A stretch of DNA of 64,000 nucleotides from Rhodospirillales bacterium BBD 1991-14 (GTDB taxonomy: Bacteria; Pseudomonadota; Alphaproteobacteria; Kiloniellales; Kiloniellaceae): NCBI GenBank assembly GCA_001657395.1, contig LYSY01000008.1:310001-374000 (forward strand), in the 5' to 3' direction. The notes beneath the pieces were generated by a model, which was not told where the DNA came from, did no database searches, and saw nothing but the letters and a program-made list of their open reading frames with translations. Below are positions 1 to 64,000 of this stretch, in pieces. The position numbers were made by a program, and so were the translations under genes. The first letter of the stretch is position 1. Each line of letters begins with the position of its first letter.

Positions 1-9
1 GAGACCACC

Positions 10-474
10 ATGATCGACCTCACCGTCAACGCGCGCCCCGTACAGGTCGACGCGCCCGAAGACACTGCGCTGCTGTGGGTCCTGCGCGAGCACCTGGGCC
101 TTACGGGCACCAAGTTCGGCTGCGGTGCCGGGATGTGCGGCGCCTGCACGGTCCATGTCGACGGCATACCCACCTTCGCCTGCCTCACCGCGGTGGGCGA
201 TGTCGCCGGCGCCACGGTGACCACGATCGAAGGGCTGGGTGAGGACCTTAACGGTGGGGAAGAGCATCCCCTGAAGCGGGCCTGGGTGGCCGAACAGGTG
301 CCGCAGTGCGGCTATTGCCAGTCCGGCCAGATCATGCGGGCGGCGGCGCTGTTGGAAGAAAACCCCGATCCCAGCCGGCAGGAGATCCTCGAGTCCATGA
401 GCACCAACCTCTGCCGCTGCGGCACCTACAACCGGATCGTCAAGGCGGTGCAGCGCGCCGCGCGGGAGGCCTGA
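10..474 (+). CDS. (2Fe-2S)-binding small subunit of a molybdenum hydroxylase (IorA-like)
   Basis: This is the electron-transfer subunit of a xanthine-oxidase-family hydroxylase of the isoquinoline 1-oxidoreductase type. The 154 residues contain both expected iron-sulphur sites. A plant-type ferredoxin cluster uses C38, C43, C46 and C58 (CGAGMCGAC motif). The family-specific second cluster uses C100, C103, C135 and C137 (QCGYCQSGQ and NLCRCGTY motifs). The length is normal for the family. The stop is one base before the start of the molybdopterin subunit, so the two are co-transcribed and surely form one complex. There is no FAD-subunit gene beside them, which is usual for IorAB-type enzymes that pass electrons to cytochromes. 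The substrate cannot be read from sequence. Confidence 0.93.
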
Positions 475-475
475 G

Positions 476-2701
476 ATGCGACGCGACAACAGCACAGACA
501 CGATCTCCGCGGCACCTGCCTTTTCACGGCGCGGCTTTCTTGCCGGCACCGCCGCCCTCACCTTCGCGATCGGCAGCGGCGGGCTCGTCTCCGTCGCCGG
601 GGCGAACGCCGCGGCAGCGGACAAGACGCTGAAGCCGAGCGCCTGGCTCACCATCGCCGGCGACGACACCGTCACCATCGTGTTTCCCTCCACGGAAATG
701 GGCCAGGGCAGCTCGACCGCGCTGCCGCTGATCCTTGCCGAGGAACTGGATGCGGACTGGGACCGGGTCGTGATCGACCAGCTCGACCGCGACGACCGCA
801 GCTTCGGCAACCCGATTTTCGGCGGCGTCCTCTACACCGCCGGCAGCACCGGGGTCTATGGATACTTCGATACCCTGCGCAAGGCCGGCGCCCAGGCGCG
901 GCGCCTGCTGATGCAGATCGCGGCGGAGACCTGGTCGGTGCCGCTGGACAGCGTCGCCACCGAACCGGGCGCCGTTATCCACAGTGCAAGCGGCCGAAGG
1001 CTGAGCTACGGCGAGATCGCCGCCCTCAATGCGCCACTGCCCGCCGTCGCCGAGATCGGCGAGGAAGACCTGAAGCCGCGCTCGGCCTATCGCCTGATCG
1101 GCCAGGATCTGCCGCGCCGCGACGTGCCGGCCAAGAGCAGCGGAAGCGAGCGTTACGCCATCGACGTAAGGGTGCCCGGCATGGCCTACGCCGCCGTGCT
1201 GCGCAGCCCGGTGGAGGGCGAGACCGCCGTGCAGGTCGACGACGCCGCCGCCCTGGCGGTATCAGGCGTGCTGCAGACCGTCCGCCTGCCCGACGGGATC
1301 GCCGTCGTTGCCGAACGCCTGGAGGCGGCACTGGCCGCCAAGGCGCTGCTGGACGTGACCTGGAGCGAGACCGCCCCGGCGCGCGGCTACGACAGCGCGG
1401 CGGACCTCTCCGCCTATGCGGCAGCGGCGGCGGACGGCACCCGCGAAGGCGTCACCTGGGCCGCCAGGGGCGACGCGGCGGCAGCCATCGCCGGGGCCGC
1501 GCGGGTGGTGGAGGCGGACTACCGCTCCGACTATGCCTATCACGCCCAGATGGAGCCGATGGCGGCGGTGGCGGCGGTCGAGCCCGACGGCAGGGGCGCG
1601 GAGGTCTGGGTCGGAACCCAGACCCAGAGCTGGACCATGCGCACCATCACCGAGGTTCTGGACACGACGGCCGACCGCATTCGCCTGCACATGATGACCA
1701 TGGGCGGCAGCTTCGGGCGCCGCACGGCCCTGACCCAGGAATACCTGCGCGACGCCCTGCTGACCTCAAAGGCGGCCGGCAGACCGGTCAAGGTGGTCTG
1801 GAGCCGCGAGGACGACGTGAAGTTCGGGTGGTTCCGCCCGGCGGCGGCCCAGCGCCTGCGCGCCGGGCTGACGGCGGAGGGCCGGCTCAGCGGCTGGCAC
1901 CACCGGGTGGCGACGCCCTCGGTCATCGCCTACTTCAATCCCCTGCGCTGGGACCAGGTCGAACCGAAGGACATCATCTCGATGCGCGGTTCGGAGAACA
2001 AGTTCTACGGCATCGCCGATCTCCAGGCCGAACACGTGGTCACCGAGCGGCGCGCGCGCCTGGCGCCCTGGCGCGCGATCGGCGCCAGCTACACCAGCTT
2101 CGCCGCCGAGGCCTTCATGGACGAACTGGCCGAGGCCGCCGGCACCAATGCTCTGGACTTCCGCCTCGGCCTGCTGGACGACAATCCGCGCGGGCGCGAG
2201 CTCTTGCAGCGCGTTGCCGGGATGGCCGGCTGGGGCCGCGCCCCAGGGGAGACCGCATTGGGCCTCGCCTTTGCCGGCTACGGCGACTCCATGGCCGCCG
2301 GCATCGCCGAGGTGGCACTGGACCGAAACAGCGGGCGGCTTGCGGTCACGCGCTTTTGGGCGGCCGTCGACGCCGGCCTGATCGTGGCGCCGGACAACGC
2401 CCTGGCGCAGATCGAAGGGGGCATCATCTTCGGGCTGAGCAGTGCACTGAAGGAACGTATCACCGTTGAGGGCGGCGAGGTGGTGCAGAGCAACTACTAC
2501 GACTACGAGATCCTGCGCGCCGACGAGGTGCCGGAGATCGACATCGAACTGCAGGTCAGCGACGGACCGCCGACCGGGATCGGCGAGGTGGGCACGCCCA
2601 TGGTCGCCGCTGCCGTCGCCAATGCCTTCCACGGGCTGACCGGGCGGCGCCTGCGCCACCTGCCCTTCACACCGGAACGGGTGCTGGAGGCGCTCGCCTA
2701 A
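476..2701 (+). CDS. Molybdopterin-binding catalytic subunit of xanthine dehydrogenase family (IorB-like), Tat-exported
   Basis: This is the large catalytic subunit (741 aa) that partners the upstream 2Fe-2S protein. The N-terminus has a twin-arginine signal (S17-R18-R19-G20-F21-L22) followed by a hydrophobic stretch. The enzyme is therefore probably exported folded to the periplasm, and its iron-sulphur partner would travel with it. The Moco-binding GGSFGRR motif is in the middle of the protein, and the GIGEVG segment near the C-terminus carries the expected catalytic glutamate, E704. The region resembles two tandem AldOxase_xdhC2-type domains, as in IorB and aldehyde or quinoline oxidoreductases. 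It begins 1 nt after the stop of the small subunit. Substrate unknown; N-heterocycles or aldehydes are typical for relatives. Confidence 0.92.
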   Translation: MRRDNSTDTISAAPAFSRRGFLAGTAALTFAIGSGGLVSVAGANAAAADKTLKPSAWLTIAGDDTVTIVFPSTEMGQGSSTALPLILAEELDADWDRVVIDQLDRDDRSFGNPIFGGVLYTAGSTGVYGYFDTLRKAGAQARRLLMQIAAETWSVPLDSVATEPGAVIHSASGRRLSYGEIAALNAPLPAVAEIGEEDLKPRSAYRLIGQDLPRRDVPAKSSGSERYAIDVRVPGMAYAAVLRSPVEGETAVQVDDAAALAVSGVLQTVRLPDGIAVVAERLEAALAAKALLDVTWSETAPARGYDSAADLSAYAAAAADGTREGVTWAARGDAAAAIAGAARVVEADYRSDYAYHAQMEPMAAVAAVEPDGRGAEVWVGTQTQSWTMRTITEVLDTTADRIRLHMMTMGGSFGRRTALTQEYLRDALLTSKAAGRPVKVVWSREDDVKFGWFRPAAAQRLRAGLTAEGRLSGWHHRVATPSVIAYFNPLRWDQVEPKDIISMRGSENKFYGIADLQAEHVVTERRARLAPWRAIGASYTSFAAEAFMDELAEAAGTNALDFRLGLLDDNPRGRELLQRVAGMAGWGRAPGETALGLAFAGYGDSMAAGIAEVALDRNSGRLAVTRFWAAVDAGLIVAPDNALAQIEGGIIFGLSSALKERITVEGGEVVQSNYYDYEILRADEVPEIDIELQVSDGPPTGIGEVGTPMVAAAVANAFHGLTGRRLRHLPFTPERVLEALA

Positions 2702-2730
2702 AGGGAGGCTGCAAACCGGCAGACCGTGTT

Positions 2731-4170
2731 TTAGCTGCCGTCGGTCGGCGCCTCGCGGGTTGCCTCGACACCGGCGGGGGCGCCGACGACGACGACGGTC
2801 AGGTCGTCCGGACGATAGACGCGCTTGGCGACCCGGCGGGCATCCTCCAGCGTCACCGCTTCGATGAAGCTGTTGCGCTCGTCGAGATAGCCGATGCCCA
2901 GGTCTTCAAGCTGCATGCCGACCAGCATGCCGGCGATGCGCCCGGAGCTTGAGAAGCGCAAGGGGAAGGAACCAGTCAGGAAGCGCTTTGCCGCATCGAG
3001 TTCCGCCTCGGTCGGACCCGCGTCTGCCATGCGCGCCCATTCCTGGCGGATCAGGTCCAGCGATTCGCCGACCCGCTCGTTCTGGGTCGCCACGCCGCCG
3101 GCGACCAGGGCGCCATGGTCGAGGGGGCTGAGGTAGGAATAGACCGAGTAGGCCAGGCCGCGCTTCTCCCGCACCTCCTCCACGAGGCGCGAGGAAAAGC
3201 CGCCGCCGCCCAGAATGTAGTTCACCACATAGGCCGCGTAGTAGTCCGGATCGTCACGCTTGATCCCGCCCTGGCCCAGCGACACCACCGACTGGGGGAT
3301 GTTCTTCTCGATCACCACGAGGTCCCCCGCATTGCCGATGGCCGCTTCCGGAACGGAGAAGGGCTCGGCCGCCGCAGGCAGCGGCAGGAAGGTGGAATCG
3401 AGCAGCGTCTCCAGCTCATCGGCGGTGATGTCGCCGACGACGCCGACGATCAGTTGATCGCGGGCGAAGCGGTCGCGTACAAAGCCGCGCAGGTCGTCGA
3501 CGGTAATCGACTGGATCGCATCCTCCGTGCCCCGTGTCGGCCGGGCATAGGGATGGTCCGGGAACATCAGCTGCCGCAGCGTGCGGCTGGCGATCATGTC
3601 CGGGTCTTCGGCCTCGCGGGACAGCCGGGCCAGGATCTGGCTGCGGATCCGTTCCACCGGCTCGGCGTCGAAGCGCGGCGCGGTGATCGCAAGGCGCAGA
3701 AGCTCGAACGCGCGCTCGCGGTTCTCCGTGAGCGTGGTCAGCGATCCCGTGAAGTTGTCCAGGCCGGCTTGGAACCGCAGGCCGATGGAGAGATCGTCCA
3801 GCGTGCCCTGAAAGGCCTGGGAGTCGAGCGGCCCGGCCCCCTCGTCGACCAGCCCCGAAACCATGTAGGCCAGGCCTGGCTTGCCTTCGGGGTCCAGCGA
3901 CGCGCCGCCGCGGAACACCAGCTCCAGGGCGATGATCGGATTGCTGTGATCTTCGACCAGCCAGGCCTCGATCCCACCCGGGCTGACGACCCTCTGCACC
4001 TCCACGGCGCGGGCCTGAGCGGCGACAAGGAGCGTTGCCAGAGCCACCAGGCCTGCCACGACAACGGCAAACCAGGAGGGGCCGGCGGAAGCTGCGGCAA
4101 GAACCCGCGCCGCAGGCCGGTCCTGTGAGGGGCGCCGCGTGGCGGCCTGAAACGTCTGATGTCGGTGCAT
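2731..4170 (-). CDS. M16 peptidase-family protein lacking the zinc motif (partner subunit)
   Basis: This is a pitrilysin/M16-fold protein of 479 aa with a hydrophobic signal-like segment around residues 33-55, so it should be exported. Where active M16 enzymes have HxxEH, this one reads GLAYMVSGLVDEG, so the zinc ligands are absent. The C-terminal half keeps the substrate-binding arginine/tyrosine region (FPLRFSSSGRIAG). This matches the non-catalytic member of bacterial M16 heterodimers. The gene begins 14 bp after the stop of the active paralogue upstream, in the same operon, so the two probably assemble as an active/inactive pair in the periplasm. The start is the first ATG; an internal start nearer the signal segment is possible. 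Confidence 0.88.
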   Translation of the reverse strand: MHRHQTFQAATRRPSQDRPAARVLAAASAGPSWFAVVVAGLVALATLLVAAQARAVEVQRVVSPGGIEAWLVEDHSNPIIALELVFRGGASLDPEGKPGLAYMVSGLVDEGAGPLDSQAFQGTLDDLSIGLRFQAGLDNFTGSLTTLTENRERAFELLRLAITAPRFDAEPVERIRSQILARLSREAEDPDMIASRTLRQLMFPDHPYARPTRGTEDAIQSITVDDLRGFVRDRFARDQLIVGVVGDITADELETLLDSTFLPLPAAAEPFSVPEAAIGNAGDLVVIEKNIPQSVVSLGQGGIKRDDPDYYAAYVVNYILGGGGFSSRLVEEVREKRGLAYSVYSYLSPLDHGALVAGGVATQNERVGESLDLIRQEWARMADAGPTEAELDAAKRFLTGSFPLRFSSSGRIAGMLVGMQLEDLGIGYLDERNSFIEAVTLEDARRVAKRVYRPDDLTVVVVGAPAGVEATREAPTDGS

Positions 4171-4184
4171 GGGCTTCGGCCTCG

Positions 4185-5546
4185 TCAGGTGGTCGGCTTC
4201 GGCAGGAGATAGCCGGTGACCGATTGCTCTTCGCGGAAAACACTCTCCAACAGGCTGTTCACGTCCTCGGCGGTCACGGCGTCGATGCGCTCCGGCCAGG
4301 CCTCGATGTCTTCAAGACTGCTGCCGGTCGTGAGCGCCGTGCCGATGACGCGCGGCGCAGTGCTGAGGTTGTCGCGCGCGTAGACGGCGCCGGCGACCAG
4401 ACGCTTTTTCGCGGCCGTAACCTCTTCCTCGGTGACACCGGTCTCGAGCAGCCTGGCGACCGCTGCGCGCAGGCCCTCCTCAACCGCTTCGATGTCTCCG
4501 CCCGGCCGCGGAGACCCGTAGAAGGTGAAGGTGGCGTAGTCGTAGTTCATCGGGTTGTAGCCCGACCCGGCGGAGGCGGCGATGCCCTGCTCGACGACAA
4601 GGCTGCTATAGAGCCGGCTGGTGGCGCCGCCGCCGAGGATCTCCGACAGCACCTGCAGTGCGTAGGCTTCCGGCCCTTCGGCCTGGCGGTAGCTGGGCGC
4701 CAGATAGCTGATCGAGAGGCTCGGCTGGCGCACGCGCGGGCTGCGCAGCGTCACATCACGGGCGCCGTTCTGCGGCGGTTCCGCCACCCGCTCGCGCGGC
4801 GGGATGTCACCTGCCGCGATCGGGCCGTAGTAGGTTTCCGCCAGGCGCCGCACCTCCTGCGGATCGACGTCGCCGGCGACGATCAGAACTGCGTTGTTGG
4901 GCGCGTACCAGCGCTTGTAGAAGCGCAGCGCCACCTCGGTGTTCAGCTGCTCGATCTCATGGTCCCAGCCGATGATGGGGATGCGGTAAGGATGGTTGAG
5001 AAACTGGGTCGCGCGGATCATTTCGCCCAGTTGCCCGCGCGGCTCGTTGTCGATGCGGCTGCGCCGCTCCTCGCGCACCACATCGCGCTCCGGCGCCACC
5101 ACGTCGTCACTCAGCACCAGGTTGGCCATGCGGTCCGCCTCGTGGCGCATCATGATTTCAAGGCGATCGGCCGCGACGGTCTGGAAATAGCCGGTGTAGT
5201 CCCAGGACGTGAAGGCGTTCTCGCGCCCGCCGTTGGCGGCGATGATATCGGAGAATTCCCCGGGCGCCAGAGACTCGGTGCCTTTGAACATGAGGTGCTC
5301 AAGGAAGTGGGCCAGACCAGACTCGCCGGCCTGTTCGTCCGCCGCGCCGACGCGGTACCAAACCGAATGGTGGACGATCGGCGCGCGCTGGTTCACCACG
5401 ACCACGACCTGGAGACCGTTGTCGAGCGTGAAGCTGACCGGATCGAAAACCTTGGCCTGAGCCGCGGGAGCAGGCCCGCCGATCTGGACGGCAAGGGCAA
5501 GAACGCCGATGACCAGCAGCCGGTATGCGTTGTTCAGGACTTTCAT
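4185..5546 (-). CDS. M16 family zinc metallopeptidase (pitrilysin-like), exported
   Basis: This is an active M16 peptidase of 453 aa. A Sec-type signal occupies about residues 1-31 and ends near AAQA. The inverted zinc motif H80-F-L-E83-H84 (GLAHFLEHLMFKGT) is intact, and the downstream glutamate region (ERDVVREE) is present. The two halves of the fold follow. The substrate is probably peptide or protein fragments in the periplasm. It is followed directly by its zinc-less paralogue. The pair ends the ribF-ileS-lspA-DUF3035 run, a conserved order in many alphaproteobacteria; a 264-bp gap before it leaves room for its own promoter. Confidence 0.92.
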   Translation of the reverse strand: MKVLNNAYRLLVIGVLALAVQIGGPAPAAQAKVFDPVSFTLDNGLQVVVVVNQRAPIVHHSVWYRVGAADEQAGESGLAHFLEHLMFKGTESLAPGEFSDIIAANGGRENAFTSWDYTGYFQTVAADRLEIMMRHEADRMANLVLSDDVVAPERDVVREERRSRIDNEPRGQLGEMIRATQFLNHPYRIPIIGWDHEIEQLNTEVALRFYKRWYAPNNAVLIVAGDVDPQEVRRLAETYYGPIAAGDIPPRERVAEPPQNGARDVTLRSPRVRQPSLSISYLAPSYRQAEGPEAYALQVLSEILGGGATSRLYSSLVVEQGIAASAGSGYNPMNYDYATFTFYGSPRPGGDIEAVEEGLRAAVARLLETGVTEEEVTAAKKRLVAGAVYARDNLSTAPRVIGTALTTGSSLEDIEAWPERIDAVTAEDVNSLLESVFREEQSVTGYLLPKPTT

Positions 5547-5810
5547 GAGCGCATGCCCCTTATCTGATGGCGAGCCTGGAACGGACCGTCATGAGCTTCT
5601 ATATGGCGCGCAAGCAAGGGCCCGCAAGCAGCGGCGCCGCCTGCGGACATGAACTTTCGGTCACAAAACCGTTCAGAAACCCCCTTCGGGAGGCTGCCCC
5701 TCCGCTGACCGGCCCCCTGCTGACCGGGCCCCTGGTGGCCGGCCATCCGGCGACGGCCCTTACCTGTCGTAAGCCGACAGTCTGGGAAGCAGGGCTTAAA
5801 AGCGCCTTAC

Positions 5811-6389
5811 CTAAAAGATGCCTTCCAGGGGCGCCCGGCGGCGGCGCTCGATCTGCGGGGTCGGGCCGGTCGTCGGCGGCTGGCCGAGGGCTGCATTTTC
5901 CTGCAGGCGGCGCAACTCAGCCTGCGGATCGACAATGGTCCCGGCCGGCACCTGGTCGTTCCAGAAGACCAGCAGATCGACGAAACGCTCAGACTCTGAG
6001 TTGATCTGATTGGTCTCGCGATCAACGAGGAGGCGAATATTGGGTTCGGCGTTCTGCGCCCCCGCCGCACTCAGCAGCGACTGCTCGCCGGGGGAGCGGT
6101 TGGGGTTGATCGCGGTCTGGGTCACCACCGTCGGCTGACCGGCGGAATTGCGGAAGACCGCCCGCTCGGCCTGCTGCGCCGGCGTGCCTTCCTGCGGCCG
6201 CGGCGCGCCCGGCTCCGGCGGACGCAGCGAAAAGTCCGGCGGCACGGTCAACGGCGCCCGTGACACCACACGGAATTCGTCAGGAGACTGCTTGGTCAGG
6301 CCCAGCTGCTCGCGGAACCCGCCACAGGCGGCCAAGCCCAGCATAAGACTGCCGACAACAAGTAAACGGAAAGTCATCGCTCGATCCAT
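5811..6389 (-). CDS. DUF3035 lipoprotein, probable BamF-like outer-membrane assembly subunit
   Basis: This is a 192-aa lipoprotein. The N-terminus carries a short hydrophobic segment and the lipobox LAAC, with C22 as the acylated cysteine. The next stretch is proline-rich and includes the conserved VVSRAPLTVPPDFSLRPP segment typical of alphaproteobacterial DUF3035. Members are annotated as BamF-type accessory lipoproteins of the outer-membrane beta-barrel assembly complex. That role is knowledge of the family, not something visible here. A GGGAGG Shine-Dalgarno lies 9 nt before the chosen ATG. It follows lspA, the peptidase that would process its lipobox. Confidence 0.85.
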   Translation of the reverse strand: MDRAMTFRLLVVGSLMLGLAACGGFREQLGLTKQSPDEFRVVSRAPLTVPPDFSLRPPEPGAPRPQEGTPAQQAERAVFRNSAGQPTVVTQTAINPNRSPGEQSLLSAAGAQNAEPNIRLLVDRETNQINSESERFVDLLVFWNDQVPAGTIVDPQAELRRLQENAALGQPPTTGPTPQIERRRRAPLEGIF

Positions 6390-6417
6390 CGTTGACTACC
6401 TCCCTAACCCCGGCCCC

Positions 6418-6885
6418 CTATTTACTCTTCCTGCCCATTTCGAACAAGCCATCAACAACAATCAACGCTGCACCGCACACAATTGCACTGTCCGCAACAT
6501 TGAACGCGGGCCAGTGCAACTCGGCCAGATGGAAGTCCAGAAAGTCGACCACGCCGGGCTGGTGCATACGGTCGATGACGTTGCCGATCGCGCCGCCGAC
6601 CACCAGGCCGATCCCATAGGGCAGCAGGCCGACCGGCTGGCGCTTGACCCAGACCAGCAGGGCAGCCACCACCGCGAGGGCCAGACCGGACAGCAGATAG
6701 GGGCCCCAGGGGGAGTCGTTCTGCAGCAGCCCGAAGCTGACGCCGGTGTTGTAGGTCAGGACCAGATTGAAGAAGCCGGTCACCTCGATGACGCTGCCCG
6801 GACCGGGCATGGTGGCGAGGATCGCCGCCTTGGTGATCTGGTCCAGCACCAGAATGACCGCCGCGAGGCCGAGGGTCCGCTGCAT
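6418..6885 (-). CDS. lspA: Lipoprotein signal peptidase (signal peptidase II)
   Basis: LspA cleaves the signal peptide of diacylglyceryl-modified prolipoproteins in the inner membrane. The 155-aa length is typical and four hydrophobic segments are visible. The two catalytic aspartates are present: D105 in GNVIDR and D132 in FNVADS. The conserved N-terminal DQITKA and the TYNTGVSFG segment are also there. It lies 24 bp downstream of ileS in the same direction, the classical ileS-lspA arrangement, and just upstream of a lipoprotein gene. Confidence 0.97.
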   Translation of the reverse strand: MQRTLGLAAVILVLDQITKAAILATMPGPGSVIEVTGFFNLVLTYNTGVSFGLLQNDSPWGPYLLSGLALAVVAALLVWVKRQPVGLLPYGIGLVVGGAIGNVIDRMHQPGVVDFLDFHLAELHWPAFNVADSAIVCGAALIVVDGLFEMGRKSK

Positions 6886-6909
6886 GGGCGCCGTGGATCC
6901 CGCGGTCCG

Positions 6910-9771
6910 CTACTGCGCCGCGGCGCCGAGGTGCTGCACGGCATCGGCGCAGCGCCGGCAGGTTCCGGGCGCTTCGGGGATGCTGCCCACCTCCGGCAGC
7001 ACCTTCCAGCAGCGCTCGCACTTCTTGCCCTCGGCCAGACGCACCGCCACCGCAACCCCGGCAACCTCGTCCAGGCGAAAGGCGTCTGCGGGGCCCTCGC
7101 CCTCGGTGAGGGTAATCGCCGAGGTGATGGCGATATCAGCCATGTCGACCCCGTCCACGGCGGCCAGCAGGTCGGGCCGGGCGACAAAGACCTCCGGATG
7201 CGCTTGCAGGCTGGAGCCGAGGCGCTTGTCGGCGCGTTCCAGTTCCAAGGCGCCGGTGATCACGCGGCGCAGGTCGCGCACCTTGGACCACTTGGCCGCC
7301 AGATCTTCGTCGAGCCAGGCGCCCGGCACCTCCGGGAAGGTGCGCAGATGAACACTGGCCTCGGGCCCCTTGCCGCGGGTCCACCAGGCTTCTTCGGCAG
7401 TGAAGCACAGGATCGGCGCCAGCCAGGCGGTGAGGCAGGAGAAAACTTCGTCCAGCACCGTGCGGCAGGCCCGCCGCCTCAGGGAGTCCGGGCGGTCGCA
7501 GTAGAGCACGTCCTTGCGGACATCGAAGTAGAAGGCCGAGAGATCGACGGCGCAGAAGGTGTAGACCGCCTGGTACAGCGCGTGGAAGTGAAAGCCCTCC
7601 ACGTTGCGGCGGACCTGACGGTCCAGCTCCGCCAGACGATGCAGCACCCAGCGCTCGAGCTCCGGCATCTCGGCGGCATCCAGACGCTCGCTTTCCGTGA
7701 AGCCGTCGAGATTGCCGAGCAGGAAGCGCAGGGTGTTGCGCAGACGGCGGTAGGCGTCGCCCTGGTACTTCAGGATTTCCGGGCCGAAGCGCAGGTCCTC
7801 CTCGTAGTTCGAGGCGACCACCCAGAGACGCAGGATGTCGGCGCCCTGGTTGTCCACCACGTCCTGCGGGGAAAGGGCGTTGCCCTTCGACTTCGACATC
7901 TTCTCCTTGCCCTGCTCCTCCAGGATGAAGCCGTGGGTCAGCACGGCGTCATAGGGCGCGCGCCCGCGCGTGCCGGCGGATTCCAGCAGCGAGGTGTGGA
8001 ACCAGCCGCGGTGCTGGTCGGAGCCTTCGAGATAGAGGTCGGCCGGCCACTTCAGCTCGGGCCGCGCCTCCAGGACAAAGCTGTGGGTGGAGCCGGAATC
8101 GAACCAGACCTCCACCACGTCGGTGATCTGCTCGTAGTCCTCGGCCTTGTATTCGTTGCCGAGGAAGCGCTGCGGGTCGCTGGAGAACCAGGCGTCGCCG
8201 CCCTCTTCCTCAAAGGCAGTCGCGACCCGTTCGATCACCGCCGGGTCGCGCAGGGGCTCGCCGGTCTTCTTGTCGACGAAGATCGGCAGCGGGACGCCCC
8301 AGAGGCGCTGGCGCGAGATGCACCAGTCCGGGCGCTGTTCGATCATGGAGCGCAGGCGGTTGCGGCCGGTCTGCGGTACGAAGCGCGTCTCGTCGATTGC
8401 CTTCAGGGCCTTTTCCCGCAGCTCGTTGGTCTCCATGGAGATGAACCACTGCGGGGTGTTGCGGAAGATCAGCGGCGCCTTCGAGCGCCAGGAATGGGGG
8501 TAGCTGTGCTTCAGCCTGCCGCGGTGCAGCAGCCGGCCCGCTTCGGCCAGGGCCGCGATGACGCGCCCGTTGGCATCCCCCGGCTTACCGTTCTCGTCAT
8601 AGACCACGGCGCCGCCGACCACGGCCACGTGGTCGTAGAAGATGCCGGTGCCATCGACGGTCTGGGGAATCTCGATGCCGTGCTGCAGGCCGAGCGCCCA
8701 GTCGTCGGCGCCGTGCCCGGGCGCGATGTGGACGAAGCCCGTGCCCTGCTCGGTGGTGACGAAATCGCCGGCCAGCACCGGAACGTCGAAATCGTAGCCG
8801 CCGGCCGCCGGCGCGAAACCGCGCCAGGGATGGGCGCAGAGCGCGCCGGCCAGGTCCGCAGGCGAGAGATCGCCCAGATGCTTCCAGGACTCGATCTTCG
8901 CATCGGCCTTGACGGTTTCCGCCAGATCCTTGGCCAGCACCAGTTTCTCGCCGACCAGGGCATGGCTGTCCTCCGCCAGGGCTTCGACCTGCCAGACGCC
9001 GTAGGCGATCTCCTCGCCGAAAGCCACGGCGCGGTTGCCGGGGATGGTCCAGGGCGTGGTGGTCCAGATCAGGACGCTGGCGCCCTCCAGTAGCGGCGTC
9101 TCGCTCCGCACCACCGGGAAGCGCACCCAGATCGTCTGCGAGACGTGGTCGTGGTACTCGACCTCGGCGTCGGCCAGGGCGGTGCGTTCCACCACCGACC
9201 AGAGCACCGGCCGCGAGCCCTTGTAGATGCCGCCGTTCTGCAGGAACTTGCCGATCTCCCGGACGATCTGCGCCTCGGCATCGAAGGACATGGTCAGATA
9301 GGGCCGCTCGAAGTCGCCCAGGACGCCGAGGCGCTGGAACTCCTCGGTCTGCACCTTCACCCACTTGTCGGCGAAGTCGCGGCACTCGCGGCGAAACTCC
9401 AGCGCCGGGACGCTGTCCTTGTCCTTTCCGGCGGCGCGGTACTGCTCTTCGATCTTCCACTCGATGGGCAGGCCATGGCAGTCCCAGCCGGGCACGTAAT
9501 GCGCATCCTTGCCCAGCATCTGATGCGCCCGGTTGATGACGTCCTTCAGGATCTTGTTGAGCGCGTGGCCGATATGGAGATGGCCGTTGGCATAGGGAGG
9601 ACCGTCGTGGAGGATGAACTTCTCCCGCCCCTCGGACTGCTGGCGCTGTTGCGCAAAGAGGTCCATCTCCTGCCAGCGCGCCAGGGTCTCCGGCTCTTTC
9701 TTGGCCAGGCCCGCGCGCATCGGAAAGTCGGTCTTCGGCAAAAAGACTGTCGGTCGGTAATCAACGCTCAT
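6910..9771 (-). CDS. ileS: Isoleucyl-tRNA synthetase
   Basis: IleS charges tRNA-Ile in the cytoplasm. It is a class I synthetase of 953 aa with the HIGH signature at residues 66-69 (GHLHIGHA) and KMSKS at 624-628 (EKMSKSKGN). The long CP1 editing insertion lies between them. The C-terminal zinc finger has two CxxC-type pairs (CERCW and CRRCAD), as in the bacterial zinc-containing type. Its length is normal. It follows ribF after a 126-bp gap and is followed closely by lspA. Confidence 0.98.
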   Translation of the reverse strand: MSVDYRPTVFLPKTDFPMRAGLAKKEPETLARWQEMDLFAQQRQQSEGREKFILHDGPPYANGHLHIGHALNKILKDVINRAHQMLGKDAHYVPGWDCHGLPIEWKIEEQYRAAGKDKDSVPALEFRRECRDFADKWVKVQTEEFQRLGVLGDFERPYLTMSFDAEAQIVREIGKFLQNGGIYKGSRPVLWSVVERTALADAEVEYHDHVSQTIWVRFPVVRSETPLLEGASVLIWTTTPWTIPGNRAVAFGEEIAYGVWQVEALAEDSHALVGEKLVLAKDLAETVKADAKIESWKHLGDLSPADLAGALCAHPWRGFAPAAGGYDFDVPVLAGDFVTTEQGTGFVHIAPGHGADDWALGLQHGIEIPQTVDGTGIFYDHVAVVGGAVVYDENGKPGDANGRVIAALAEAGRLLHRGRLKHSYPHSWRSKAPLIFRNTPQWFISMETNELREKALKAIDETRFVPQTGRNRLRSMIEQRPDWCISRQRLWGVPLPIFVDKKTGEPLRDPAVIERVATAFEEEGGDAWFSSDPQRFLGNEYKAEDYEQITDVVEVWFDSGSTHSFVLEARPELKWPADLYLEGSDQHRGWFHTSLLESAGTRGRAPYDAVLTHGFILEEQGKEKMSKSKGNALSPQDVVDNQGADILRLWVVASNYEEDLRFGPEILKYQGDAYRRLRNTLRFLLGNLDGFTESERLDAAEMPELERWVLHRLAELDRQVRRNVEGFHFHALYQAVYTFCAVDLSAFYFDVRKDVLYCDRPDSLRRRACRTVLDEVFSCLTAWLAPILCFTAEEAWWTRGKGPEASVHLRTFPEVPGAWLDEDLAAKWSKVRDLRRVITGALELERADKRLGSSLQAHPEVFVARPDLLAAVDGVDMADIAITSAITLTEGEGPADAFRLDEVAGVAVAVRLAEGKKCERCWKVLPEVGSIPEAPGTCRRCADAVQHLGAAAQ

Positions 9772-9897
9772 CGCGTGCTTCTTCTTCGTCGGTTCCAGGC
9801 CCAGGCTGCAGGCGCCCCGCGCATTTGGACCAGTCGGTATGCGGCCCGCCTGTAGCGCCTGGCGCTGGGACGGGGCTCCGGCCAGGGCGGCCCGCGG

Positions 9898-10860
9898 TCA
9901 GTTCGGGCCGATCTGCCCCAGGACCGCGCGGGCCTGATCGCAATCGAGGGCGATTTGTGCCCGCAAAGCGTCAAGCCCGTCAAACTTCTTTTCCGGGCGC
10001 AGATAGTCGATAAAGCGGACCCGCAGGGTTTCGCCGTAGAGATCGGCATCGTGGTCGAAGAGGTGAACCTCCAGGCGCAGGTCCTCGCCGGCCACCGTGG
10101 GCCGCCGGCCGAGATTGGCGACCGCTGGAATCCACTGGGTTTCCAGGCCGTGTTCCACCCCCGGATCGCGGCCGGCATAGACCGCATAGACCCCCAGCGC
10201 CGGGCAGAGATAGTCGCCGAGCGCCAGGTTGGCGGTGGGAAACCCGATCGTGCGGCCACGCTGATCGCCCTTCTCCACCCGCCCTTCGATCTCCCAGGGC
10301 CGGCCGAGCAGCTCGGCGGCCCGGCGCGGAGCACCGTCACGCAGGTGCTGGCGGATGATGGAGGAGGAATAGACCGCCCCCCCATGGGTCATGACCGGAT
10401 CGACCGCGGTAACGCCGAAGCCGAGCTTGGCCCCCATCGATTTCAGCAAGGCGACGTTGCCCTGACGCTTGTGGCCGAAGCAGAAGTCCCAGCCGACCAC
10501 CACGTGCCGGGCGGCCAGATCGGCCACCAGCACCTCCTCCACGAAAGCCACGGCCGGCCGCAGGGAGAAAGCCTTGTCGAAGTGCAGCACGAAGAGGTGA
10601 TCGACCCCCTGTTCCTGCAGGGCATGGGCCTTGGACCGCAGGGAGGTGAGCCGAAAGGGCGGCTGGTCCGGTGCGAAGACCGAGCGCGGATGCGGCTCGA
10701 AGGTGAGAACCGCCAGCGGGCAGGACAGCGCCGCCGCCTGGTCGCCGGCGTCCGACAGAAGCGTCTGGTGACCGCGGTGCACCCCGTCGAAGTTGCCGAT
10801 CACCACGACGCTGCCCCGGGCCTCGTCGGAAATCTCTGAGCTGTGTCGGAAAATCGCCAT
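9898..10860 (-). CDS. ribF: Bifunctional riboflavin kinase / FAD synthetase
   Basis: RibF phosphorylates riboflavin to FMN and adenylylates FMN to FAD. The 320 aa hold an N-terminal nucleotidyltransferase domain with GNFDGVHRGHQ (HxGH-type active site) at about residues 22-32. The C-terminal flavokinase domain carries the GRTIGFPTANL motif. Length and domain order match the bacterial family. It is the first gene of the ribF-ileS-lspA operon; a promoter would lie in the 342-bp gap upstream. Confidence 0.97.
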   Translation of the reverse strand: MAIFRHSSEISDEARGSVVVIGNFDGVHRGHQTLLSDAGDQAAALSCPLAVLTFEPHPRSVFAPDQPPFRLTSLRSKAHALQEQGVDHLFVLHFDKAFSLRPAVAFVEEVLVADLAARHVVVGWDFCFGHKRQGNVALLKSMGAKLGFGVTAVDPVMTHGGAVYSSSIIRQHLRDGAPRRAAELLGRPWEIEGRVEKGDQRGRTIGFPTANLALGDYLCPALGVYAVYAGRDPGVEHGLETQWIPAVANLGRRPTVAGEDLRLEVHLFDHDADLYGETLRVRFIDYLRPEKKFDGLDALRAQIALDCDQARAVLGQIGPN

Positions 10861-11202
10861 GAGCAGGCCGGACTGACGCCTTTTGTCGAGAAGCTTTGCG
10901 GTGCCGGAAAGGGTGGTCGAAGGGCTCGGGGATCAAAGGGCCGGTTGTATGGGGGCCGGAGTTGGATGGATGCGGTTTACCGCCGCCAGGCGATGCGGGC
11001 GTCAAGGCGGGGAACTAAACGCAAAACCGCGGCTAGTCCAGCCGATTCGCCGACACGGCGCGAAGATAACCCGCATGGAGCCGCGTGAACAGGGCGCGGA
11101 AAGCGATGTGCCGCCGCCTCGTCACGAAGCCTCGTCCCGCGGACCTTGCGTTACTCTGAAGAGTGCGGACCGGCCGGCGCCGGCGCCAAGCCGGCGCGGG
11201 CG
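10861..11202. other. Intergenic region upstream of ribF
   Basis: This 342-bp stretch lies between the end of the MaoC-like gene and the start of ribF; both are on the minus strand. It must contain the ribF promoter. Near 11173-11203 there are GC-rich self-complementary repeats of GCCGGCGC that could fold and end MaoC transcription, but no T-tract follows. I see no convincing gene. Confidence 0.4.
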
Positions 11203-11673
11203 TTACTCGGCCGCCTGCGTCGCCTCGGGTTCGGCCTCGGGCAGGTCCTTGCGGCTGGCCACCATCAGCGTGGCTTCGCCTTCCAGAACCACCGTATCGC
11301 CCACCGTGCAGACGGTGTCGAAGATGACCCGCTTCTTTTCGGCCTGAATCTCCCGCACCGTGACACGGGCTTCGACCGTGTCACCGACCTTGACCGGCGC
11401 CTTGAAGCGCAGGTCCTGGCGCAGGTAGATGCAGCCAGGCCCCGGCAGGCGGGTTCCGAACACCGTCGAGATGAAGCTTGCCGAAAGCATGCCGTGGGCG
11501 ATCCGGCCGGAAAACATCGTCTTCTCGGCAAAGCTTTCGTCCAGGTGAACCGGGTTGGTGTCCCCGGAAATACCGGCAAACATCGTGATATCGGCCTCGG
11601 TCACCGTCTTGGCGAACACCGCCGTCATCTTCGGCGACAGGTCTTCGATGAAGTAGCCGTGCTTCTCGCGCAT
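11203..11673 (-). CDS. MaoC-family (R)-specific enoyl-CoA hydratase-like protein
   Basis: This is a hot-dog-fold hydratase of 156 aa, close in pattern to PhaJ and other short MaoC dehydratases. The hydratase-2 catalytic pair is visible as D38 and H43 in the segment GDTNPVHLD. The adjoining RIAHGML helix is also conserved. It would hydrate trans-2-enoyl-CoA to (R)-3-hydroxyacyl-CoA, linking beta-oxidation to polyester or fatty-acid metabolism; the chain length is unknown. The start at 11673 has an AGAGG site upstream. Further-upstream starts would run through the AT-rich control region and are unlikely. The C-terminal tail is Glu/Ala-rich. Upstream are the palindromes described separately. Confidence 0.87.
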   Translation of the reverse strand: MREKHGYFIEDLSPKMTAVFAKTVTEADITMFAGISGDTNPVHLDESFAEKTMFSGRIAHGMLSASFISTVFGTRLPGPGCIYLRQDLRFKAPVKVGDTVEARVTVREIQAEKKRVIFDTVCTVGDTVVLEGEATLMVASRKDLPEAEPEATQAAE

Positions 11674-11739
11674 CAGACTCTGAACCTCTGCCAATGAAAT
11701 AATATTACTAAAGCCGCATTTTTTCGGTAACTTTATTCC

Positions 11740-11755
11740 TTCCACTTTAGTGGAA
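11740..11755. promoter_or_regulatory. Inverted repeat upstream of the MaoC-like gene
   Basis: TTCCACT and AGTGGAA form a perfect 7-bp inverted repeat around a TT centre, in an AT-rich stretch 67-82 bp upstream of the start codon. It is a candidate operator in the core promoter zone. Confidence 0.45.
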
Positions 11756-11765
11756 CAGGCCCTTT

Positions 11766-11793
11766 TTCGCAAGTGCGAATTCGCGGATGCGAA
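11766..11793. promoter_or_regulatory. Two abutting TTCGC-N4-GCGAA palindromes
   Basis: Two 14-bp sites, TTCGCAAGTGCGAA and TTCGCGGATGCGAA, follow each other without a gap. Each has perfect 5-bp arms and a 4-bp spacer, the same geometry as FNR-family boxes but with different arm sequence. They lie about 93-120 bp upstream of the MaoC-like start, so a dimeric activator or repressor binding side by side is plausible. The regulator is unknown. Confidence 0.55.
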
Positions 11794-11905
11794 GGCGACC
11801 AAAGTATGACGCCTGTTGGTAAAATTTGCCTTATTGGCGGGCCTTTTCGGCAATGCGTGGCCGCCGCCAAACCCATCGCGTGCGGCTGGGGTTTGCGGCT
11901 GGGGT

Positions 11906-13189
11906 TTAACGTCGGCGGCCCCGGCCGGTGGTCATGGCGGCCAGATCCCGGTCGCGGTGATCGCGGAAGGCATCAAGCGGCAGCGTCGCGGTGGCCGCGT
12001 TCATGGAGGTGGTCACCGGCACGCTGGGCCCCTGCTCGTCCACCGGCACCGCCGCCCGCCGGATCATGCGGTAGATGGCGAAGACCCCGATGGCGGCGTG
12101 GACAATGCCAACGAAGGTGAAAAACCCATCCGGACCGACCCGGCCCATAAGCTGCGAGACCACCAGCGGGCCGAAGATGGCGCCGCTGCCGTTGACCAGC
12201 ATCAGGCTGCCGCTGGCGGCGACCATCTGCTTGGGCGTCAGGAAGTCGTTGGTGTGGGCCAGGCAGAGCGAGTACATGGGAAAGCTCATGCCGCCGAGAA
12301 GAAAGGCGACGGCATAGAGGCCGATCCTGTTGTCGCCGGAAAAAAGCGGTGCCGCAATGCCGACAAGCGCGGCTGAGAAGGTGACCGCGGCCAGAACGCG
12401 GCGGCGGTCCAGCTTGTCGGAGAGGCGGCCGATGGGCCACTGAAAGGCCATGCCGCCGAAGATCAGCATGCTGACGAAAAAGGCGATCTCGGAGACCTCC
12501 AGCCCTGCCAGGCTGGCATAGACCGCGCCCATTCCGAAGATCGCGCCGTTGGCGACGCCGGTCCCCAGGGATCCGATCACGCCCAGGGGCGAGGCCCGGT
12601 AAAGGGATCGGATGCCGACCGGGTTGGGGGCCGTGAAGTCCGGCGCCGGCCCCACCGAGACCGAGATCGGCACCAGCGCCAGGGACACCAGCACAGAGGC
12701 CAGCACGAACAGAACGAAGCTGTTGGGATCGGAGAGGTTCAGCAGGAACTGCCCGCCGGCGATGCCGCCCAGCACCACCAGCATATAGACCGACAGCATC
12801 GACCCACGGGTCTCGTTGGTCGAGCGGTCGTTCAGCCAGGACTCGGCCACGATGTAGAGACCGGCGTAGCAGAACCCGGTAAGAAACCGCATCCCGGTCC
12901 AGATCCAGGGATCGACGAAGACCGCGTGCACCAGCGCCGCCGTCGAGGCGGTCGAGGCCAGCGCCGCGAAAACCCGCACGTGACCGACGTTGCCCACTGC
13001 CCGGGGCGTGACCAGGGCGCCGGCGAGAAAGCCGACGAAGTAGCCGGACATGACGAGACCGGTGGTCTCGGTCCCGAAGTTCTCCGCCGAGGCCCGGATA
13101 CCCAGAAGCGAAGACTGCAGGCCGTTGCCCAGCATGATCATGCCGAGGCCGACGAAGAGCGCCCAGGCGGAGCGAACAGCAGCGAACAT
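11906..13189 (-). CDS. Major facilitator superfamily transporter (YcaD-like)
   Basis: This is a 12-helix inner-membrane permease of 427 aa. Its hydrophobic pattern is regular, and the loop between helices 2 and 3 is weakly charged compared with sugar porters. Conserved blocks include GNGLQSSLLGIRA near the N-terminus and the NDRSTNETRGSMLS loop after helix 5. These resemble the YcaD/UMF1-like branch of putative permeases. The substrate is unknown. The C-terminal cytoplasmic tail is Arg-rich. It is transcribed alone; neighbours give no metabolic clue. Confidence 0.85.
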   Translation of the reverse strand: MFAAVRSAWALFVGLGMIMLGNGLQSSLLGIRASAENFGTETTGLVMSGYFVGFLAGALVTPRAVGNVGHVRVFAALASTASTAALVHAVFVDPWIWTGMRFLTGFCYAGLYIVAESWLNDRSTNETRGSMLSVYMLVVLGGIAGGQFLLNLSDPNSFVLFVLASVLVSLALVPISVSVGPAPDFTAPNPVGIRSLYRASPLGVIGSLGTGVANGAIFGMGAVYASLAGLEVSEIAFFVSMLIFGGMAFQWPIGRLSDKLDRRRVLAAVTFSAALVGIAAPLFSGDNRIGLYAVAFLLGGMSFPMYSLCLAHTNDFLTPKQMVAASGSLMLVNGSGAIFGPLVVSQLMGRVGPDGFFTFVGIVHAAIGVFAIYRMIRRAAVPVDEQGPSVPVTTSMNAATATLPLDAFRDHRDRDLAAMTTGRGRRR

Positions 13190-13388
13190 GACCGATCCCG
13201 TCGTTTCCTAGCAATCCTCGACGCTTACCGCTTTCAGCTTATGCCGGGGGCAGAAAGGCTGCGCTATCGGAAAAGCGCCAAAGCCAGGCGCGGACGGGCG
13301 AATTGCCAGAGCGGTCGGGAACGGCTTCCGCAGCCCGGCCAGCCCCGCACCATCCGACCGGCCCGATAGCACGTTCCCGCGAAAACTT

Positions 13389-13748
13389 TCAGCGCCCGGC
13401 CAGAACGTCCCGCAAGGCTGCCTGTTCGCTGGCCGAAAAGCCGACGACCAGGTGCCCACCGGCGCAAATGACGGGACGCTTGATCAGGGTCGGATGGGCC
13501 CGCAGCAGCCGTTCAGCAGCCGGGCCGTCCAGTCCCTCCTTCTCTTCCGGGGACAGGCCGCGCCAGGTGGTGCTGCGGCGGTTCAACAGGCGTTCCCAGC
13601 CCAGACGGGCAAGCCAGTCCTCCAGTTCCGCCGCCGGGACACCGTCATCGCGCAGATCGTGCAGACGCACCGCGTCATGGTCGGATTCCAACCAGGCCTT
13701 CGCCTTGCGGCAGCTGTCGCAATTCTTCAGTCCGTAGATCGTGATCAT
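13389..13748 (-). CDS. ArsC/Spx-family reductase-like protein
   Basis: This is a thioredoxin-fold protein of 119 aa with a C10-D-S-C13 redox pair near the N-terminus (YGLKNCDSCRKA). It also has the conserved HPTLIKRPV segment of the ArsC/YffB family. The usual arginines of true arsenate reductases are not obvious, so a YffB-like thiol-dependent reductase is as likely as an arsenate reductase. The start at 13748 is the ATG immediately before ITIYGLK; longer readings lack conservation. It is divergent from the receiver gene at 14003. Confidence 0.85.
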   Translation of the reverse strand: MITIYGLKNCDSCRKAKAWLESDHDAVRLHDLRDDGVPAAELEDWLARLGWERLLNRRSTTWRGLSPEEKEGLDGPAAERLLRAHPTLIKRPVICAGGHLVVGFSASEQAALRDVLAGR

Positions 13749-14002
13749 CGCGTCCCTTTCGTCCCCTCCCACTCTGTTGCTCCCTGCTGCCGCTTCCGTA
13801 CGGCCGGAGCCTCCGCCAGGCCCCCGGCCCGGCGCAACCGGCCGCCGCTCCCATTTGACCGATGCGCCGCCCCAGTGCAAGGTCGGGCGCAAGGCTAGGC
13901 ACAAGGCCGGGCGGCAAACCGCCAGCCACCGCCATGCGTTGCAAAATAGGGAACAGAAATCAACCAATTGACAGACGGCCTCCAGATCGTTGGGGTAGGC
14001 CG

Positions 14003-14416
14003 ATGACAAATGCTGCGGACCGTACCGGAAGCAAAGCCGATCCGCCGCTTGGCGGCGAAACCATCGTCCTGTTCGAGGATGACGACCTCGTCCGGCGGGC
14101 AACCCAGCGCATGCTGCAGCGCCTGGGGGCTCAGGTGGTCGTTGGCAACACCAGCGCAGAAGCCGTCGCGCACTTGCGGGAGCAAGGCGCAACCCCCACC
14201 TGGATCATCGCGGATTATTGGTTCACGCGGCAGGAAGACGGGCTTGTCGCCACCAAGGCCGTCCGCAACGCCGTCGGCGACCAGATCAAGGCACTGATCA
14301 TCACAGGCGACAGCTCTACGGAGGTCGCAAACGCGGTTCGGAGCGCCGGGCTCCACCTGCTGAGGAAACCGGTGAATACGGATCGCATCATCGAGATCCT
14401 TGCCGAAGACGCCTAG
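14003..14416 (+). CDS. Single-domain response regulator (CheY-like receiver)
   Basis: This 137-aa protein consists almost wholly of a receiver domain. The acidic cluster EDDD follows the first beta strand, the phospho-acceptor is the aspartate of IIADYWF, and the conserved lysine lies in LLRKPVN. No output domain is present, so it signals by binding partners or by phosphotransfer. A further-upstream start is possible, but the conserved fold starts after this ATG. It lies upstream of a LuxR-type regulator and a histidine kinase, which may be its partners. Confidence 0.83.
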   Translation: MTNAADRTGSKADPPLGGETIVLFEDDDLVRRATQRMLQRLGAQVVVGNTSAEAVAHLREQGATPTWIIADYWFTRQEDGLVATKAVRNAVGDQIKALIITGDSSTEVANAVRSAGLHLLRKPVNTDRIIEILAEDA

Positions 14417-14789
14417 ACAAAGCGTCATCAGCACAGCAGGACGGCCGGGCGGACCAAAACGGCTATCAATTTTCGGTTGTATATTGTCCAGACGAGATAC
14501 GCGCTGTGTACAAACAAGAAGGGCTCACGGGCCCAGCGACGATACCGGAGGTGGCCCCGGGAATCGCCCAGCGGATAGACGATTTCCAGTTGATAACTCT
14601 GCGAAAATTCGGACAATGGGCCGCCAGCAGCATTGCCGGACAGAATGCCTCTGCCAAATCGGCGGGCCTTTGAGTCTGGCGTGCCATAACACTAAGTTGC
14701 GGACGGGTAGGACAACGGGCCAACACAGACAGCGTAACAAACGGTCCGTTCCGATCTCATACAAAGATCAAATTAGGGTTCTCTAAATT
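14417..14789. other. Intergenic region between the two response regulators
   Basis: This 373-bp stretch is less GC-rich than its surroundings, particularly 14459-14520 and 14740-14789. It probably carries the promoter of the LuxR-type gene. No good coding frame, no clear terminator and no RNA structure stood out. Confidence 0.35.
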
Positions 14790-15473
14790 ATGAAAGTCCT
14801 CTATGCCGACGACCACTGGATCACGCGCAGCGCTGCCCGCCACCTGATCGACCGGCTGGAAAGCGGCAGCGAGCTTCTGGAGGCGGCTGACTTTCGCCAG
14901 GCGCTGGATCTCGCTTCGGCCAACCCGGATCTCGACCTGATTCTCCTGGATCTGCTGATGCCGGGCATGAAGCGCTTCGAAGGACTGCGCGCAATGCGGG
15001 AATGTTTGCCGCAGGTGCCTGTGGTCGTGATGTCGGCCATCGAAGACCGTGACGAGATCCTGCGCTGCATCGAGGCCGGCGCCATGGGCTACATCCCTAA
15101 GTCGTCCCAGAGCGATGAGGTTGAGTCGGCCCTGCAGACCGTGCTCGCCGGCGGTGTCGCCTTCCCGCGGCGCCTGCTGGAGCAACGGAGTTCCGCCAAG
15201 AAGCAGGCGGTCTACGCCTTCGGCAATGAGAAATCGATCGAGGATGTCTCCGGCGCACTGACCAAGCGTCAGTTCCAGGTCTACAAACTGCTCGGCCAGG
15301 GCATGTCCAATGCCCAGGTGGCCGAAGCACTCGGCCTGTCCGAGCATACGGTGCGCGTCCACGTCTCAGCCATCGTCAAGCGGCTGAACCTGGACAGCCG
15401 GACCCAGGCAGCCATCAGCGCCGCAGCCCAGGCCCGGGCGATGGAAGACGAGGCGGAAGCCGCCAACTACTGA
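14790..15473 (+). CDS. LuxR/NarL-family response regulator
   Basis: This is a two-domain transcription factor of 227 aa. The N-terminal receiver has the acidic pair D7-D8 and phospho-acceptor D54 (LILLDLLMPG). The C-terminal GerE-type helix-turn-helix occupies about residues 155-215 (LTKRQFQVYKLL, then NAQVAEALGLSEHTVRVHVS). It should bind DNA as a phosphorylation-dependent dimer. The histidine kinase encoded convergently just downstream is the natural candidate partner. Confidence 0.93.
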   Translation: MKVLYADDHWITRSAARHLIDRLESGSELLEAADFRQALDLASANPDLDLILLDLLMPGMKRFEGLRAMRECLPQVPVVVMSAIEDRDEILRCIEAGAMGYIPKSSQSDEVESALQTVLAGGVAFPRRLLEQRSSAKKQAVYAFGNEKSIEDVSGALTKRQFQVYKLLGQGMSNAQVAEALGLSEHTVRVHVSAIVKRLNLDSRTQAAISAAAQARAMEDEAEAANY

Positions 15474-15519
15474 GCCTGACGGCATTGTCCGTCGCTTGAG
15501 GGGCTTCGGCGCGCAGGCG

Positions 15520-15545
15520 GGACAATCAGGCTGGACAATCAGGCT
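15520..15545. repeat. Two tandem 13-bp repeats between convergent signalling genes
   Basis: GGACAATCAGGCT occurs twice in direct succession, then GGACA begins a third copy. It lies between the stops of the LuxR-type regulator and the histidine kinase. The origin may be replication slippage; function unknown. Confidence 0.6.
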
Positions 15546-15656
15546 GGACAGGCCGGCCCCGTATCGATTCATCGCAGCATCGATTCAGCAAAGAAGCACG
15601 CCTGAGCCCTCACCGGAGACACCCGGCTTAGCCCGGGCGGCACCCGCAACGCCTGA

Positions 15657-16907
15657 TCACCTCTGCGCCAAGGCGTAGAGGCAGAGCGCCCGCAACTGTG
15701 CCGGCTTGACCGGCCGAAAGAGCACATGCACCGGACCGGGCAAGACGGCGGCGCTGTCATTCTTGCCCCGGTCGCTGAGCAGCACCACGGCGGGGGCGGC
15801 GCCGCCGCGCTGCCGGACGGCGGCCAGCTGGTCGTGCCCGCGGGCGGCATCGAAGTCCGCCATATCGGCAATCACGAGAACCGGCGGGCCTTCCAGGGAC
15901 TCGGCGAGCCTTTGCGCATCGATGGCGCCAGCCCGGGCGCGTGCGCCCCAGCCCTGCAGATGGTCCCGAACGGCCTGCGCATCGGCATTGTCGAAAACCA
16001 CAACGTCAGCCTCCTGCAGAGGATTGAGCGGCATCTCGACGTCGGCAAAGGCAGCATCGGAGGAAACGGCCCCGCCGGGATCTGTTGCGGCATCCCCACC
16101 CTGCCCGGGTTTGTTCCCCGGCGCTTTTCCGGATGCCTTCAAGGTCAGGGAAAACCGCGATCCGCGCCCCAGTTTCGAATCGACCTCCAGGCTGTCTCCG
16201 CAGAGCATCGCCATGTGCCCTGCCAGGGTGAGGCCAAGGCCGAGACCCCGCTCACGCGGACGGACCTCGTTTTCCAGGCGGTAGAACGGCCGGAAGATCC
16301 TGGACTGATCCTCGACAGGAATGCCGAGGCCGGAGTCCACAACCTCGACCCGCGCAAAGCGGCCCCGGCGGCGCGCGCCCAGGATCACCTTGCCTTCGCG
16401 CGTAAACTTGGCGGCATTATCCAGCAGAGCGCCGAGAATGCGGCGCAGCAGCACCGGATCGGCCTGGACGCGCAATCCGCTGTTCACGATCCGGAAGGCT
16501 ATGCCCTGGGCAGCGAAACGCTCCGCGGCGTCGTCCTTCACGCGGGCGAAGACTTCGTCGAGCGCCAGCGCCCGCGGCTCAGGGCTCACCATGCCCCGGT
16601 TCAGCTTCTCAAGCTCGACCAGGGCGTCGAGCCAGCCGTTGCTGAGGCCGAGAGCATAGCGCAGGTCCTCGAGGATGGCGTCTCTCTCACGGGCTGAGTC
16701 GGTCTGCGCAAGCTCCCCGATCAGCAGGCTGATCGCGTTCAGCGGCTGGCGCAGCTGGTGCTCAGCGCCCAGCAACAGACTCTGCTCTTGGTTTGAATGC
16801 GCCTGATCCAATCGGCCTCTCCCCGCTAGCCAAACACGGTCTTGGGTCTGCGTCAGGGCAGCATGAATTCCCAAGCGCCTGTCATCAATGCTAGATCTAC
16901 ATGGCAT
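15657..16907 (-). CDS. Sensor histidine kinase with degenerate C-terminal receiver
   Basis: This is a soluble histidine kinase of about 416 aa. The dimerisation/phosphoacceptor box is AEHQLRQPLNAIS, of the type found in HxLRQPL-class hybrid kinases. The ATPase domain follows, with N-box LLDNAAKFT, G1 VVDSGLGIP and G2 GLGLGLTLA. The last ~115 residues have a receiver-like alternating pattern (ADVVVFDNAD, VLVIADMADF, VHVLFRPVKP) but lack a convincing phospho-acceptor. No transmembrane or PAS domain is visible, so input is probably by protein contact. The start at 16907 is the first ATG outside the opposing gene; TTG/GTG codons nearer the H-box are alternatives. Confidence 0.85.
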   Translation of the reverse strand: MPCRSSIDDRRLGIHAALTQTQDRVWLAGRGRLDQAHSNQEQSLLLGAEHQLRQPLNAISLLIGELAQTDSARERDAILEDLRYALGLSNGWLDALVELEKLNRGMVSPEPRALALDEVFARVKDDAAERFAAQGIAFRIVNSGLRVQADPVLLRRILGALLDNAAKFTREGKVILGARRRGRFARVEVVDSGLGIPVEDQSRIFRPFYRLENEVRPRERGLGLGLTLAGHMAMLCGDSLEVDSKLGRGSRFSLTLKASGKAPGNKPGQGGDAATDPGGAVSSDAAFADVEMPLNPLQEADVVVFDNADAQAVRDHLQGWGARARAGAIDAQRLAESLEGPPVLVIADMADFDAARGHDQLAAVRQRGGAAPAVVLLSDRGKNDSAAVLPGPVHVLFRPVKPAQLRALCLYALAQR

Positions 16908-16976
16908 CCATCGGGACGCCGTCCCGGCACCGCAGTGACCCGCCGGACCCCACCGCAAGACAGCCGAAACCAGGAC

Positions 16977-18083
16977 ATGAAAATAATCCGGATCGATATC
17001 CACCAGGTCGACCTGCCGCTCCACGAGGGGCGCTACAGCTGGGCCGGCGGCAAGTCGGTCGATGTCTTCGATTCGACCGTCGTCCGGGTCACCTGCGATT
17101 CGGGACTGGTCGGCCACGGCGAGGTCTGCCCCCTGGGGCCGGCTTACCTGCCCAGCTTTGCCGCCGGCGTGCGCGCCGCCCTGGGCGCCTTGGCGCCCGA
17201 CCTGCTGGACTGCGACCCGCGCGCCATCGATGCCGTCGGCGCGCAGATGGATACCCGGTTGAAGGGCCAGCCGGCCGCCAAGTCGGCCGTCGATATGGCC
17301 TGCTGGGATCTGCTGGGCCAGGCCGCGGGACTGCCCGTCCATCTGCTTCTCGGCGGGCGCTTCGGGAAGAGCGTCGCGCTCTACCGGGCGATTTCCCAGG
17401 ACACGCCGGCGGCCATGGCCGCGCGTATCCGCCAGTACCGCGGCGAAGGCTACCGCCGCTTTCAGTTGAAGGTCGGCGGCGATCCGGACGAAGACATTGC
17501 GCGGATCGAAGCGGCAGCCGAAGTGCTGGAGGCGGGCGACGTTCTGATCGCCGATGCGAACACGGGCTGGCTGCCGCATCAGGCACGCCGCGTGGTGCGC
17601 GCTGTGCGGACCCTGGACGTCTACATCGAGCAGCCCTGTCTCGGCTACGAGGAGTGCCTGACGGTGCGCCGTGCCTGCGATCACCCCTTTGTACTGGACG
17701 AGTCCATCACCGATCTCGACAGCCTGCTGAGGGCGCATAGGGACGGCGCCATGGACGCCATCAACATCAAGCTCAGCAAAGTCGGCGGCCTCAGCAAAGC
17801 ACGGCAGCTGCGCGACCTCTGCGTACAGCTCGGGCTGGCCATGACCATCGAGGACAGCTGGGGCGGCGACATCGTGACCGCCGCCATTGCCGCCCTGGCG
17901 CAGTCCACTCCGGCCCGCTTCCGCTTCACGGCGACCGACTTCAACAGCTACGTGACCAAGCGCATTGCCGAAGGCGCCCCGCAGCGCCGCGAGGGCAGGT
18001 TTGCCGCAAGCGACGCCCCGGGCCTCGGCATCACACCCCTGCCCGAGGCGCTCGGCGCAGCGGTGATGAGCTTCGCCGCCTGA
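16977..18083 (+). CDS. Enolase-superfamily (mandelate racemase/muconate lactonising) enzyme, HpbD/cis-3-hydroxyproline dehydratase-like
   Basis: This 368-aa enzyme has an N-terminal capping domain and a (beta/alpha)7-beta barrel. The two general-base lysines expected of the HpbD/c3LHypD group are K165 (FQLKVGG) and K265 (INIKLSK). Metal ligands are D193 (ADANTG), E218 (IEQP) and D241 (LDES). Blocks such as GEVCPLGPAYLPS, WGGDIVTAA and APGLGITP closely resemble those I recall for 4-hydroxyproline-betaine 2-epimerase. It therefore probably acts on a proline derivative or its betaine. Epimerase versus dehydratase cannot be decided here, and no transporter or catabolic partner is adjacent. Confidence 0.85.
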   Translation: MKIIRIDIHQVDLPLHEGRYSWAGGKSVDVFDSTVVRVTCDSGLVGHGEVCPLGPAYLPSFAAGVRAALGALAPDLLDCDPRAIDAVGAQMDTRLKGQPAAKSAVDMACWDLLGQAAGLPVHLLLGGRFGKSVALYRAISQDTPAAMAARIRQYRGEGYRRFQLKVGGDPDEDIARIEAAAEVLEAGDVLIADANTGWLPHQARRVVRAVRTLDVYIEQPCLGYEECLTVRRACDHPFVLDESITDLDSLLRAHRDGAMDAINIKLSKVGGLSKARQLRDLCVQLGLAMTIEDSWGGDIVTAAIAALAQSTPARFRFTATDFNSYVTKRIAEGAPQRREGRFAASDAPGLGITPLPEALGAAVMSFAA

Positions 18084-18137
18084 AACCCACCCGCAATCCC
18101 GCCGGCGGCCGCCCTATCTATCGATAGGCACGGCGGA

Positions 18138-18704
18138 TCAGTGGAGGTAGCGGATCAGGTAGCGGCTGTTCTTGACCACATAGCCGCGGCCATAGCCGTC
18201 GTAGCACATCACGCCGCCGATCAGCGCCTTCCTGCCGTGACGGAAACCGATCTTGGTGACGTCATGGCAGCCGCGGCCGGCGAAGTGCCCATGGTGCCGC
18301 CGCGGATGCGCGTGGCCGTGATGGCGATGAGGTTTGTAGGCGTGGAAGTGATGCTTGCGATGATGGCGCTTCACGTGGTGGCGCTTGAGATGGCGGTGTT
18401 TCTTGAAGTGGCGATGCTTGAAGTGACGCTTTGAAAAATGACGCTGTTTGAAGTGGCGGGGCTTGAAGTGGCGGGGCTTGAAGTGGCGGGGCTTGAAATG
18501 GTGATGGCTCCGGTGGTGCGCGAGGTGAAGCGCCGCGGCATCCGTCGGCGTGTACACAGCCGGCGCTGCGGCCGGCGTAACGCCAACCGAAGCCAGGGCG
18601 CCAGCCGAAGCCGGGGCGGCGGCCAAGGCCCCCGCCAGCGCCAGCGCGCCGGCAAGCAGGGCCCCAAGACGGTAAGCACGGGGAATCGGTCTGATGGCAA
18701 CCAT
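18138..18704 (-). CDS. Exported histidine-rich repeat protein
   Basis: This small basic protein has 188 aa. An alanine-rich Sec signal occupies about residues 10-35. From about residue 62 there is a run of HFKPR-type pentapeptides, then HFKHR and HRHLKRHH-type segments. The region contains dozens of histidines plus lysine and arginine. The C-terminal 45 residues are less repetitive and have two cysteines (GRGCHDV and GVMCYDG) that could form a disulphide. That tail resembles a short domain seen in small alphaproteobacterial exported proteins. The likely role is binding of Zn, Ni or Cu, or of acidic polymers, outside the membrane; this is inference. No known family is recognised over the repeat. 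Confidence 0.72.
   Translation of the reverse strand: MVAIRPIPRAYRLGALLAGALALAGALAAAPASAGALASVGVTPAAAPAVYTPTDAAALHLAHHRSHHHFKPRHFKPRHFKPRHFKQRHFSKRHFKHRHFKKHRHLKRHHVKRHHRKHHFHAYKPHRHHGHAHPRRHHGHFAGRGCHDVTKIGFRHGRKALIGGVMCYDGYGRGYVVKNSRYLIRYLH
18400..18500 (-). repeat. 15-bp tandem repeat encoding HFKPR units
   Basis: Three exact 15-bp copies lie at 18450-18464, 18465-18479 and 18480-18494 (plus-strand unit GAAGTGGCGGGGCTT). Diverged copies continue toward 18400. They encode successive HFKPR/HFKxR units of the histidine-rich protein. Copy number is likely to vary by slippage. Confidence 0.8.
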
Positions 18705-19011
18705 CGCAGCCTCCTTACGTCAGGTCTCTGCGCAGCGTTGTGCGCGTCGGCAGGGGCATTGCCGTGCAAAATCCCGCAAGACGCAGGACCTTGAGCCAAT
18801 CCCTGCTTGGTGAACCTTACGCAGGCAGATGGCCCGCCCTCCCCGGGGCGGCCACAAAAGTCACATCACAAGCCGGTGAAGGGGCCAGGAAAGAGGCCAG
18901 TGAAAGCGCCCGTGAAGAGGGCAGAGAGGGGGACGGCGAAAGACAGGGAAAAGGCAGGGAATCGGGGGACGAGCGGAGAATGAGAAAAGGCTGCACCCCG
19001 CAGCCGCCACC
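18705..19011. other. Intergenic region with a purine-rich strand
   Basis: This 307-bp gap lies between the folM-like gene and the histidine-rich gene. The left part presumably has the promoter of the latter. From about 18870 to 18990 the plus strand is almost pure purine with short repeats of GTGAAGnGGCC type. No gene with support was found. Confidence 0.4.
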
Positions 19012-19785
19012 TTAACCCGCCGGTGCCCGGGCCAGGTGGTCGCCGCCGTCCAGGCCGAGCATTTGTCCGGTCATGGAGCGTGCCTCCAGCAGGAACTGCA
19101 ACGCGGCGCAGACCTCTTCCAGGCTGGGGCCCGCCTCCAGCGGCAGGCGGCTGCAGCGCTCGGCAAAGTCGGCGTCGGTCTGGCCCTCCACCGGCAGGGT
19201 CGGTCCCAGACCGATCCCGTTCACGCGAATGCGCGGCGCCAGCGCCTGGGCCAGGGTCTGGGTCAGGGTCCAGAGACCGGTCTTGGAGACGGTGTAGCTG
19301 AGGTAGCGCGGCGTCAGGTTGAGCACGCGGGTGTCGATCAGGTTGACCGCCAGACCGGCCGCCTGCTGCGGGAGCAGGGCGGCGAAGCGCTGGGTCAGCA
19401 CCAGCGGGGCGCGCAGATTGATGTCCTGATGGCGCTGCCAGGATTGATGATCGGCACTGTCGGCATCGTCGTACTCGAAGATCGAGGCGTTGTTCACCAG
19501 CAGGCCGAGCGGCCCGCAGGCCTCCGCGGCGCGCTCGACCAACGGCCCCAGGGCCTGCGGATCGGCAAGGTCCGCCTGCAGCGCCACCGCCTTGCCGCCG
19601 GCCGCCGTGATCGTCCGGCACAGCGCCTCGGCCTCGGCTGTCGAGTCCCGGTAGTGCACCGCCACGGACCAGCCCCGGGCCCCCAGGTGGGTGGCGAGGG
19701 CCGCACCGACCCGCCGCGCCGCGCCGGTGACGAGGGCCGCGCGCGGCAGCCGCGGGTCTTCGAGCGTTTGCGGCGCTTCCGTCAT
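19012..19785 (-). CDS. Short-chain dehydrogenase, FolM/pteridine reductase-like
   Basis: This is an NADPH-dependent Rossmann-fold reductase of 257 aa. The cofactor motif is T20-G-A-A-R-R-V-G27; the TGx3RxG form marks pteridine reductases and FolM rather than ordinary SDRs. An aspartate (LIDTRVL) replaces the usual catalytic serine, followed by YTVSK, which provides the Tyr and Lys. This is the same active-site pattern as PTR1. It lies directly downstream of folE on the same strand. Dihydromonapterin or dihydrofolate reduction is therefore the best guess. Confidence 0.86.
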   Translation of the reverse strand: MTEAPQTLEDPRLPRAALVTGAARRVGAALATHLGARGWSVAVHYRDSTAEAEALCRTITAAGGKAVALQADLADPQALGPLVERAAEACGPLGLLVNNASIFEYDDADSADHQSWQRHQDINLRAPLVLTQRFAALLPQQAAGLAVNLIDTRVLNLTPRYLSYTVSKTGLWTLTQTLAQALAPRIRVNGIGLGPTLPVEGQTDADFAERCSRLPLEAGPSLEEVCAALQFLLEARSMTGQMLGLDGGDHLARAPAG

Positions 19786-19866
19786 CGCGAAGGGGTTTTC
19801 ATGGAGAAAGACGGTCGGGCGAAAGGGAACACGGTGGGACGAAGGCGGCGCCCGCCCACCCGCTGC

Positions 19867-20496
19867 TCACTTGCCGATGATGCCGAGGAACTCCTGGCGG
19901 GTCTTGGGGTCGTTCCGGAAGGCGCCCAGCATGCGGCTGGTCACCATGGAGGTGCCGGGCTTGTGGATGCCGCGGGTGGTCATGCACTGATGGGTGGCCT
20001 CGATCACCACCGCCACGCCGTGGGGCTGCAGCACCGCATCGATGGTGTTGGCGATCTGCGCCGTCATCTTCTCCTGGATCTGCAGGCGCTTTGCGTAGAC
20101 CTCCACGACCCGTGCCAGCTTGGAGATGCCGACCACCCGGTTGCGCGGGAAATAGCCGACATGGGCGACGCCGATGATCGGCGCCATGTGGTGCTCGCAG
20201 TGGCTTTCGAAACGGATGTCGCGCAGCAGCACCATCTCGTCGTAGCCGTCGGTCTCCTCGAAGGTGCGCTGCAGCATGTCGACGGGGTCGATCAGGTAGC
20301 CGCCGAAGAACTGCTCGTAGGCCCGCACCACCCGCTCCGGCGTGCCGAGCAGGCCCTCGCGGCCGGGGTCGTCGCCGGCCCAGCGCAGCAGGGTGCGGAC
20401 GGCCTCCTCGGCTTCCGCGCGGTCGGGCTTGCGCGCCGCCGCCTCCTTGCGCTCCAGCGCCAGGATGTTGCTGACGTTCTCTGCCTTGCTGTTCAT
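19867..20496 (-). CDS. folE: GTP cyclohydrolase I
   Basis: FolE converts GTP to 7,8-dihydroneopterin triphosphate, the first step of folate synthesis. The 209-aa product has the zinc-binding cysteine and histidine in [10 protein letters not shown] and the second cysteine in THQCMTTRG. The conserved [11 protein letters not shown] and RLQIQEKMT blocks are present. The chosen ATG is preceded by a perfect GGAGGT site 5 nt upstream; longer readings are not conserved. The folM-like reductase follows 81 bp downstream, forming a small pterin operon. Confidence 0.97.
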
Positions 20497-20818
20497 CACG
20501 ACCTCCAAAGTCCTTCGCAGACCATCAACTAGGCCGCTCCCGGAAAATTCCAAGCCGCTGGCCGACCCCGAGGCGCACCATAAACGCCTCCGGCGGCCCG
20601 TCAAAGGTCGGCACGATAGAGAGGGCACGATGACAGCCATGGGACCACCGCCCGCCGATGCTCTGCACGGAAAGGGCGGCACCACCGAAAGGTGCGCGGG
20701 CTGAAAGGTGCGCGGGCTGAAAGGCGCAAGACCCAAAGCCATCGATTCCAGCAGTATTTGATCCCAAACGGTGCGGGGTCAGGTCTTGCAGAAAGTCGGT
20801 TCAGTCGCGGCTGCGGTG
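20497..20818. other. Intergenic region between folE and attL
   Basis: This stretch of about 320 bp contains the folE promoter region. At 20687-20728 there are two and a half tandem copies of a 16-bp unit (GAAAGGTGCGCGGGCT). No gene is supported. The prophage begins immediately to the right. Confidence 0.5.
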
Positions 20819-20875
20819 TTGGTGCCCCTGGCCTGACTCGAACAGGCACTCCCTTGCGGGAAACAGATTTTGAGT
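20819..20875. repeat. attL: 57-bp copy of the tRNA-Leu 3' region
   Basis: This sequence is identical over 57 bp to 60266-60322. Bases 20820-20875 equal the 3' 56 nt of the tRNA-Leu(CAA) gene (complement), including the encoded CCA and reaching the anticodon loop. The left flank is chromosome and the right flank is phage. It is the original host 3' end displaced by integration and cannot make a tRNA. Confidence 0.95.
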
Positions 20876-20895
20876 GTGCCGGAAAGCCTTTGAGA

Positions 20896-21216
20896 TCAGG
20901 GCTTTGTCCAACAAATCGCCCCGTTTTTTCCCTCGTCTACAGGCGAAAGTCTGACAACCTTCAGCTGGACCGCCGGCGCCGCCGGGACCACCTGGAGTGC
21001 CGGGTCTTGCACGTAGCGGGCGCCCTCTCCATCGGTCAGGACGATCCGCCCCTTGGCGTCCGTGGTGGCGCTGTGCATCAGCACGCGGAACTCGTCCGCG
21101 CCGGCCGCCGGTCCCGCCTCCGGGTCCTCGACGTAGACCGCCCGTGTCACCCGCATGGCCGCCTCATCAAAGATCGCGACCTGGTGGTAGAGCGTGTGCG
21201 GCTTGAGGGCGGTCAT
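20896..21216 (-). CDS. Hypothetical prophage protein
   Basis: This protein of 106 aa has no family I recognise. It has an alternating hydrophobic pattern suggesting a small beta-rich fold (VAIFDEAAMRVTRAVYVED, then IVLTDGEGARYV). No signal or membrane segment is visible. It is the last gene of the prophage at attL and overlaps the preceding gene by ATGA, so it is translationally coupled to it. Its position beyond the lysis genes, next to the attachment site, is where lysogenic-conversion genes often sit. Confidence 0.6.
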   Translation of the reverse strand: MTALKPHTLYHQVAIFDEAAMRVTRAVYVEDPEAGPAAGADEFRVLMHSATTDAKGRIVLTDGEGARYVQDPALQVVPAAPAVQLKVVRLSPVDEGKNGAICWTKP

Positions 21217-21476
21217 GACCGGTCCTGGTCAGAAGCCTCATGGGGCCCGCGCAGCACCGAGGCGCCGCCCAGGTCCTTGCGCTCCTTCACCGTGATGATC
21301 CCCGACAGCCGCAGCTGCGCGACGAAGCGGCGGGCGACGGCCATGAATCCGGCGTCGTCGGTCGGCTGCAAGCGCACGATGGCCTTGCGGTTCTGTTTCA
21401 GGGCGAAGCAGAGCGGCTGCGCCAGGCGCTCGTCATCGACCTCCTCTTGCCGGTCACTTCTGCCATGCAACGACAA
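21213..21476 (-). CDS. Hypothetical prophage protein
   Basis: This 87-aa charged soluble protein has no recognised domain. The central part (DDAGFMAVARRFVAQLRLSGIITVKER) looks like a helix pair followed by a strand. It ends in an ATGA overlap with the gene at 20896-21216, so the two form a pair. A terminator separates them from the late module upstream, so they probably have their own promoter in 21477-21588. Confidence 0.55.
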   Translation of the reverse strand: MSLHGRSDRQEEVDDERLAQPLCFALKQNRKAIVRLQPTDDAGFMAVARRFVAQLRLSGIITVKERKDLGGASVLRGPHEASDQDRS

Positions 21477-21864
21477 TCAACGACTCCTTACGACACCGCC
21501 CAGGAGCTCCGCCCTACTATGCTTAATGTTCTTATTTTGTTCATGATGACAGATTGCGGACTGCTGGGCAAGTTGGTGGGGTGAGAACAAAAAAGGGATG
21601 CGGAGTCGCGCTCCACATCCCTACCCCGTCCAAAGGGGCCTTTTGGATAAGTTCTTGCGGTCCTGGCGGGAACCTTCCCCAGCCCGAACTGGGGTTTCCC
21701 CTTCCAAAAGGGACCTTTCGAGGATACGCCCCGGGGCCTCCCGAGCCCTCAGATGCCCAACAGCGTCTGGGGGCTCACCGATTCGCAGCATCACATCTTG
21801 TGACGCCGCATCTTTGCCGACAACCTGTCGGAATGTCCAGCGATCAGTTCATCAAGTTGATGAA
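21477..21864. other. Hairpin-rich intergenic region at the end of the lysis module
   Basis: This 388-bp gap carries no supported gene but several inverted repeats. They are the terminator at 21589-21622, TCCAAAGG/CCTTTTGGA near 21629-21647, CCCCAG/CTGGGG around 21679-21696, CCGACA/TGTCGG near 21818-21832, and a 9-bp-arm palindrome (GTTCATCAA/TTGATGAAC) at 21847-21865 touching the lipoprotein stop codon. The left 110 bp are AT-rich and may hold the promoter of the two attL-proximal genes. Confidence 0.55.
21589..21622 (-). terminator. Rho-independent terminator of the late operon
   Basis: On the minus strand a 12-bp stem with one mismatch (AGGGATGTGGAG pairing with CTCCGCATCCCT) and a 5-nt loop is followed by six T residues. 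It lies downstream of the lysis and lipoprotein genes and fits the end of the late transcript. Confidence 0.85.
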
Positions 21865-22323
21865 CTAGCAGGGCGCCCCGGTCAAACCCAGGCAAAGCGC
21901 TGAAATCGCACCGCTTTTGATGTCCGGCGTCACATTCTGCCAGAGCTCGCCGAGCGCCGCCGCCAGGGCCGCGTTGGCGTTGTTGCGTGCCTCCTGGCCC
22001 TGGAACGCCCGCACGTCGGTGGCCGAGTAGGTGATCTTGGTGCCGTCCGGCATGTCCCAGGTGAGCGCGACCGAGCCCTGCTCTTTGGCCCCGACGAGTT
22101 CCACCACCACCGGATCGCCGCCCTCCGGGTTCGGCATGATGATCCGGCCGGCGTTCTGGCCGTCGTAGTTGCCCGGCGCCCAATGGACCAGGGAGATCGA
22201 CTTGTCGCTGCCGTACTCCACTTCGTCCTCGGTCAGGTGCAGGCTGCCCGCCTGGTCGAAGGTCTCGCAGGCCCCCAGGGTGAAGGCGGCCACCACGGCC
22301 GCGGCGATCATCTTCAAACGCAT
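21865..22323 (-). CDS. Phage-encoded lipoprotein
   Basis: This 152-aa protein has a clear lipoprotein signal: basic start, alanine-rich hydrophobic core and lipobox LGAC with C19 as the lipidation site. The mature part has a short acidic stretch (LTEDEVEY) followed by beta-rich sequence, and ends in two cysteines (ALCLGLTGAPC). It lies last in the late transcript, after the holin-like and muramidase-like genes. It could be a spanin-type outer-membrane lysis protein or a superinfection-exclusion lipoprotein. It is longer than typical o-spanins, and neither role is proven. Confidence 0.72.
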   Translation of the reverse strand: MRLKMIAAAVVAAFTLGACETFDQAGSLHLTEDEVEYGSDKSISLVHWAPGNYDGQNAGRIIMPNPEGGDPVVVELVGAKEQGSVALTWDMPDGTKITYSATDVRAFQGQEARNNANAALAAALGELWQNVTPDIKSGAISALCLGLTGAPC

Positions 22324-22334
22324 TGTCCCCTCCT

Positions 22335-22616
22335 CTAGTGTCGCAAAGGCGTGACGTTGGTTGGCGGTGCTGCCGGCGTGCGGTCGCGGAACAGCCAGGC
22401 GGCGCCGAAGCCGGCGAAGATCGGCACGGTGCTGCGGACGTTGGGGTCGTCCAGCCAGGCGAAGGCCTCGTGGCTGCCGATCAGCCAGACCAGCAGGGCA
22501 TTGAGACCGGCGGCGAGGACGGCGGCGACGGCGCCGAGCAGCACCTTGCGGGTCGGTTTGATCGAGGGCTGATCGACCAGCACGGTCCCCGCCCTGTCTT
22601 GACGGCTGTCAGACAT
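22335..22616 (-). CDS. Small two-helix membrane protein, probable holin
   Basis: This 93-aa protein has two hydrophobic segments (about residues 24-46 and 63-76). A charged N-terminus precedes them and a basic/proline tail follows. Its start overlaps the end of the muramidase-like gene by 8 bp, and it precedes the lipoprotein gene. Size, topology and place in the lysis module fit a holin, but there is no sequence motif to prove it. The start at 22616 was chosen because the longer reading is out of character. Confidence 0.65.
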   Translation of the reverse strand: MSDSRQDRAGTVLVDQPSIKPTRKVLLGAVAAVLAAGLNALLVWLIGSHEAFAWLDDPNVRSTVPIFAGFGAAWLFRDRTPAAPPTNVTPLRH

Positions 22617-23448
22617 CGGCGCCTCCGGTGAAGAGCTCAGAGAAAGGCTCGACCTTCTGGAGGAAGCCCTCGATGGTCCCCTTGCCGGCTGCCGTGTTGT
22701 AGAACCGCTTCCAGTAGGCGCCGAGGCCCGGAAGGTCGTCGGCCGGTGGCAGCGGGGGGCGGCGGCGATAGTAGACCAGGCGCGCGATGGCGGTGGCGTA
22801 GGCCAGGTTCCAGATGAGTTCGAGAGGCCCAGGACGGGCCTCATCAGACTTCTTGCCAGACACCAATTCGCGCACAAGGTCGCCGAGGTCTGGGCGATAG
22901 CTGAGGAAGTTGTCCCACACGTCCCGATGCGTCGCCGGCTCGATCTGGTAGATGCCGAGCGCCGGCCCGCCCTGCTGCACCAGGTGCTGGCGGCCGGCGA
23001 CGACGCTCTCGGCCAGCACGGTGGCGAGCAGCAGGTTTGCGGCCGCCGGTGAATAAAGCCCGATGTGTTCCAGCGTCGGGCGGATCACATGGCCGCGCAG
23101 TTCGGCGGGATCGATCATCGCTCTAGCCCAGCTCATCAGTTTCAGGAACAGGAAACCGCTGACCGCCAGCAGCAGCGCAATGAAGGCGCCGCCGATGGTG
23201 ATGACCAGGCGGTGGCGCGCGTCCTTCTCGTCGCTGATCCGCGCGTGGACCTTGTCGGCCAAGGCCGCGATCATCCCCTCCACCTTGTCGAAGCCCCGCT
23301 GCATATCCAGCTTCAGCTCCGCCCGGCTCGTAGCCGCCAGCTCTTCGCGGCGATTGCTGAGGTCCTCGTGTGCGGACTGCCGCGCCTCCGTGGCCGAGGC
23401 GATTTCGATGGCGCGGGTGTTGATCTGGGCTTGCGCGCGGTCGCTCAT
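22609..23448 (-). CDS. Membrane-anchored lysozyme/transglycosylase-like protein (putative endolysin)
   Basis: This protein has 279 aa. Residues 1-80 form a charged coiled coil, residues 81-105 are a single transmembrane helix, and the rest is a soluble helical domain. That domain contains LLLATVLAES (E147) followed by GPALGIYQIEPATH, a pattern like the catalytic Glu and substrate groove of lytic transglycosylase or muramidase-type phage proteins. It probably cuts peptidoglycan either in lysis or during entry. It is the first gene of the lysis module. A conserved 16-bp palindrome lies 43-58 bp upstream of the start. Confidence 0.68.
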   Translation of the reverse strand: MSDRAQAQINTRAIEIASATEARQSAHEDLSNRREELAATSRAELKLDMQRGFDKVEGMIAALADKVHARISDEKDARHRLVITIGGAFIALLLAVSGFLFLKLMSWARAMIDPAELRGHVIRPTLEHIGLYSPAAANLLLATVLAESVVAGRQHLVQQGGPALGIYQIEPATHRDVWDNFLSYRPDLGDLVRELVSGKKSDEARPGPLELIWNLAYATAIARLVYYRRRPPLPPADDLPGLGAYWKRFYNTAAGKGTIEGFLQKVEPFSELFTGGADV

Positions 23449-23490
23449 CCAACCGGCCTAAACCGCCCGGGACTCCGGGTCCAGCGCCGA

Positions 23491-23506
23491 GATGTTCATG
23501 AACACT
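23491..23506. promoter_or_regulatory. Shared phage palindrome, copy A
   Basis: GATGTTCATGAACACT differs from the perfect palindrome GATGTTCATGAACATC at 41625 by two bases. Partial similarity to that site continues for about 30 bp on the right side and includes a shared CTTTTC and TTAG. It lies just upstream of the lysis module. Promoter, operator or RNA-processing site. Confidence 0.5.
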
Positions 23507-23667
23507 TTTCTGCCCGAAACGCTTAGCCATAGGACCAAAGACCCCAATATCCGGCGCCCAGCCGCCTCAGCGATTTCGCTTAAAGGGAGCAATTAGACCG
23601 TTTAGGTTCATTTTCCAGTTGCGTGATTCCAAGCGCGCTAGGCACAATCGGCGGTGGAGGAGAACCC

Positions 23668-23862
23668 ATGCTGGAAGACCGCAAACCACCCGCGGATCGT
23701 CAAGACGACCCTGATCCTGCGGATACACCGAGCCCCACCGACCAAGACGGAATCAGCGACGATGCGCTCGATGAAATTCGCATCGAAGGCGGCCACGGTG
23801 GCAGCGGCATGAGGCATTGGCGCCCTTCTAAGCGGCCGCCAGGATCGCCACAGCAAAGCTGA
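23668..23862 (+). CDS. Small acidic hypothetical protein (possible moron)
   Basis: This 64-aa, plus-strand gene lies between the lysis and tail modules, which run on the minus strand. The start has a strong site (GGAGGAGAACCCATG). The product is rich in Asp, Pro and Arg (PADRQDDPDPADTPSPTDQD) and looks disordered. Its 3' end overlaps the converging tail-tip gene by 35 nt. The evidence is the ribosome binding site, and it could be spurious. Confidence 0.4.
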   Translation: MLEDRKPPADRQDDPDPADTPSPTDQDGISDDALDEIRIEGGHGGSGMRHWRPSKRPPGSPQQS

Positions 23863-24556
23863 CCCATATCTGCGCCGTACTCAGCGAGAACGCCCCGACA
23901 TTTTCAGAAGCCGCTTCCAGCTCTCGACGCGCTGTCGCGATTGCTGCCGAGGAACTTGCGGCCCCCGCCACGGTGTTTATTCCGTTCACATAGTTGCTGG
24001 GGTACGACGAGACCGAAGCATCGCTTTGTACATGACCCGCGACCGGAATCCACAAAGCTCTGGCCGATCCCCAAGAAGGAGAAAAGTTCAGAGGGTTAGG
24101 TGAGGATGACGCGCTGGCTGCTGCGCCTCCGGCCTCGATGTCCGACAGCACTCCTGTCCATCCTGTCACCCTGTAGCATTGGGCGGCTGCTGTCGCATTC
24201 GGGGATGATCCGCTCGTTGAGAAGTTCACCGAAGATCCGTCCTCAGCGCCGTCAGCCTCCCGCGCAAAACAAGCAACACCCGTAACGAAATCCGAGCTAA
24301 CCGACGTCTCAAACTGCGCCACCTGAGTCCACCCAAGAGGCGTGTTCATTGTCCCCTGAGTGGTGCTCGTTGCCGAGGTATAATGCGACGTCATGAAGTT
24401 GAGAAGAAGCTCTCCCGCATTCACGACAGGCGGCATCAGCACATTGTGAGTTTGACCGGCCACAGGAAACGACGTCGGCGTGATCGATTCAACAACGGGA
24501 AACGCCGGGCCGCCGCCGCCTTCCCCGAATCGATACGGATTGAGCAGGTTCAGCAT
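23828..24556 (-). CDS. Tail-tip/adhesin-like protein downstream of the fibre
   Basis: This 242-aa protein is rich in Ser, Ala, Thr and Gly with an alternating beta pattern typical of phage receptor-binding or decoration proteins. The N-terminus (LNPYRFGEGGGG) is a common start for short phage tail proteins. Its start overlaps the stop of the fibre gene in a TAATG, so production is coupled to the fibre. The likely role is an additional fibre tip or chaperone. No enzyme motif is seen. Confidence 0.6.
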   Translation of the reverse strand: MLNLLNPYRFGEGGGGPAFPVVESITPTSFPVAGQTHNVLMPPVVNAGELLLNFMTSHYTSATSTTQGTMNTPLGWTQVAQFETSVSSDFVTGVACFAREADGAEDGSSVNFSTSGSSPNATAAAQCYRVTGWTGVLSDIEAGGAAASASSSPNPLNFSPSWGSARALWIPVAGHVQSDASVSSYPSNYVNGINTVAGAASSSAAIATARRELEAASENVGAFSLSTAQIWVSFAVAILAAA

Positions 24557-26265
24557 TACGTTGGTTTGCCGATCAGCGTCACCTTCAGCCCCGCCGCAGA
24601 GGTGCCGGCGCCGTCGATGTCGATGGTGATTTCCGCGTCGTCGGCCAAGGCCGTGTCCGAGATCACCGCGGCCGCGGCCGCGGTCTCGGAAGTGTTCTCG
24701 TTGGCGTCGATGGTGAGCTTGGTCGAGAGGATCGTCGCGCCGCCCTCATTGATGTCGACAGTGGTAAGTGTCGTGCCCGCCGTCGTCAGGCTGGCGCGCA
24801 CTGCCGAGAGGGTGAAGGCGAAGGGCATGCGGAAAGTGATCTTCGCCGAGCCCGTCGTGATCGCCGTCGTCTCGTCGCCCACCGCCACGATCAACGCCTG
24901 GTCGGGGTTCACCTGGGCGCCGTCCGCGACGTTCAAAATGGCCCGCGCCTGCGCTGCTGACAGGTCCGTCGGGTCTCCTGTGCCTGCGCCCGCGGCGCGC
25001 CCCTTCAGAGTCGCCTGCGCCATGTCGGCGGCCTTGGCATTCGTCACCGCGTTGTTCGCGATCACAGTCGCACCGTCGCCGGTGGAAGTGACATCGCCGG
25101 TATGGTTCGGGTGGCTGTAGGCGTTGGCACCATCGGCCACGTTGAGGATCGACCGTGCCTGCGCCGGTGTGAGATCCGTAGGATCGCCCGTCCCGGCGCC
25201 CGAGGCCCGGCCCTTCAGGGTGGCCTGCGCCATGTCGGCGGCCTTGGCGTTCGTCACTGCGTTGTTGGCAATCGTCGTCGCGCCGTCGCCGCTGGAGGTG
25301 ACGTCGCCGCTGTGGTTAGGGTGGCTGTAGGCATTGGCGCCATCAGCCACGTTGATCATGGTGCGGACCTGCGCGGGCGTCAGGTCTTCGGGATCTCCCG
25401 TATCAGCCGTGGCCCGTCCCTTGATGGTGTCCGTCGCGACATCGGCAAGCTTGGCATTGGTGATCGCATTGTCTGCCGGCGGGATCGCCGCGATGGCCTG
25501 CGCCGTCCTCAAGGCCGTCATGCCCTTCGTGTTCTCTGTCCCGCCCTCGGCCTCGGCCTGGCTGGCGATCTCGGCGAACACACCATCGGCACCGGCCGCG
25601 CCCGTGTCGCCCTGCAGGCCCTGGAGACCCTGGATGCCCTGCACCCCTTGCGGCCCCTCGAAGTTCCCGGTCAAGGTCCAGCTGCTTGCGCCGGTTTTCT
25701 CGTAGTAGTCGCCCGTGTCGTTGTCGATGTAGCGGTCATCGACATTGCCCAGGGACCCGGCAGGCGCACCGGACCCGTCCAGGAATGCCGGGAGGTCGGA
25801 ATTCTCAAGGGCGTCAGCTGCCGCGTTCCAGCGCGGCACCTTGCCGGCTTCCGGTGCCGGCAGCAGCAGGCTTGCCGTGGTCACCAGCTCGTCGCGCAGG
25901 CGCACGGCCCGGTCGATGCGCATCTGCAGATCGTGAACCATGCGCGTCAGGCGGTTGAGCGCGGTTTCCGTGACCTCGGCGGAGAAGTCCTCCAGCTCGT
26001 TGTAATCGACCTCCTGCTTCTGGGCGATGTCGGAGACGATCACGACATTCTTGGTGCCGGCGCCCGGTGGCGTGACGAAGTCCACGACGCCGCCGGCCTT
26101 CTGGCCGACGTTGGTCACCGAATAGTGGATGGACAGCGTCTGCAGTGTGCCGTTCAGGTAAACGTCCAGATCGCCGGCCTCGAAGATCCGGTTTTCGTAG
26201 GCGAACTGCGTGGTGACCCCGTCGCCGTCATGCTCCCAGCGTGAGACATCGGTATCTGTCGTCAT
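24556..26265 (-). CDS. Tail fibre protein with T7 gp17-like N-terminus
   Basis: This 569-aa fibre starts with a virion-anchoring domain (about residues 1-130) like that of T7 gp17 (FEAGDLDVYLNGTLQ, then VTETALNRLTRMVHDLQMRI). A linker and a short collagen-like stretch (GPQGVQGIQGLQGLQGDTG, residues 204-222) follow. Then come three ~70-residue repeats (266-456) with the signature NVADGANAYSHPNHTGDVTS, and a beta-rich C-terminal domain that probably sits at the receptor-binding end. It overlaps both neighbours (ATGA upstream, TAATG downstream). The T7-like anchor supports a podovirus tail. Confidence 0.9.
   Translation of the reverse strand: MTTDTDVSRWEHDGDGVTTQFAYENRIFEAGDLDVYLNGTLQTLSIHYSVTNVGQKAGGVVDFVTPPGAGTKNVVIVSDIAQKQEVDYNELEDFSAEVTETALNRLTRMVHDLQMRIDRAVRLRDELVTTASLLLPAPEAGKVPRWNAAADALENSDLPAFLDGSGAPAGSLGNVDDRYIDNDTGDYYEKTGASSWTLTGNFEGPQGVQGIQGLQGLQGDTGAAGADGVFAEIASQAEAEGGTENTKGMTALRTAQAIAAIPPADNAITNAKLADVATDTIKGRATADTGDPEDLTPAQVRTMINVADGANAYSHPNHSGDVTSSGDGATTIANNAVTNAKAADMAQATLKGRASGAGTGDPTDLTPAQARSILNVADGANAYSHPNHTGDVTSTGDGATVIANNAVTNAKAADMAQATLKGRAAGAGTGDPTDLSAAQARAILNVADGAQVNPDQALIVAVGDETTAITTGSAKITFRMPFAFTLSAVRASLTTAGTTLTTVDINEGGATILSTKLTIDANENTSETAAAAAVISDTALADDAEITIDIDGAGTSAAGLKVTLIGKPT
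24898..25470 (-). repeat. Three ~210-bp repeats inside the tail fibre gene
   Basis: The units encode fibre residues about 266-334, 335-404 and 405-456, the last one partial. They are nearly identical at protein level for the second and third copies. In-frame recombination between them could lengthen or shorten the fibre shaft. Confidence 0.85.
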
Positions 26266-29200
26266 TGCGGACCTCCACTGAAGACCGGTTCACCGACAGG
26301 GGCGCCACCAGGCACGCCGCCGGCGGGTGCCCCCTGCGCGAAGCTCGGCTGCCGGCGCTGTTGCGCGTCGCGCTGGGCGGCGCGGATGTGCTCGGCAAAG
26401 CGGGCGAACTGCGGATCGGTCAGGATCGCCTGGCGCGCCAGCTTGCGGGCATCGGTAACGGCCTTGCGGATGAAGCCCGCCTTGCCGCCGTCCTTGCCGT
26501 CCGACAGCGTCTGGTAGACCTGCGACATGGGGTGTCGGCCCTCCACCACGGCGTCCAGGTAGTCGCGGGTGCCCAGCTGCCAGGCCGGATGCTTCAGCCC
26601 GTTGCCGGCCAGGCGGGTGTAGGCGTCGTAGACCTCGGGCCAGTCGCGGAAGTTCACGCGGACGCCCTCGAATTCGGCCTTCTTTGGAATGCGGCGGATA
26701 TCGAGCACCAGGCGCGTCAGCTCGGCGTCGATGGGGCTCTTCTTCACGGCGCGGGACGACCAGGGCGCAAAGAAGTCGTAGGACTTGCCGAGACCGGATT
26801 CCGCCTTGACCACCTCGCCCCAGAGATCACGGCGCGGCAGCAAGCTGTCCGAAAGACCGGCGATGCGCTGAAAGACTGCATCGGCGGGCGAGTTCACCTC
26901 GCGCAGCGCCGGATCGACGGCGGTCTCGACCGCGCCGGCCAAGGCACTGAAGGGGACGAAGGAGCCGACAAACTGGTTGATGTAGCTCTCCGAGTAGGCC
27001 TGCGGGTTGCTGACCATCTCCATGAACTCAGCCATGCCCTGCATGTAGGTCTTGTTGATGGTGACCTGGCTGACCGCTGCGATGGCCATGGCGATGACCT
27101 CCTGGGCTTCGTCCACGTCGTCGGCATCGATGTCGCCGCGCTTGATCGCCTCGTTGATGTCGGCGGCGAAACCCATGGTCATGCCGAAGGGATCGGCGCG
27201 GTTGTAACTGTACCAGCGCTCCCCGACTTTGATCGAATAGGGCTGCCAGCCCTGGCGCTGCAGGGCTTCGCGCTCGCCGGGATCGCGCGGACCGCGCCCG
27301 GTAACCATGCCGCTGTCCGCCAGGTCGGCAGCCAGGAGCATGACGGTGGTTCCGGTGGCCATGCGCGCCAGCGCCAGGTCGCGCCGCGCGCCGCCGGCGG
27401 CCACGTCCGCGCGCCACTGGCCGACCAGAGGGGCCAGCGGCGTGCGTTCGAAGGCATAGCGCGCGATGTTCACCGGCGTGCGGACGAAGGGCAGGATGAA
27501 GGGGACTGGCGAGAGCGGTTTGTCTGCGCCGCGTAGCTTCAGGACGGCGTCTCCGAACCAGCCCGTCTGGTTGGTGAAGGTGTTGTAGAGCGCAGCGTCG
27601 GCCGCAGCGATGCGGATGTGCTCCGGCGGGTTTGCCAGGATGTCGGCCATGCGCCGGTCGAGGGCTGCCCCCTGGTGGCCCTCCTGGGCGGCCTGGCGCA
27701 CGGCCTGGGCGTGCAGCTCCATCCGATAGCCGATGGTCTTGAAGAACTCGTCCTCGGCACCCAGCAGGCGCCCAGGGACGCGGAAGACTGTTCCCAGGAA
27801 GTCCACCGTTCGGCCCGCGGCGCCGGCCTGGTTCAGGTTGAACGCATCGGCGGAGAAGGCCCGGTTGCGCGGCAGGTCGATCTTGCCCAGCGCGGCGCCG
27901 GTCTGCTCGGTGACCAGAGCCCGCCAGGACAGCCGGAACGCATCGCGCAGGCCTGAGATCAGGCCGTAGGTCATGGCGGCCGCTTCGCCTGGCACAACGC
28001 CGTCGTTGATGCCGCGCAGGCGCGCGAATTGGATCGCCGCGCCCCGCTCAAGGATCTGCTGCACGGCGACGCCGGCGTTGGAGGTGATGTTGACGATGTG
28101 GGTCTTCGGTGAGAACAACAGGCCGTTGACCCAGACCTCCTTGATCGCGTCCATGGTGGCTGCGCCCCAGCCACGCCGTGCAAAATCGCTGATCGCCGCA
28201 TCGGGCGCGCCGGAGGCCTCCAGGATCGCCAGGCGCCGGGCCATCTCCGCCGAGGCCTGCTGCCCACCCATGGCGTTCAGGAGCTCGTCGAGCGCGCGCG
28301 CCTTCTCAACCGAACCGCCGGCCGGGATCTTCCAGGCATTGAGGGCGCGGGCGGTCTCGGTCCTGGCACCGATCACCTCCGCCTGGATCGCATGGTGCAT
28401 GGCAAGCATGCGCCGGAAGTTGAACTGGTCGGCGGCCCCGGCTTGGGGCGAGGCGGCGATCCGCGCGGCCTCCAGCAGCCGCTCCGCCGAGGCGGCCCAG
28501 AGCCGCCGCGCGGCCAGGGCTTCCTCCGCGCTGAAGGGCTCCCCCTTCCGGCGGGCCAGCAGGTCCTGGGGCGTCATGCCCAGCTGATCGGCCAGGGCGG
28601 CGGTCTCTTCGAAAGACTGGCGGCCGCGCCGGGCCTCATCGATGTCGCCGGCGAAAAACTCCACCATGTCGCCCAGGACGGCCTGGACATCGTCCGGTTC
28701 GTCGATGGCGGCGAAATTGACCCGGATCGCCGGTTCGCCTACCATTTCGACGCTGCGGGCTGGAGCCAAATCGCCGTCTTCCCGGCCTTGACCGAGACCG
28801 CGTTGAGAAAGCGGCCGGGCGCCGGGCCCGGCCTCCTGGACCGGCGACCGGGACCGCAGCGCATCCCCCAGCTGCTCGTCGCGCCGCGCGCCGGCTGTGA
28901 GAACGCGCCAGAAGTCGCTGTCCGGCGCCTTTGCGAGGGTGACGATGGCCACCGAGTTGCGGTCCGGCCCAAAGGTGCGGGTCAGCATCAGGCGGCCATT
29001 GCGGGCCTCGCGCACCGCATCCCAGTTCGCCACCACATCCTGCATCAGGTGAAAGCCGTCGCGGTAGCCGAGGCGCTGGGCGTCGCGATTGATGCCGGCG
29101 GTGTTGAGGTGCGTGAGTGTCGAGCGGCGCAGGCGTAGCGGCAGCTCCGGCTGGCCCGCCACGTCGGGCAGGACCGTGAGATTTGCGGAACCGTCCGCGC

Positions 29201-30419
29201 CCTTCAGGAAATTCTGCGTGTGACCGGGGATACGCTGGAACCGGGCATCGTCCGGCGGCAGCGTCAGGAGCTCGTCGATGGAGAGCTCCGGCGCTTCGAC
29301 GATGGGCGGAAAGGCGTCATCGACCCGGGCCTGGCTTTCGCGCAGCTTCGCAGCGCCATCGGCCGGCGGCGGCGCCTCGACGGCGAACAGCGGCTCGTTG
29401 GGATCGCCCAGCAGCAGGAAATCCCGATCCTCGACCTCGCCGAAGCGCGCCCGGGCATCGGCCAAGGGATCGCCGGCGACGCCCTCCCCAACGATGGAGG
29501 CCTCTTCACCGCGCCGGGCGATGCGTGCAGCGCGGATCAGGTGGGCAGCGCGGAACACCCCTTCCGCCAGCGCGCCGATGCCGGCGCCCTCGATGAGGTT
29601 CTTGAACCGGCCCTCCATTTCGCTGTCGCCAGGATCGGCCGCGAGAAATCCGGTCAAGGCCGTCTCCGGCAGGCCGAGGTCCTGCCAGAGGTTCGCCAGG
29701 CGCGCTTCGTGGGGATCGAAGACGGTGAAGTCCGTCACTGCCCCGGCGGTGGCGCCCGCGACGCTGCCGGAGAGGCCGACGGCCTTTGCCCCTCTCAGCG
29801 CCGGCAGGAAGCCGGTCAGAAACTGCGACGTCGCCCGGATCGCGCCGCCGGTGGCGCTTTTCGGGTCATCGAGCTCCGGCACCAGGCGGCTCAGACTGCC
29901 CTCGATCGCGCGGGCCGCCGCCTCCAGCTGCGGGTTCGGCAGGTTCTCAGCACCCGGGCCTTCGGCTTCCGGCTCTTCGGCAAGAGCCATGTCCAGGAAG
30001 CGGCCCATGCCGGTCGGGTCCTCAACGCCGAGCACATCGCCGAACAGCGTCGTGAAGAGCGACAGCCCCGCCTCCTGGCTTTCGCGGACGGCATCGAGGG
30101 CGCCGCCGGCGATCTGCCGTGGCGCCTCCACCACCCCCCGGGCCGGATCGGCGGCGATATCGAGGGCGCGGTCAAGGCCGCTCTCTTGCTCCACCGCCGG
30201 CGGCAGAGGCGGCTGCAGGGCCTGGCCGCGCGGACTGTCGGGCGGCGGCGCGCCAGGCCCCTGCAGCTGGCCATCGACGCGGCCCAGCATGGCATCCAGG
30301 GCGGCCTTGCCCGGCTCCTCGGTCTTGGTGCGCAGATACTCCAGCCCCAGGTCCTCGCTGTTGGTCAGCGGCAACTCCGGTGTGATCTCGATGCGCTGGG
30401 TGTTGATGCGGTCGCTCAT
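26262..30419 (-). CDS. Giant internal virion / ejection protein (polyvalent-type)
   Basis: This is the largest phage protein, 1385 aa, in the position of T7 gp16. The N-terminal 650 residues are charged and include long low-complexity and helical segments. From about residue 750 there is the block EVWVNGLLFSPKTHIVNITS, like that of LPD38-type large polyvalent proteins. A long helical region with several short amphipathic or hydrophobic stretches follows. The role is probably packaged in the capsid and injected with DNA to build a channel or act in the host cytoplasm. I see no lysozyme motif like that of T7 gp16. It overlaps both neighbours by 4 bp. Confidence 0.75.
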   Translation of the reverse strand: MSDRINTQRIEITPELPLTNSEDLGLEYLRTKTEEPGKAALDAMLGRVDGQLQGPGAPPPDSPRGQALQPPLPPAVEQESGLDRALDIAADPARGVVEAPRQIAGGALDAVRESQEAGLSLFTTLFGDVLGVEDPTGMGRFLDMALAEEPEAEGPGAENLPNPQLEAAARAIEGSLSRLVPELDDPKSATGGAIRATSQFLTGFLPALRGAKAVGLSGSVAGATAGAVTDFTVFDPHEARLANLWQDLGLPETALTGFLAADPGDSEMEGRFKNLIEGAGIGALAEGVFRAAHLIRAARIARRGEEASIVGEGVAGDPLADARARFGEVEDRDFLLLGDPNEPLFAVEAPPPADGAAKLRESQARVDDAFPPIVEAPELSIDELLTLPPDDARFQRIPGHTQNFLKGADGSANLTVLPDVAGQPELPLRLRRSTLTHLNTAGINRDAQRLGYRDGFHLMQDVVANWDAVREARNGRLMLTRTFGPDRNSVAIVTLAKAPDSDFWRVLTAGARRDEQLGDALRSRSPVQEAGPGARPLSQRGLGQGREDGDLAPARSVEMVGEPAIRVNFAAIDEPDDVQAVLGDMVEFFAGDIDEARRGRQSFEETAALADQLGMTPQDLLARRKGEPFSAEEALAARRLWAASAERLLEAARIAASPQAGAADQFNFRRMLAMHHAIQAEVIGARTETARALNAWKIPAGGSVEKARALDELLNAMGGQQASAEMARRLAILEASGAPDAAISDFARRGWGAATMDAIKEVWVNGLLFSPKTHIVNITSNAGVAVQQILERGAAIQFARLRGINDGVVPGEAAAMTYGLISGLRDAFRLSWRALVTEQTGAALGKIDLPRNRAFSADAFNLNQAGAAGRTVDFLGTVFRVPGRLLGAEDEFFKTIGYRMELHAQAVRQAAQEGHQGAALDRRMADILANPPEHIRIAAADAALYNTFTNQTGWFGDAVLKLRGADKPLSPVPFILPFVRTPVNIARYAFERTPLAPLVGQWRADVAAGGARRDLALARMATGTTVMLLAADLADSGMVTGRGPRDPGEREALQRQGWQPYSIKVGERWYSYNRADPFGMTMGFAADINEAIKRGDIDADDVDEAQEVIAMAIAAVSQVTINKTYMQGMAEFMEMVSNPQAYSESYINQFVGSFVPFSALAGAVETAVDPALREVNSPADAVFQRIAGLSDSLLPRRDLWGEVVKAESGLGKSYDFFAPWSSRAVKKSPIDAELTRLVLDIRRIPKKAEFEGVRVNFRDWPEVYDAYTRLAGNGLKHPAWQLGTRDYLDAVVEGRHPMSQVYQTLSDGKDGGKAGFIRKAVTDARKLARQAILTDPQFARFAEHIRAAQRDAQQRRQPSFAQGAPAGGVPGGAPVGEPVFSGGPQ

Positions 30420-31981
30420 CGGCGCCCTCCGGTCTCAGGCGGCTTGGCGCGCTCCCGCGCCAGGAAGTCGCGCCAGCGCTGCAGCAAGACCGCTTCCGTG
30501 CGGGCCTCGGCCTCGTCGATCTCGCCGGCGCGCAGCCGGGCGGCGGTCGCGGCCTCGGCCGCCGAAACATCCGCCTCGATGCCGTCCAGATCCCCCGGCG
30601 TGCGGCGCACAAAGCCGAAGCGCGGATGGGGCAGCCCGACAAGGGTCTCGGACAGCCGGACAAGGGCGAACTGGTCGCGGATCTCCAGCGCGCGCCGGCG
30701 CAGCTCTTCGTCGCTGCGGGTCCCGGAAGCGGCATAGTCATCGAAGACCTGCAGCGCTTCGGCGGCGCGCTGGCGCCCCAGCGGGTCCTGGACGAAGGGT
30801 CCGGGGTCCAGGGCGCCCTGGAGGAACGAGCGGGAGCGCTCGTATTCGCTGCGCGGGCCCGTCTGGCGCGCCAGGTTGCGCGCCGCATTGGTGGTGGCGA
30901 TGTAGCGGTCGTTGGAGATCAGGCCCTCGCGGTGCAGCTGGCCCGCCAGGTCGGCCGCCCGCTCCGGCTCTTCCGCCAGCAGGCCCTGCAGGTCCTGGAC
31001 GGCCTCGGGATCGTCGCGGAAGCTGTCCGTGGCCGGATCGACCAGGCGCAGCAGGTTGCGGTAGTCGGACGCGCCCACCTCTTCGCGGAAGCCCTCGACC
31101 GCCTCGCGGGTGAGTTCGCCATCCTGGTGCAGGGCATAGGCCTCCTTCATCAAGGCTTCCGCGCGCTCCTGCTGGGCCTTCTCCAGCGCGCGCTCCGCCT
31201 TCTCCGCCAGGCGGGCCTGTTCCTTGGCCAGGCTGTCCGCACGGGCCACGGCGGTGTCGGTAAGCCGCGCCCGGGCCAGCTCGTCGAGGTTCTGGAAACG
31301 GCCATCATCGAGCAACGCGTCGACCGCCGCATCGGGATCGAAGGTGATGAGGTTGCGCACTTCGGCCTGATCGATATCGGACAGCAGCCCCTGCGCCCGC
31401 GCCACCGCATCCGGTGCGGTGATGTAGCCGGCGGCTTCAAAGCCGGCGATGGCGGCCCGGGCGCGGCCGATGATCTGTTGGCGCTCGACATCGTTCTCCG
31501 CCGCAGCGGCCAGGCGGGTGTACTCGGGCAGCAGCAGATCAAGCCGGGCGACACTGTCCTGGACTTCCCGGTCCCAGGCCTTGCGTTTCACCGAGGTGAG
31601 CTTGGTCTCGACCGACTTGAGGTAGTCCCGCTCGAAGAGCGTGCGCACCGCCCGATCTTCGATGCCCTCAAGCGTCGCCGTGCCGATGGCTTCCGCCTGC
31701 TCCAGAAAGCGCGCCGGTGCGGTCCGAAAGTCGGTATCGCGCTCGAAGGTCAACTCAAGGTCGTTCAGTTGCCGCGTTGCCGTGCCCGTCGCTTCGACCA
31801 GGTCGGCGACGCGGCGCGCCTCGGCCTGTTGTTCGGCCATGCCGAAGAGAAACTGTGACGAGGCCTCGGCAAGCTGAGAGAGCTGCCCCAGGCCGGCGCC
31901 GCCGGCGGCGGGGTTGACCCGTTGGGAGCGGACCGGGACCCGCAGCCTGGCACGGCTCTGGACACGCGGCAGCTCGATCAT
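30416..31981 (-). CDS. Internal virion protein (T7 gp15-like position)
   Basis: This 521-aa protein is predominantly alpha-helical and highly charged. Extended coiled-coil stretches (for example RLAEKAERALEKAQQERAEA around residue 265) are present. It has no membrane segment. By order (after the gp14-like and before the giant protein) and composition it fits the second ejection protein of T7-like inner cores. The fold itself is not recognised. ATGA overlaps on both sides show tight coupling and probable fixed stoichiometry. Confidence 0.72.
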   Translation of the reverse strand: MIELPRVQSRARLRVPVRSQRVNPAAGGAGLGQLSQLAEASSQFLFGMAEQQAEARRVADLVEATGTATRQLNDLELTFERDTDFRTAPARFLEQAEAIGTATLEGIEDRAVRTLFERDYLKSVETKLTSVKRKAWDREVQDSVARLDLLLPEYTRLAAAAENDVERQQIIGRARAAIAGFEAAGYITAPDAVARAQGLLSDIDQAEVRNLITFDPDAAVDALLDDGRFQNLDELARARLTDTAVARADSLAKEQARLAEKAERALEKAQQERAEALMKEAYALHQDGELTREAVEGFREEVGASDYRNLLRLVDPATDSFRDDPEAVQDLQGLLAEEPERAADLAGQLHREGLISNDRYIATTNAARNLARQTGPRSEYERSRSFLQGALDPGPFVQDPLGRQRAAEALQVFDDYAASGTRSDEELRRRALEIRDQFALVRLSETLVGLPHPRFGFVRRTPGDLDGIEADVSAAEAATAARLRAGEIDEAEARTEAVLLQRWRDFLARERAKPPETGGRR

Positions 31982-32442
31982 TCGTCCTCACCAAACAGAT
32001 CCCCGGCGCGGGACGCGCCGGTGAGAAGAGAGGCGCCGGCCTTCCCGATGCCCCCGACGACGGCCTGGTCGCCCTGAAAGCGCGCGAGGCTGGCATTCGC
32101 CAGGGCGTTCTGCACGCCAACGGTCTCGGAGAAGCGGCTGGCGAGAATGTCCAACTCCGCCTCGGCGGCGGTCTCCGCCATGATCAGCAGCGGCGTGCCT
32201 TCCAGCCCGGCCCCGGAGGCAGCCGCCGCCGCGCGCTGGCGCGCGACGACGGAACGCGCGTCGCGGCGGATCTGCTCGCGCTCGAACTTGCCCTGTTCCC
32301 GCAGGATCGCAGCGTCACGCTCGGCAAGGTCGGCATTGAAATCCGCCGCCGCCTTCGCTGAAAATCCTTGCGCCACAGCACTGACGCCGCCAATCGCGGC
32401 CCCTGCCAGGCCGAGGGCGCTGAGGGTCGCGGGATCAGCCAT
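31978..32442 (-). CDS. Internal virion protein, gp14-like
   Basis: This 154-aa protein has an N-terminal Gly/Ala-rich hydrophobic segment (LSALGLAGAAIGGVSAVAQG). A long helix rich in Ala, Arg and Glu follows, with the pattern NADLAERDAAILREQG and then RQRAAAAASGAGLEGTP. This is typical of podovirus gp14-like internal virion proteins, which insert into the host envelope during ejection. It overlaps the gp13-like gene by 8 bp and the gp15-like gene by 4 bp. Confidence 0.8.
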   Translation of the reverse strand: MADPATLSALGLAGAAIGGVSAVAQGFSAKAAADFNADLAERDAAILREQGKFEREQIRRDARSVVARQRAAAAASGAGLEGTPLLIMAETAAEAELDILASRFSETVGVQNALANASLARFQGDQAVVGGIGKAGASLLTGASRAGDLFGEDE

Positions 32443-32890
32443 GGTTCAGCCTCACATACATCAGGGAGGTGCGGCCGTCCGGAGTGAACAGGGGCATGGT
32501 GCTCTCTTCCGCAAAGCCCAGGATCGCGGCGAGGCGGATCGCCTGGGCGAACTCGGCATCGACGTGCGCCTCGATGCGGCGAAAGCCGCGGCGCCGGGCG
32601 CGGTCCAGAACGCGCCGCGTCCGCGCCACCACCGCCGGCCAGCAGCGCTTCGGGATACAGCCGAAGATCGCCCAGGCCAGCGCCCTCCCCGGCCACTGCG
32701 GCAGCACGCCGGCACAGCCGACGCAAAGCTCGCCGTCATCACCCTCAACAAAGCCCGAGTAGCTGAAACCGCCCTGCACCAGGTGCGCCCCCAGGCTGAA
32801 TTCGGAGATCCGGGCCTGCAGCGCGGCCTGCTCGGGCAGCAGCTGCAGTGCGGCCAGGTGCTCGGGGTCGAAGGGCCGGAAGACGATCAT
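32435..32890 (-). CDS. GNAT-fold phage protein, T7 gp13-like
   Basis: This 151-aa protein has an acetyltransferase-like pattern: a strand-rich N-terminus, then RTRRVLDRARRRGFRRIEAHV and a final strand pair ending in LMYVRLNHG. T7 gp13 and related DUF2833 proteins share this fold and are needed for internal-core assembly. Position between the gp12-like and gp14-like genes supports it. Whether it acetylates anything is unknown; the acetyl-CoA pyrophosphate loop is not clear. Confidence 0.76.
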   Translation of the reverse strand: MIVFRPFDPEHLAALQLLPEQAALQARISEFSLGAHLVQGGFSYSGFVEGDDGELCVGCAGVLPQWPGRALAWAIFGCIPKRCWPAVVARTRRVLDRARRRGFRRIEAHVDAEFAQAIRLAAILGFAEESTMPLFTPDGRTSLMYVRLNHG

Positions 32891-35779
32891 CTAGTCCTCG
32901 CTCACGGTGATCTGCGGCATCAGAGCCACCACCTCCAGCGGCAGCGGCGCGTCCTGGACGATGAGGATGTCGTTGGCGCGGTCCCACTTGCTGGGCATGG
33001 CCTGCTCTTTGTCGCCGGTGAAGAGCGGCGGGGCTTTCCCCATCGGGTCGTCTGTGGAACGGAAAAAGGCCTCGTTCAGGCTGGCGTCGTCGCGGCCGAT
33101 CTTGAACCCCAGGGAGCGGTTGAGCCGCACAACGACAGAGCTGACCCGCTGCTTGCGGCCCTGGGCGCTGCTGCCCGGCGACGCGCCGGCGTCGAAGCGT
33201 ACCGGCTTAAGCCGCGACTGGTAGCCGAGCCCGACATGCACCTTGCTGGCGGCGCTGCGCAGGACGATCTGGCCGCCGGAAACGGTGCGATCCGGATGGA
33301 CCGCGCCATCGGCGAGGATCTGGACGGTCTCGCCTTCCAGATGATCGAGACCGGAGATCGTCGTCGCCGGCGCCCCGTCATAGGTCAGGCCGCTGTCGAC
33401 GAAGAAGGCATCCTCCTGGGCGGTGTCGGCCTCGAACTCGTTTTCCAGCACTTCGATGTAGCGCCGGGTCTGCCCGTTGATGGTGCGGCGGACGATCAGA
33501 TAGACATCGTCCTGGGCAGTGCCCGGGATCGTCGTAACCGCCTCGACGACACCGTTGCCGCCGAGCTTGTGGAGGTGCCAGGCCAGCACCTCTTCCTCGC
33601 GCACATAGGTGAAGCCGAGCAGATCGCCGCTGTTGAGAACGACCCAGAGCACCGACCAGGGCTCCTGCTGGTAGGCCATGTCGCGGATACCGCTGAGCGG
33701 CAGGTGCTGGGCCCGCCGCGTCATCGAGGGCGCGCGGAAACCGTCGCTCTCCAGGTTGAACGCGAGCTCCCGCACGGTTCTGCCCTGACGTTGCACGAAG
33801 AGAACGGCGTCGCCGACTTCGACGGCCAGGATGTCCGCGCTTCCCCTTGTCGTCGCCTTGCGGGCGCGCGAATTGGAAGGCGTCAGGGCCGATTGCTGAT
33901 CGTCGGCCACCAGGCGCACCTCCCGCCCGAGCGTGCCGATCAGCAGGGCCTCTGCCGAAATCATCCAAAGGATGTTGTTGGCCTGGTTCCCGGCCAAGGA
34001 ACGGCTGAGCGGATCGTCGTCTTCCGTCCCGGGCGTGTAGTCTTCGAAGGCGCCGATCTTGGAGCCGTCGATCCGGTCGGGCGCCACGGCGGCACCGCCC
34101 TGCACCAGGCGCTCCTCGTGGATCGTCCCGTGGGTGGAGAACCCCGATGTCTCCGACCACAGGCCGAGACGCCAGGCCGCCTGCGCAGTGGCGGCACCGA
34201 AGTTGGTCAGCACCGTCACCCGCACTTCGGTCGCGGAGATAAACTCCGTCACCCGGGCCACGCCCCAGGTGCCGCTGTGGTTGATGCGGATCAGGCGGTC
34301 GACGTCGGTAGAGGCAAAGGGCATGTGCCCCACGGCCTCAACGGTCGTTTCCCCGCTCGTCGCCAAGGGCCGCAGGGTTTTCGTTTCATCGACGTTCTCG
34401 GGCAGATAAGGCCCGTCCGTAAAGTCGATCTGGACCATTGACCACGACGTATCGCCGAAGCGCAGCAGTTTGTGCTGCGGCCTCTGCGGATGGAACAGGT
34501 AGACCACGTCGAAGGTCTGGTTGAGCTTCAGGCGCGGCAGGTCTGCGGTCTCATAGGGCGTCGCCAGTTCGAAAGGGACGGCCGCGCCGGCGCCGCTGCC
34601 CAGCAGCGTCACGTCATCAACGGCGACTGTCTTGTTCTGGGCATTGCGAAACTGGATGTAGAAGGGGCTCATTTGCGGCGTGAAAGCAACGGAGTGCGTG
34701 CCAACAGCGAACTCCGTCTCGGTCAGGACCTGGTCGCCTTCGGACGTGTTGCCGATCCTCAGCGTCACTGTGTCCCCTAGCGCACCCAAGACCCGAAACG
34801 TCAAGACGTGCGACTGGCCGGTGTTGGTTGTCGTGACATCCTGCTCAGCCGCTGCAACACTGGACCCAGCCCCGACCAATGCCAATCGGCCGTTGGTGGC
34901 CGCCGTCGCGATATTGATCTTCACGCGAAGATCGCCGGTTGTTGGCCCAGATCCGTCAGTAATGCTCGTGATCGTGTCGTTTCGGCCCGTTGCGAAAGCG
35001 CTGCCCTGGTCGGCGCAAGCGCTGACGTTGACGTTTCCGGTTGTCAAGGTGTCGGAAAAGACAATCCAATAGTCCGTGGCGCCTGTAACCGCTGGCGGAG
35101 TCGAGAAGACCAGCGTAAAGGTGCCGGTGGTGCCGATGACCAGAGTATCGCTGGCAGTGCCGACAATACTGCCCGGACTCCCCGCGTTATCAGTGTAGAT
35201 CGCCGCCTCTGCCGTGATGGCTGCCGTTACGCCGACAACAGCGATTGACGCATTCACAACCGTTCCGCTCTCCGGCGCGGTGAATTTCAGCGCAACATGC
35301 TTGCGGTCGGCCGCCGCCGCATCGCCCCAATTGCGGATGAAGGTCCCTGCGAATTGCAGTGTGTCGACAGAGGCCGCCAGGTCAAGGTTATGCTCAATGG
35401 CAGCGGATCCGTTAGAGCGGTCATCCCAGCCGGTGATGTCGTTGTCGAAAGTCCCGTTGCTGATCGCGGCGTCAGTCGCCTCGACCACGACCTCGGCGCG
35501 CTCGCGGAGAAGGCGCAGCGACTTGTCGCCAAAGACGAAGCCATAGGCCTGGGTCACCTCTTTGGAAAACTCGAAGGGCTGCAGCCGGTGGAAGCTCGCG
35601 GAGTCCTTCACCTCGGCAATGTGGCGCGTGCCGACGCGGCGGATCGCGGGGCCGTGCGGCAGGGCGATCATGTTCTGCAGTTCCTCGCAGCCGTTGTAGT
35701 ACCAGCTTAGGTCGGTGCGCCCGAACAGCCGCGGGTCGAGGATGCCGGCGGTGAAGTTGGTCTTGATGGGATTGACCAC
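32891..35779 (-). CDS. Tail tubular protein B (T7 gp12-like nozzle) with inserted carbohydrate-binding-like domains
   Basis: This 962-aa nozzle protein begins with the typical gp12-like segment (NFTAGILDPRLFGRTDL, then GPAIRRVGTRHIAEV). The conserved C-terminal parts of the family are present (GALVGTLGREV-type region and the late WDRANDILIVQDAPLPLEV tail). Between residues about 105 and 393 an extra beta-sandwich is inserted, starting ISNGTFDNDITGWDD and resuming at NGRLALVGAGSSVAAAEQDV. Within it, residues about 132-296 form a second beta-rich insert. This makes the protein longer than T7 gp12 (794 aa). The insert probably exposes sugar-binding surfaces at the tail. Confidence 0.85.
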   Translation of the reverse strand: MVNPIKTNFTAGILDPRLFGRTDLSWYYNGCEELQNMIALPHGPAIRRVGTRHIAEVKDSASFHRLQPFEFSKEVTQAYGFVFGDKSLRLLRERAEVVVEATDAAISNGTFDNDITGWDDRSNGSAAIEHNLDLAASVDTLQFAGTFIRNWGDAAAADRKHVALKFTAPESGTVVNASIAVVGVTAAITAEAAIYTDNAGSPGSIVGTASDTLVIGTTGTFTLVFSTPPAVTGATDYWIVFSDTLTTGNVNVSACADQGSAFATGRNDTITSITDGSGPTTGDLRVKINIATAATNGRLALVGAGSSVAAAEQDVTTTNTGQSHVLTFRVLGALGDTVTLRIGNTSEGDQVLTETEFAVGTHSVAFTPQMSPFYIQFRNAQNKTVAVDDVTLLGSGAGAAVPFELATPYETADLPRLKLNQTFDVVYLFHPQRPQHKLLRFGDTSWSMVQIDFTDGPYLPENVDETKTLRPLATSGETTVEAVGHMPFASTDVDRLIRINHSGTWGVARVTEFISATEVRVTVLTNFGAATAQAAWRLGLWSETSGFSTHGTIHEERLVQGGAAVAPDRIDGSKIGAFEDYTPGTEDDDPLSRSLAGNQANNILWMISAEALLIGTLGREVRLVADDQQSALTPSNSRARKATTRGSADILAVEVGDAVLFVQRQGRTVRELAFNLESDGFRAPSMTRRAQHLPLSGIRDMAYQQEPWSVLWVVLNSGDLLGFTYVREEEVLAWHLHKLGGNGVVEAVTTIPGTAQDDVYLIVRRTINGQTRRYIEVLENEFEADTAQEDAFFVDSGLTYDGAPATTISGLDHLEGETVQILADGAVHPDRTVSGGQIVLRSAASKVHVGLGYQSRLKPVRFDAGASPGSSAQGRKQRVSSVVVRLNRSLGFKIGRDDASLNEAFFRSTDDPMGKAPPLFTGDKEQAMPSKWDRANDILIVQDAPLPLEVVALMPQITVSED

Positions 35780-35783
35780 GGCG

Positions 35784-36347
35784 TCAGGCCCTCACCGCCG
35801 TGATTTCGCTTTCGAAGAAGTTCTTCGGGATGCCCTCCTGGCCGTCCACGTTGCGGGCCATCCGCAGCCAGGCGACATAGCGGTCCCAAAGCCGCCCCTC
35901 CAGGCGGGAACTGTCGGATTGCTTGTAGGCAATGGAGACCGCGAGATGAAGACTGAGCGCTTCGAGCAGGAGCGCGTCCATAAGTCCGGGGTTCGTCAGC
36001 CGGAAGACGTAGCGCAGCTTGATCGGCGCCGGCGCATCGGTCAGCAGCAGCCGGCCTTCGACCACCCAGGGCTCTTCGCTGTCGTAGAGATCGATCACCC
36101 GCAGGCAGAAGGGATCGGGCGGCAGAGTGTACTGTTTGGCGTACTCGAAGTCCGGCGTCCCGCTGGAGCCCACCGCCTTGCGCGCCCGCGCCGAGTTCCA
36201 CGGATGGCCGCGCAGGGTGGCGTCCAGCACCTGGTCATAGCGCGCGCGGCAGACTTTCGCTTCTTCGCTGTTTTCGTCGGCCGCACTCACCAGGCCTGCC
36301 CCGATATGGGTCAGGGCCGCATTGAAGATGGTCGTCTTGCTCGGCAT
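35784..36347 (-). CDS. Tail tubular protein A (T7 gp11-like adaptor)
   Basis: This 187-aa protein starts with the family signature TTIFNAALTHIGA, followed by VCRARYDQVLDATLRGHPWNSA and a C-terminal helix pair. It forms the ring that joins portal to nozzle in podoviruses. It is separated from the gp12-like gene by 4 bp. Length matches gp11-like proteins. Confidence 0.88.
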   Translation of the reverse strand: MPSKTTIFNAALTHIGAGLVSAADENSEEAKVCRARYDQVLDATLRGHPWNSARARKAVGSSGTPDFEYAKQYTLPPDPFCLRVIDLYDSEEPWVVEGRLLLTDAPAPIKLRYVFRLTNPGLMDALLLEALSLHLAVSIAYKQSDSSRLEGRLWDRYVAWLRMARNVDGQEGIPKNFFESEITAVRA

Positions 36348-36425
36348 CCATCACCCCCGAGGCGACGGGCCAGCCGGCCGGCAGAGAGGAGACGCGCCGG
36401 CCGGCCGCCGCCGCCGTTGCAGGAC

Positions 36426-36905
36426 CTAGTCCTGGACGGCCACGAGATGCCCGGACAGCTCGGCCCCCGCCAGGAGTGTGCCGCCGGTGATCTCTGCGGC
36501 GATCACCACGCCCTCCTGGCTCTCGAACAGAAGGGTCTCGTGGGTGCCGAGGGTGCCCGCCGGCGTGAAGTTGCCGGCGGCGCTCACATCGACAGCGGCG
36601 TCGAGGCCGTCCGGATCGGCCAAGACATCGGCCCCGGCCAGGTTCTTGTAAGCCTCCCAGCCCAGGTTCAACACGCGGCTCGCGCCGAAGGCCGAGTGAT
36701 GCATACGGCTGAGCGGCAGGATAAGGCGGACCTTGCCCGCCGGGAGCTTGAACAGCCGCGCGGTTGAACCGTCCGCGCCAGCCACGGCGCCCTGGGTGAA
36801 GTCGAAGAACATGCAGCGCATGCGGCCCCACCAATCATGGGTCGCAACGGATTTGGGCGGCACGGCGAGCGTGCGCGCCAACTGTGTGGAAGCTTCGTTG
36901 GTCAA
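36426..36905 (-). CDS. Structural protein downstream of the capsid (possible head decoration)
   Basis: This 159-aa protein is not a family I can name. It looks beta-rich and globular (KLPAGKVRLILPLSRMHHSAFG, then GVVIAAEITGGTLLAGAELSG). It lies between the major capsid and gp11-like genes, where many podoviruses encode a head-decoration or head-completion protein. A short gap with inverted GC repeats precedes it. Confidence 0.6.
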   Translation of the reverse strand: MTNEASTQLARTLAVPPKSVATHDWWGRMRCMFFDFTQGAVAGADGSTARLFKLPAGKVRLILPLSRMHHSAFGASRVLNLGWEAYKNLAGADVLADPDGLDAAVDVSAAGNFTPAGTLGTHETLLFESQEGVVIAAEITGGTLLAGAELSGHLVAVQD

Positions 36906-36967
36906 AACCTTACCCTCCTAGTCTTGTGGCCGGCGCGCACCAGCACGCCGGCCATGGTTGATGGCGA

Positions 36968-37861
36968 TCAGCTCTCGCGCGCTGCGACGACGACCATCTT
37001 CTCGTCTTCGACGCGCGTGGCATCCATCGAGAAGTCCACGCCGACCTGGGTCGAGTTGCGCTTGTCGCGGCGGGGCCCGATGTCGCTCTCGATCTCCTGG
37101 CCCTTCGCCAGGCCGATGGCGTTCTTCGCCCAGAACAGGCATTGGCGGTCGCCATTGCCGTCAACCGTCAGGCGTTCCGTGCGCTTGAACTTGAAGCCCA
37201 TGAAGGTGTCGATCTTTCCCTCGGCCAAAGCCTTCACGGTGTTGAAGTCGGCGCTCTTGATTTCCGTGGTGTTGAAGAGGTTCGTGACCTGCTTCGCCGA
37301 GACTGCCGCGAAACGCTCTTCATCCTCGTCCACATCGGAGCCGTCGATCCGCTCTTTCGCCTGCAGAAGCTTTTCGAGATTGAGCCCACTGCCGGCACCG
37401 CCGATATCGACGCCGACGAGCTGGGAAGACGGCAGCGGAATTGCCGTCGCCCCATCGTCCTCGTCCATCGAGTACGCAGGGCCGACCGCAGCAGCGATGA
37501 TCAGATCGTCTTTCTTGCGATTCATTGCCCAGACGGCATTCTCGGTGTAGCGGGCCGGCAGCTGCCCTGCGATCAGCAGCCGGCGCATGTCCTTCTTGTC
37601 GATGAGATCGAACCAGTCGAAGTCCCGCAGGATGATCCGGCGCCGGGAATGGGGCGTCGGGTTGATGGGCGTGTCGCTGTGACGGCTTGTGTTTTCCTGA
37701 GCTTCGACGGCGCCGATGCGGTCGAAGTAGCCGGCCTTGCCCTGAAGGTTGTCGGGATCGTCACGCACGCACATTTCGAGGCGCGATTCCCTTTGCTGCG
37801 ACAACATGATCACGTCGTCGCGGAACTTTTGCGCAAAGGCGATAGGGATAGAGAAGCTCAC
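36968..37861 (-). CDS. Major capsid protein
   Basis: This 297-aa protein matches capsid proteins of podovirus-type prophages in size and pattern (SIPIAFAQKFRDDVIMLSQQ at the N-terminus, then DFDWFDLIDKKDMRRLL). Its place right after the scaffold and before the adaptor/nozzle genes fits the HK97-fold capsid slot. No N-terminal cleavage site is apparent, consistent with a separate scaffold. A 171-bp gap upstream could allow a separate, stronger promoter or processed transcript, as capsid is needed in large amounts. Confidence 0.85.
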   Translation of the reverse strand: MSFSIPIAFAQKFRDDVIMLSQQRESRLEMCVRDDPDNLQGKAGYFDRIGAVEAQENTSRHSDTPINPTPHSRRRIILRDFDWFDLIDKKDMRRLLIAGQLPARYTENAVWAMNRKKDDLIIAAAVGPAYSMDEDDGATAIPLPSSQLVGVDIGGAGSGLNLEKLLQAKERIDGSDVDEDEERFAAVSAKQVTNLFNTTEIKSADFNTVKALAEGKIDTFMGFKFKRTERLTVDGNGDRQCLFWAKNAIGLAKGQEIESDIGPRRDKRNSTQVGVDFSMDATRVEDEKMVVVAARES

Positions 37862-38032
37862 GGCTCCCTCCTGTCAGTTGCGGTCGTTTGCATCTGGCGG
37901 GAGGGCTGCCCGTTGCCCGCAGGCCTGCGCCTGCCTTGTGTTCGGACCCTTCCTGGCGGTTCACGCCCCGCTCGGCGGCCTGCTTTCAGGCGGTCAGCCG
38001 GACGCCCCGTTTGATGGAGCGCTACCCGGGCT

Positions 38033-38281
38033 TCAGTTGGTCTCCCCTTCGCTGCCAGGGGTGTCTTGATGGCCCATGACATAGGCCTCGAACTCCTGGG
38101 CTTCGGCGATCGTACTGGCGACCGGCTTTTGCACGGTGCGCAGCTGGATGGCGCACTTCAGGCACTCGACCCGCAGTTTGGCACGCTCAAGGTCGGTAAT
38201 GTCACGCTCGGCGATCAGGACCGGTGGATCAACACTTGCGGCCTCGGGTTTCTGGCCTTCCGTCGTTTTACTGTTCGGCAT
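38033..38281 (-). CDS. Hypothetical small virion-module protein
   Basis: This 82-aa hydrophilic protein has a central helix (LIAERDITDLERAKLRVECL) and disordered ends. It is unrecognised. It lies between scaffold and capsid, 6 bp after the scaffold stop, so it may be a scaffold accessory or a head-assembly factor. Confidence 0.58.
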   Translation of the reverse strand: MPNSKTTEGQKPEAASVDPPVLIAERDITDLERAKLRVECLKCAIQLRTVQKPVASTIAEAQEFEAYVMGHQDTPGSEGETN

Positions 38282-38287
38282 CTCAGG

Positions 38288-39199
38288 TTACTCCGGGTGT
38301 CCGCCATCGGAGCCAGCCACCTCATAAAGCTGGTACATGCGCTTGTGGATCGCCTTGTGCTCCGGATGCTTTTTGTTGTTGTAGGGATGGTTTGGGTCTT
38401 CCGCTGCAGCGGCGCGGATCTTCTCGATCTCGGCCTGAGCCGCCTCCGGCCCGGAAACCACACCAGGCAACGGATCGCCCGGGAGATCCCCGTCTTCGCC
38501 GAGCGCCGCGCCGATCTTGGCGAAGGCCTTCGCCACCGCGAGGTTGTCCAGCAGGTAAGTGCCGTCCATCAGGCGGATCTGTTTGGCGCCCTCGATGTCG
38601 TCGAAGCCCGCGCGCACCATCCGGTTGGCGTGCTCGATGTTGGCGTCGAAGTTGCTGCCCCAATCCTGGCGCAGCTGCTCTTCGTTGGCATCGGCGATGT
38701 CGCTCGCCCTTTGCTCGAAGGCCTGCCACTCCGCCGCCTGGGCCTCGGCGTAATCGCCGATCATGCCGCGCAGCTGGGTCTGCGTGAGGCCGTGTGCGTG
38801 CGCCTTCTCGACCATCTTGCCCTGCAGGTCAGCATTCCAGGGCAGGCCCTCCGGCGGCTTGAAGTCTTTCAGGTCGTACTGGTCAGCGCTCTCCGGCCGC
38901 CCGATTTCGTTGTAGAAACTATCCCACTCCTCAGCAGTGGCATCCTTGCCGGGCAGCGTGACGCCGCGCTTGCCGATCAGCCGCTGGACGTTGACATGCT
39001 CCTTCGCCAGGTCTTCGACGCCCTTCACGTTGGCAATCGACGGATCGTTGCGCAGCTCCTCCGGCAGGCCGCTCTTCCAATCGGCCGGAGGTGAAGGCGC
39101 GGGATCACCCCCCGCAGGCGGCTCACCGCCGTCAGATGCGCCGGCGCCCGTGACTTGTCCGTCTCCTCCCGGGGCTCCCGCCCCCGTCTCTTCTGTCAC
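38288..39199 (-). CDS. Capsid scaffolding protein
   Basis: This 303-aa protein has a disordered Gly/Pro-rich acidic N-terminus and a long helical middle. The motif EEWDSFYNEIGRPESADQY is common in podophage scaffold proteins. The C-terminus is helical and charged (HKAIHKRMYQLYEVAG), the usual capsid-docking end. It lies between portal and capsid genes, as in T7 (gp9). Confidence 0.84.
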   Translation of the reverse strand: MTEETGAGAPGGDGQVTGAGASDGGEPPAGGDPAPSPPADWKSGLPEELRNDPSIANVKGVEDLAKEHVNVQRLIGKRGVTLPGKDATAEEWDSFYNEIGRPESADQYDLKDFKPPEGLPWNADLQGKMVEKAHAHGLTQTQLRGMIGDYAEAQAAEWQAFEQRASDIADANEEQLRQDWGSNFDANIEHANRMVRAGFDDIEGAKQIRLMDGTYLLDNLAVAKAFAKIGAALGEDGDLPGDPLPGVVSGPEAAQAEIEKIRAAAAEDPNHPYNNKKHPEHKAIHKRMYQLYEVAGSDGGHPE

Positions 39200-39216
39200 C
39201 TGTCGTCTCCTCTCGT

Positions 39217-39393
39217 CTACAGGTCCTCAACGAGTTTCAGCGCCTCTGCGCGCCGGCGCTCGACTTCGCTGGGCAGGCCTGGCATAGCTCTCAGGCACTC
39301 CGCCACGGCCTTGATCGCCGTCCGGGCTTTGCGGTCATAGATGCCGCGCGGCTTCGTGGTCTTCGCCGTGCTCTTCTTCGTGGCCTTTGCCAT
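39217..39393 (-). CDS. Small basic protein between portal module and scaffold
   Basis: This 58-aa gene is very small but is bounded by coupled signals: its ATG overlaps the stop of the upstream gene (TGATG). The product starts MAKATKKSTAKTTKPRG, strongly basic, then forms one or two helices (AECLRAMPGLPSEVERRRAE). It might bind DNA or an acidic head protein; unknown. Confidence 0.6.
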   Translation of the reverse strand: MAKATKKSTAKTTKPRGIYDRKARTAIKAVAECLRAMPGLPSEVERRRAEALKLVEDL

Positions 39394-39662
39394 CACTTGC
39401 TCCTTTCGCGCGCCAAGCGCATCAGGGCTTCATCGTCCATGTCCATCTGACGGAGAAGACGCAAAGCACCGTCGCGCAGGCCATTGTTGTAGGAAGAACT
39501 GTGGGAATCGCCGGGCACATGGCTTGGCGAAAAAGCTCCGCAAGCGCGCAGATGATCTTTCAGCACCCGCCGCCCCTCCGGCGTCGAGAAAGTGATCTGG
39601 TAGTCGTTGCGCCGCCCCACCAGCTGAGCGTAGATCTCTGCGCCTTTCTCCAGCAGCGTCAC
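39393..39662 (-). CDS. Bbp19-like phage protein
   Basis: This 89-aa protein has the core TPEGRRVLKDHLRACG, then YNNGLRDGALRLLRQMDM, which matches the small Bbp19-type domain found downstream of portal genes in podophages such as Bordetella BPP-1. Function is unknown. It overlaps the portal gene by ATGA and the next gene by TGATG. Confidence 0.75.
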   Translation of the reverse strand: MTLLEKGAEIYAQLVGRRNDYQITFSTPEGRRVLKDHLRACGAFSPSHVPGDSHSSSYNNGLRDGALRLLRQMDMDDEALMRLARERSK

Positions 39663-41314
39663 GATCCACCTCCAGTGCCGGCTGCCGGCACCAGGCCCGC
39701 GCCCTGGACAGCCGCCAGGGCCTGACCGGCCGACTGCGCTGCCGAGGCGCCGCGCTCGACCTCTTCGGCCTGCAGTTGGCGCTGCTGTTCTTCCTGGCGT
39801 GCCTTGCGCCGTGCCTCCACCTTCTTGGGATCGCGCATGAATTCCGCCGGCAGCCCCAGGCGGTCGGCGGTGATCCGATAGGCCCGGTCTTCGTCCAGGT
39901 TGTCCAGAAGCTCCGGATTGCGGGCGACCAAGGGCGCGGTGACATCGTTGAACTCACCGAAGGCGGAGATTTCGCTGAGGCTCTGCGCCCGGGCAATGGG
40001 CGAGGTGTAGTGGACCTCAATGGATTCGCCGGCGAGCTCCTCCGGCATCGGCGGAAAGAAGCCCGCGCGCAGCAGGATCATGAATGAGCGCTCGACCACC
40101 GGTCCGACAAGCTCGTCCTGCACCCGCCCGACAAAGGGCCCAAGGACCCGAAGCGTTTCCGCGTCCAGCTTGATCACCTGCGTCGCGGTCATGCGCGGAT
40201 CGCGGGAGAGCTGCAGCAGGTGATTGTAGTAGCGCTGCTCGATCCGCTGGCGGATGCCTTCGGCCAGATCCTCGCCCAGATCCGGACGGCCCTGGGTGAG
40301 CAGGGGCTTGATGGCTTCCGCCCGGCCGGTCATGAGCTCGCTGCGCACATGGTTCAACTCGCCGCGGCGCAAGGTAACATCGCCGATCACCCCGTCGTCG
40401 GCCACCATCAACGGTGGATCGATCTGCTTTTCCGCGCCTTCGAAGGTGATCTGCATGGTCCGCTGCAGCGACTTCACGTCGAACAGCGCCCGCGTGCCGG
40501 GCCCGCGCCCGTAAACCTCGTTGCTGGCAACGTGCCAGCGCGGCACCAGAAAGGGCATTTCCCGGTAGCCGGAGACCTTCATGGTCAGCTTTTCTGAGAC
40601 GTTGACCCAGACCGAGGCGATGGGCATGCGCTTCGCATCACTCAGACCCTGCGTATGCTCCCGGCGCGGGAACACCGCATGCAGAAACTCGAACTCCTGA
40701 TCCGGGTTCTTGCCGTTGGCCGCCTTGATCACCTTCGCGCCCGCGGCGTCACCCCACTTCTGCAGGGCCTGCCGCGCCGAGAGCATGAAGCGGCGGAACA
40801 CCGTATCGACGCGGCCCTCCGCACTCTCTGCAATGAACAGCTCTCTTAGCGGGCGCTCCTGATAGAGCGGCAGCCGGCCGGGCCGATCCTGGATGTAGAA
40901 GCCGGCGATCCCGAAGTCGCCGATGCCGCGAAACACACCGGGTGCCGCTGTCTTGAACCCGCTCTCGGTGGCGTCGAAAACATCGTACATCACGTCCATG
41001 GCCTGAGAGAGCCACGTCGTGGACAGAAAGCTGTTGCGCAAGGCACGCCGGCGGGGCCGGAGGCCGAACCACTTGGTGCCCGGGTTCATGACCAGGCCAT
41101 AGATGCCCGCCGCGAAGATCTCCGAGGCGGTCTCGCCGTGGCTGTCCAGGATCTCCTGGCCCCGCTTGACGCCGGGAGTCTCGATGCCCGTGAAAGACGC
41201 GACCAGCGGCATCAGGTAGTCGCGGATTTCCTGCCAGTGCGACTCCCAGACGCCGCGCGTGCTCTTCATCTTGTCGGCGCGGCGGATCAGGTCCTTTGCC
41301 AGCTGGTCTTCCAA
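39659..41314 (-). CDS. Portal protein (podovirus head-to-tail connector)
   Basis: This 551-aa protein is the dodecameric portal at the unique capsid vertex. Characteristic segments include MKSTRGVWESHWQEIRDYLMP near the N-terminus, DSHGETASEIFAAGIYGLVMNPGTKWFGL and VPRWHVASNEVYGRGPG. These are typical of the phage head-to-tail connecting protein family. The C-terminus is Gln/Ala-rich. It lies downstream of terL and a short proline-rich gene, and upstream of the scaffold. Confidence 0.93.
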   Translation of the reverse strand: MEDQLAKDLIRRADKMKSTRGVWESHWQEIRDYLMPLVASFTGIETPGVKRGQEILDSHGETASEIFAAGIYGLVMNPGTKWFGLRPRRRALRNSFLSTTWLSQAMDVMYDVFDATESGFKTAAPGVFRGIGDFGIAGFYIQDRPGRLPLYQERPLRELFIAESAEGRVDTVFRRFMLSARQALQKWGDAAGAKVIKAANGKNPDQEFEFLHAVFPRREHTQGLSDAKRMPIASVWVNVSEKLTMKVSGYREMPFLVPRWHVASNEVYGRGPGTRALFDVKSLQRTMQITFEGAEKQIDPPLMVADDGVIGDVTLRRGELNHVRSELMTGRAEAIKPLLTQGRPDLGEDLAEGIRQRIEQRYYNHLLQLSRDPRMTATQVIKLDAETLRVLGPFVGRVQDELVGPVVERSFMILLRAGFFPPMPEELAGESIEVHYTSPIARAQSLSEISAFGEFNDVTAPLVARNPELLDNLDEDRAYRITADRLGLPAEFMRDPKKVEARRKARQEEQQRQLQAEEVERGASAAQSAGQALAAVQGAGLVPAAGTGGGS

Positions 41315-41323
41315 GACGGGCTC

Positions 41324-41530
41324 CTACTGGCCCAGCAGGCGCTTGGTGCGCACCGGCGCCTGTTGTGTGGTGCCCTGGCCGCCGGTGATCACGGTTGCAG
41401 CCCGGCCGCGCTGCCGCCGGGCATCGGTCTGTGCCTGGCGCCGCGCCTGCTCGACCTCCGGGTCCTCCCGCGTGGGGGCCGGCGGCGGCGGGGGCGGCGG
41501 CGAGGGCTGGCTGGGCGTCAGAAAACTCAT
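41324..41530 (-). CDS. Small proline-rich protein preceding portal
   Basis: This 68-aa protein has a run of prolines (PSQPSPPPPPPPAP) followed by a charged helix and an Arg/Gln-rich end (GGQGTTQQAPVRTKRLLGQ). Similar short proline-rich genes precede portal genes in many podoviruses; the function is unknown. It overlaps the upstream HTH gene in an ATGA. Confidence 0.7.
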   Translation of the reverse strand: MSFLTPSQPSPPPPPPPAPTREDPEVEQARRQAQTDARRQRGRAATVITGGQGTTQQAPVRTKRLLGQ

Positions 41531-41832
41531 CGCGGGGCTCCGAGGATGTGCCGGCCAAGCAGCCGGGCTTCTCGTCTCAGTCGACCATCGGTAGGACCGG
41601 CCAGACGCGCTTGTCCAGGTTGGAGATGTTCATGAACATCTTTTCGCGCGGAATGATTAGGTTTGGGACCGCCGTCCTGCGCTCTTTGGGCCCGGGCGAT
41701 CTTCATGAGCTGCGTCAGGCGCGTGCGGCCATAACCGAAGCGTGCGCAGATCTCCTTCCAGGTCACCTTCTGCTCGCGCAGCTGCAGGACCTCGACGCCC
41801 ATCGAAAGATGGCTGCGGCAGGGGCGGCCCAT
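41527..41832 (-). CDS. Putative HTH protein between terL and portal
   Basis: This ~101-aa gene starts in a TGATG overlap with terL and ends in an ATGA overlap with the next gene, which supports its reality. Residues about 25-45 (VTWKEICARFGYGRTRLTQL) look like a helix-turn-helix. The C-terminal half is Arg/Gly-rich and not convincingly folded. The shared palindrome at 41625-41640 lies inside it. It could be a regulatory protein or a terminase accessory; low support for details. Confidence 0.55.
   Translation of the reverse strand: MGRPCRSHLSMGVEVLQLREQKVTWKEICARFGYGRTRLTQLMKIARAQRAQDGGPKPNHSARKDVHEHLQPGQARLAGPTDGRLRREARLLGRHILGAPR
41625..41640. promoter_or_regulatory. Shared phage palindrome, copy B
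   Basis: GATGTTCATGAACATC is a perfect 16-bp palindrome. The sequence around it partly matches copy A at 23491 over about 45 bp. It lies about 95 bp upstream of the small gene preceding portal. A dyad-binding regulator or an internal late promoter is possible. Confidence 0.5.
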
Positions 41833-43346
41833 CACAGCCGCGCCCGCGTCTGACGGCCGCGCCGATAGAACGCATCGCGGTAAGAGCCTTGCGGGTTGCT
41901 CTCGGTCCGCGCCGCCGTCTGCGCCGTGGTGTCGTAGCGCTCCCGATCCCGCCCCATCACCTCGTGATACTCGCCCCCGCCGATCAGCGCATACTGCGCC
42001 GAGTCGTGGACGTGGCTGTAGTCGCCGCTCTTCCCGGTCTTGTCCGGCTTGTCATCGTAGCCGCCGTTGGCGGTCTGCACCCGCTTGTAGCGGTAGCCGG
42101 AATTGAAGCCCTTGCGCAGGATCTTCATGCTCGGGCAGATGATCAGGCCCGGGTAGTGGCCGTCGATGTTCTTCGTCAGCGGCACCCGGACCGCATCGAG
42201 GCGCGGTGTCAGGTTGTTGGTCGGCGCGGCGCGAATGCGCATCTTGGTCTTGGCCGCGACGATCTGTATCCAGTCGCGTTCGTCGTTGTCTCTGTCGGCG
42301 CCGAAAGCCGCCGAAGGATCGGCCCAGCCGGAGACCTGGTGGCCCGGGAACTCTTCGCGCAGGATCTTGTTGACGAGCTCGCCGAAGCGGGTCGGCCCCA
42401 TGGTGCTCTCGTTGGTGACCACGATCTCGCGCAGGCCCCGCCATTGGCCGTTGGGCATGCGCTGCCACACCGTCGCCGCTGGCGTCCCGCCGGCGTCGAA
42501 GCCCATGACAAGGGGAAGGCCCTTCACCGCGATCAGGCGCTGCAGCGAGCAATGGAGCTGGTCGTTGTACTCCGGGTAAACCGGCTTGCCGTCGCGGCTG
42601 AACCCGAATTCATTCTTGATGAAACGGCGAATGTACCAGTCCTTCTGACCGGCCATCTGTTGATCGTAGTAACCCTGTACGAGGTTGTGCAGGTTCTCGG
42701 CCTGCGGCGAGAGGCCGGACGGTTGGCGAAAGAACCCCCAGCTGTCGGGCTTGTTTTCGACTAGGAGCTCGTAGAGATAGCTGTCCGTGTCCGGTGCGTT
42801 GAAGTCCATGATCACACCGCGCCAGGTGGGCCCTCCCTCAGCCATCTTGGGATAGCGGCCGGCGCGCCCGATGCAGTACGTCAAAACGTCGGGGTGCAGC
42901 CGGTCGGCCTCATTGAGATAAAACGCCGTGACTTCGTAGCCCTTTAGCACGTCCTCCGCTTTGTGCTCGCCGATGGCGACGAAGTCGACCCAGAGAAATA
43001 CGGTCGTGCCGTCCGGCAGCTGGAACTTGATCTTGTGCGTCGCTGGACCATCTTGCGAACCAACCCACTCGCCAATCGACTGCGGCATCCACTCGTTCCA
43101 GGTCGCGATGGTCGTCTTCCAGAGCTGCCGGTAAGTGTCGCGGACGACGCAGAAGCGGAACTTGCGCTGGCCGTCCAGCGTTGAAGGCTGCTGCTCCGCT
43201 GCCTGGTAGATCATGCGGAAAAAGCTGGTTGTGGTTTTAGCGCCACCCAAAGGCCCCATGATCGCATCGAGGAAGTTGCGGCTGACAAAAAACGCCCGCG
43301 CAACCGGTCCCGGCGACTCCCAGCGAAGGTTTAACTCGTCGCTCAC
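41832..43346 (-). CDS. terL: Terminase large subunit
   Basis: The packaging motor, 504 aa from a GTG start. The ATPase has a Walker-A-like GPLGGAKT at residues 31-38 and a Walker-B/catalytic carboxylate region VTAFYLNEADRL. The nuclease domain shows aspartates in LVMGFDAGGTPAA and GWADPSAAFGADRD. I chose GTG 43346 because it forms a GTGA overlap with a preceding frame and is preceded by a G-rich site; an ATG at 43403 is the alternative. terS lies upstream after a gap of about 300 bp. Confidence 0.9.
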   Translation of the reverse strand: MSDELNLRWESPGPVARAFFVSRNFLDAIMGPLGGAKTTTSFFRMIYQAAEQQPSTLDGQRKFRFCVVRDTYRQLWKTTIATWNEWMPQSIGEWVGSQDGPATHKIKFQLPDGTTVFLWVDFVAIGEHKAEDVLKGYEVTAFYLNEADRLHPDVLTYCIGRAGRYPKMAEGGPTWRGVIMDFNAPDTDSYLYELLVENKPDSWGFFRQPSGLSPQAENLHNLVQGYYDQQMAGQKDWYIRRFIKNEFGFSRDGKPVYPEYNDQLHCSLQRLIAVKGLPLVMGFDAGGTPAATVWQRMPNGQWRGLREIVVTNESTMGPTRFGELVNKILREEFPGHQVSGWADPSAAFGADRDNDERDWIQIVAAKTKMRIRAAPTNNLTPRLDAVRVPLTKNIDGHYPGLIICPSMKILRKGFNSGYRYKRVQTANGGYDDKPDKTGKSGDYSHVHDSAQYALIGGGEYHEVMGRDRERYDTTAQTAARTESNPQGSYRDAFYRRGRQTRARL

Positions 43347-43693
43347 AGCAGCCCCCCAACCCCGTTGGCGCGACTTTGCTGTTTCGCCGCCACACTCCCC
43401 CACCCTTGTGGCGAGGCCTTGAGTTTTCGCGCCGTCAGGATCTCCAAACAGGATCGAAGCGACCCAGTATTTCCGAAAGCTGCCGGAGCCTCCCCCCCGC
43501 TCCCATCGGCAGCGGCGGTTTTGGGGGGGTGGGGTGGCTTCGAAGGGGGGTGGGTCTGGCGGCGGCCGCGCGGCCAGGTCGCGGGGCCTAGCGTCAGAGT
43601 GTGCATCTGCCGCGCCAACAGCCGAAAGGCGCGGAAACCCTGGCGTTTCGGCCCGTTGTCCAACTCGCGACTGTCAAACTCTCCGGAGCACAT
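43343..43693 (-). CDS. Possible gene between terS and terL (doubtful)
   Basis: A 116-codon frame fills the terS-terL gap. It begins 4 bp after the terS stop and ends in a GTGA overlap with the terL start, which is suggestive. Its product has a Pro/His-rich, low-complexity middle (THPPSKPPHPPKTAAADG) and no recognisable fold. The DNA there is G-tract-rich, so a non-coding packaging site is at least as likely. Confidence 0.3.
   Translation of the reverse strand: MCSGEFDSRELDNGPKRQGFRAFRLLARQMHTLTLGPATWPRGRRQTHPPSKPPHPPKTAAADGSGGEAPAAFGNTGSLRSCLEILTARKLKASPQGWGSVAAKQQSRANGVGGLL
43523..43554 (+). other. G-quadruplex-type tract in the terS-terL gap
   Basis: On the plus strand four G-runs of 7, 4, 6 and 3 are separated by loops of 1, 10 and 1 nt. 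Such a layout can fold into a G-quadruplex. It lies between the two terminase genes, a usual place for packaging signals. Confidence 0.5.
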
Positions 43694-43697
43694 GGCG

Positions 43698-44222
43698 CTA
43701 ACCCTCTGTTTTTTCTGGCTTTTCGGAATTCAGGACCTGGCCGGTGATCACCACCGCATCATCGCCCGGCTGCGCCACCGGCGCGGCCTCGGCGGGCCCT
43801 GTCTGGATCGTGAGCGACACCGGCGGCTTGCCCTGGATGTCGAGCGCGACCGGCTGCTTCTGGTGCAGGTACGGCGCCAACTCCTTCGCGGCCATGATCT
43901 GCAGCTTGAAGGCCTCCACACGCTTGCAGTCCAGGCGGGCCGCCAAGTCTTCGACGCGCGCCGCCACGATCTGGGCGAGCGCTTCCAGCGGCGAGCGGTA
44001 GTTGGACAGCAGGAAGCTGGTCCAGGCCTCGGTCCGCTTGTTCCGAGATCCGGCAGGCCGACCAGGTCCGCGCCGGTCGGCCTCGGTCGCCTGCTCGTCT
44101 TCGTCCAACGGCAGCGGAAGCAGGGCCAGCTGCTCGGCCTTCTCTTCCGGCGCCATCTCGCCGACCTGATCCATGGCTTCGGTCAGGGCCGCGTTGAGAC
44201 CTTCCTTGTCCTGATCAGCCAT
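43698..44222 (-). CDS. terS: Terminase small subunit-like protein
   Basis: This 174-aa protein begins with an acidic helical segment. A DNA-binding-like motif RRGPGRPAGSRNKRTEAW and a long helical middle (LEALAQIVAARVEDLAARL) follow; the C-terminus is beta/Pro-rich. GRPAGSRNK is common in small terminase subunits. It is the first gene of the minus-strand virion operon, ahead of terL, and it sits beside the GTTGCA repeat cluster that could be its recognition site. The start is an ATG following an AT-rich stretch with CAGGTG. Confidence 0.8.
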   Translation of the reverse strand: MADQDKEGLNAALTEAMDQVGEMAPEEKAEQLALLPLPLDEDEQATEADRRGPGRPAGSRNKRTEAWTSFLLSNYRSPLEALAQIVAARVEDLAARLDCKRVEAFKLQIMAAKELAPYLHQKQPVALDIQGKPPVSLTIQTGPAEAAPVAQPGDDAVVITGQVLNSEKPEKTEG

Positions 44223-44257
44223 TAAACACCTGATATTTAATTGGTTTTCCGGCTGGC

Positions 44258-44497
44258 GTTGCAGCCGTTGCAGCGGCGTTGCAGGAAATCAGCCGATAAA
44301 CCATTGATCCCTTTACCTTTTTACCTGTCTGCAACGGTGCAACGGCTGCAACGGTATTCCTCGCACGTATGCGCGCGCGTGCGCGCGCGTCTGCGACCCT
44401 GCATTTACCGTTGCAGGCGTTGCAGTGCCTTTTTCCTTAATGATGGCAGTGACTTAGCTGCAACACTGGCTTGTTGCAGGCTGTTGCACCCGTTGCA
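44258..44497. repeat. Iteron-like cluster of GTTGCA/TGCAAC hexamers
   Basis: Twelve copies were found. GTTGCA starts at 44258, 44267, 44278, 44410, 44419, 44473, 44483 and 44492; TGCAAC starts at 44330, 44338, 44347 and 44459. Within clusters the spacing is 8-11 bp, about one helical turn, and orientation is uniform in each cluster. Such phased arrays are typical of replication iterons, packaging (cos/pac) binding sites or cooperative regulator sites. It sits beside terS. Confidence 0.75.
44362..44390. other. Perfect alternating purine-pyrimidine tract (Z-DNA type)
   Basis: Twenty-nine bases alternate strictly between pyrimidine and purine, mostly CG and TG steps (two GCGCGCGCGT units after CGCACGTAT). 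This favours left-handed DNA under negative supercoiling. It lies in the middle of the hexamer array. Confidence 0.65.
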
Positions 44498-44580
44498 CCT
44501 TAAACCGCTGGTGCGAACAACCCCGCGCCGCTTCGCGAACTGATTGATCCAATGGGTTTGAGGGCGCGGAGACAAAAAAA

Positions 44581-44660
44581 GAGAACTGAATTCCCTTCTC
44601 TGTGTTGACAAAGGGAACTGTGTTCCCATATCCATGAAACGCAATGGGAACTGAATTCCC
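44581..44660 (+). promoter_or_regulatory. Early promoter with three phased GGGAA-N5-TTCCC operators
   Basis: Three 15-bp sites are at 44581-44595 (one arm mismatch, GAGAA), 44613-44627 and 44646-44660. The middle of each is CTGAA or CTGTG. Centre spacing is 32 and 33 bp, three helical turns. A consensus -35 TTGACA lies at 44605-44610 and the second operator fills the spacer; the -10 near 44627-44633 (CATATC) is poor. The third operator is just before the ribosome binding site of the first early gene. A repressor bound here would shut the plus-strand early operon. Confidence 0.72.
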
Positions 44661-44682
44661 TTTCTTATTGAGGAGAGCAGCA

Positions 44683-45150
44683 ATGCAGCTTGTGTTTGAA
44701 CCCCTTGCCGATGGTGGCTGGCTCCACCGCAGCGACCGCAGCCAGGCCTATGGCCAATGGATCGGCCTAGACCCGACTGACCTGCAGTCGATTGATCGCG
44801 CGTTCTCCCAGGTCCGCAGCGCGGGCTGGGATGAGGGCTACGACCAAGGCCACCATGACGGCAAGGTCGCCGGCAAGGCGGAAGCCGAAGAGGACGCCAT
44901 CGACTACGAGCAGGCCTACGGCGAAGGCCGTGCCGAGGGTCTTGATGCCGGGCGCGCCCTGGGATCGCTTCATGGCGCCCATGAAGTCTCCGAGAACATC
45001 CTGGAGCTTCTGGACCACCTGGACGATGACCCGCAGATCTTGCGGAAGCTGCGCCGCCAGCTGCGCGCGGACCTGCGCCAGTACCAGACGAAAGTCGATG
45101 AGCTGGAGCGCATCGAGAAGCGGATCGAGGCCGCGCGCGATGCGGCCTGA
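44683..45150 (+). CDS. Hypothetical early phage protein (coiled-coil)
   Basis: This is the first gene of the plus-strand early operon, 155 aa. The N-terminus is globular (VFEPLADGGWLHRSDRSQAYG). An acidic/His-rich repeat-like helix (GWDEGYDQGHHDGKVAGKAE, then YGEGRAEGLDAG) and a C-terminal coiled coil (KVDELERIEKRIEAARDAA) follow. No family is recognised. The start has GAGGAG upstream. Its promoter is the operator-covered one just before it, so it is expressed when the repressor is lifted. Confidence 0.62.
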   Translation: MQLVFEPLADGGWLHRSDRSQAYGQWIGLDPTDLQSIDRAFSQVRSAGWDEGYDQGHHDGKVAGKAEAEEDAIDYEQAYGEGRAEGLDAGRALGSLHGAHEVSENILELLDHLDDDPQILRKLRRQLRADLRQYQTKVDELERIEKRIEAARDAA

Positions 45151-45226
45151 CCGCAGCGGCCCGGCGGCGCTGGCACGCCGTCCGGGCCCGATCACAGCCA
45201 ACCCCTTGCAACAGGAGAAACCGACC

Positions 45227-46072
45227 ATGACCGAGAACGATAAGACCAACTGGTACGAAGAGAAGCAAGAGCGGCGCCGGGAGCGCCTGGAGGCCCGTGC
45301 CGAGAGGGCGGACGCCGAGGCGCGGCGGCGCTTCAAAGCGTCGGATGACGCAATCGCCGGCATTCCCCCGGGCCAGCCCATCCTTGTGGGCCATCACTCC
45401 GAAGGGCGACACCGGCGCGCCCTCGATCGCTGCCACAACCACATGCGCAAGGGACTGGACGCCCAGAACGACGCCCGCCACCTGCGGGGCCAGGCTGCCG
45501 CGGTGGGTACGGGCGGCATCAGCAGCGACGATCCGGAGGCTATCGCCAAGCTGCGCCAGAAATTGGCGAGGCGCGAAGAAGCGCAGCGCCTGATGGTCGC
45601 GACCAACAAGGCCTGGCGGACCTGGAACAAGAACCCGGAGGCGCCGGCGGCACGCAAGGCAATGGAGGCTCTGCCTCAGGCCATGCAGGAACGGGTCAGG
45701 GCCTATGATCCGGAGCAGTGCTACAGCTGGGAGCGCAAAGGGCCTTTCCCAAGCTACAGCCTCAGCAACAACAATGCCGAGGTGCGGCGGCTGAAACAGC
45801 GCCTGGCGCAGCTGGAAGCTGCGGCCGAGCGGCCCGCGGTGCCGGATGTCCAGGGCAAAGGCTATACCCTGCGCGAAAACCAGGACATCAACCGCATTCA
45901 GTTCCTCTTTGACGGCAAGCCGCCCCCCGCGGTGCGCCAGGAGCTGAAGGGTCGGGGATTTCGCTGGGCACGGTCGGAAGGCGCCTGGCAGCGTCAGCTG
46001 AACAACAGCGGACGCTGGGCCGCGCAATGCGTCGTCGACGACCTGGCAAAGCTCCAGGCCGAGGAGGACTGA
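45227..46072 (+). CDS. DUF3560 domain-containing protein
   Basis: This 281-aa protein has the conserved DUF3560 start: a charged helix (WYEEKQERRRERLEARAERA) followed by GQPILVGHHSEGRHRRALDR. A coiled-coil middle follows. The C-terminus (QFLFDGKPPPAVRQELKGRGFRW) resembles the small domain that ends many DUF3560 proteins and plasmid or phage ssDNA-associated factors. DUF3560 is common on plasmids and phages; the function is not established. Start supported by AGGAGA. It is in an early operon with its neighbours. Confidence 0.8.
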   Translation: MTENDKTNWYEEKQERRRERLEARAERADAEARRRFKASDDAIAGIPPGQPILVGHHSEGRHRRALDRCHNHMRKGLDAQNDARHLRGQAAAVGTGGISSDDPEAIAKLRQKLARREEAQRLMVATNKAWRTWNKNPEAPAARKAMEALPQAMQERVRAYDPEQCYSWERKGPFPSYSLSNNNAEVRRLKQRLAQLEAAAERPAVPDVQGKGYTLRENQDINRIQFLFDGKPPPAVRQELKGRGFRWARSEGAWQRQLNNSGRWAAQCVVDDLAKLQAEED

Positions 46073-46075
46073 GCC

Positions 46076-46345
46076 ATGACCACAGACTACCAAAACGAAC
46101 TGGTCGACCGCTGCGCTCCGCGTTGGGCCTGGGAGGTCATCGACGAAACGCTTGCCGCAGACGCTTTGTCCTCCGCCTTCGATCCGACCCTGCGCCAGCA
46201 AATCCAATTGGCACTCGAAGCCATGATCCAGGCCTGCGCCGGCGAGACCATCTGCGAAGAGTGCGGTGAGAGCGTAGAGGAGATCATCGGCTGTCCGGAC
46301 GGCGCAGAGATTTGCCAAGACTGCTTTGACGCGGGTCACCACTGA
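46076..46345 (+). CDS. Small protein with C-terminal zinc ribbon
   Basis: This 89-aa early protein has a helical N-terminus and a C-terminal CEEC...CQDC pair (residues about 60-83), a treble-clef or ribbon-like zinc site. It lies 3 bp after the DUF3560 gene and is followed by a strong terminator, so it ends the early operon. DNA or protein binding is likely; the partner is unknown. Confidence 0.65.
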   Translation: MTTDYQNELVDRCAPRWAWEVIDETLAADALSSAFDPTLRQQIQLALEAMIQACAGETICEECGESVEEIIGCPDGAEICQDCFDAGHH

Positions 46346-46356
46346 CCCACCACCTA

Positions 46357-46384
46357 GGCGGGGGCTTCGGCCCCCGCCGTTTCT
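46357..46384 (+). terminator. Strong intrinsic terminator with UUCG loop
   Basis: A perfect 9-bp stem (GGCGGGGGC/GCCCCCGCC) closes on a TTCG tetraloop and is followed by GTTTCT. It ends the short plus-strand early operon. It lies upstream of the small Cro-like gene, which may be reached by readthrough. Confidence 0.8.
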
Positions 46385-46402
46385 GTGATAGGAGTCCCGC
46401 TC

Positions 46403-46600
46403 ATGAGCACCGACCTGAAGAAGGCCCGCGAGACCTTGGGCCTGACCCAAGAGCAGATCGCTACCCGCCTGGGCATCACCCGGAAGTGGTGGGGCACGAT
46501 GGAGCGGGGCCAGGCGGCGGTGCCGCCGACCGTCGCCCTGGCCGTTGCCCAGCTGCTCACACTGCACGCTCAAAACCCGTCTCCCCCTTCGTCCGACTGA
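46403..46600 (+). CDS. Small XRE-family (Cro-like) HTH protein
   Basis: This 65-aa protein is almost only a helix-turn-helix (ARETLGLTQEQIATRLGITR, then KWWGTMERGQAAVPPTVA). It has the size of phage Cro-type or antitoxin-type regulators. A GGAG site precedes the ATG. It follows the terminator of the early operon and converges on the helicase gene, overlapping it by 31 nt. It could bind the GGGAA-N5-TTCCC operators upstream of the early operon, but this is only inferred from location. Confidence 0.75.
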   Translation: MSTDLKKARETLGLTQEQIATRLGITRKWWGTMERGQAAVPPTVALAVAQLLTLHAQNPSPPSSD

Positions 46601-48429
46601 GCGGGCGGGATCACCTGGTCGTAGGGAACCAGTACGCAGCGCGAGGCGACGCCGGCGAAGCGCAGGTTGCCCCGCTGCGCCCCCTGGACGCGCTCCAGGG
46701 CCTGGACCCAGACGCCGGTGGTCCCGGCGCGCTTCGACCAGATCGTGTCCCTCAGCAGCCCCGCCAGGCCGTTGTGGCTGTTGGCGAAGGCGACCCACTC
46801 CCCTTCCGGCTTGGCGCGCCCGCCCGCTGGGTTCAAGACATAGCGCATGCCATAGGTGCCGAGGACTTCCTGCGCCTTGCTGGCGCCGCCTAGACCGATC
46901 TGTTCGCTGCCGCGCCCCGAGGCCTCCAGGATGAAGGCGCCCACTGTCGTCTTGGTGCCGTCGCGGTAGGCATCGAGGACGGAGGTGCGGAGGTGGTCGA
47001 TCAGGTAGTCGTGGTTGCTCACCGCGTCCCGCGTCTCGGCGAGCGCCGCGGCCTTCAGTTTGTCGGCCCAGCCCTTCAGGACTTCGCTGTCGGGCGGGTG
47101 GTCGTCGAGCACCAGGTCGGCGCAGGCCAGGAGCGTGCCGAAGACATCGGCGCCGCGCCCGCCGTGCCCGGCGTTGACCGCGAGCTCCTGGCGGTAGGCG
47201 TCCAGGGTCTCGGCGAAGCGCGGCCACTGGTCGAGCATGCGCCGCCTGAGACGCGCGCCGAGCGCGCCCATAGACTTGGCGTCCATCTTCGGCGGGTCGG
47301 TGGCGTCGAGCCGCTGCAGGTCCATGATCGCCATGCGGCTGCGGTCCTGCGACTGCAGCGGCGGAATCAGGATGGAGGAAAACAGGAAGCAGGACCGCGC
47401 GACGAACTCGCTGCCGACGTGGTCCGCACCGCCGCGCAGCATCAGCGATCCGCTCGCCGCCAGGCGGGCCAGTTCCACCACCTTGTTGACACGGCGATTG
47501 TCCTCTTCGGCTTCGAGCTCGTCGAAGGCCACCGGCAGGGAGGCATGGCCGAGCTTCTGCCAGATGCCCGCCGGTGTCGCATCGGCGACCGAGACCAGGC
47601 CCTCGCCCAGAACCCAGCCGATGAGCTTGTGCAAGGTCGATTTGCCCGAGGCCGCATCGCCGGTGACCCAGGCGAGCGGGCGCCAGTCCAGGGCGCCGCC
47701 GACGATGGCCGCCGCGACCCAGCCCAGCAGCAGCTGCGCATCGGTGTCGCCGCGCTTCCAATTCCAGGTACTCAGCAGCGCCAGGAGCTCCGGGCCCGGC
47801 CCGGCGTCGCCGGCGGCGACGGCCTGGTCGCAGGGCCGGGGCTGCGCAGCGGCGGCGGGGTAGACGTACTTGCCGTCCGGCCCGGGGGCTTCGATCTCCG
47901 GGCGGGTGTGGGTCGCGATCACTTCGCCGGGCGGTCTTGACCGGATCAGCCCGTCGCCGACGTGGAACACGAGCTCGCCGGTTTCGCTGAGCCAGGCGCC
48001 GGGCCCGCGCGTGCGGCCCATGACATTCCACACGCCGCGTTTCGCCGCCGCCTCCATCAGCGCTTCGGCTGCCTGTTCGGGGCGCCATCCGGTCACCGCG
48101 CCTGACCTGTCGTGGCGCGGCCAGTGCGTGTAGAGCTCGTCGATCTCCATGCCGAACAAGCCCTGAATGTCAAGGCGTCCATGCTCGCGGGCCTTCAGCT
48201 CGCGCAGCTGGCGCGACGCATCGAGGTAGTAGTAGTAGCCGCCGTTGATGCCCAAGGGCTTGACGGGGCAGTCGTCAGGCAGCCTGCCCTTGCGCCTTGG
48301 GTTCACCGGCTGGTTGGGCCCTTCCGGCTCCGCCGGCGGCGGATCTTCCGGCGCCGGCGGCATGATCTCCCGCGCGTTGTCCATCACGCTGCGCACGGCG
48401 GCGATCCCGCTGTCTTCGGCGTCACTCAT
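46570..48429 (-). CDS. DUF927-like replicative ATPase/helicase
   Basis: This 619-aa protein carries a Walker A motif GDAASGKST at residues 257-265 and an acidic Walker-B-like FDELEAEE near residue 302. The surrounding pattern (AWVTGDAASGKSTLHKLIGW, then VADATPAGIWQKLG) is of the DUF927 / primase-associated superfamily 3-like type. The N-terminal ~170 residues probably load the enzyme. It works with the Toprim primase-like gene of the same operon, so it is probably the phage replicative helicase. The start is inside the overlap with the upstream membrane protein gene. Confidence 0.82.
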   Translation of the reverse strand: MSDAEDSGIAAVRSVMDNAREIMPPAPEDPPPAEPEGPNQPVNPRRKGRLPDDCPVKPLGINGGYYYYLDASRQLRELKAREHGRLDIQGLFGMEIDELYTHWPRHDRSGAVTGWRPEQAAEALMEAAAKRGVWNVMGRTRGPGAWLSETGELVFHVGDGLIRSRPPGEVIATHTRPEIEAPGPDGKYVYPAAAAQPRPCDQAVAAGDAGPGPELLALLSTWNWKRGDTDAQLLLGWVAAAIVGGALDWRPLAWVTGDAASGKSTLHKLIGWVLGEGLVSVADATPAGIWQKLGHASLPVAFDELEAEEDNRRVNKVVELARLAASGSLMLRGGADHVGSEFVARSCFLFSSILIPPLQSQDRSRMAIMDLQRLDATDPPKMDAKSMGALGARLRRRMLDQWPRFAETLDAYRQELAVNAGHGGRGADVFGTLLACADLVLDDHPPDSEVLKGWADKLKAAALAETRDAVSNHDYLIDHLRTSVLDAYRDGTKTTVGAFILEASGRGSEQIGLGGASKAQEVLGTYGMRYVLNPAGGRAKPEGEWVAFANSHNGLAGLLRDTIWSKRAGTTGVWVQALERVQGAQRGNLRFAGVASRCVLVPYDQVIPPAQSDEGGDGF

Positions 48430-48760
48430 CGGACAGGTCCCGCAAGTGGGCGCCAAGGCCGTGGTGGCGCACGCAGGCAAGCTCCGGGGAGAAGATCTCC
48501 ACCACGACGCTGCTATCGCCGGCGTCGCCGATGAAATAGGGCGCGAAGCCCTGGACCTCTTCGTCGAAGACGACCGCCGCGACCCCACAGCGCATGACCG
48601 GGATGTCGATCTCGCCCTGGGCCGGCGAGGCTTCGGCGGCCAGAACACCCAGCAGGAAAGCATAAACTCCAGTGAGCACGAGGATCGTGCGGATCGCCCA
48701 CTTCCAGCGTGTTTCGGTTGGGCGCATCGCACCGATCACAAGATTGTGCAGCCAGGTCAT
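48422..48760 (-). CDS. Small membrane protein within replication operon
   Basis: This 112-aa protein has one transmembrane helix (ILVLTGVYAFLLGVLAA, about residues 26-42). A mainly acidic soluble domain follows that would face the periplasm or cytoplasm depending on topology. The family is unknown. Coupled by ATGA to the methyltransferase upstream and by an 8-bp overlap to the helicase downstream. It may be a superinfection or host-modifying factor. Confidence 0.58.
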   Translation of the reverse strand: MTWLHNLVIGAMRPTETRWKWAIRTILVLTGVYAFLLGVLAAEASPAQGEIDIPVMRCGVAAVVFDEEVQGFAPYFIGDAGDSSVVVEIFSPELACVRHHGLGAHLRDLSDE

Positions 48761-49461
48761 GCTGCGGCTTCCATGATCGCGTGACCGATGACCTCGGCCA
48801 TGTGCGGTGGGTTGCTGTCTCCAAGCGCTTCTATGCGCTCCTTTCTGGTCTTGCCGCCTTCTCCGGCAGACCGAGCATCCACTGGTAGAGATCCGAGCTT
48901 ATGCGGGTCCCAATCACCTCTGGCATCTGCTGCCCTCTTGACCCGCTCAATCGCGGATGGAACCGACTTCCAGGCGAGCGCCAGTCGCGACACGCAGGCG
49001 CCGGCAAGTATGAACACTCGCCGGCGAAGATAAGGCGCACCAACATCGCAAGCCGCAAACTCAAGTCGGGCTGAGCTGTACCCAGACGCACAAAGGTCAC
49101 CAGCGACTTGGGTTTCCCACGCCTTGTTTCCGGGTGGCTGTTCCACGACAACCCATTCTGCTGCCATGTCGTCGCGGCGGATGATGGCGAGCATGGTGGG
49201 CCACAACGATGTGCCAGACCGCCGGCCGTGCACGGCTGCGGCAACCGACGTAGCTTGGCACGGTGGCCCGCCGATGACGATTTCAACCTCGACTGAGGGA
49301 CAGGAACGCACGTCGTCATAGATGGGAACCTCCGGAAACCGCTTGGCCAGCTCTACCCGGCGCTCGGCTTTGATCTCGCAAAGCGCGGCCACCTTAATCC
49401 CGGCACGCTGCAGTCCGAGCGCATGACACCCGATGCAGGAGAACAGATCGAGCGCACGCAT
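48757..49461 (-). CDS. C5-cytosine DNA methyltransferase (short, phage)
   Basis: This 234-aa methyltransferase has motif I DLFSCIGC, motif IV GGPPCQATS with catalytic C68, motif VI VVEQPPGNK and motif VIII LRRRVFI. Typical enzymes are 320-400 aa; here the segment between motifs VIII and X is only ~60 residues, so the target-recognition domain is minimal. No restriction enzyme is adjacent. An orphan, perhaps protecting phage DNA against host restriction. It starts with a TGATG overlap after the primase-like gene (a GTG one codon earlier is possible). Confidence 0.86.
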   Translation of the reverse strand: MRALDLFSCIGCHALGLQRAGIKVAALCEIKAERRVELAKRFPEVPIYDDVRSCPSVEVEIVIGGPPCQATSVAAAVHGRRSGTSLWPTMLAIIRRDDMAAEWVVVEQPPGNKAWETQVAGDLCASGYSSARLEFAACDVGAPYLRRRVFILAGACVSRLALAWKSVPSAIERVKRAADARGDWDPHKLGSLPVDARSAGEGGKTRKERIEALGDSNPPHMAEVIGHAIMEAAA

Positions 49462-50534
49462 CACGCCACCCCCTCTTCCCGGCCCGACTGCCGCAGCAGG
49501 TCGTTCACGTCCTTCACGCCCTTCGGCGGGGCGAAGACGAAGACGCGCTTGCCGGCCTTAAAAAAGTGATCGATGGCCCGGGTCAGGTCGGCGGCGGCCT
49601 TCTTGTTGGCCCCGTCGTTCTGCTGGGCGATGTGGACCGCGCTCACCTGGTCGGGCAGCACCAGTTCCGCCATGGCGCCCAGCGAGACGGCGCAGAGCAC
49701 CATGCGCGACGGGTCGGCGACGGCGCAGGTCAGGCCGTCCTCGATGCCCTCCGAGATCGTCACCGCCGAGCCCTCAGGCACCTGGAACAGGCTCTTGTTC
49801 GCCGCCCCCTTCCACAGCCGGACGCAGCCGCCCTGATAGAGCCCGAGGGTGCGCTTGGCGTCGCGCAGCGGCGCCTTGGTCACCCGCCCGTTGCGGTGGA
49901 CCTGCAGGAAGGTGCGATGCACGGCTAAGAACTGGCCTTGCGGCCCGACGACGGCCGCCACCATGCCGGGCCAGGCAGTCTGGGTTTCGACCGAGTAGAG
50001 CTCCGGGTGATAGACCAGGGAGCGCGGCATGCGCGGCAGCCGCGCCAGGTCGATGCCGCGTTCGTCGCGCAGGTAGCGCTCCGCCGGCGTGCCGGCGATG
50101 GGCTGGGCCGAGAGATAAAGGCGCTGCGCCTGGCGCCGCCGCCGCTCGCGCTGCTCTTGCGCCCTGGCCTGCGCCTGGCGCTGTGCCGCTGCGGCCTCGC
50201 GCTTGCGGATCTGCAGCTGCTGCGGGGTCGCATCCTCCAGGCCAAGCCAGCGCTTGGCCCAGGCCACCGCGTCTTTCTTGTCGATCTGGCCGAGGTAGGC
50301 GACCAAGTCGAGGGCGTCGCCCTTGTCCCCCGTCGCGAACTCCGACCAGATGCCCCGCTTGGCGCCGGCAACGCAGATCCGGAAGGAGCCCGGATGCCGG
50401 TCCTCGCGGATCGGGTTCAAGACCACGTAGTCGCCGCTTTCGATGTGCCCGCCCGGGCAGAGCTGTTGCAGCAAGGCGTCCAGCTGATGCGTCAGCATGG
50501 CGACTAGGTCCTTGATGTCCACGGGCCGGGTCAT
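49461..50534 (-). CDS. Toprim-domain primase-like protein
   Basis: This 357-aa protein has an N-terminal region with LLQQLCPGGHIESGDYVVLNP and FRICVAGAKRGIWSEFATGD, similar to the N-terminal part of phage primases. A Gln/Arg-rich linker leads to a Toprim domain beginning VTISEGIEDGLT (Toprim Glu). The second acidic motif reads VHIAQQNDGANKKAA, where the usual DxD is reduced to a single Asp. The end KDVNDLLRQ is classical. It partners the DUF927-like ATPase in the same operon. The ATG at 50534 follows an AGGGA site. Confidence 0.82.
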   Translation of the reverse strand: MTRPVDIKDLVAMLTHQLDALLQQLCPGGHIESGDYVVLNPIREDRHPGSFRICVAGAKRGIWSEFATGDKGDALDLVAYLGQIDKKDAVAWAKRWLGLEDATPQQLQIRKREAAAAQRQAQARAQEQRERRRRQAQRLYLSAQPIAGTPAERYLRDERGIDLARLPRMPRSLVYHPELYSVETQTAWPGMVAAVVGPQGQFLAVHRTFLQVHRNGRVTKAPLRDAKRTLGLYQGGCVRLWKGAANKSLFQVPEGSAVTISEGIEDGLTCAVADPSRMVLCAVSLGAMAELVLPDQVSAVHIAQQNDGANKKAAADLTRAIDHFFKAGKRVFVFAPPKGVKDVNDLLRQSGREEGVA

Positions 50535-50721
50535 GGTGATGCGTCCCTGGGGCTTCGTCCGAAGGGCTCTCCCGAAAAGGCGGCGGTGCGGCCGCAATTG
50601 GCAGGGACAGCCGCACCGCCGAGTTCCAGGGAGAAACGCCCGTTGGGCGGTGGCGGCGCGTGGGGAGCGCCGCCCTTCACGGCGCGGGGGACGCGCCGGA
50701 AGCCCGATGTCGGCAGGCCGC

Positions 50722-51483
50722 TCACGCGGCCGCCTCGTCTTGGTGGATGGAGCCGTCGGGGTTACGCACCACCGTGATCGCCTCGCCGACCTGCACGATG
50801 TAGCCCTTCTCCGCTAGGTAGCGCAGGCGCCGCAGCAGGCCCGCGTGCTCGATGCCGGTCTCCATGGCGAGCGCCCTGGGCGTGAGCCCGGGGTTCTCGA
50901 TGACCGCCGTCAGGACCTGGTCCTCCAGCTCGTCGAGCGGATCGGGATCGTCGGGGTCGCCCGCCGGCGCCGACGGCTGCGTCGCCTGTGCCGCGGGAGC
51001 AGGCGCTGAAGAGGCTAGCGCCTGCCCCCCCCCGGGCGGCTTCGCAGCGGGGTGAGCGCCACCCGCCTCCGGCTCTTCCGGACGCGGCGGGAACGCCGGC
51101 AGCGTGACGATCAACTGCTGTTCATCCTCTTCGACCTGGAACTCGGTGTCGGTGGACGGACAGCGCCAATCCGGCAGCCCCTCCCAAATGGGAATGAGGA
51201 TGTTCGCCATTGTGCACTGCTTATGCCTCAGCAGCGTGTAGACCATGTCGCTGTCGTCAGCCCGTGCCGGGGCGAGCATCACGGTTCCCGCGTCGTCGCT
51301 GTTGCCGATGTGAAGGGCGAAGCGTTCGCCGGTTTCCCAGCCAAGCCGCTCCAGAACATCGCCGCCCATCGCGAACCGAACAGTGGCGTAACCGTCCTTC
51401 GTCACACTGATGGCGACCCTGACCCCGTGCAACCTTGCGCCAACATTCTGGCGACGCGGCCGCTTCAACCTCTCGAAACCCAT
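50722..51483 (-). CDS. Hypothetical protein with C-terminal winged helix
   Basis: This 253-aa protein has a beta-rich N-terminal part (VRVAISVTKDGYATVRFAMG), a Pro/Ala/Gly-rich acidic linker (about residues 140-185) and a C-terminal winged-helix (LTPRALAMETGIEHAGLLRR). The N-terminal part resembles small phage replication-associated proteins but is not identified. It may bind DNA at the origin or regulate the operon. TAATG overlap with the upstream gene. Confidence 0.62.
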   Translation of the reverse strand: MGFERLKRPRRQNVGARLHGVRVAISVTKDGYATVRFAMGGDVLERLGWETGERFALHIGNSDDAGTVMLAPARADDSDMVYTLLRHKQCTMANILIPIWEGLPDWRCPSTDTEFQVEEDEQQLIVTLPAFPPRPEEPEAGGAHPAAKPPGGGQALASSAPAPAAQATQPSAPAGDPDDPDPLDELEDQVLTAVIENPGLTPRALAMETGIEHAGLLRRLRYLAEKGYIVQVGEAITVVRNPDGSIHQDEAAA

Positions 51484-51734
51484 TATCCCGTCTCCTCACT
51501 TGCTTGGACGAGGCCCGAGGCTTCGACGGCGCGATCCGCCTTGTCGAGCTCGGACCAAAGGTGTGCCAGGCCTGCAGAGATTGCCGCGCAGCGGATGCCG
51601 TCTTTCGCGCAGCCGTCGCGACTGCGCGCCTTACAGTCGGGGCAGCGGGTCGTGCGCGCGGCCGCCACCACCCTGTCCAGCTGTTGGAGGACCGGGGCGT
51701 ACTCCGCCGGGATCGGCTTGCGGTGCCCGCTCAT
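51483..51734 (-). CDS. Small Cys-rich hypothetical protein
   Basis: This 83-aa protein has a zinc-site-like CPDCKARSRDGCAKDGIRC between two helical segments. The same layout occurs in small phage zinc-finger proteins of replication operons. Coupled by ATGA to the upstream gene and by TAATG to the downstream one. Function unknown. Confidence 0.62.
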   Translation of the reverse strand: MSGHRKPIPAEYAPVLQQLDRVVAAARTTRCPDCKARSRDGCAKDGIRCAAISAGLAHLWSELDKADRAVEASGLVQASEETG

Positions 51735-52045
51735 GCCGCTGCCCCTCCGCCAGGGGGTCGGACGTTCGGGTCGCGGTCGTCGTTGTCGATGCGGTAGCCG
51801 AGTTCTTCGAGGCGCGCGCACAGCATCGGCGCCTCGGCCTCCAGGATCTGCAGGCGCGCAAAGGCGCGCTCGAACCACAGCCGCTCGCGCTCCTGAAACG
51901 CCACGCGGGTCGCCGGGTCGTTGCTCTCTTCGGTCGCCTCGCGCCGGGCCTCGCGCGCCTGGAAGACGCAGGCGATGAGCTCCCAGGTCTTGATGGAGGC
52001 GAGTTCGGCCAGCACCAGGGCCTGTTGTTCCTGCCCGCCGCTCAT
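51731..52045 (-). CDS. Hypothetical protein
   Basis: This 104-aa, helical protein is rich in Ala, Glu and Arg (AREARREATEESNDPATRVAF). No family is recognised. It sits in the chain of overlapping early genes between the replication proteins and the tRNA-Pro gene, with ATGA overlaps on both sides. Confidence 0.55.
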   Translation of the reverse strand: MSGGQEQQALVLAELASIKTWELIACVFQAREARREATEESNDPATRVAFQERERLWFERAFARLQILEAEAPMLCARLEELGYRIDNDDRDPNVRPPGGGAAA

Positions 52046-52242
52046 GACGTCTTCGACCAGCTGCCGCCGCGGCGGACCCAGGTCTCGCCGGTGCGTTTGT
52101 GCTTGACCGTGAAGATGCCCCGCTGGTAGGGCCGCCCGTCCACCAGGTTCATCGCCGCCTTGCGGGTCGCACTGCGCCCGACGATCCGCCCGAAATACTC
52201 AGGGGAGTTCTGCTTGCAGCTCCAGGGCCTGGTGTCAGCCAT
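52042..52242 (-). CDS. Small basic hypothetical protein
   Basis: This 66-aa basic protein (RKAAMNLVDGRPYQRGIFTV, then HKRTGETWVRRGGSW) is likely a small beta-barrel or nucleic-acid-binding fold. Unrecognised. It is coupled by ATGA to the next gene and overlaps the upstream HTH gene by 8 bp. Confidence 0.55.
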   Translation of the reverse strand: MADTRPWSCKQNSPEYFGRIVGRSATRKAAMNLVDGRPYQRGIFTVKHKRTGETWVRRGGSWSKTS

Positions 52243-52588
52243 CGCCGGTCTCCCGGCTCAGGCCCAGGCGGTGCATGCGCGCGGTGACCGATTGCGGATA
52301 GCGCCCGAGAATGTCGGCGATCTCCCGGGTCTGCAGCCAGCCGTGGCAGAGCCTCAGCACGTCGTCTTCGCGCGCCGTGTACTCGCGGCGCAGCCCTGCC
52401 CGGGCCCGTCCGCGGCCGGGGTGTGTTTCACGGGGAACGTTTCTTCGCGGATCGCCGCTGTGATCCGATGCCGCCTCCAGCTTGGGCCAGGTGCGCCGGC
52501 CCCAACCGTAGAGCCACAGGGCGCGCTGAGCCGAACCACGCAGGTGGGGGTTGACCGACTGCGGCCTTCCCATGATCCGGGCGGTCAT
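52235..52588 (-). CDS. HTH protein, possible early regulator
   Basis: This ~117-aa protein carries a helix-turn-helix at its C-terminus (REYTAREDDVLRLCHGWLQT, then REIADILGRYPQSVTARMHR), like GcrA or sigma-70 region 4-type domains. A longer frame runs back through the tRNA-Pro gene and is certainly not coding. ATG 52588 is chosen, and ATG 52573 is the alternative. It is the first protein gene after the tRNA in this operon. Confidence 0.62.
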   Translation of the reverse strand: MTARIMGRPQSVNPHLRGSAQRALWLYGWGRRTWPKLEAASDHSGDPRRNVPRETHPGRGRARAGLRREYTAREDDVLRLCHGWLQTREIADILGRYPQSVTARMHRLGLSRETGDG

Positions 52589-52635
52589 GCCCTGCAGCAC
52601 GAAGAAGCTGCCCGGTTGCCTGGGCTGGCCGGATG

Positions 52636-52711
52636 TGGTCAGGGTGGCCGGGCTCGAACCGGCGGCCTCCGCGCTCCAAACGCGGCGCTCTCCCGACTGA
52701 GCTACACCCTG
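52636..52711 (-). tRNA. tRNA-Pro(UGG), phage-encoded
   Basis: The complement folds into a full cloverleaf. The 7-bp acceptor CAGGGTG/CACCCTG has the C1-G72 pair characteristic of tRNA-Pro. The D stem is GCTC/GAGC. The anticodon stem CCGCG/CGCGG encloses loop TTTGGAG (anticodon TGG). The T arm is GCCGG-TTCGAGC-CCGGC. Discriminator A and CCA are encoded. It lies inside the phage early operon between two protein genes. Confidence 0.93.
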
Positions 52712-52716
52712 GCGCG

Positions 52717-52959
52717 TCATGAATCCGAGGCCTCCCGCTGGCGACCCCAGAAAGCACGGCGCGCGAAGTTGCGCTTCGGGTAGTAGGTCTCGACGTTCGC
52801 CAGCAGCCAGGCTTCCGCCGCGTCCTGGGTCTCCAGCGCCTTGTGCTCGACCGCCAGCCCGCCCTTGGGATGGTCCAGGGTGGCGTGGAAGCGGCCCGGC
52901 GCGATCACGGTGATCGACGCGGTGACGCCTTCGGCCGCCATGTCCTCAAGCAGGCTCAT
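52717..52959 (-). CDS. Hypothetical protein at the start of the minus-strand early operon
   Basis: This 80-aa protein looks like a small alpha/beta domain (GVTASITVIAPGRFHATLDHPKG, then AAEAWLLANVETYYP). It is unidentified. First gene of the minus-strand early operon that continues through tRNA-Pro to the helicase. Its promoter must share the 50-bp gap with the SNase-like gene running the other way. Confidence 0.55.
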   Translation of the reverse strand: MSLLEDMAAEGVTASITVIAPGRFHATLDHPKGGLAVEHKALETQDAAEAWLLANVETYYPKRNFARRAFWGRQREASDS

Positions 52960-53009
52960 GCGGCCCTCCCCCCTTGCGTAGGGCGGCTCGGACGCGCAAA
53001 CTTCTGCCC

Positions 53010-53579
53010 ATGTTCAAGCACGGGTTGATAGCGGCCGTGGCGGGCCTGGCGATGCTGGCGCCGGCGCCAGCCTTCGCGCCCTTGGTCAAGGACACCGAGG
53101 GTTTGGGCTTCCTTCAGCTTCGCGTCGTCGCGCTCGATGGCGACACCTTGCTGATCACCGAAGTTCTGGACGGGAAGCTGGCCGATCATGTCACGCTGAA
53201 GGTCAAGCCGGGCGAAACCCGTGTAAGGCTCTGGGGCATCGACGCGCCGGAGATGCGGGACCGGGCCGGCTGGTTCGCGCGCGGTGCGCTCGACGACATG
53301 CTGGCCCCTCTCGACGGCGTCGTGGCCTGCCGCGTCATCGACACACACAAGAACCGCCTCGTAGGGCGCTGCGATGCCCACAACTTCGACGTCGCTCACG
53401 TCGACTTCAGCACCCGGGACCTTGGCGCCCGCATGCTCTTCGGTGGCTGGGCTGTCACCTACAGGACGTTCACGCATGGGCCAGCGGGAGACCCTTGGGT
53501 CGCCGAACAGTACGACCTGGCCGAGGCGACCGCCCGGCGCAACCTGCTCGGGTTCTGGCGGCAGCGACCGCTGCACTAG
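53010..53579 (+). CDS. Exported thermonuclease-like (SNase) protein
   Basis: This 189-aa protein has a Sec signal (GLIAAVAGLAMLAPAPAFA) and a staphylococcal-nuclease-type core: VVALDGDTLLI, then RVRLWGIDAPEM, and later HKNRLVGRCD. The first catalytic Arg and Glu-like positions (R, then D-A-P-E) are present, but the second catalytic arginine is uncertain. The YDLAEATARRNLLGFWRQ end is typical of bacterial periplasmic SNase-like proteins. In a prophage, an exported nuclease could be a lysogenic-conversion gene or attack incoming DNA. No good ribosome site is seen at the chosen ATG. Confidence 0.78.
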   Translation: MFKHGLIAAVAGLAMLAPAPAFAPLVKDTEGLGFLQLRVVALDGDTLLITEVLDGKLADHVTLKVKPGETRVRLWGIDAPEMRDRAGWFARGALDDMLAPLDGVVACRVIDTHKNRLVGRCDAHNFDVAHVDFSTRDLGARMLFGGWAVTYRTFTHGPAGDPWVAEQYDLAEATARRNLLGFWRQRPLH

Positions 53580-53584
53580 CCCGC

Positions 53585-53872
53585 TCACGCTGCCACCTCT
53601 TGGTGGGCGCACTCCGGCGCCGCGCCCCTGGCGTCCAGGTCGGGCAACTCGTAGAAATCATTGGGCTGGACCTTGCCGCCGGTTGCGATGTAGAGCGCGG
53701 CCATCAGGTCTTCGCTCGGCGCCCTGGTCGCGGCGCACAGGCGCTGCACCTGCTGTTTTGCCAAGCGGCGCTGCATTGCGGGCGCGCGGCCCCGGTTCAC
53801 CACATCACTCAGAATGTTGGCAAAGGCGGTCTGGGTGATCCCGTTGCGGTCCAGGTAGGCTTGCAGTCTCAT
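53585..53872 (-). CDS. Cro/CI-type HTH regulator
   Basis: This 95-aa protein begins MRLQAYLDRNGITQTAFANIL and contains an HTH followed by a segment similar to phage Cro-type regulators (LAKQQVQRLCAATRAPSEDL). It is transcribed leftward, divergent from the repressor-like gene at 54027. The shared region contains three TGACAACA-type sites. On the minus strand TTGTCA and TAGCAT with an 18-bp spacer form a candidate promoter. The layout is that of a phage lysis-lysogeny switch. Confidence 0.75.
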   Translation of the reverse strand: MRLQAYLDRNGITQTAFANILSDVVNRGRAPAMQRRLAKQQVQRLCAATRAPSEDLMAALYIATGGKVQPNDFYELPDLDARGAAPECAHQEVAA

Positions 53873-53887
53873 TTTCCGCCGAGTCCA

Positions 53888-53990
53888 TTGACAACATTTT
53901 GTATGTCAGTTGGTTAATGCTACCAGATGTCGCGTTGCTGTGACAACAGTCTTGATGTAATTGTTGTGGGTGACAACATCGCTGTTGACA
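53888..53990. promoter_or_regulatory. Divergent switch region with TGACAACA operators
   Basis: Three sites are seen. TTGACAACAttttgTATGTCA starts at 53888. TGACAACA starts at 53941 with TGTTGT paired about 20 bp further on. TGACAACAtcgcTGTTGACA at 53971-53990 is a near-perfect dyad with 8-bp arms (7 of 8 pairs). The region separates the Cro-like gene (left) and the repressor-like gene (right). Confidence 0.65.
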
Positions 53991-54026
53991 TTGCCGCGCT
54001 CTCGGCAGCGGCCAACACTGCGTCTC

Positions 54027-54476
54027 GTGGAAACGACGCAACCCAATCGCCTGAAAGAAATCCGGGAGAAGCGCGGCCTGTCACAGGACCAGCTGGCCGA
54101 CCAGATGGATGTCAGCCAGCAGCAGGTTCATCGCTGGGAGCAAGGCGATCTGAAGATGTCCGTTGTCACCAAGGCCGCTCGGGCCCTGGACTGCGCGGAA
54201 CAGGATCTGTTTGGGCCACCAGCCAATCCCAGCACCTTCGGTTACACCAGCCGGCCGGGGGACCTCCCGGCTCCCGATGCGAGCCTGCTCGGGCAGATCA
54301 TCGGCTACGTCGACGCCTTCCTGGCCGAGGAAGGCCTGGAGCTCGACGCGGACCGCAAGGGCACGGTGGTGGCGTCCCTGTATCAGTTGGCCCACCGTGA
54401 CGCGGTGGCCCGTGGGATCAAGCCGGAGGCCGCCGACCTCTCGCCATTCGATAACGTGATAAAACTCGCGGTTTAG
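54027..54476 (+). CDS. XRE-family repressor-like protein
   Basis: This 149-aa protein has an N-terminal HTH (LKEIREKRGLSQDQLADQMD, then VSQQQVHRWEQGDLKMS) and a C-terminal helical domain (IGYVDAFLAEEGLELDAD). It has no LexA-type serine/lysine protease dyad, so induction would not be RecA-cleavage-dependent. The preferred start is GTG 54027, close to the last operator and without a good ribosome site, so the message may be leaderless. Together with the Cro-like gene it fits the lysogeny repressor. Confidence 0.78.
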   Translation: METTQPNRLKEIREKRGLSQDQLADQMDVSQQQVHRWEQGDLKMSVVTKAARALDCAEQDLFGPPANPSTFGYTSRPGDLPAPDASLLGQIIGYVDAFLAEEGLELDADRKGTVVASLYQLAHRDAVARGIKPEAADLSPFDNVIKLAV

Positions 54477-54483
54477 CTTCGGC

Positions 54484-54502
54484 GGTTAACTGCGCGTTAA
54501 CC
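54484..54502. promoter_or_regulatory. GGTTAAC-N5-GTTAACC inverted repeat
   Basis: A perfect 7-bp-arm inverted repeat with a 5-bp centre lies 8 bp after the stop of the repressor-like gene. It lacks a T-tract, so it could be an operator for the next transcript or a weak terminator. Confidence 0.5.
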
Positions 54503-54646
54503 AATCCCAACAGACCATAAATGATACGGGCGCATTCCCAGCGTTTCCGCCGTCATTGGCGCTTAGGAATGCTGCCTCAGAGAGGTTAGTCACATCAACT
54601 ATAAATAGTAATCGGGGCTGCCGAGACAGGCGGCCAGGGGGAACGC

Positions 54647-54985
54647 ATGACTTCGTCAGACCCAATGCGCGCGGTGCGGGAGGCCTTGACCAAGGCCCGC
54701 CCGGCCCGGCCGCGCGCCTCCATTGCTTCGTTCATTGTCGTCGCCGTCTTATCAGCCGCCGTCGCCGGCGCCTGGCTGGATCATGACCAGCCGATCACGG
54801 GCCGCCAGCTCTACATCCTGAAAGGTCTGGTGGACCAGACCAGCGACGCCGCCGAGGCACCGCCGCGCGAGATCTGGCAACGCCTCTATGACCGCTTCGG
54901 GGTCGGCTCCGCCTTGGAGCTGCGCGAGGACGAGTTCGACCCGGCCGTGGAGTTCCTGGCCGGGATCGCCGCCGCCTCGGCCTGA
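54647..54985 (+). CDS. Small membrane protein between two XRE genes
   Basis: This 112-aa protein has a basic N-terminus (TKARPARPRAS), one transmembrane helix (FIVVAVLSAAVAGAWL, about residues 29-44) and a soluble acidic C-terminus. The family is unknown. A GGGGGA site precedes the ATG, and a TATAAAT element lies about 50 bp upstream. Lying in the immunity region, it could be a superinfection-exclusion protein. Confidence 0.6.
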   Translation: MTSSDPMRAVREALTKARPARPRASIASFIVVAVLSAAVAGAWLDHDQPITGRQLYILKGLVDQTSDAAEAPPREIWQRLYDRFGVGSALELREDEFDPAVEFLAGIAAASA

Positions 54986-54998
54986 CACCAATGTCAAG

Positions 54999-55040
54999 AA
55001 TGATGTTGTTTCGATCTTGAGTTGACAACATTAATGATGT
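54999..55040. promoter_or_regulatory. Operator pair upstream of the second XRE gene
   Basis: ATGTTGT at 55003-55009 and ACAACAT at 55025-55031 form an inverted pair 15 bp apart; arms extend to 11 bp with two mismatches. The right half includes TTGACAACATT, matching the sites of the switch region at 53888. It sits right before the ribosome binding region of the XRE gene at 55074, so the same regulator may act on both. Confidence 0.58.
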
Positions 55041-55073
55041 AGATGTGTCTCTTCAACCACGAGGAGACACATC

Positions 55074-55529
55074 ATGACCCTTCACTCACCCAAGCGCGGG
55101 ACCACGGCGGTGGACCGCCAGATCGGCACGCGCATCCGCGACCGGCGCGTGACCCTGGGCATGACCCAGGAGAACCTGGCGACCGGTCTCGGCCTGACCT
55201 ACCAGCAGATCCACAAGTACGAGCGCGGCATCAACCGCGTCTCGGTCGTCCGGCTCCTGGACATCGCGAAGGTCCTGGACGTCGAGCCGCAGGCCCTCTT
55301 CGCCGGCATCGAGAGCGACTGCCAGACGGCGGCCTTCCCGCGCATGACCCTGGAGACCGCCCGCATGATCGCCGCCGCGCCGGAGGAGCTCCAGCGCAAG
55401 CTGCACGAGGTGGTGCGCCTCTTCTGCGGCAAGAGCCTGGTCGCCGACGATGCGGAGATCAGCGGACGGAGCAACCCGCCCGTGGTCCTTGACTTGACGA
55501 AGCAGAACGCGACGCCAAACGGGGCCTAG
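55074..55529 (+). CDS. Second XRE-family transcriptional regulator
   Basis: This 151-aa protein has an HTH (IGTRIRDRRVTLGMTQENLA, then GLTYQQIHKYERGINRVS) typical of alphaproteobacterial phage/chromosomal XRE repressors, and a helical C-terminus with a Leu-rich pattern (LETARMIAAAPEELQRKLHE). GAGGAG precedes the ATG. It is followed by the Topo VI-A-like gene after 4 bp and heads the long plus-strand operon to the integrase. It probably controls that operon and its own expression. Confidence 0.82.
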   Translation: MTLHSPKRGTTAVDRQIGTRIRDRRVTLGMTQENLATGLGLTYQQIHKYERGINRVSVVRLLDIAKVLDVEPQALFAGIESDCQTAAFPRMTLETARMIAAAPEELQRKLHEVVRLFCGKSLVADDAEISGRSNPPVVLDLTKQNATPNGA

Positions 55530-55533
55530 GCCG

Positions 55534-56448
55534 ATGCCGCTGATTTGCTACGAAGAGCGGCGGTTCACCAAGAGCTCCTGGGCGATCATCGATGCCGCCA
55601 ACTCCATCATCGCCGAGTACGACGCGCAGGGCTTCAGCCTGACACTGCGCCAGCTGTACTACCAGTTCGTCGCCCGCGGCTGGTTGCCCAACAAGCAGTC
55701 CGAATACAAGCGCCTCGGCGACATCATGAACAAGGCGCGCCTGGCCGGCGAGGTCGATTGGAACGCGCTGGAGGATCGCACCCGCAACGTGCGCGCCAAC
55801 CCACATTGGGACTCGCCTGCCGAGGTCGTCGCGGCGGCGGCCGCGCAGTTCCGCTTCGATCTTTGGGAAGACCAGGAGTATCGGCCCGAGGTCTGGATCG
55901 AAAAGGACGCCCTGGTCGGCGTGATCGAAGGCGTCTGCACCGACTACGACGTGCCCTACTTTGCCTGCCGCGGCTACAACAGCCAGTCGGAGCAGTGGCG
56001 CGCCGGGCGGCGCTTCGACCAGTACTACCGTGACGGCCAGCAACCGCTGGTCATCCACCTGGGCGACCACGACCCCAGCGGCATCGACATGACCCGCGAC
56101 AACGAAGACCGCCTGCATGTCTTCGCGGAGGGCGGCGTCATCGTCGAGCGGATCGCCCTCAATATCGATCAGGTCCGCAAGTACAACCCGCCGCCCAATC
56201 CCGCCAAGGAAACCGACAGCCGCTCTCCCGCCTACGTGAAGAAATTCGGCGGCCAGTCGTGGGAGCTCGATGCCCTTGATCCGCCGGTCATCGCCCAGCT
56301 GATCCGCGACGAACTCGAAAGCGTCATCGACGACGACAAGTGGCGGGCGCGCAAGGCGGCCCAGGCCGAGGCACGCGGCACGCTCGAAACCCTCTCGGGA
56401 CGGTGGGACGAGGTCGCCACCTTCCTCAATGGAAAGGACCAGACATGA
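55534..56448 (+). CDS. Topoisomerase VI-A / Spo11-like phage protein
   Basis: This 304-aa protein has two parts. The N-terminal winged-helix region reads LTLRQLYYQFVARGW, with Y42-Y43 placed like the catalytic tyrosine pair in Topo VI-A and Spo11 (xxYY). The second part has Toprim-like motifs: E123 in VWIEKDALVG and D178/D180 in LGDHDPSGIDM. These equal the Glu and DxD metal site of Toprim. No B subunit (GHKL ATPase) is visible in the prophage. It could be a DNA-cleaving or DNA-binding protein of replication or packaging. The assignment rests on motifs only. Confidence 0.68.
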   Translation: MPLICYEERRFTKSSWAIIDAANSIIAEYDAQGFSLTLRQLYYQFVARGWLPNKQSEYKRLGDIMNKARLAGEVDWNALEDRTRNVRANPHWDSPAEVVAAAAAQFRFDLWEDQEYRPEVWIEKDALVGVIEGVCTDYDVPYFACRGYNSQSEQWRAGRRFDQYYRDGQQPLVIHLGDHDPSGIDMTRDNEDRLHVFAEGGVIVERIALNIDQVRKYNPPPNPAKETDSRSPAYVKKFGGQSWELDALDPPVIAQLIRDELESVIDDDKWRARKAAQAEARGTLETLSGRWDEVATFLNGKDQT

Positions 56449-56969
56449 AACTCACCATGACCCATCGCGGGCGCGGCGAAACAGCCGTGATCGCGGAAGG
56501 GGCCGCCGGCCGCACGCCGGCACTGCACCTGGACCCGCGCGACGGCACGCTGTCCCTCGCGGTCTACGGCCACGGCGGCCACGTCTACACCCTCTCCGCC
56601 AGCCGTGAGGACTGGCAGGCCCTCTTCTTCCGCGCCGAGGACCTCTACGACGCGCAGCTGCGCGCCGAAGGCGGCCACGGCGGCCCGCCCCCGGATCAAG
56701 ACACCGGCGTGCAGGTCGATGGTGCGCTCGGCTACTCCGGCTTCTTTACCGATCCGAAGGCCGGCGACCCGACGCCTGTCCTGACCGAGAGCGTGCGTCA
56801 GGACATGGAGGCCTCCGCCCTCGACTGCCTGCGCAAGAACAAGGTCTGCACCCTCGACCAGCTGGCGCACCTCTACAGCTTCACCACCCACCAAGTCGCC
56901 GTCTGGGGCCGCGACGCCATCGCCGCCGCCCGGGCGGCCTGGGAGAAGGAAGGAGGCCACGCAGCATGA
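56445..56969 (+). CDS. Hypothetical early protein
   Basis: This 174-aa protein has a beta-rich N-terminus (AVYGHGGHVYTLSASREDW) and a C-terminal helical segment that looks like a small HTH (LDQLAHLYSFTTHQVAVWG). The family is unrecognised. It begins in an ATGA overlap with the Topo VI-A-like gene, so the two are coupled and may act together. Confidence 0.6.
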   Translation: MKLTMTHRGRGETAVIAEGAAGRTPALHLDPRDGTLSLAVYGHGGHVYTLSASREDWQALFFRAEDLYDAQLRAEGGHGGPPPDQDTGVQVDGALGYSGFFTDPKAGDPTPVLTESVRQDMEASALDCLRKNKVCTLDQLAHLYSFTTHQVAVWGRDAIAAARAAWEKEGGHAA

Positions 56970-57271
56970 AGAACCTGAAGTTGGCCGGGGAAGACTGGCG
57001 CATCACCAACGACCGTCGATCCTTCACCCCTGAAGAGAAGCTGCAGAGGCAGGTCTCGCAGATGGCCATCGAGATCGCCGGCGTCATCGGACCCGACGTG
57101 GTGATCAACGCCTTCTTGGCTGCCGCCATCAACACCGCCGCGAAGTGCGGGGTCGTTGAAGGGGACTTGCAGAAAGCGCTGCACGAGCTCGCCTGCCAGT
57201 CCCCCGACATGATCGCGACCATCCGGTTGGCGAACTCCAACAAAGGCAAATCCCGGGAGACCACGTCATGA
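56966..57271 (+). CDS. Hypothetical early protein
   Basis: This 101-aa mostly helical protein (AIEIAGVIGPDVVINAFLAA, then DLQKALHELACQSPDM) is unrecognised. ATGA overlaps on both sides put it in the same translational chain as its neighbours. Confidence 0.55.
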   Translation: MKNLKLAGEDWRITNDRRSFTPEEKLQRQVSQMAIEIAGVIGPDVVINAFLAAAINTAAKCGVVEGDLQKALHELACQSPDMIATIRLANSNKGKSRETTS

Positions 57272-57663
57272 CTGACCGTTTCGTCACGCGCTTCGACGGC
57301 ATCGAGGCCTGGAGCAAGTTGCCGGCGGAGCAGCAGGCCGTCATCGGCGCCCTGGCCCTGGAGCTCATCGTCGCCTGCCACGGCGAAGACACCTGCGACC
57401 TTCACGAAGTCTGCCCCTACGAAGCGTCGCGCACCCTGATCGAACGTCAGCTGCAGGAGATCGTCTCCGATGCCATGGCCGACCAGGTCGAGGCCTGGGC
57501 CAAGTCCGGCACACCCGTTCCCTCGGCGCTCGGCAAGGTCTGCCGCGACTGCGGCTGCTCGCACTTCGACCCCTGCGAAGAGGGCTGTTGGTGGGCCACC
57601 GACGATCTCTGCACCACCTGCGCGAACAAGCGGAAGTGGGCAGAGGTGGAGGCGCAGCGATGA
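57268..57663 (+). CDS. Early protein with C-terminal zinc ribbon
   Basis: This 131-aa protein has a helical N-terminal part. The C-terminal cysteine-rich segment is CRDCGCSHFDPCEEGCWW, then CTTCANKRKW. This is a frequent small zinc module of phage proteins from alphaproteobacteria. The function is unknown. ATGA-coupled to both neighbours. Confidence 0.64.
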   Translation: MTDRFVTRFDGIEAWSKLPAEQQAVIGALALELIVACHGEDTCDLHEVCPYEASRTLIERQLQEIVSDAMADQVEAWAKSGTPVPSALGKVCRDCGCSHFDPCEEGCWWATDDLCTTCANKRKWAEVEAQR

Positions 57664-58028
57664 TCGACCTTGCCCTCTTGGACGTTTGGCGCCTCCGCTC
57701 CGTCACTGCCTATCGGGACTACGGCGGCCCAGGGGACCCGCACGGCGGTGTCTTCCAAGTGCCGCTGGACCCAGGCTCTCCGGACAGGCGTATCCGCATC
57801 ATCGCCTCGGTCGGCGCGGGCTGGGACCACGTCTCGGTGTCGTGGCCGGACCGCTGTCCGACCTGGGATGAAATGGGCGCCGTCAAGCGGGTGTTCTTCA
57901 AGCCCGAGGAAACGGCCATGCAGCTGCACGTGCCCGTCGCCGAGCACGTCAACTGCCACCCGCACTGCCTCCACCTCTGGCGGCCGCACGCTGCCGAGAT
58001 TCCCCGCCCGCCTTCCGACTTGGTGTAA
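57660..58028 (+). CDS. DUF7694-like phage protein
   Basis: This 122-aa protein has the pattern GAGWDHVSVS, then RCPTWDEMGAVKRVFF and a C-terminal NCHPHCLHLWRP. I recognise it as the small DUF7694-type domain widespread in phages. No activity is known. Its ATG overlaps the stop of the upstream zinc-ribbon gene. Confidence 0.76.
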   Translation: MIDLALLDVWRLRSVTAYRDYGGPGDPHGGVFQVPLDPGSPDRRIRIIASVGAGWDHVSVSWPDRCPTWDEMGAVKRVFFKPEETAMQLHVPVAEHVNCHPHCLHLWRPHAAEIPRPPSDLV

Positions 58029-58033
58029 CGGCC

Positions 58034-58480
58034 ATGACCATCTTCACGAAAGACCGTCTCGACCTAGTGGCCCAGACAGCGCCGGGCTACGTCAGCTTCT
58101 CCGACTACAGTCCGGCTGAGCTTGCCGCCGCGCGGGCCATCGCCTGCGCTGTCATCCCGATCTGGGGAGCGGGCGAAGGGGCGGAGGCAAAGCGCGAGCA
58201 GGAGGCCGCGCGCAGCGGCGACATCTGGAACGATCACATCGCTGTCCAGGCGGCCCTGGTCGCCGTGCGCATGGCGAATGTCCTCGCGCTCGGCTACAGC
58301 CCAATCGAACACTGGCTGCCGATGGCGGACGGTGAACGCGTGGTCACCGCAGTGGCCTACAAACAGGAGGTTCTTCTGGCCACAGACCGGGGCCGGTTCT
58401 TCTGTCTAGGCGGCGCTATCCATGGGGGCTTAGCACGGATCGAACCGCTCCGCGTTGAGCTCAAGGCACCCGATCCATGA
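58034..58480 (+). CDS. Hypothetical early protein
   Basis: This 148-aa protein has a helical N-terminal half (YSPAELAAARAIACAVIPIW) and a beta-rich C-terminus (RVVTAVAYKQEVLLATDRG). It is unrecognised. It is followed by the excisionase-like gene in an ATGA overlap, so it belongs to the integration end of the operon. Confidence 0.55.
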   Translation: MTIFTKDRLDLVAQTAPGYVSFSDYSPAELAAARAIACAVIPIWGAGEGAEAKREQEAARSGDIWNDHIAVQAALVAVRMANVLALGYSPIEHWLPMADGERVVTAVAYKQEVLLATDRGRFFCLGGAIHGGLARIEPLRVELKAPDP

Positions 58481-58794
58481 CCCAGCTGATGAAGGCCCGC
58501 CAGGTGGCCGCGCGGCTGCAGGTCACCGTCGAGTGGTTCTACCGCAACCGGGCGCAGCTGGAGGCCGCCGACTTCCCCAGGCCGCTGCCAGGCTTTAAGC
58601 AAGGCCGCTGGTCGGCGGAAGCGATCGAGGACTGGATCAGCCGCGGCTCCGCCGGCGACCAGGCCGAACCGCCCGAGCCCGAGCCCCAGAGCATCGAGGA
58701 CCTGCAGGAGCGCCTGCGGGCGACCCTGGAGACGCGGGGCCGGAAGATCGCCGCCCGGGTCCACGCCAAGCGCGGCGCCGCCGGGCGCGCTTGA
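58477..58794 (+). CDS. xis: Excisionase-like MerR/AlpA-type HTH protein
   Basis: This 105-aa protein has an N-terminal winged helix of AlpA/excisionase type (MKARQVAARLQVTVEWFYRN, then FPRPLPGFKQGRWSAEAIEDW) and a charged tail. It lies directly before the integrase on the same strand, with an ATGA overlap to the previous gene. It probably controls direction of integration or regulates int. Confidence 0.8.
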   Translation: MTQLMKARQVAARLQVTVEWFYRNRAQLEAADFPRPLPGFKQGRWSAEAIEDWISRGSAGDQAEPPEPEPQSIEDLQERLRATLETRGRKIAARVHAKRGAAGRA

Positions 58795-58907
58795 CAGGGC
58801 CGTACAGGCCCAGGCGCAATAGCGCCCCCAAGGGCAGGATCGCCCGCGGCGATCCGCCCGGCACAGAGAGGGACAGCCGCGCACGCGCGGCGTCCAAGGA
58901 GACGCCC

Positions 58908-60119
58908 ATGGCCACGCGCAAGATCCGCTACCTCGCCCGCCGGCCAGGCGCTGGCGGCACCACGCGATGGTTTTGGCAGCCGTCCAAGACGCTCTTGGAT
59001 CAGGGCTTCCAGGCCATGCGCATTGCGCGCAGCGATCTGACCCCCTGGGGCAATCCGCCGCCGGGGCCCGTCTGCGATGCCGCCGATGCCTGGAACGCCA
59101 AGCTGGACGCCTGGCGCGACGGCAGCGGACCGCATCCCTTCGCCGACGACAATCCGGACCTCGCCGCTGCGGCGACGGAGCGGCGGCGCAAGACGCCGGC
59201 ACCAGGCAGCGTCGATGCCCTGATCGTCCGCTACAAGAAGTCGCGCGACTTCCTGAAGCTCGCCGCCTCGACCCAGAGGATGTACAGCGAGAATCTGGAG
59301 ATAATCTCCGAGTGGGCCGGCGACACCCATGTGCTGAGCCTGGACGTGGAAATGGCGCTGGACCTCTACGACGAGCTCCAGCCGGTAACGCCCACCAAGG
59401 CGAACCACGTCATGGCCATCCTGCGGCTGCTGTTCAGCTTCGCGCGGCGCCGGGGCAAGACCGAGCGGGTGCCCTTCAATCCCTTCAGGGAGCTCCGGCT
59501 GGAAGGGGTCCGCTCAAAGGCCCGCATCTGGACCCCCGAAGAGATCGACTGCTTTGTCTGGCACGCCGACCGCTTGGAGCGCTGGTCCGCCGGGACGGCG
59601 GTGATCCTCAACGAATGGGTTGGCCAGCGTGAAGGCGACGTGGTCGCCCTCGGCCGCGGCGTCTATGCGGACGGGGCTCTGCGCTTCGTGCAGTCCAAAT
59701 GGAAGCAGGAGGTTTATCTTCCCGTTGACCTGGTCCCGCGCCTGCTCACCCGGCTGCAGGAGGAAGCCGCGCGTTGGGCTACCCGCCCGGTAACCCCCAC
59801 CACGCTGATCGCCTCGGAACGCACGGGCCGGGCCTACACGGTGGACGCCTTCGGGCATGTCTTCCGGGAGGTCCGCGCGGCCGCCGCCAAGGACCGGCCT
59901 GCCATGGCCGAGCTCTGGTTCATGCGCCTGCGCCACACCGCCGTCGTCCGCCTCGGCGAGGCCGGCGTGAACATCCCCCAGATCGCGGCGATCACCGGCC
60001 ACAGCCTGGCGACCTGCCACGCGATCCTGGAGCGCTACAACGTGCGCACCAGGAAGATGGCGATCTCCGCCTTCCAGCAGCGCCTGGAGGCCGAGGGTCG
60101 GGACCGCGACAAGGGCTAA
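58908..60119 (+). CDS. int: Tyrosine-recombinase integrase
   Basis: This 403-aa integrase catalyses site-specific recombination between attP and the tRNA-Leu attB. It has an N-terminal arm, a SAM-like core-binding domain (TQRMYSENLEIISEWAG) and a catalytic domain. The domain shows Arg in WVGQREGDVV, Lys in FVQSKWKQEV, Arg in RLRHTAVVRL and the GHSLATCHAILERY end with the nucleophile Tyr. The canonical H of HxLR is replaced (WFMRLRHT). AGGAG 7 nt before ATG 58908 supports this start; a TTG at 58791 overlapping xis is the other possibility. It stops ~150 bp from attR. Confidence 0.93.
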   Translation: MATRKIRYLARRPGAGGTTRWFWQPSKTLLDQGFQAMRIARSDLTPWGNPPPGPVCDAADAWNAKLDAWRDGSGPHPFADDNPDLAAAATERRRKTPAPGSVDALIVRYKKSRDFLKLAASTQRMYSENLEIISEWAGDTHVLSLDVEMALDLYDELQPVTPTKANHVMAILRLLFSFARRRGKTERVPFNPFRELRLEGVRSKARIWTPEEIDCFVWHADRLERWSAGTAVILNEWVGQREGDVVALGRGVYADGALRFVQSKWKQEVYLPVDLVPRLLTRLQEEAARWATRPVTPTTLIASERTGRAYTVDAFGHVFREVRAAAAKDRPAMAELWFMRLRHTAVVRLGEAGVNIPQIAAITGHSLATCHAILERYNVRTRKMAISAFQQRLEAEGRDRDKG

Positions 60120-60265
60120 GTGCCAGGTCTTGCGCCCCCGTTTTTGGGAACGTTTCAGGCCCAAATCGGCTCCAGAGTCGAACGATTTTCAAGATCCGCG
60201 CCCAGACCGTTCGACTCGTGCTTGCTTCGTTCTCTTGGGGATCGGCGCTAAGCACCTGAATTAGT

Positions 60266-60322
60266 TTGGTGCCCCTGGCCTGACTCGAACAGGCACTCCC
60301 TTGCGGGAAACAGATTTTGAGT
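60266..60322. repeat. attR: 57-bp copy within the intact tRNA-Leu gene
   Basis: Identical to 20819-20875. Here the phage-supplied core completes the 3' part of the tRNA gene whose 5' part (60323-60353) is chromosomal. The core reaches from the CCA end to the anticodon loop, the common crossover area for tRNA-targeting integrases. Confidence 0.95.
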
Positions 60323-60353
60323 CTGTCGCGTCTACCAATTCCGCCACAGGGGC
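60267..60353 (-). tRNA. tRNA-Leu(CAA)
   Basis: The complement folds as a class II tRNA. The acceptor is GCCCCTG/CAGGGGC. The D arm contains GGCGGAATTGGTAGACGC. The anticodon stem ACAGA/TCTGT encloses loop CTCAAAA (anticodon CAA). A long variable arm (TCCCGCAAGGGA), the T arm GCCTG-TTCGAGT-CAGGC and an encoded CCA complete it. It is the prophage integration target and remains intact after integration. Confidence 0.97.
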
Positions 60354-61085
60354 CCTCACCGGTCAGCGGCCCAGCCCCCGAAGGAAAGCGCCGCTGCCGC
60401 ACAGCCATCGCGGGTGGCCGGGCGGGCGGCATCATAGCGGGGCCCGGCATCTTGACAAGGGGGGCCTTGGCAAGGGGCCCTCTCGGCAAAAGGCGTCTTG
60501 GCAACCGGTCTCTGACGCCTCCCAGGGATGGGATTGGCCTGCACAGTAGGGCTACCCCCTAGATGTTGTGGGCAGCCGGGCCGGAGGCCGCTGCGCGCCG
60601 AGGTTTTCTATGGAACTGGTTTTGGAGTCAGGCTTAAATGGATTGAGCATGCGGTCGACACAGCTTGTCAGTCTACGAACGTTCATGGACGCAACTGCTA
60701 GCCGATGCGACCGTTTCGTTTGATGCGGCGTTCCAGGTAGGGCACCGGTTTGTGTAGTACGGCGTTTGCGGGCCACCATCCGGCAGCCGGCGCCAGGGGT
60801 GCAGTTACCAGTGGGGAAGTTTGATACGAGAGCATGCGGGCGCGGCCCGCATGTGGGAACGGGAAGATACCTGGCATCGCGATCATGCATGACCGTGGCT
60901 GACGGGCTGCGCGGCCGAATCGGCTGTGAAGTCTCGTGGCCGCAGGGCTTGCAGATCGCCGGGGCGCACGGCTGAGAGATGGGAAGTGGGCCGGCGCGGC
61001 AAGCTGTTCTCTTCGCAAATCACTGCTGGGCAGATGACTGCTGGGTGGCACCCGGGGAACCCCGGGCAGTATTGGAGTTGCCGTA
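60354..61085. other. Gene-poor chromosomal stretch between tRNA-Leu and the cold-shock gene
   Basis: These 732 bp hold no supported gene. Frames present lack ribosome sites and normal composition. Immediately before the cold-shock gene, 61051-61066 forms a perfect hairpin (CCCGGGG-AA-CCCCGGG) in the likely 5' leader. Long leaders with stem-loops are normal for cold-shock mRNAs. The region at 60550-60760 is less GC-rich. Confidence 0.45.
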
Positions 61086-61088
61086 GTG

Positions 61089-61583
61089 ATGAATGATCGT
61101 GATTTCGAGTCTCAGGAGATCACCCACCGCGAAGTGACGGCCGTGGTCAAGTGGTTCAATTCGACCAAGGGCTTCGGCTTCGTGCAGTTGAACGACGGAT
61201 CGCCCGATGCCTTCCTCCACATCTCGGTGGTGGAACGCTCCGGCAACCGGGACTTTGCGGAAGGCACCACGATCGTCTGCGACCTCATGCAGGGCCGCAA
61301 GGGCCTGCAGGTGGCCGAGATCCATCGGGTCGAATCGGCCCCGGCGCCCAGCTTCCAGGCCGATCCGGGCCCGACGGAAGTCATCGAAGGCACGGTGAAG
61401 TTCTTCAACGCCGAAAAGGGCTTCGGCTTCGTCATTCCCGACAACGGCGGCAAGGACGTCTTCGTTTCCGGCCGCACGCTGGAGCGTTTCGGCATCGGCG
61501 CGCTGGAGCCCAATCAAAGGGTGCGCATGCAGACCCGCATGGGCCAGAAGGGCCCCATGGCCGAGCACGTCGAACTGATCTGA
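61089..61583 (+). CDS. Cold-shock protein with two CSD domains
   Basis: This 164-aa protein has two cold-shock domains, at about residues 16-75 and 98-160. Each has RNP1 (KGFGFV) and an RNP2-like strand (FLHIS and DVFVS). It should bind single-stranded nucleic acid and act as an RNA chaperone. Two-domain versions are typical of alphaproteobacteria. ATG 61089 is used; a GTG codon directly before it could be the true start since GGAG lies nearer to optimal distance. Confidence 0.93.
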   Translation: MNDRDFESQEITHREVTAVVKWFNSTKGFGFVQLNDGSPDAFLHISVVERSGNRDFAEGTTIVCDLMQGRKGLQVAEIHRVESAPAPSFQADPGPTEVIEGTVKFFNAEKGFGFVIPDNGGKDVFVSGRTLERFGIGALEPNQRVRMQTRMGQKGPMAEHVELI

Positions 61584-61667
61584 CGGCTTCTTCTCCGGGC
61601 ATCCTCTCCGGGTGTCCTGCCCCGATCCCTCGCGTCTTCGCCCTGCACGGACCTTCTTTTACCGGCG

Positions 61668-62072
61668 TTATTGAACGCTGCCGGGTTCCTCTTCCGGCAA
61701 CTCGCCCGGCGGGGCGTTACAGGGCCCAGCCTGATGGTGCACCATCTTCCAGTCCGTCCCCTCGCGTATGAAGACGTTGGTCGCCACCAGAAGGTTGGAG
61801 CCGATGAGCTCGTAGCAGGTCACGAAAGCGCTGTCACCGGTGCGATAGGCCCGCGCGCCGCGGCAGGTGATGGCCGGCGCCTGGTCGTTGGAAAGGATCG
61901 CCGCCCAGCTCTGCATGACCTCTTCGCGCCCGGCAATGGCCGGCCAGCCCGGATGAATGCAGGCGACCGCCGTACGCTCGGACCAGAGACGGTCCATCGC
62001 CTCCAGATCGCGCATCTGAAACGCGAAATAGAAGGTATCGTTGGCAAACAGCACGTCGGCGTGTTCCTGCAT
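61668..62072 (-). CDS. NTF2-like / SnoaL-fold protein
   Basis: This 134-aa protein has the small cone-shaped alpha+beta fold: LFANDTFYFAFQMRDLEAMDRLWSE, then CIHPGWPAIAGREEVMQSW and FIREGTDWKMVHHQAGPC. Such proteins serve as steroid-isomerase-like enzymes or ligand-binding domains; no catalytic set can be assigned. The start at 62072 has TGGAGG upstream. Transcribed alone. Confidence 0.84.
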   Translation of the reverse strand: MQEHADVLFANDTFYFAFQMRDLEAMDRLWSERTAVACIHPGWPAIAGREEVMQSWAAILSNDQAPAITCRGARAYRTGDSAFVTCYELIGSNLLVATNVFIREGTDWKMVHHQAGPCNAPPGELPEEEPGSVQ

Positions 62073-62196
62073 GGCCTCCACCCGCACCCAGGCGCAAAGG
62101 CATGCCGATCCGGCGGCCCCTGATTGGCACAACCCTGACGCAGGCTAGCACTTTCCCCAGCCCCTTGCCCGTGGTAACTCAGCCGGCGGTAAGGCT

Positions 62197-62268
62197 TGTT
62201 TTAAGGGTTTGTTTTTAAGTTTTGTTTCTGAGTTTGTTTCTGAGTTTGTTTCTGAGTTTGTTTCTGGG
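62197..62268. repeat. 12-bp tandem repeats (TTTGTTTCTGAG)
   Basis: Four copies (three exact, one with a final GG) run from 62221 to 62268, preceded by one or two diverged copies from about 62197. The tract is T-rich, unlike the surrounding DNA. It lies upstream of the DedA-like gene. It may vary in copy number. Confidence 0.75.
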
Positions 62269-62403
62269 GTCCGTTTCCAGACAGAAAGCGCCTGGGGCGC
62301 CTTGAGCCAGTGATCCCGAAGGGCTTTCGGGTCCAGGGGCATGTGGCTTTCGGTGCGTTGGGTTCTGGTGACGTTGGGTTTTGGGCGGGCGAGCGGGGCG
62401 ACG

Positions 62404-62985
62404 GTGCTGCGGCGACTCTACGACTGGACCATGGAACTGGCCGGCCACCGCCATGCCCTGGCGGCCCTGGCCGTTGTCTCCTTTGCCGAATCCTCGTTCT
62501 TCCCGATTCCCCCGGACATCCTGATCATCCCCATGGTACTGGCGGCGCGGCACCGCGCCTGGCTGATCGCCACGGTCTGTACCCTTGCCTCGGTTGCCGG
62601 CGGCCTGGCCGGCTATGCCATCGGTGCGCTGCTCTACGACACTCTCGGCCAGCCGATCGTTTCCTTCTACGGCTACGGCGCCCAGTACGAGCAGTTCCAG
62701 CAGGACTACGAGGCCTGGGGCGCATGGATCGTTGCCGGGGCGGGATTCACGCCCTTTCCCTATAAGGTGATCACCATCACCTCGGGCGTCATGAACCTGG
62801 ATCTGATGGTCTTCATGATCGCCTCGGTGATCTCCCGCGGCGCGCGCTTCTTTATCCTCGCGGCCCTGCTGTGGCAGTTCGGGCCGCCGATCCGCGGGTT
62901 CATCGAGCGCCACCTGCCGCTGCTGGCGACGCTGTTCTTCGTGTTGCTCTTCGCCGGCTTCGTGGCCATCCGCTACCTGTTCTGA
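62404..62985 (+). CDS. DedA/YqaA-family membrane protein
   Basis: This 193-aa inner-membrane protein belongs to the YqaA branch of the DedA (VTT) family, which is linked to lipid flipping and membrane homeostasis. Conserved blocks: VSFAESSFFPIPPDILIIPM, then VIAGAGFTPFPYKVIT-type (here IVAGAGFTPFPYKVITITSG). Four to five hydrophobic segments are seen. GTG 62404 was chosen because it starts the family's usual LRRLYDWTM; an ATG at 62341 would add a non-conserved leader. Confidence 0.87.
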   Translation: MLRRLYDWTMELAGHRHALAALAVVSFAESSFFPIPPDILIIPMVLAARHRAWLIATVCTLASVAGGLAGYAIGALLYDTLGQPIVSFYGYGAQYEQFQQDYEAWGAWIVAGAGFTPFPYKVITITSGVMNLDLMVFMIASVISRGARFFILAALLWQFGPPIRGFIERHLPLLATLFFVLLFAGFVAIRYLF

Positions 62986-63093
62986 TCCGCGTGCGCCCGA
63001 AGGGCCGGCGCGACAGGGCGTCGCCCCACCTTGGCCTGGATGCCCTCCGGCAGTAAGCTGCGCACGCCGCGCAACGAAAACGGACCCTGGCGT

Positions 63094-63642
63094 GTGACGA
63101 CTCTCAGCCCCGTGCAGAGCGAGACTCCCTGGCTTTGGCCTGCCCTGCTGGCGGCAGCCTGCATCGGCGCCCTGGGAACCGCCTTCGCCTCCCAGTACTG
63201 GGGCGGCCTCTACCCCTGCGCACTCTGTGTCTACCAGCGTTACGCCTATGGCGCCGCCCTGGCGGTAGCCCTCGGCGCGCTTGCCGTTGCCGGGCGGCCG
63301 GCCTGGCGGCGCGGCGCCTTGCTGGCGACGGCCCTTGCCTTCCTGGGCGGGGCCGCCCTTGCCGGCTTTCACGTGGGCGTGGAGCAGAAGTGGTGGGAGG
63401 GCCTGGCCTCCTGCGCGGCGCCGAGCCTGCCGAGCGACGCCAGTGTCGAGGAGATGCGCGAGCTGCTTCTCAACCAGCCCTTTGCGCCCTGCGATGCCGT
63501 GCCCTGGTCGCTGTTCGGCATTTCGATCGCCGGCTACAATGTGATCGCTTCCGTGGTCCTGGCCGCGCTCGCGCTGCGGGCGGGCTTGAACGGTGCAGCA
63601 CAGAAAGCGGAAGGCAACCGCGAGGAAGGAGTCGCCCGATGA
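63094..63642 (+). CDS. dsbB: Disulfide bond formation protein B family
   Basis: This ~182-aa four-helix membrane protein has a CALC redox pair in the first periplasmic loop (LYPCALCVYQRYAYG). A second cysteine pair lies in the other loop (GLASCAAPS and FAPCDAVPW). It passes electrons from DsbA to quinone. Start uncertain: GTG 63094 fits relatives best, ATG 63040 or 63031 would add a charged leader. It overlaps coq7 by ATGA, a sensible pairing as both depend on ubiquinone. Confidence 0.88.
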   Translation: MTTLSPVQSETPWLWPALLAAACIGALGTAFASQYWGGLYPCALCVYQRYAYGAALAVALGALAVAGRPAWRRGALLATALAFLGGAALAGFHVGVEQKWWEGLASCAAPSLPSDASVEEMRELLLNQPFAPCDAVPWSLFGISIAGYNVIASVVLAALALRAGLNGAAQKAEGNREEGVAR

Positions 63643-64000
63643 GCAGCGAGGACCGGACCGTCAGCCAGACCACGGACGGAGCAGAAGCAGGCGACACAGA
63701 AGGCGGGCGGCCCAAGGCCGCCGCCGGTAGAGAGGACGAGCGGCCAAAGGCCGCCGCCGGTAGAGAAGACGGGCGGCCCGAGGCCGCCCCCGGGACCTAC
63801 CTGCCCGGGGACCTGGACCGCGAGGCGCGCCTGGCGCGGATGCTGCGGGTCGACCACGCCGGGGAATACGGCGCGCGGCGCATCTACGAAGGCCAGTTGG
63901 CAGTGCTCGGCCGCAGCGCCGCCGGCCCGACGATCCGCCACATGCACGAACAGGAAGCCAAGCACCTGGAGACCTTCGAGCGGCTGATCGTCGAGAACCG
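63639..64000 (+). CDS. coq7: Demethoxyubiquinone hydroxylase (Coq7), 5' part
   Basis: Coq7 is a di-iron hydroxylase of ubiquinone synthesis. The window has its first ~120 residues; the gene continues past 64000. The diagnostic VDHAGEYGARRIYEGQ and MHEQEAKHLETF segments carry the first Glu ligand and the ExxH pair. An unusual N-terminal extension (residues ~20-50) contains two and a half tandem copies of RPKAAAGREDx encoded by a 33-bp DNA repeat. The start overlaps the dsbB stop in ATGA. Confidence 0.9.
   Translation, partial: MSSEDRTVSQTTDGAEAGDTEGGRPKAAAGREDERPKAAAGREDGRPEAAPGTYLPGDLDREARLARMLRVDHAGEYGARRIYEGQLAVLGRSAAGPTIRHMHEQEAKHLETFERLIVEN

What the first reader, a model, noticed from the sequence alone, without database searches (positions are those of the whole stretch)
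44258..44497. Twelve phased GTTGCA/TGCAAC hexamers beside the terminase gene
Between terS and the early promoter I count twelve copies of one hexamer or its complement in 240 bp. They form clusters of uniform orientation: three, three, two, one and three copies, with 8-11 bp between starts in each cluster. This is about one helical turn, as for cooperative protein binding. No other spot in the window shows this. Candidates are the TerS recognition (pac/cos) site, a replication origin with iterons, or a regulator array. The position next to terS favours packaging; the position between divergent modules favours an origin.
Basis: partly seen in the sequence, partly recalled or inferred. Interest (0 to 1): 0.7.

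Follow-up and report, generated by a model that had tools for sequence, protein, structure and literature searches.

The report
Phage replication origin with swappable repeats
Twelve copies of a six-letter DNA word beside a prophage's packaging gene look like the start site for copying the phage's DNA, read by the tail end of its helicase; related phages use other words at the same kind of place, and the word tends to change together with a few amino acids of that helicase.

Summary
The array is real: 12 GTTGCA copies at 44258-44497, the densest hexamer cluster of the window. Relatives keep the array but not the word: of 201 non-redundant loci with the same helicase or TerS family, 164 have a strong mixed-strand hexamer cluster (one is a coding repeat; 0 of 164 pass once it is masked), with many different words, nearly all GT plus four bases. 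Arrays are GC-poor, with an AT-rich island and an alternating purine/pyrimidine tract, and mostly lie just upstream of terS.

Which protein reads the word? The best windows for predicting it are at the C-terminus of the D5/SF3-type helicase; TerS has the poorest best window, though its whole-protein AUC is the highest of four. With relatives left out, the best of 1454 protein columns for motif positions 4, 5 and 6 lie in the last 45 helicase residues. In isolated phage phi1422 the array follows the primase, 7.2 kb from terS.

Best reading: a replication origin whose iterons are bound by the helicase C-terminus, working like SaPI/PICI rep-ori replicons, rather than a TerS pac/cos site. Binding and origin activity are inferred, not shown.

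The parts
44258..44497 (.). iteron array: 12 GTTGCA/TGCAAC copies; candidate replication origin
   Evidence: de novo cluster log10E -16.4
44258..44283 (+). iteron cluster, three copies (44258, 44267, 44278)
44330..44352 (-). iteron cluster, three copies; convergent with the first cluster across an AT-rich gap
44410..44424 (+). iteron cluster, two copies
44459..44464 (-). iteron, single copy
44473..44497 (+). iteron cluster, three copies
44294..44323 (.). AT-rich island between the first two clusters (67% AT; window 33% AT); candidate melting site
   Evidence: family trend
44362..44390 (.). 29-nt alternating purine/pyrimidine tract (Z-DNA-prone type), longer than in shuffled arrays in 148 of 150 related arrays
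43698..44222 (-). putative small terminase subunit (TerS), 174 aa; 35 bases between its start codon and the array
41832..43340 (-). putative large terminase subunit (TerL); start codon approximate
46570..48429 (-). D5/SF3-type primase-helicase (619 aa), proposed initiator that binds the array; gene end 2.07 kb from the array
   Evidence: phrog_21086; phrog_35358 DNA primase; AF2 pLDDT 90.5; Foldseek: D5-type helicases, SaPI5 primase-helicase 7ola at rank 9
46573..46980 (-). C-terminal domain of the helicase (residues 484-619), proposed DNA-binding domain
46624..46713 (-). residues 573-602: helix plus beta-hairpin holding the residues that covary with the iteron (V575, G587, R590, A595)
49461..50597 (-). 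Toprim-domain (DnaG-type) primase-like gene of the same replication module
   Evidence: Toprim_3, DUF7146; phrog_510 DNA primase

Best explanation
The array is most likely the phage's replication origin. Each GTTGCA copy is an iteron bound by the C-terminal domain of the phage's own D5/SF3-type helicase (46570-48429). Clusters of iterons in opposite orientation position helicase complexes on either side of an AT-rich island, which melts; an alternating purine/pyrimidine tract may absorb supercoiling. The helicase then loads itself and, with the Toprim primase of the same module, starts replication after induction. Across the phage group the architecture is kept while the iteron word changes, because a few residues of a helix and beta-hairpin near the helicase C-terminus change with it. 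Shown here by computation: array, conservation, architecture, covariation, gene neighbourhoods. Inferred: DNA binding, melting, self-loading, origin activity.
For: Strong clusters in 164 of 201 non-redundant loci (one, L359, is a coding repeat); with the cluster masked 0 of 164 pass the threshold, and 0 of 60 Markov-simulated loci do. Origin-like make-up of 150 arrays: GC below the locus in 149; best 30-bp AT fraction 0.729 vs 0.538 for random segments of the same loci, higher in 150; longest alternating Pu/Py run 22.1 vs 8.2 nt in mononucleotide shuffles. Word tracks the helicase: of 376 16-column windows in four proteins, with pairs over 50% identical left out, the three best for top-3-neighbour prediction are at the helicase C-terminus (best 0.298, AUC 0.708; base rate 0.080); best Toprim window 0.243, TerL 0.194, TerS 0.137. 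Single columns, relatives >=45% (or >=40%) left out: best of 1454 columns is helicase residue 595 for motif position 4, 575 for position 5, 587 for position 6, at both cut-offs (alignment indices 696, 676, 688). Residue-base pattern, residue sets chosen after seeing the table: R590-equivalent with C at position 5 in 40 of 43 (others 17 of 60); Y/W/M/L/I/Q/F there with G in 20 of 24; K595-equivalent with C at position 4 in 16 of 17, Q with T in 15 of 22. Natural pair L398/L404 (helicases 79% identical, 85% outside the C-terminus): T and Q at these positions with GTCTAA, R and R with GTCCCG. Isolated phages: array right after the primase in phi1422 with terS 7.2 kb away; just upstream of the primase-helicase in Acjo_20. 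Fold: SaPI5 primase-helicase 7ola at rank 9 of the PDB hits.
Against: In the window the helicase gene ends 2.07 kb from the array while terS starts 35 bases away; where both genes are present, 53 of 145 arrays are next to terS only and 8 next to the helicase only. Whole-protein AUC is highest for TerS (0.641; Toprim 0.632, TerL 0.617, helicase 0.611), and the whole helicase finds neighbours slightly better (0.331) than its best window (0.298), so part of the signal is general relatedness. Some Toprim and TerL columns also score well (TerL 478 0.309 bits at position 4); uncontrolled column scores are high in all four proteins, including helicase columns far from the C-terminus. Residue 590, the clearest by eye, is not among the seven best for position 5, and position 3 has no helicase signal there. 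Disjoint sister pairs: 590 ranks 12 of 1406 for position 5, 595 ranks 49 of 1406 for position 4. In close pairs the C-terminus differs more when words differ only above 60% identity (0.655 vs 0.502; below that 0.454 vs 0.437 and 0.355 vs 0.321). KLER1-1 breaks the position-5 pattern; no array in the 25.3 of 44.9 kb of PY223 that I held. The C-terminal domain has no significant PDB match. No experiment shows replication.
Confidence: 0.77

Rival explanations
1. Packaging site: TerS binds the hexamers (pac or cosB-like) and TerL cuts nearby, as recalled for the hexamer clusters on both sides of the P1 pac cleavage region.
For: Array -150..300 bp upstream of terS in 141 of 159; stays with terS in L131, where terS is separated from terL. 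Whole-protein AUC for same word is highest for TerS (0.641).
Against: Best TerS window and TerS nearest-neighbour accuracy are the lowest of four proteins (0.137; 0.139 against 0.361 for the helicase); no TerS column is the best for any motif position; arrays are 7.2 kb from terS in phi1422 and 3 kb before the DUF1441 gene next to the terminase in ZRG1; the basic TerS motif RR..GRPxGxxN is invariant in the five sequences aligned while the word differs.
Confidence: 0.12
2. Operator array: a phage regulator binds the repeats to control the late (terS) or the divergent early promoter.
For: Position between divergent transcription units; the array covers the region where a terS promoter would lie.
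Against: Three other repeats (GGGAACTGTGTTCCC type) sit at the TTGACA-like sequence before the early gene (promoter by eye); the word covaries with the helicase; an operator needs no AT island or alternating tract. Regulator proteins were not tested for covariation.
Confidence: 0.07
3. Dual site: the helicase-bound origin doubles as the place where packaging starts, which is why it is usually kept beside terS. This overlaps with the best explanation, so the confidences do not add up to 1.
For: Frequent terS adjacency together with helicase covariation.
Against: The gene order helicase - terS - terL explains much of the adjacency (75 of 145 arrays are next to both); phi1422 does without it.
Confidence: 0.15

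Closest known systems
SaPI/PICI rep-ori replicons (Ubeda et al. 2007 as cited in PMC7581432; PMC6092414)
   Same: D5-type initiator helicase, SaPI5 primase-helicase 7ola at rank 9 of the PDB fold hits; short iterons in sets flanking an AT-rich region; recognition assigned to the helicase C-terminus (passages read).
   Different: Full tailed phages (window: portal, TerL-like and major head genes), not satellites; array mostly beside terS and in the window 2.07 kb from the helicase; long alternating Pu/Py tract; many words in one protein family and a residue-base pattern; C-terminal domain without significant PDB match.
SCCmec Cch2 and its putative origin (PMC7581432, passages)
   Same: D5-type helicase whose isolated C-terminal domain binds direct repeats downstream of its gene.
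   Different: Three 5-nt iterons (AAGTG), region highly similar between elements; here a median of 10 copies per array and a word that changes from phage to phage.
Phage P4 alpha protein with ori and crr (recalled; P4 alpha is named in PMC6092414)
   Same: Primase-helicase initiator with C-terminal origin-binding domain and repeated short sites containing GTT (recalled).
   Different: Window helicase scores 11.7 bits against 108.7 needed for TIGR01613; the C-terminal domain model has no significant PDB match; among the 50 of 126 matches shown, winged-helix-type regulators appear only at E 3.7.
Geminivirus iterons and Rep (start of abstract in a search listing only, PMC12548392)
   Same: 5-6 nt iterons that often differ between close viruses and are bound by the cognate Rep.
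   Different: Single-stranded DNA plant viruses with a different kind of Rep.

Membership tests
SaPI/PICI-type rep-ori replicon | D5/SF3-type Rep helicase | tested here: met
   fold only: Foldseek to 7ola_A (SaPI5 primase-helicase) rank 9, E 4.8e-7, prob 1.00, TM 0.29 by query and 0.38 by target length; self-loading itself not testable
SaPI/PICI-type rep-ori replicon | origin immediately 3' of the rep gene | tested here: not met
   window: 2.07 kb away with + strand genes between; family: 87 of 150 within -150..400 bp
[quoted passage not shown]
SaPI/PICI-type rep-ori replicon | C-terminal domain of Rep recognises the iterons | tested here: inconclusive
   covariation supports it (weak); binding not tested
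SaPI/PICI-type rep-ori replicon | rep-ori supports autonomous plasmid replication | not testable with these tools
   needs a plasmid maintenance test
P4 alpha-type initiator | member of the P4-family primase C-terminal profile (TIGR01613) | tested here: not met
   11.7 bits, cut-off 108.7
P4 alpha-type initiator | winged-helix origin-binding domain at the C-terminus (recalled) | tested here: inconclusive
   136-aa domain model (pLDDT 88.6) has no PDB match below E 1; the slower aligner was not available
TerS pac/cos site | specificity determined by TerS | tested here: not met
   lowest best window and nearest-neighbour accuracy of four proteins; whole-protein AUC highest; no best column
TerS pac/cos site | close to terS | tested here: met
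   141 of 159; not so in phi1422 and ZRG1
TerS pac/cos site | virion DNA ends map to the site | not testable with these tools
   no virion reads

The most novel reading that the evidence does not exclude
A DNA-reading module without solved structural relatives, made of a helix and a beta-hairpin near the C-terminus of a phage D5-type helicase, reads GT-anchored hexamers through a simple residue-to-base pattern. It has diversified into dozens of specificities, keeping co-resident phages' replicons from firing each other's origins; the PICI-type origin is thus a general replicon of tailed phages rather than a hallmark of satellites.
Probability: 0.5. Interest if true: 0.85.

Novelty: new variant of a known kind. 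Interest (0 to 1): 0.72.

Why it matters
If true, origin, initiator and specificity residues can be read together from sequence in a large group of phages known mostly from prophages and metagenomes (all 23 phage-collection hits of the window helicase are below 60% identity and the two best are metagenomic scaffolds). [quoted passage not shown]

Tried and rejected
Rejected: (1) TerS as reader. (3) Phages with AAA_25 helicases (L030, L007, L113, L087; PriCT_2 also in L030 and L007) carry GTTGCA arrays after the helicase, but with C-termini that look unrelated; not followed, not counted. (4) Rfam: no RNA family at the gathering threshold in 43500-46700. (5) Sister-pair statistics: weak. (6) Solved structures by sequence: one P-loop match only at E up to 0.01.

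Rows dropped: 201 loci are what is left after removing loci with duplicate helicase or TerS sequences; each scan returned at most 80 of more matches (one search returned all 44). L359 was dropped because its top cluster is a coding-type repeat (a weaker GTTTCA cluster appears after masking). 45 of 148 arrays with a helicase have an ambiguous reading direction and were left out (Fisher tables). One search used 122 loci that have all four proteins. 37 of 201 loci had no strong cluster; in 23 of these the best, often chance-level, cluster is still within 900 bp of terS or the helicase. Searches used an earlier set of 111 loci: helicase C-terminal window first (AUC 0.683), Toprim window close behind (0.677). 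Of the 23 phage records hit by the helicase I fetched eight, all as partial stretches or short scaffolds.

Full report
What is there. The window (G000:C10:310001-374000, 66.7% GC) holds a prophage: an integrase-like gene (weak Pfam match) near a tRNA-Leu, a replication module, then terminase-like genes, portal (Pfam Head-tail_con, E 4e-113) and major head protein (phrog_3437). An IMG/VR contig of 40,253 bases encodes TerS, TerL and helicase 100% identical to the window's. The 12 GTTGCA copies at 44258-44497 are exactly as described. GTTGCA is not enriched in the window in general; close pairs of it are almost confined to this array in the whole genome (7 of 8 places).

Relatives keep the array but not the word. 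The nearest helicase relatives lack GTTGCA clusters, yet a search for any clustered hexamer found a different one in the three longer ones (L129, L130, L131); the fourth, L133, a 4.7-kb fragment without a terS match, shows none. I then collected relatives of TerS, TerL and helicase from viral contigs and looked de novo for hexamers clustered within 320 bp with at least two copies on each strand. Of 201 non-redundant loci 164 have a cluster with log10 E below -7.5. Controls: 0 of 164 with that cluster masked (six reach -4), 0 of 60 Markov simulations. In 162 of the 163 arrays kept, the conserved core holds GT followed by four bases. One search counts 55 different six-base words; a few contain an undetermined base and many have an ambiguous reading direction, so the true number is somewhat lower.

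Architecture. 150 arrays that have a TerS gene and at least six exact copies of the word: median 10 copies, mostly 8, 9, 11 or 12 bp apart inside clusters, orientations mostly alternating between clusters; array GC 0.522 against 0.643 for the loci (lower in 149); an AT-rich 30-bp stretch above the mean of random segments in 150; and an alternating purine/pyrimidine run of mean 22.1 nt against 8.2 in mononucleotide shuffles, at least 14 nt in 133. The window has a 29-nt run at 44362-44390 and an AT-rich island at 44294-44323.

Which gene does it belong to? The gap from array to terS start is -150..300 bp in 141 of 159 (17 at 300-1800, one elsewhere); from helicase end to array it is -150..400 bp in 87 of 150. 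With both genes present (145 loci) the array is next to both in 75, terS only in 53, helicase only in 8, neither in 9. By position alone terS wins. Six isolated phages with distant relatives of this helicase, of 23 records hit, were looked at in part: phi1422 (observed lifestyle lytic in the table of PMC3391216, identified by its 76 ORFs) has the array directly after its primase with terS 7.2 kb further on; Acjo_20 has it just before the primase-helicase, its terminase is not annotated; ZRG1 has it 4.6 kb after the helicase and 3 kb before the DUF1441 gene that precedes the terminase; KLER1-1 has a weak cluster right after the primase; MQ-4 a weak one about 1.7 kb after it; none in the 25.3 of 44.9 kb of PY223.

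Which protein reads the word? For 122 loci with TerS, TerL, Toprim and helicase I asked how well each 16-column window of each protein finds other loci with the same word, leaving out 190 pairs more than 50% identical. The best three of 376 windows are at the helicase C-terminus (best RVQGAQRGNLRFAGVA: top-3 0.298, AUC 0.708; base rate 0.080). Best windows elsewhere: Toprim 0.243, TerL 0.194, TerS 0.137. Whole proteins: helicase top-3 0.331, AUC 0.611; Toprim 0.227, 0.632; TerL 0.158, 0.617; TerS 0.109, 0.641. So TerS is poorest at finding neighbours but has the highest whole-protein AUC, and the whole helicase does slightly better than its best window. In the 103 arrays with an unambiguous word, single columns were scored by how well residue predicts base when all loci with helicase identity of 45% or more are left out. 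Of 1454 columns in four proteins the best for motif position 4 is helicase alignment index 696 (0.418 bits, next 0.309 in TerL), for position 5 index 676 (0.370, next 0.289 in Toprim), for position 6 index 688 (0.327, next 0.208 in the helicase); the same three lead at a 40% cut-off; for position 3 the best are Toprim and TerL columns at about 0.2. Index n is model residue n-101: A595, V575, G587 (letters checked). Residue 590 (index 691) shows the clearest pattern by eye: Arg with C at position 5 in 40 of 43, non-Arg with C in 17 of 60; aromatic or aliphatic residues or Gln with G in 20 of 24; residue 595: Lys with C at position 4 in 16 of 17, Gln with T in 15 of 22. These sets were chosen after seeing the table and the counts are over related sequences; 590 is not among the seven best columns for position 5. 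They fit the usual chemistry of Arg/Lys with G and Gln with A on the opposite strand (recalled). The disjoint-pair test puts 590 at rank 12 of 1406 and 595 at rank 49 of 1406, and the close-pair comparison is clear only above 60% identity. A natural pair is L398/L404: helicases 79% identical overall, TerS 78%, with T/Q against R/R at these positions and GTCTAA against GTCCCG as words; since TerS differs too, the pair alone does not exclude TerS. The five array-bearing isolated phages, not used to find the pattern, agree at position 5 in four cases by eye (phi1422, Acjo_20, MQ-4, ZRG1) and disagree in one (KLER1-1).

The protein. AlphaFold2 gives pLDDT 90.5 for the 619-aa helicase. Foldseek finds D5/SF3-type helicases, with low TM-scores (about 0.3 by query length), among them SaPI5 primase-helicase 7ola (rank 9, E 4.8e-7) and NrS-1. 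The covarying residues lie on helix 573-579 and on the hairpin 585-591/594-602. The last 136 residues alone (pLDDT 88.6) match nothing in the PDB below E 1 and two viral proteins well: one of Synechococcus phage S-CAM8 (E 5e-6) and an 838-aa protein without a listed name (E 0.0015).

Mechanism and known systems. [quoted passage not shown] If the present arrays are origins, that statement is too narrow, or the two are convergent. Because the window array is not directly after the helicase gene, I do not file it as a member but as something that works like it. I found no description of these phage arrays in searches (listings; an open-access library without preprints); the passages of PMC3391216 that I saw list repeats for three other phages and none for phi1422.

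Limits. No binding, replication or packaging was measured. TerS and TerL labels rest on weak profile hits and order. Regulators and other small genes were not tested for covariation, so a third reader linked to the helicase is not excluded. Motif direction is ambiguous in 45 of 148 arrays.

Noticed in passing
window 44578-44665: Three copies of a repeat with a 15-bp inverted core (GGGAACTGTGTTCCC type), 32-33 bp apart, around a TTGACA-like sequence upstream of the divergent gene at 44644-45150: a likely repressor operator set (promoter by eye).
   Followed up: no
L030 9361-9662, L007 9989-10187, L113 4072-4185, L087 1266-1540: Phages with AAA_25 (RecA-like) helicases also carry GTTGCA arrays, some with GTTGCAAC palindromes, after the helicase gene, though their C-termini look unrelated.
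   Followed up: partly
window 60267-60353: tRNA-Leu just after the integrase-like gene (58791-60119), possible attachment site; a tRNA-Pro lies further inside at 52636-52711.
   Followed up: no
L199/L319: The array without a GT core: word CTTCCCAA, otherwise a normal array.
   Followed up: no
window 48757-49464: C5-cytosine methyltransferase gene inside the replication module, between Toprim primase and helicase.
   Followed up: no
window 49464-50597: The Toprim protein matches the NCBIfam TraI profile over residues 70-367 (97 bits, far below its cut-off of 930), and its window KRTLGLYQGGCVRLWK is the best outside the helicase at predicting the iteron.
   Followed up: partly
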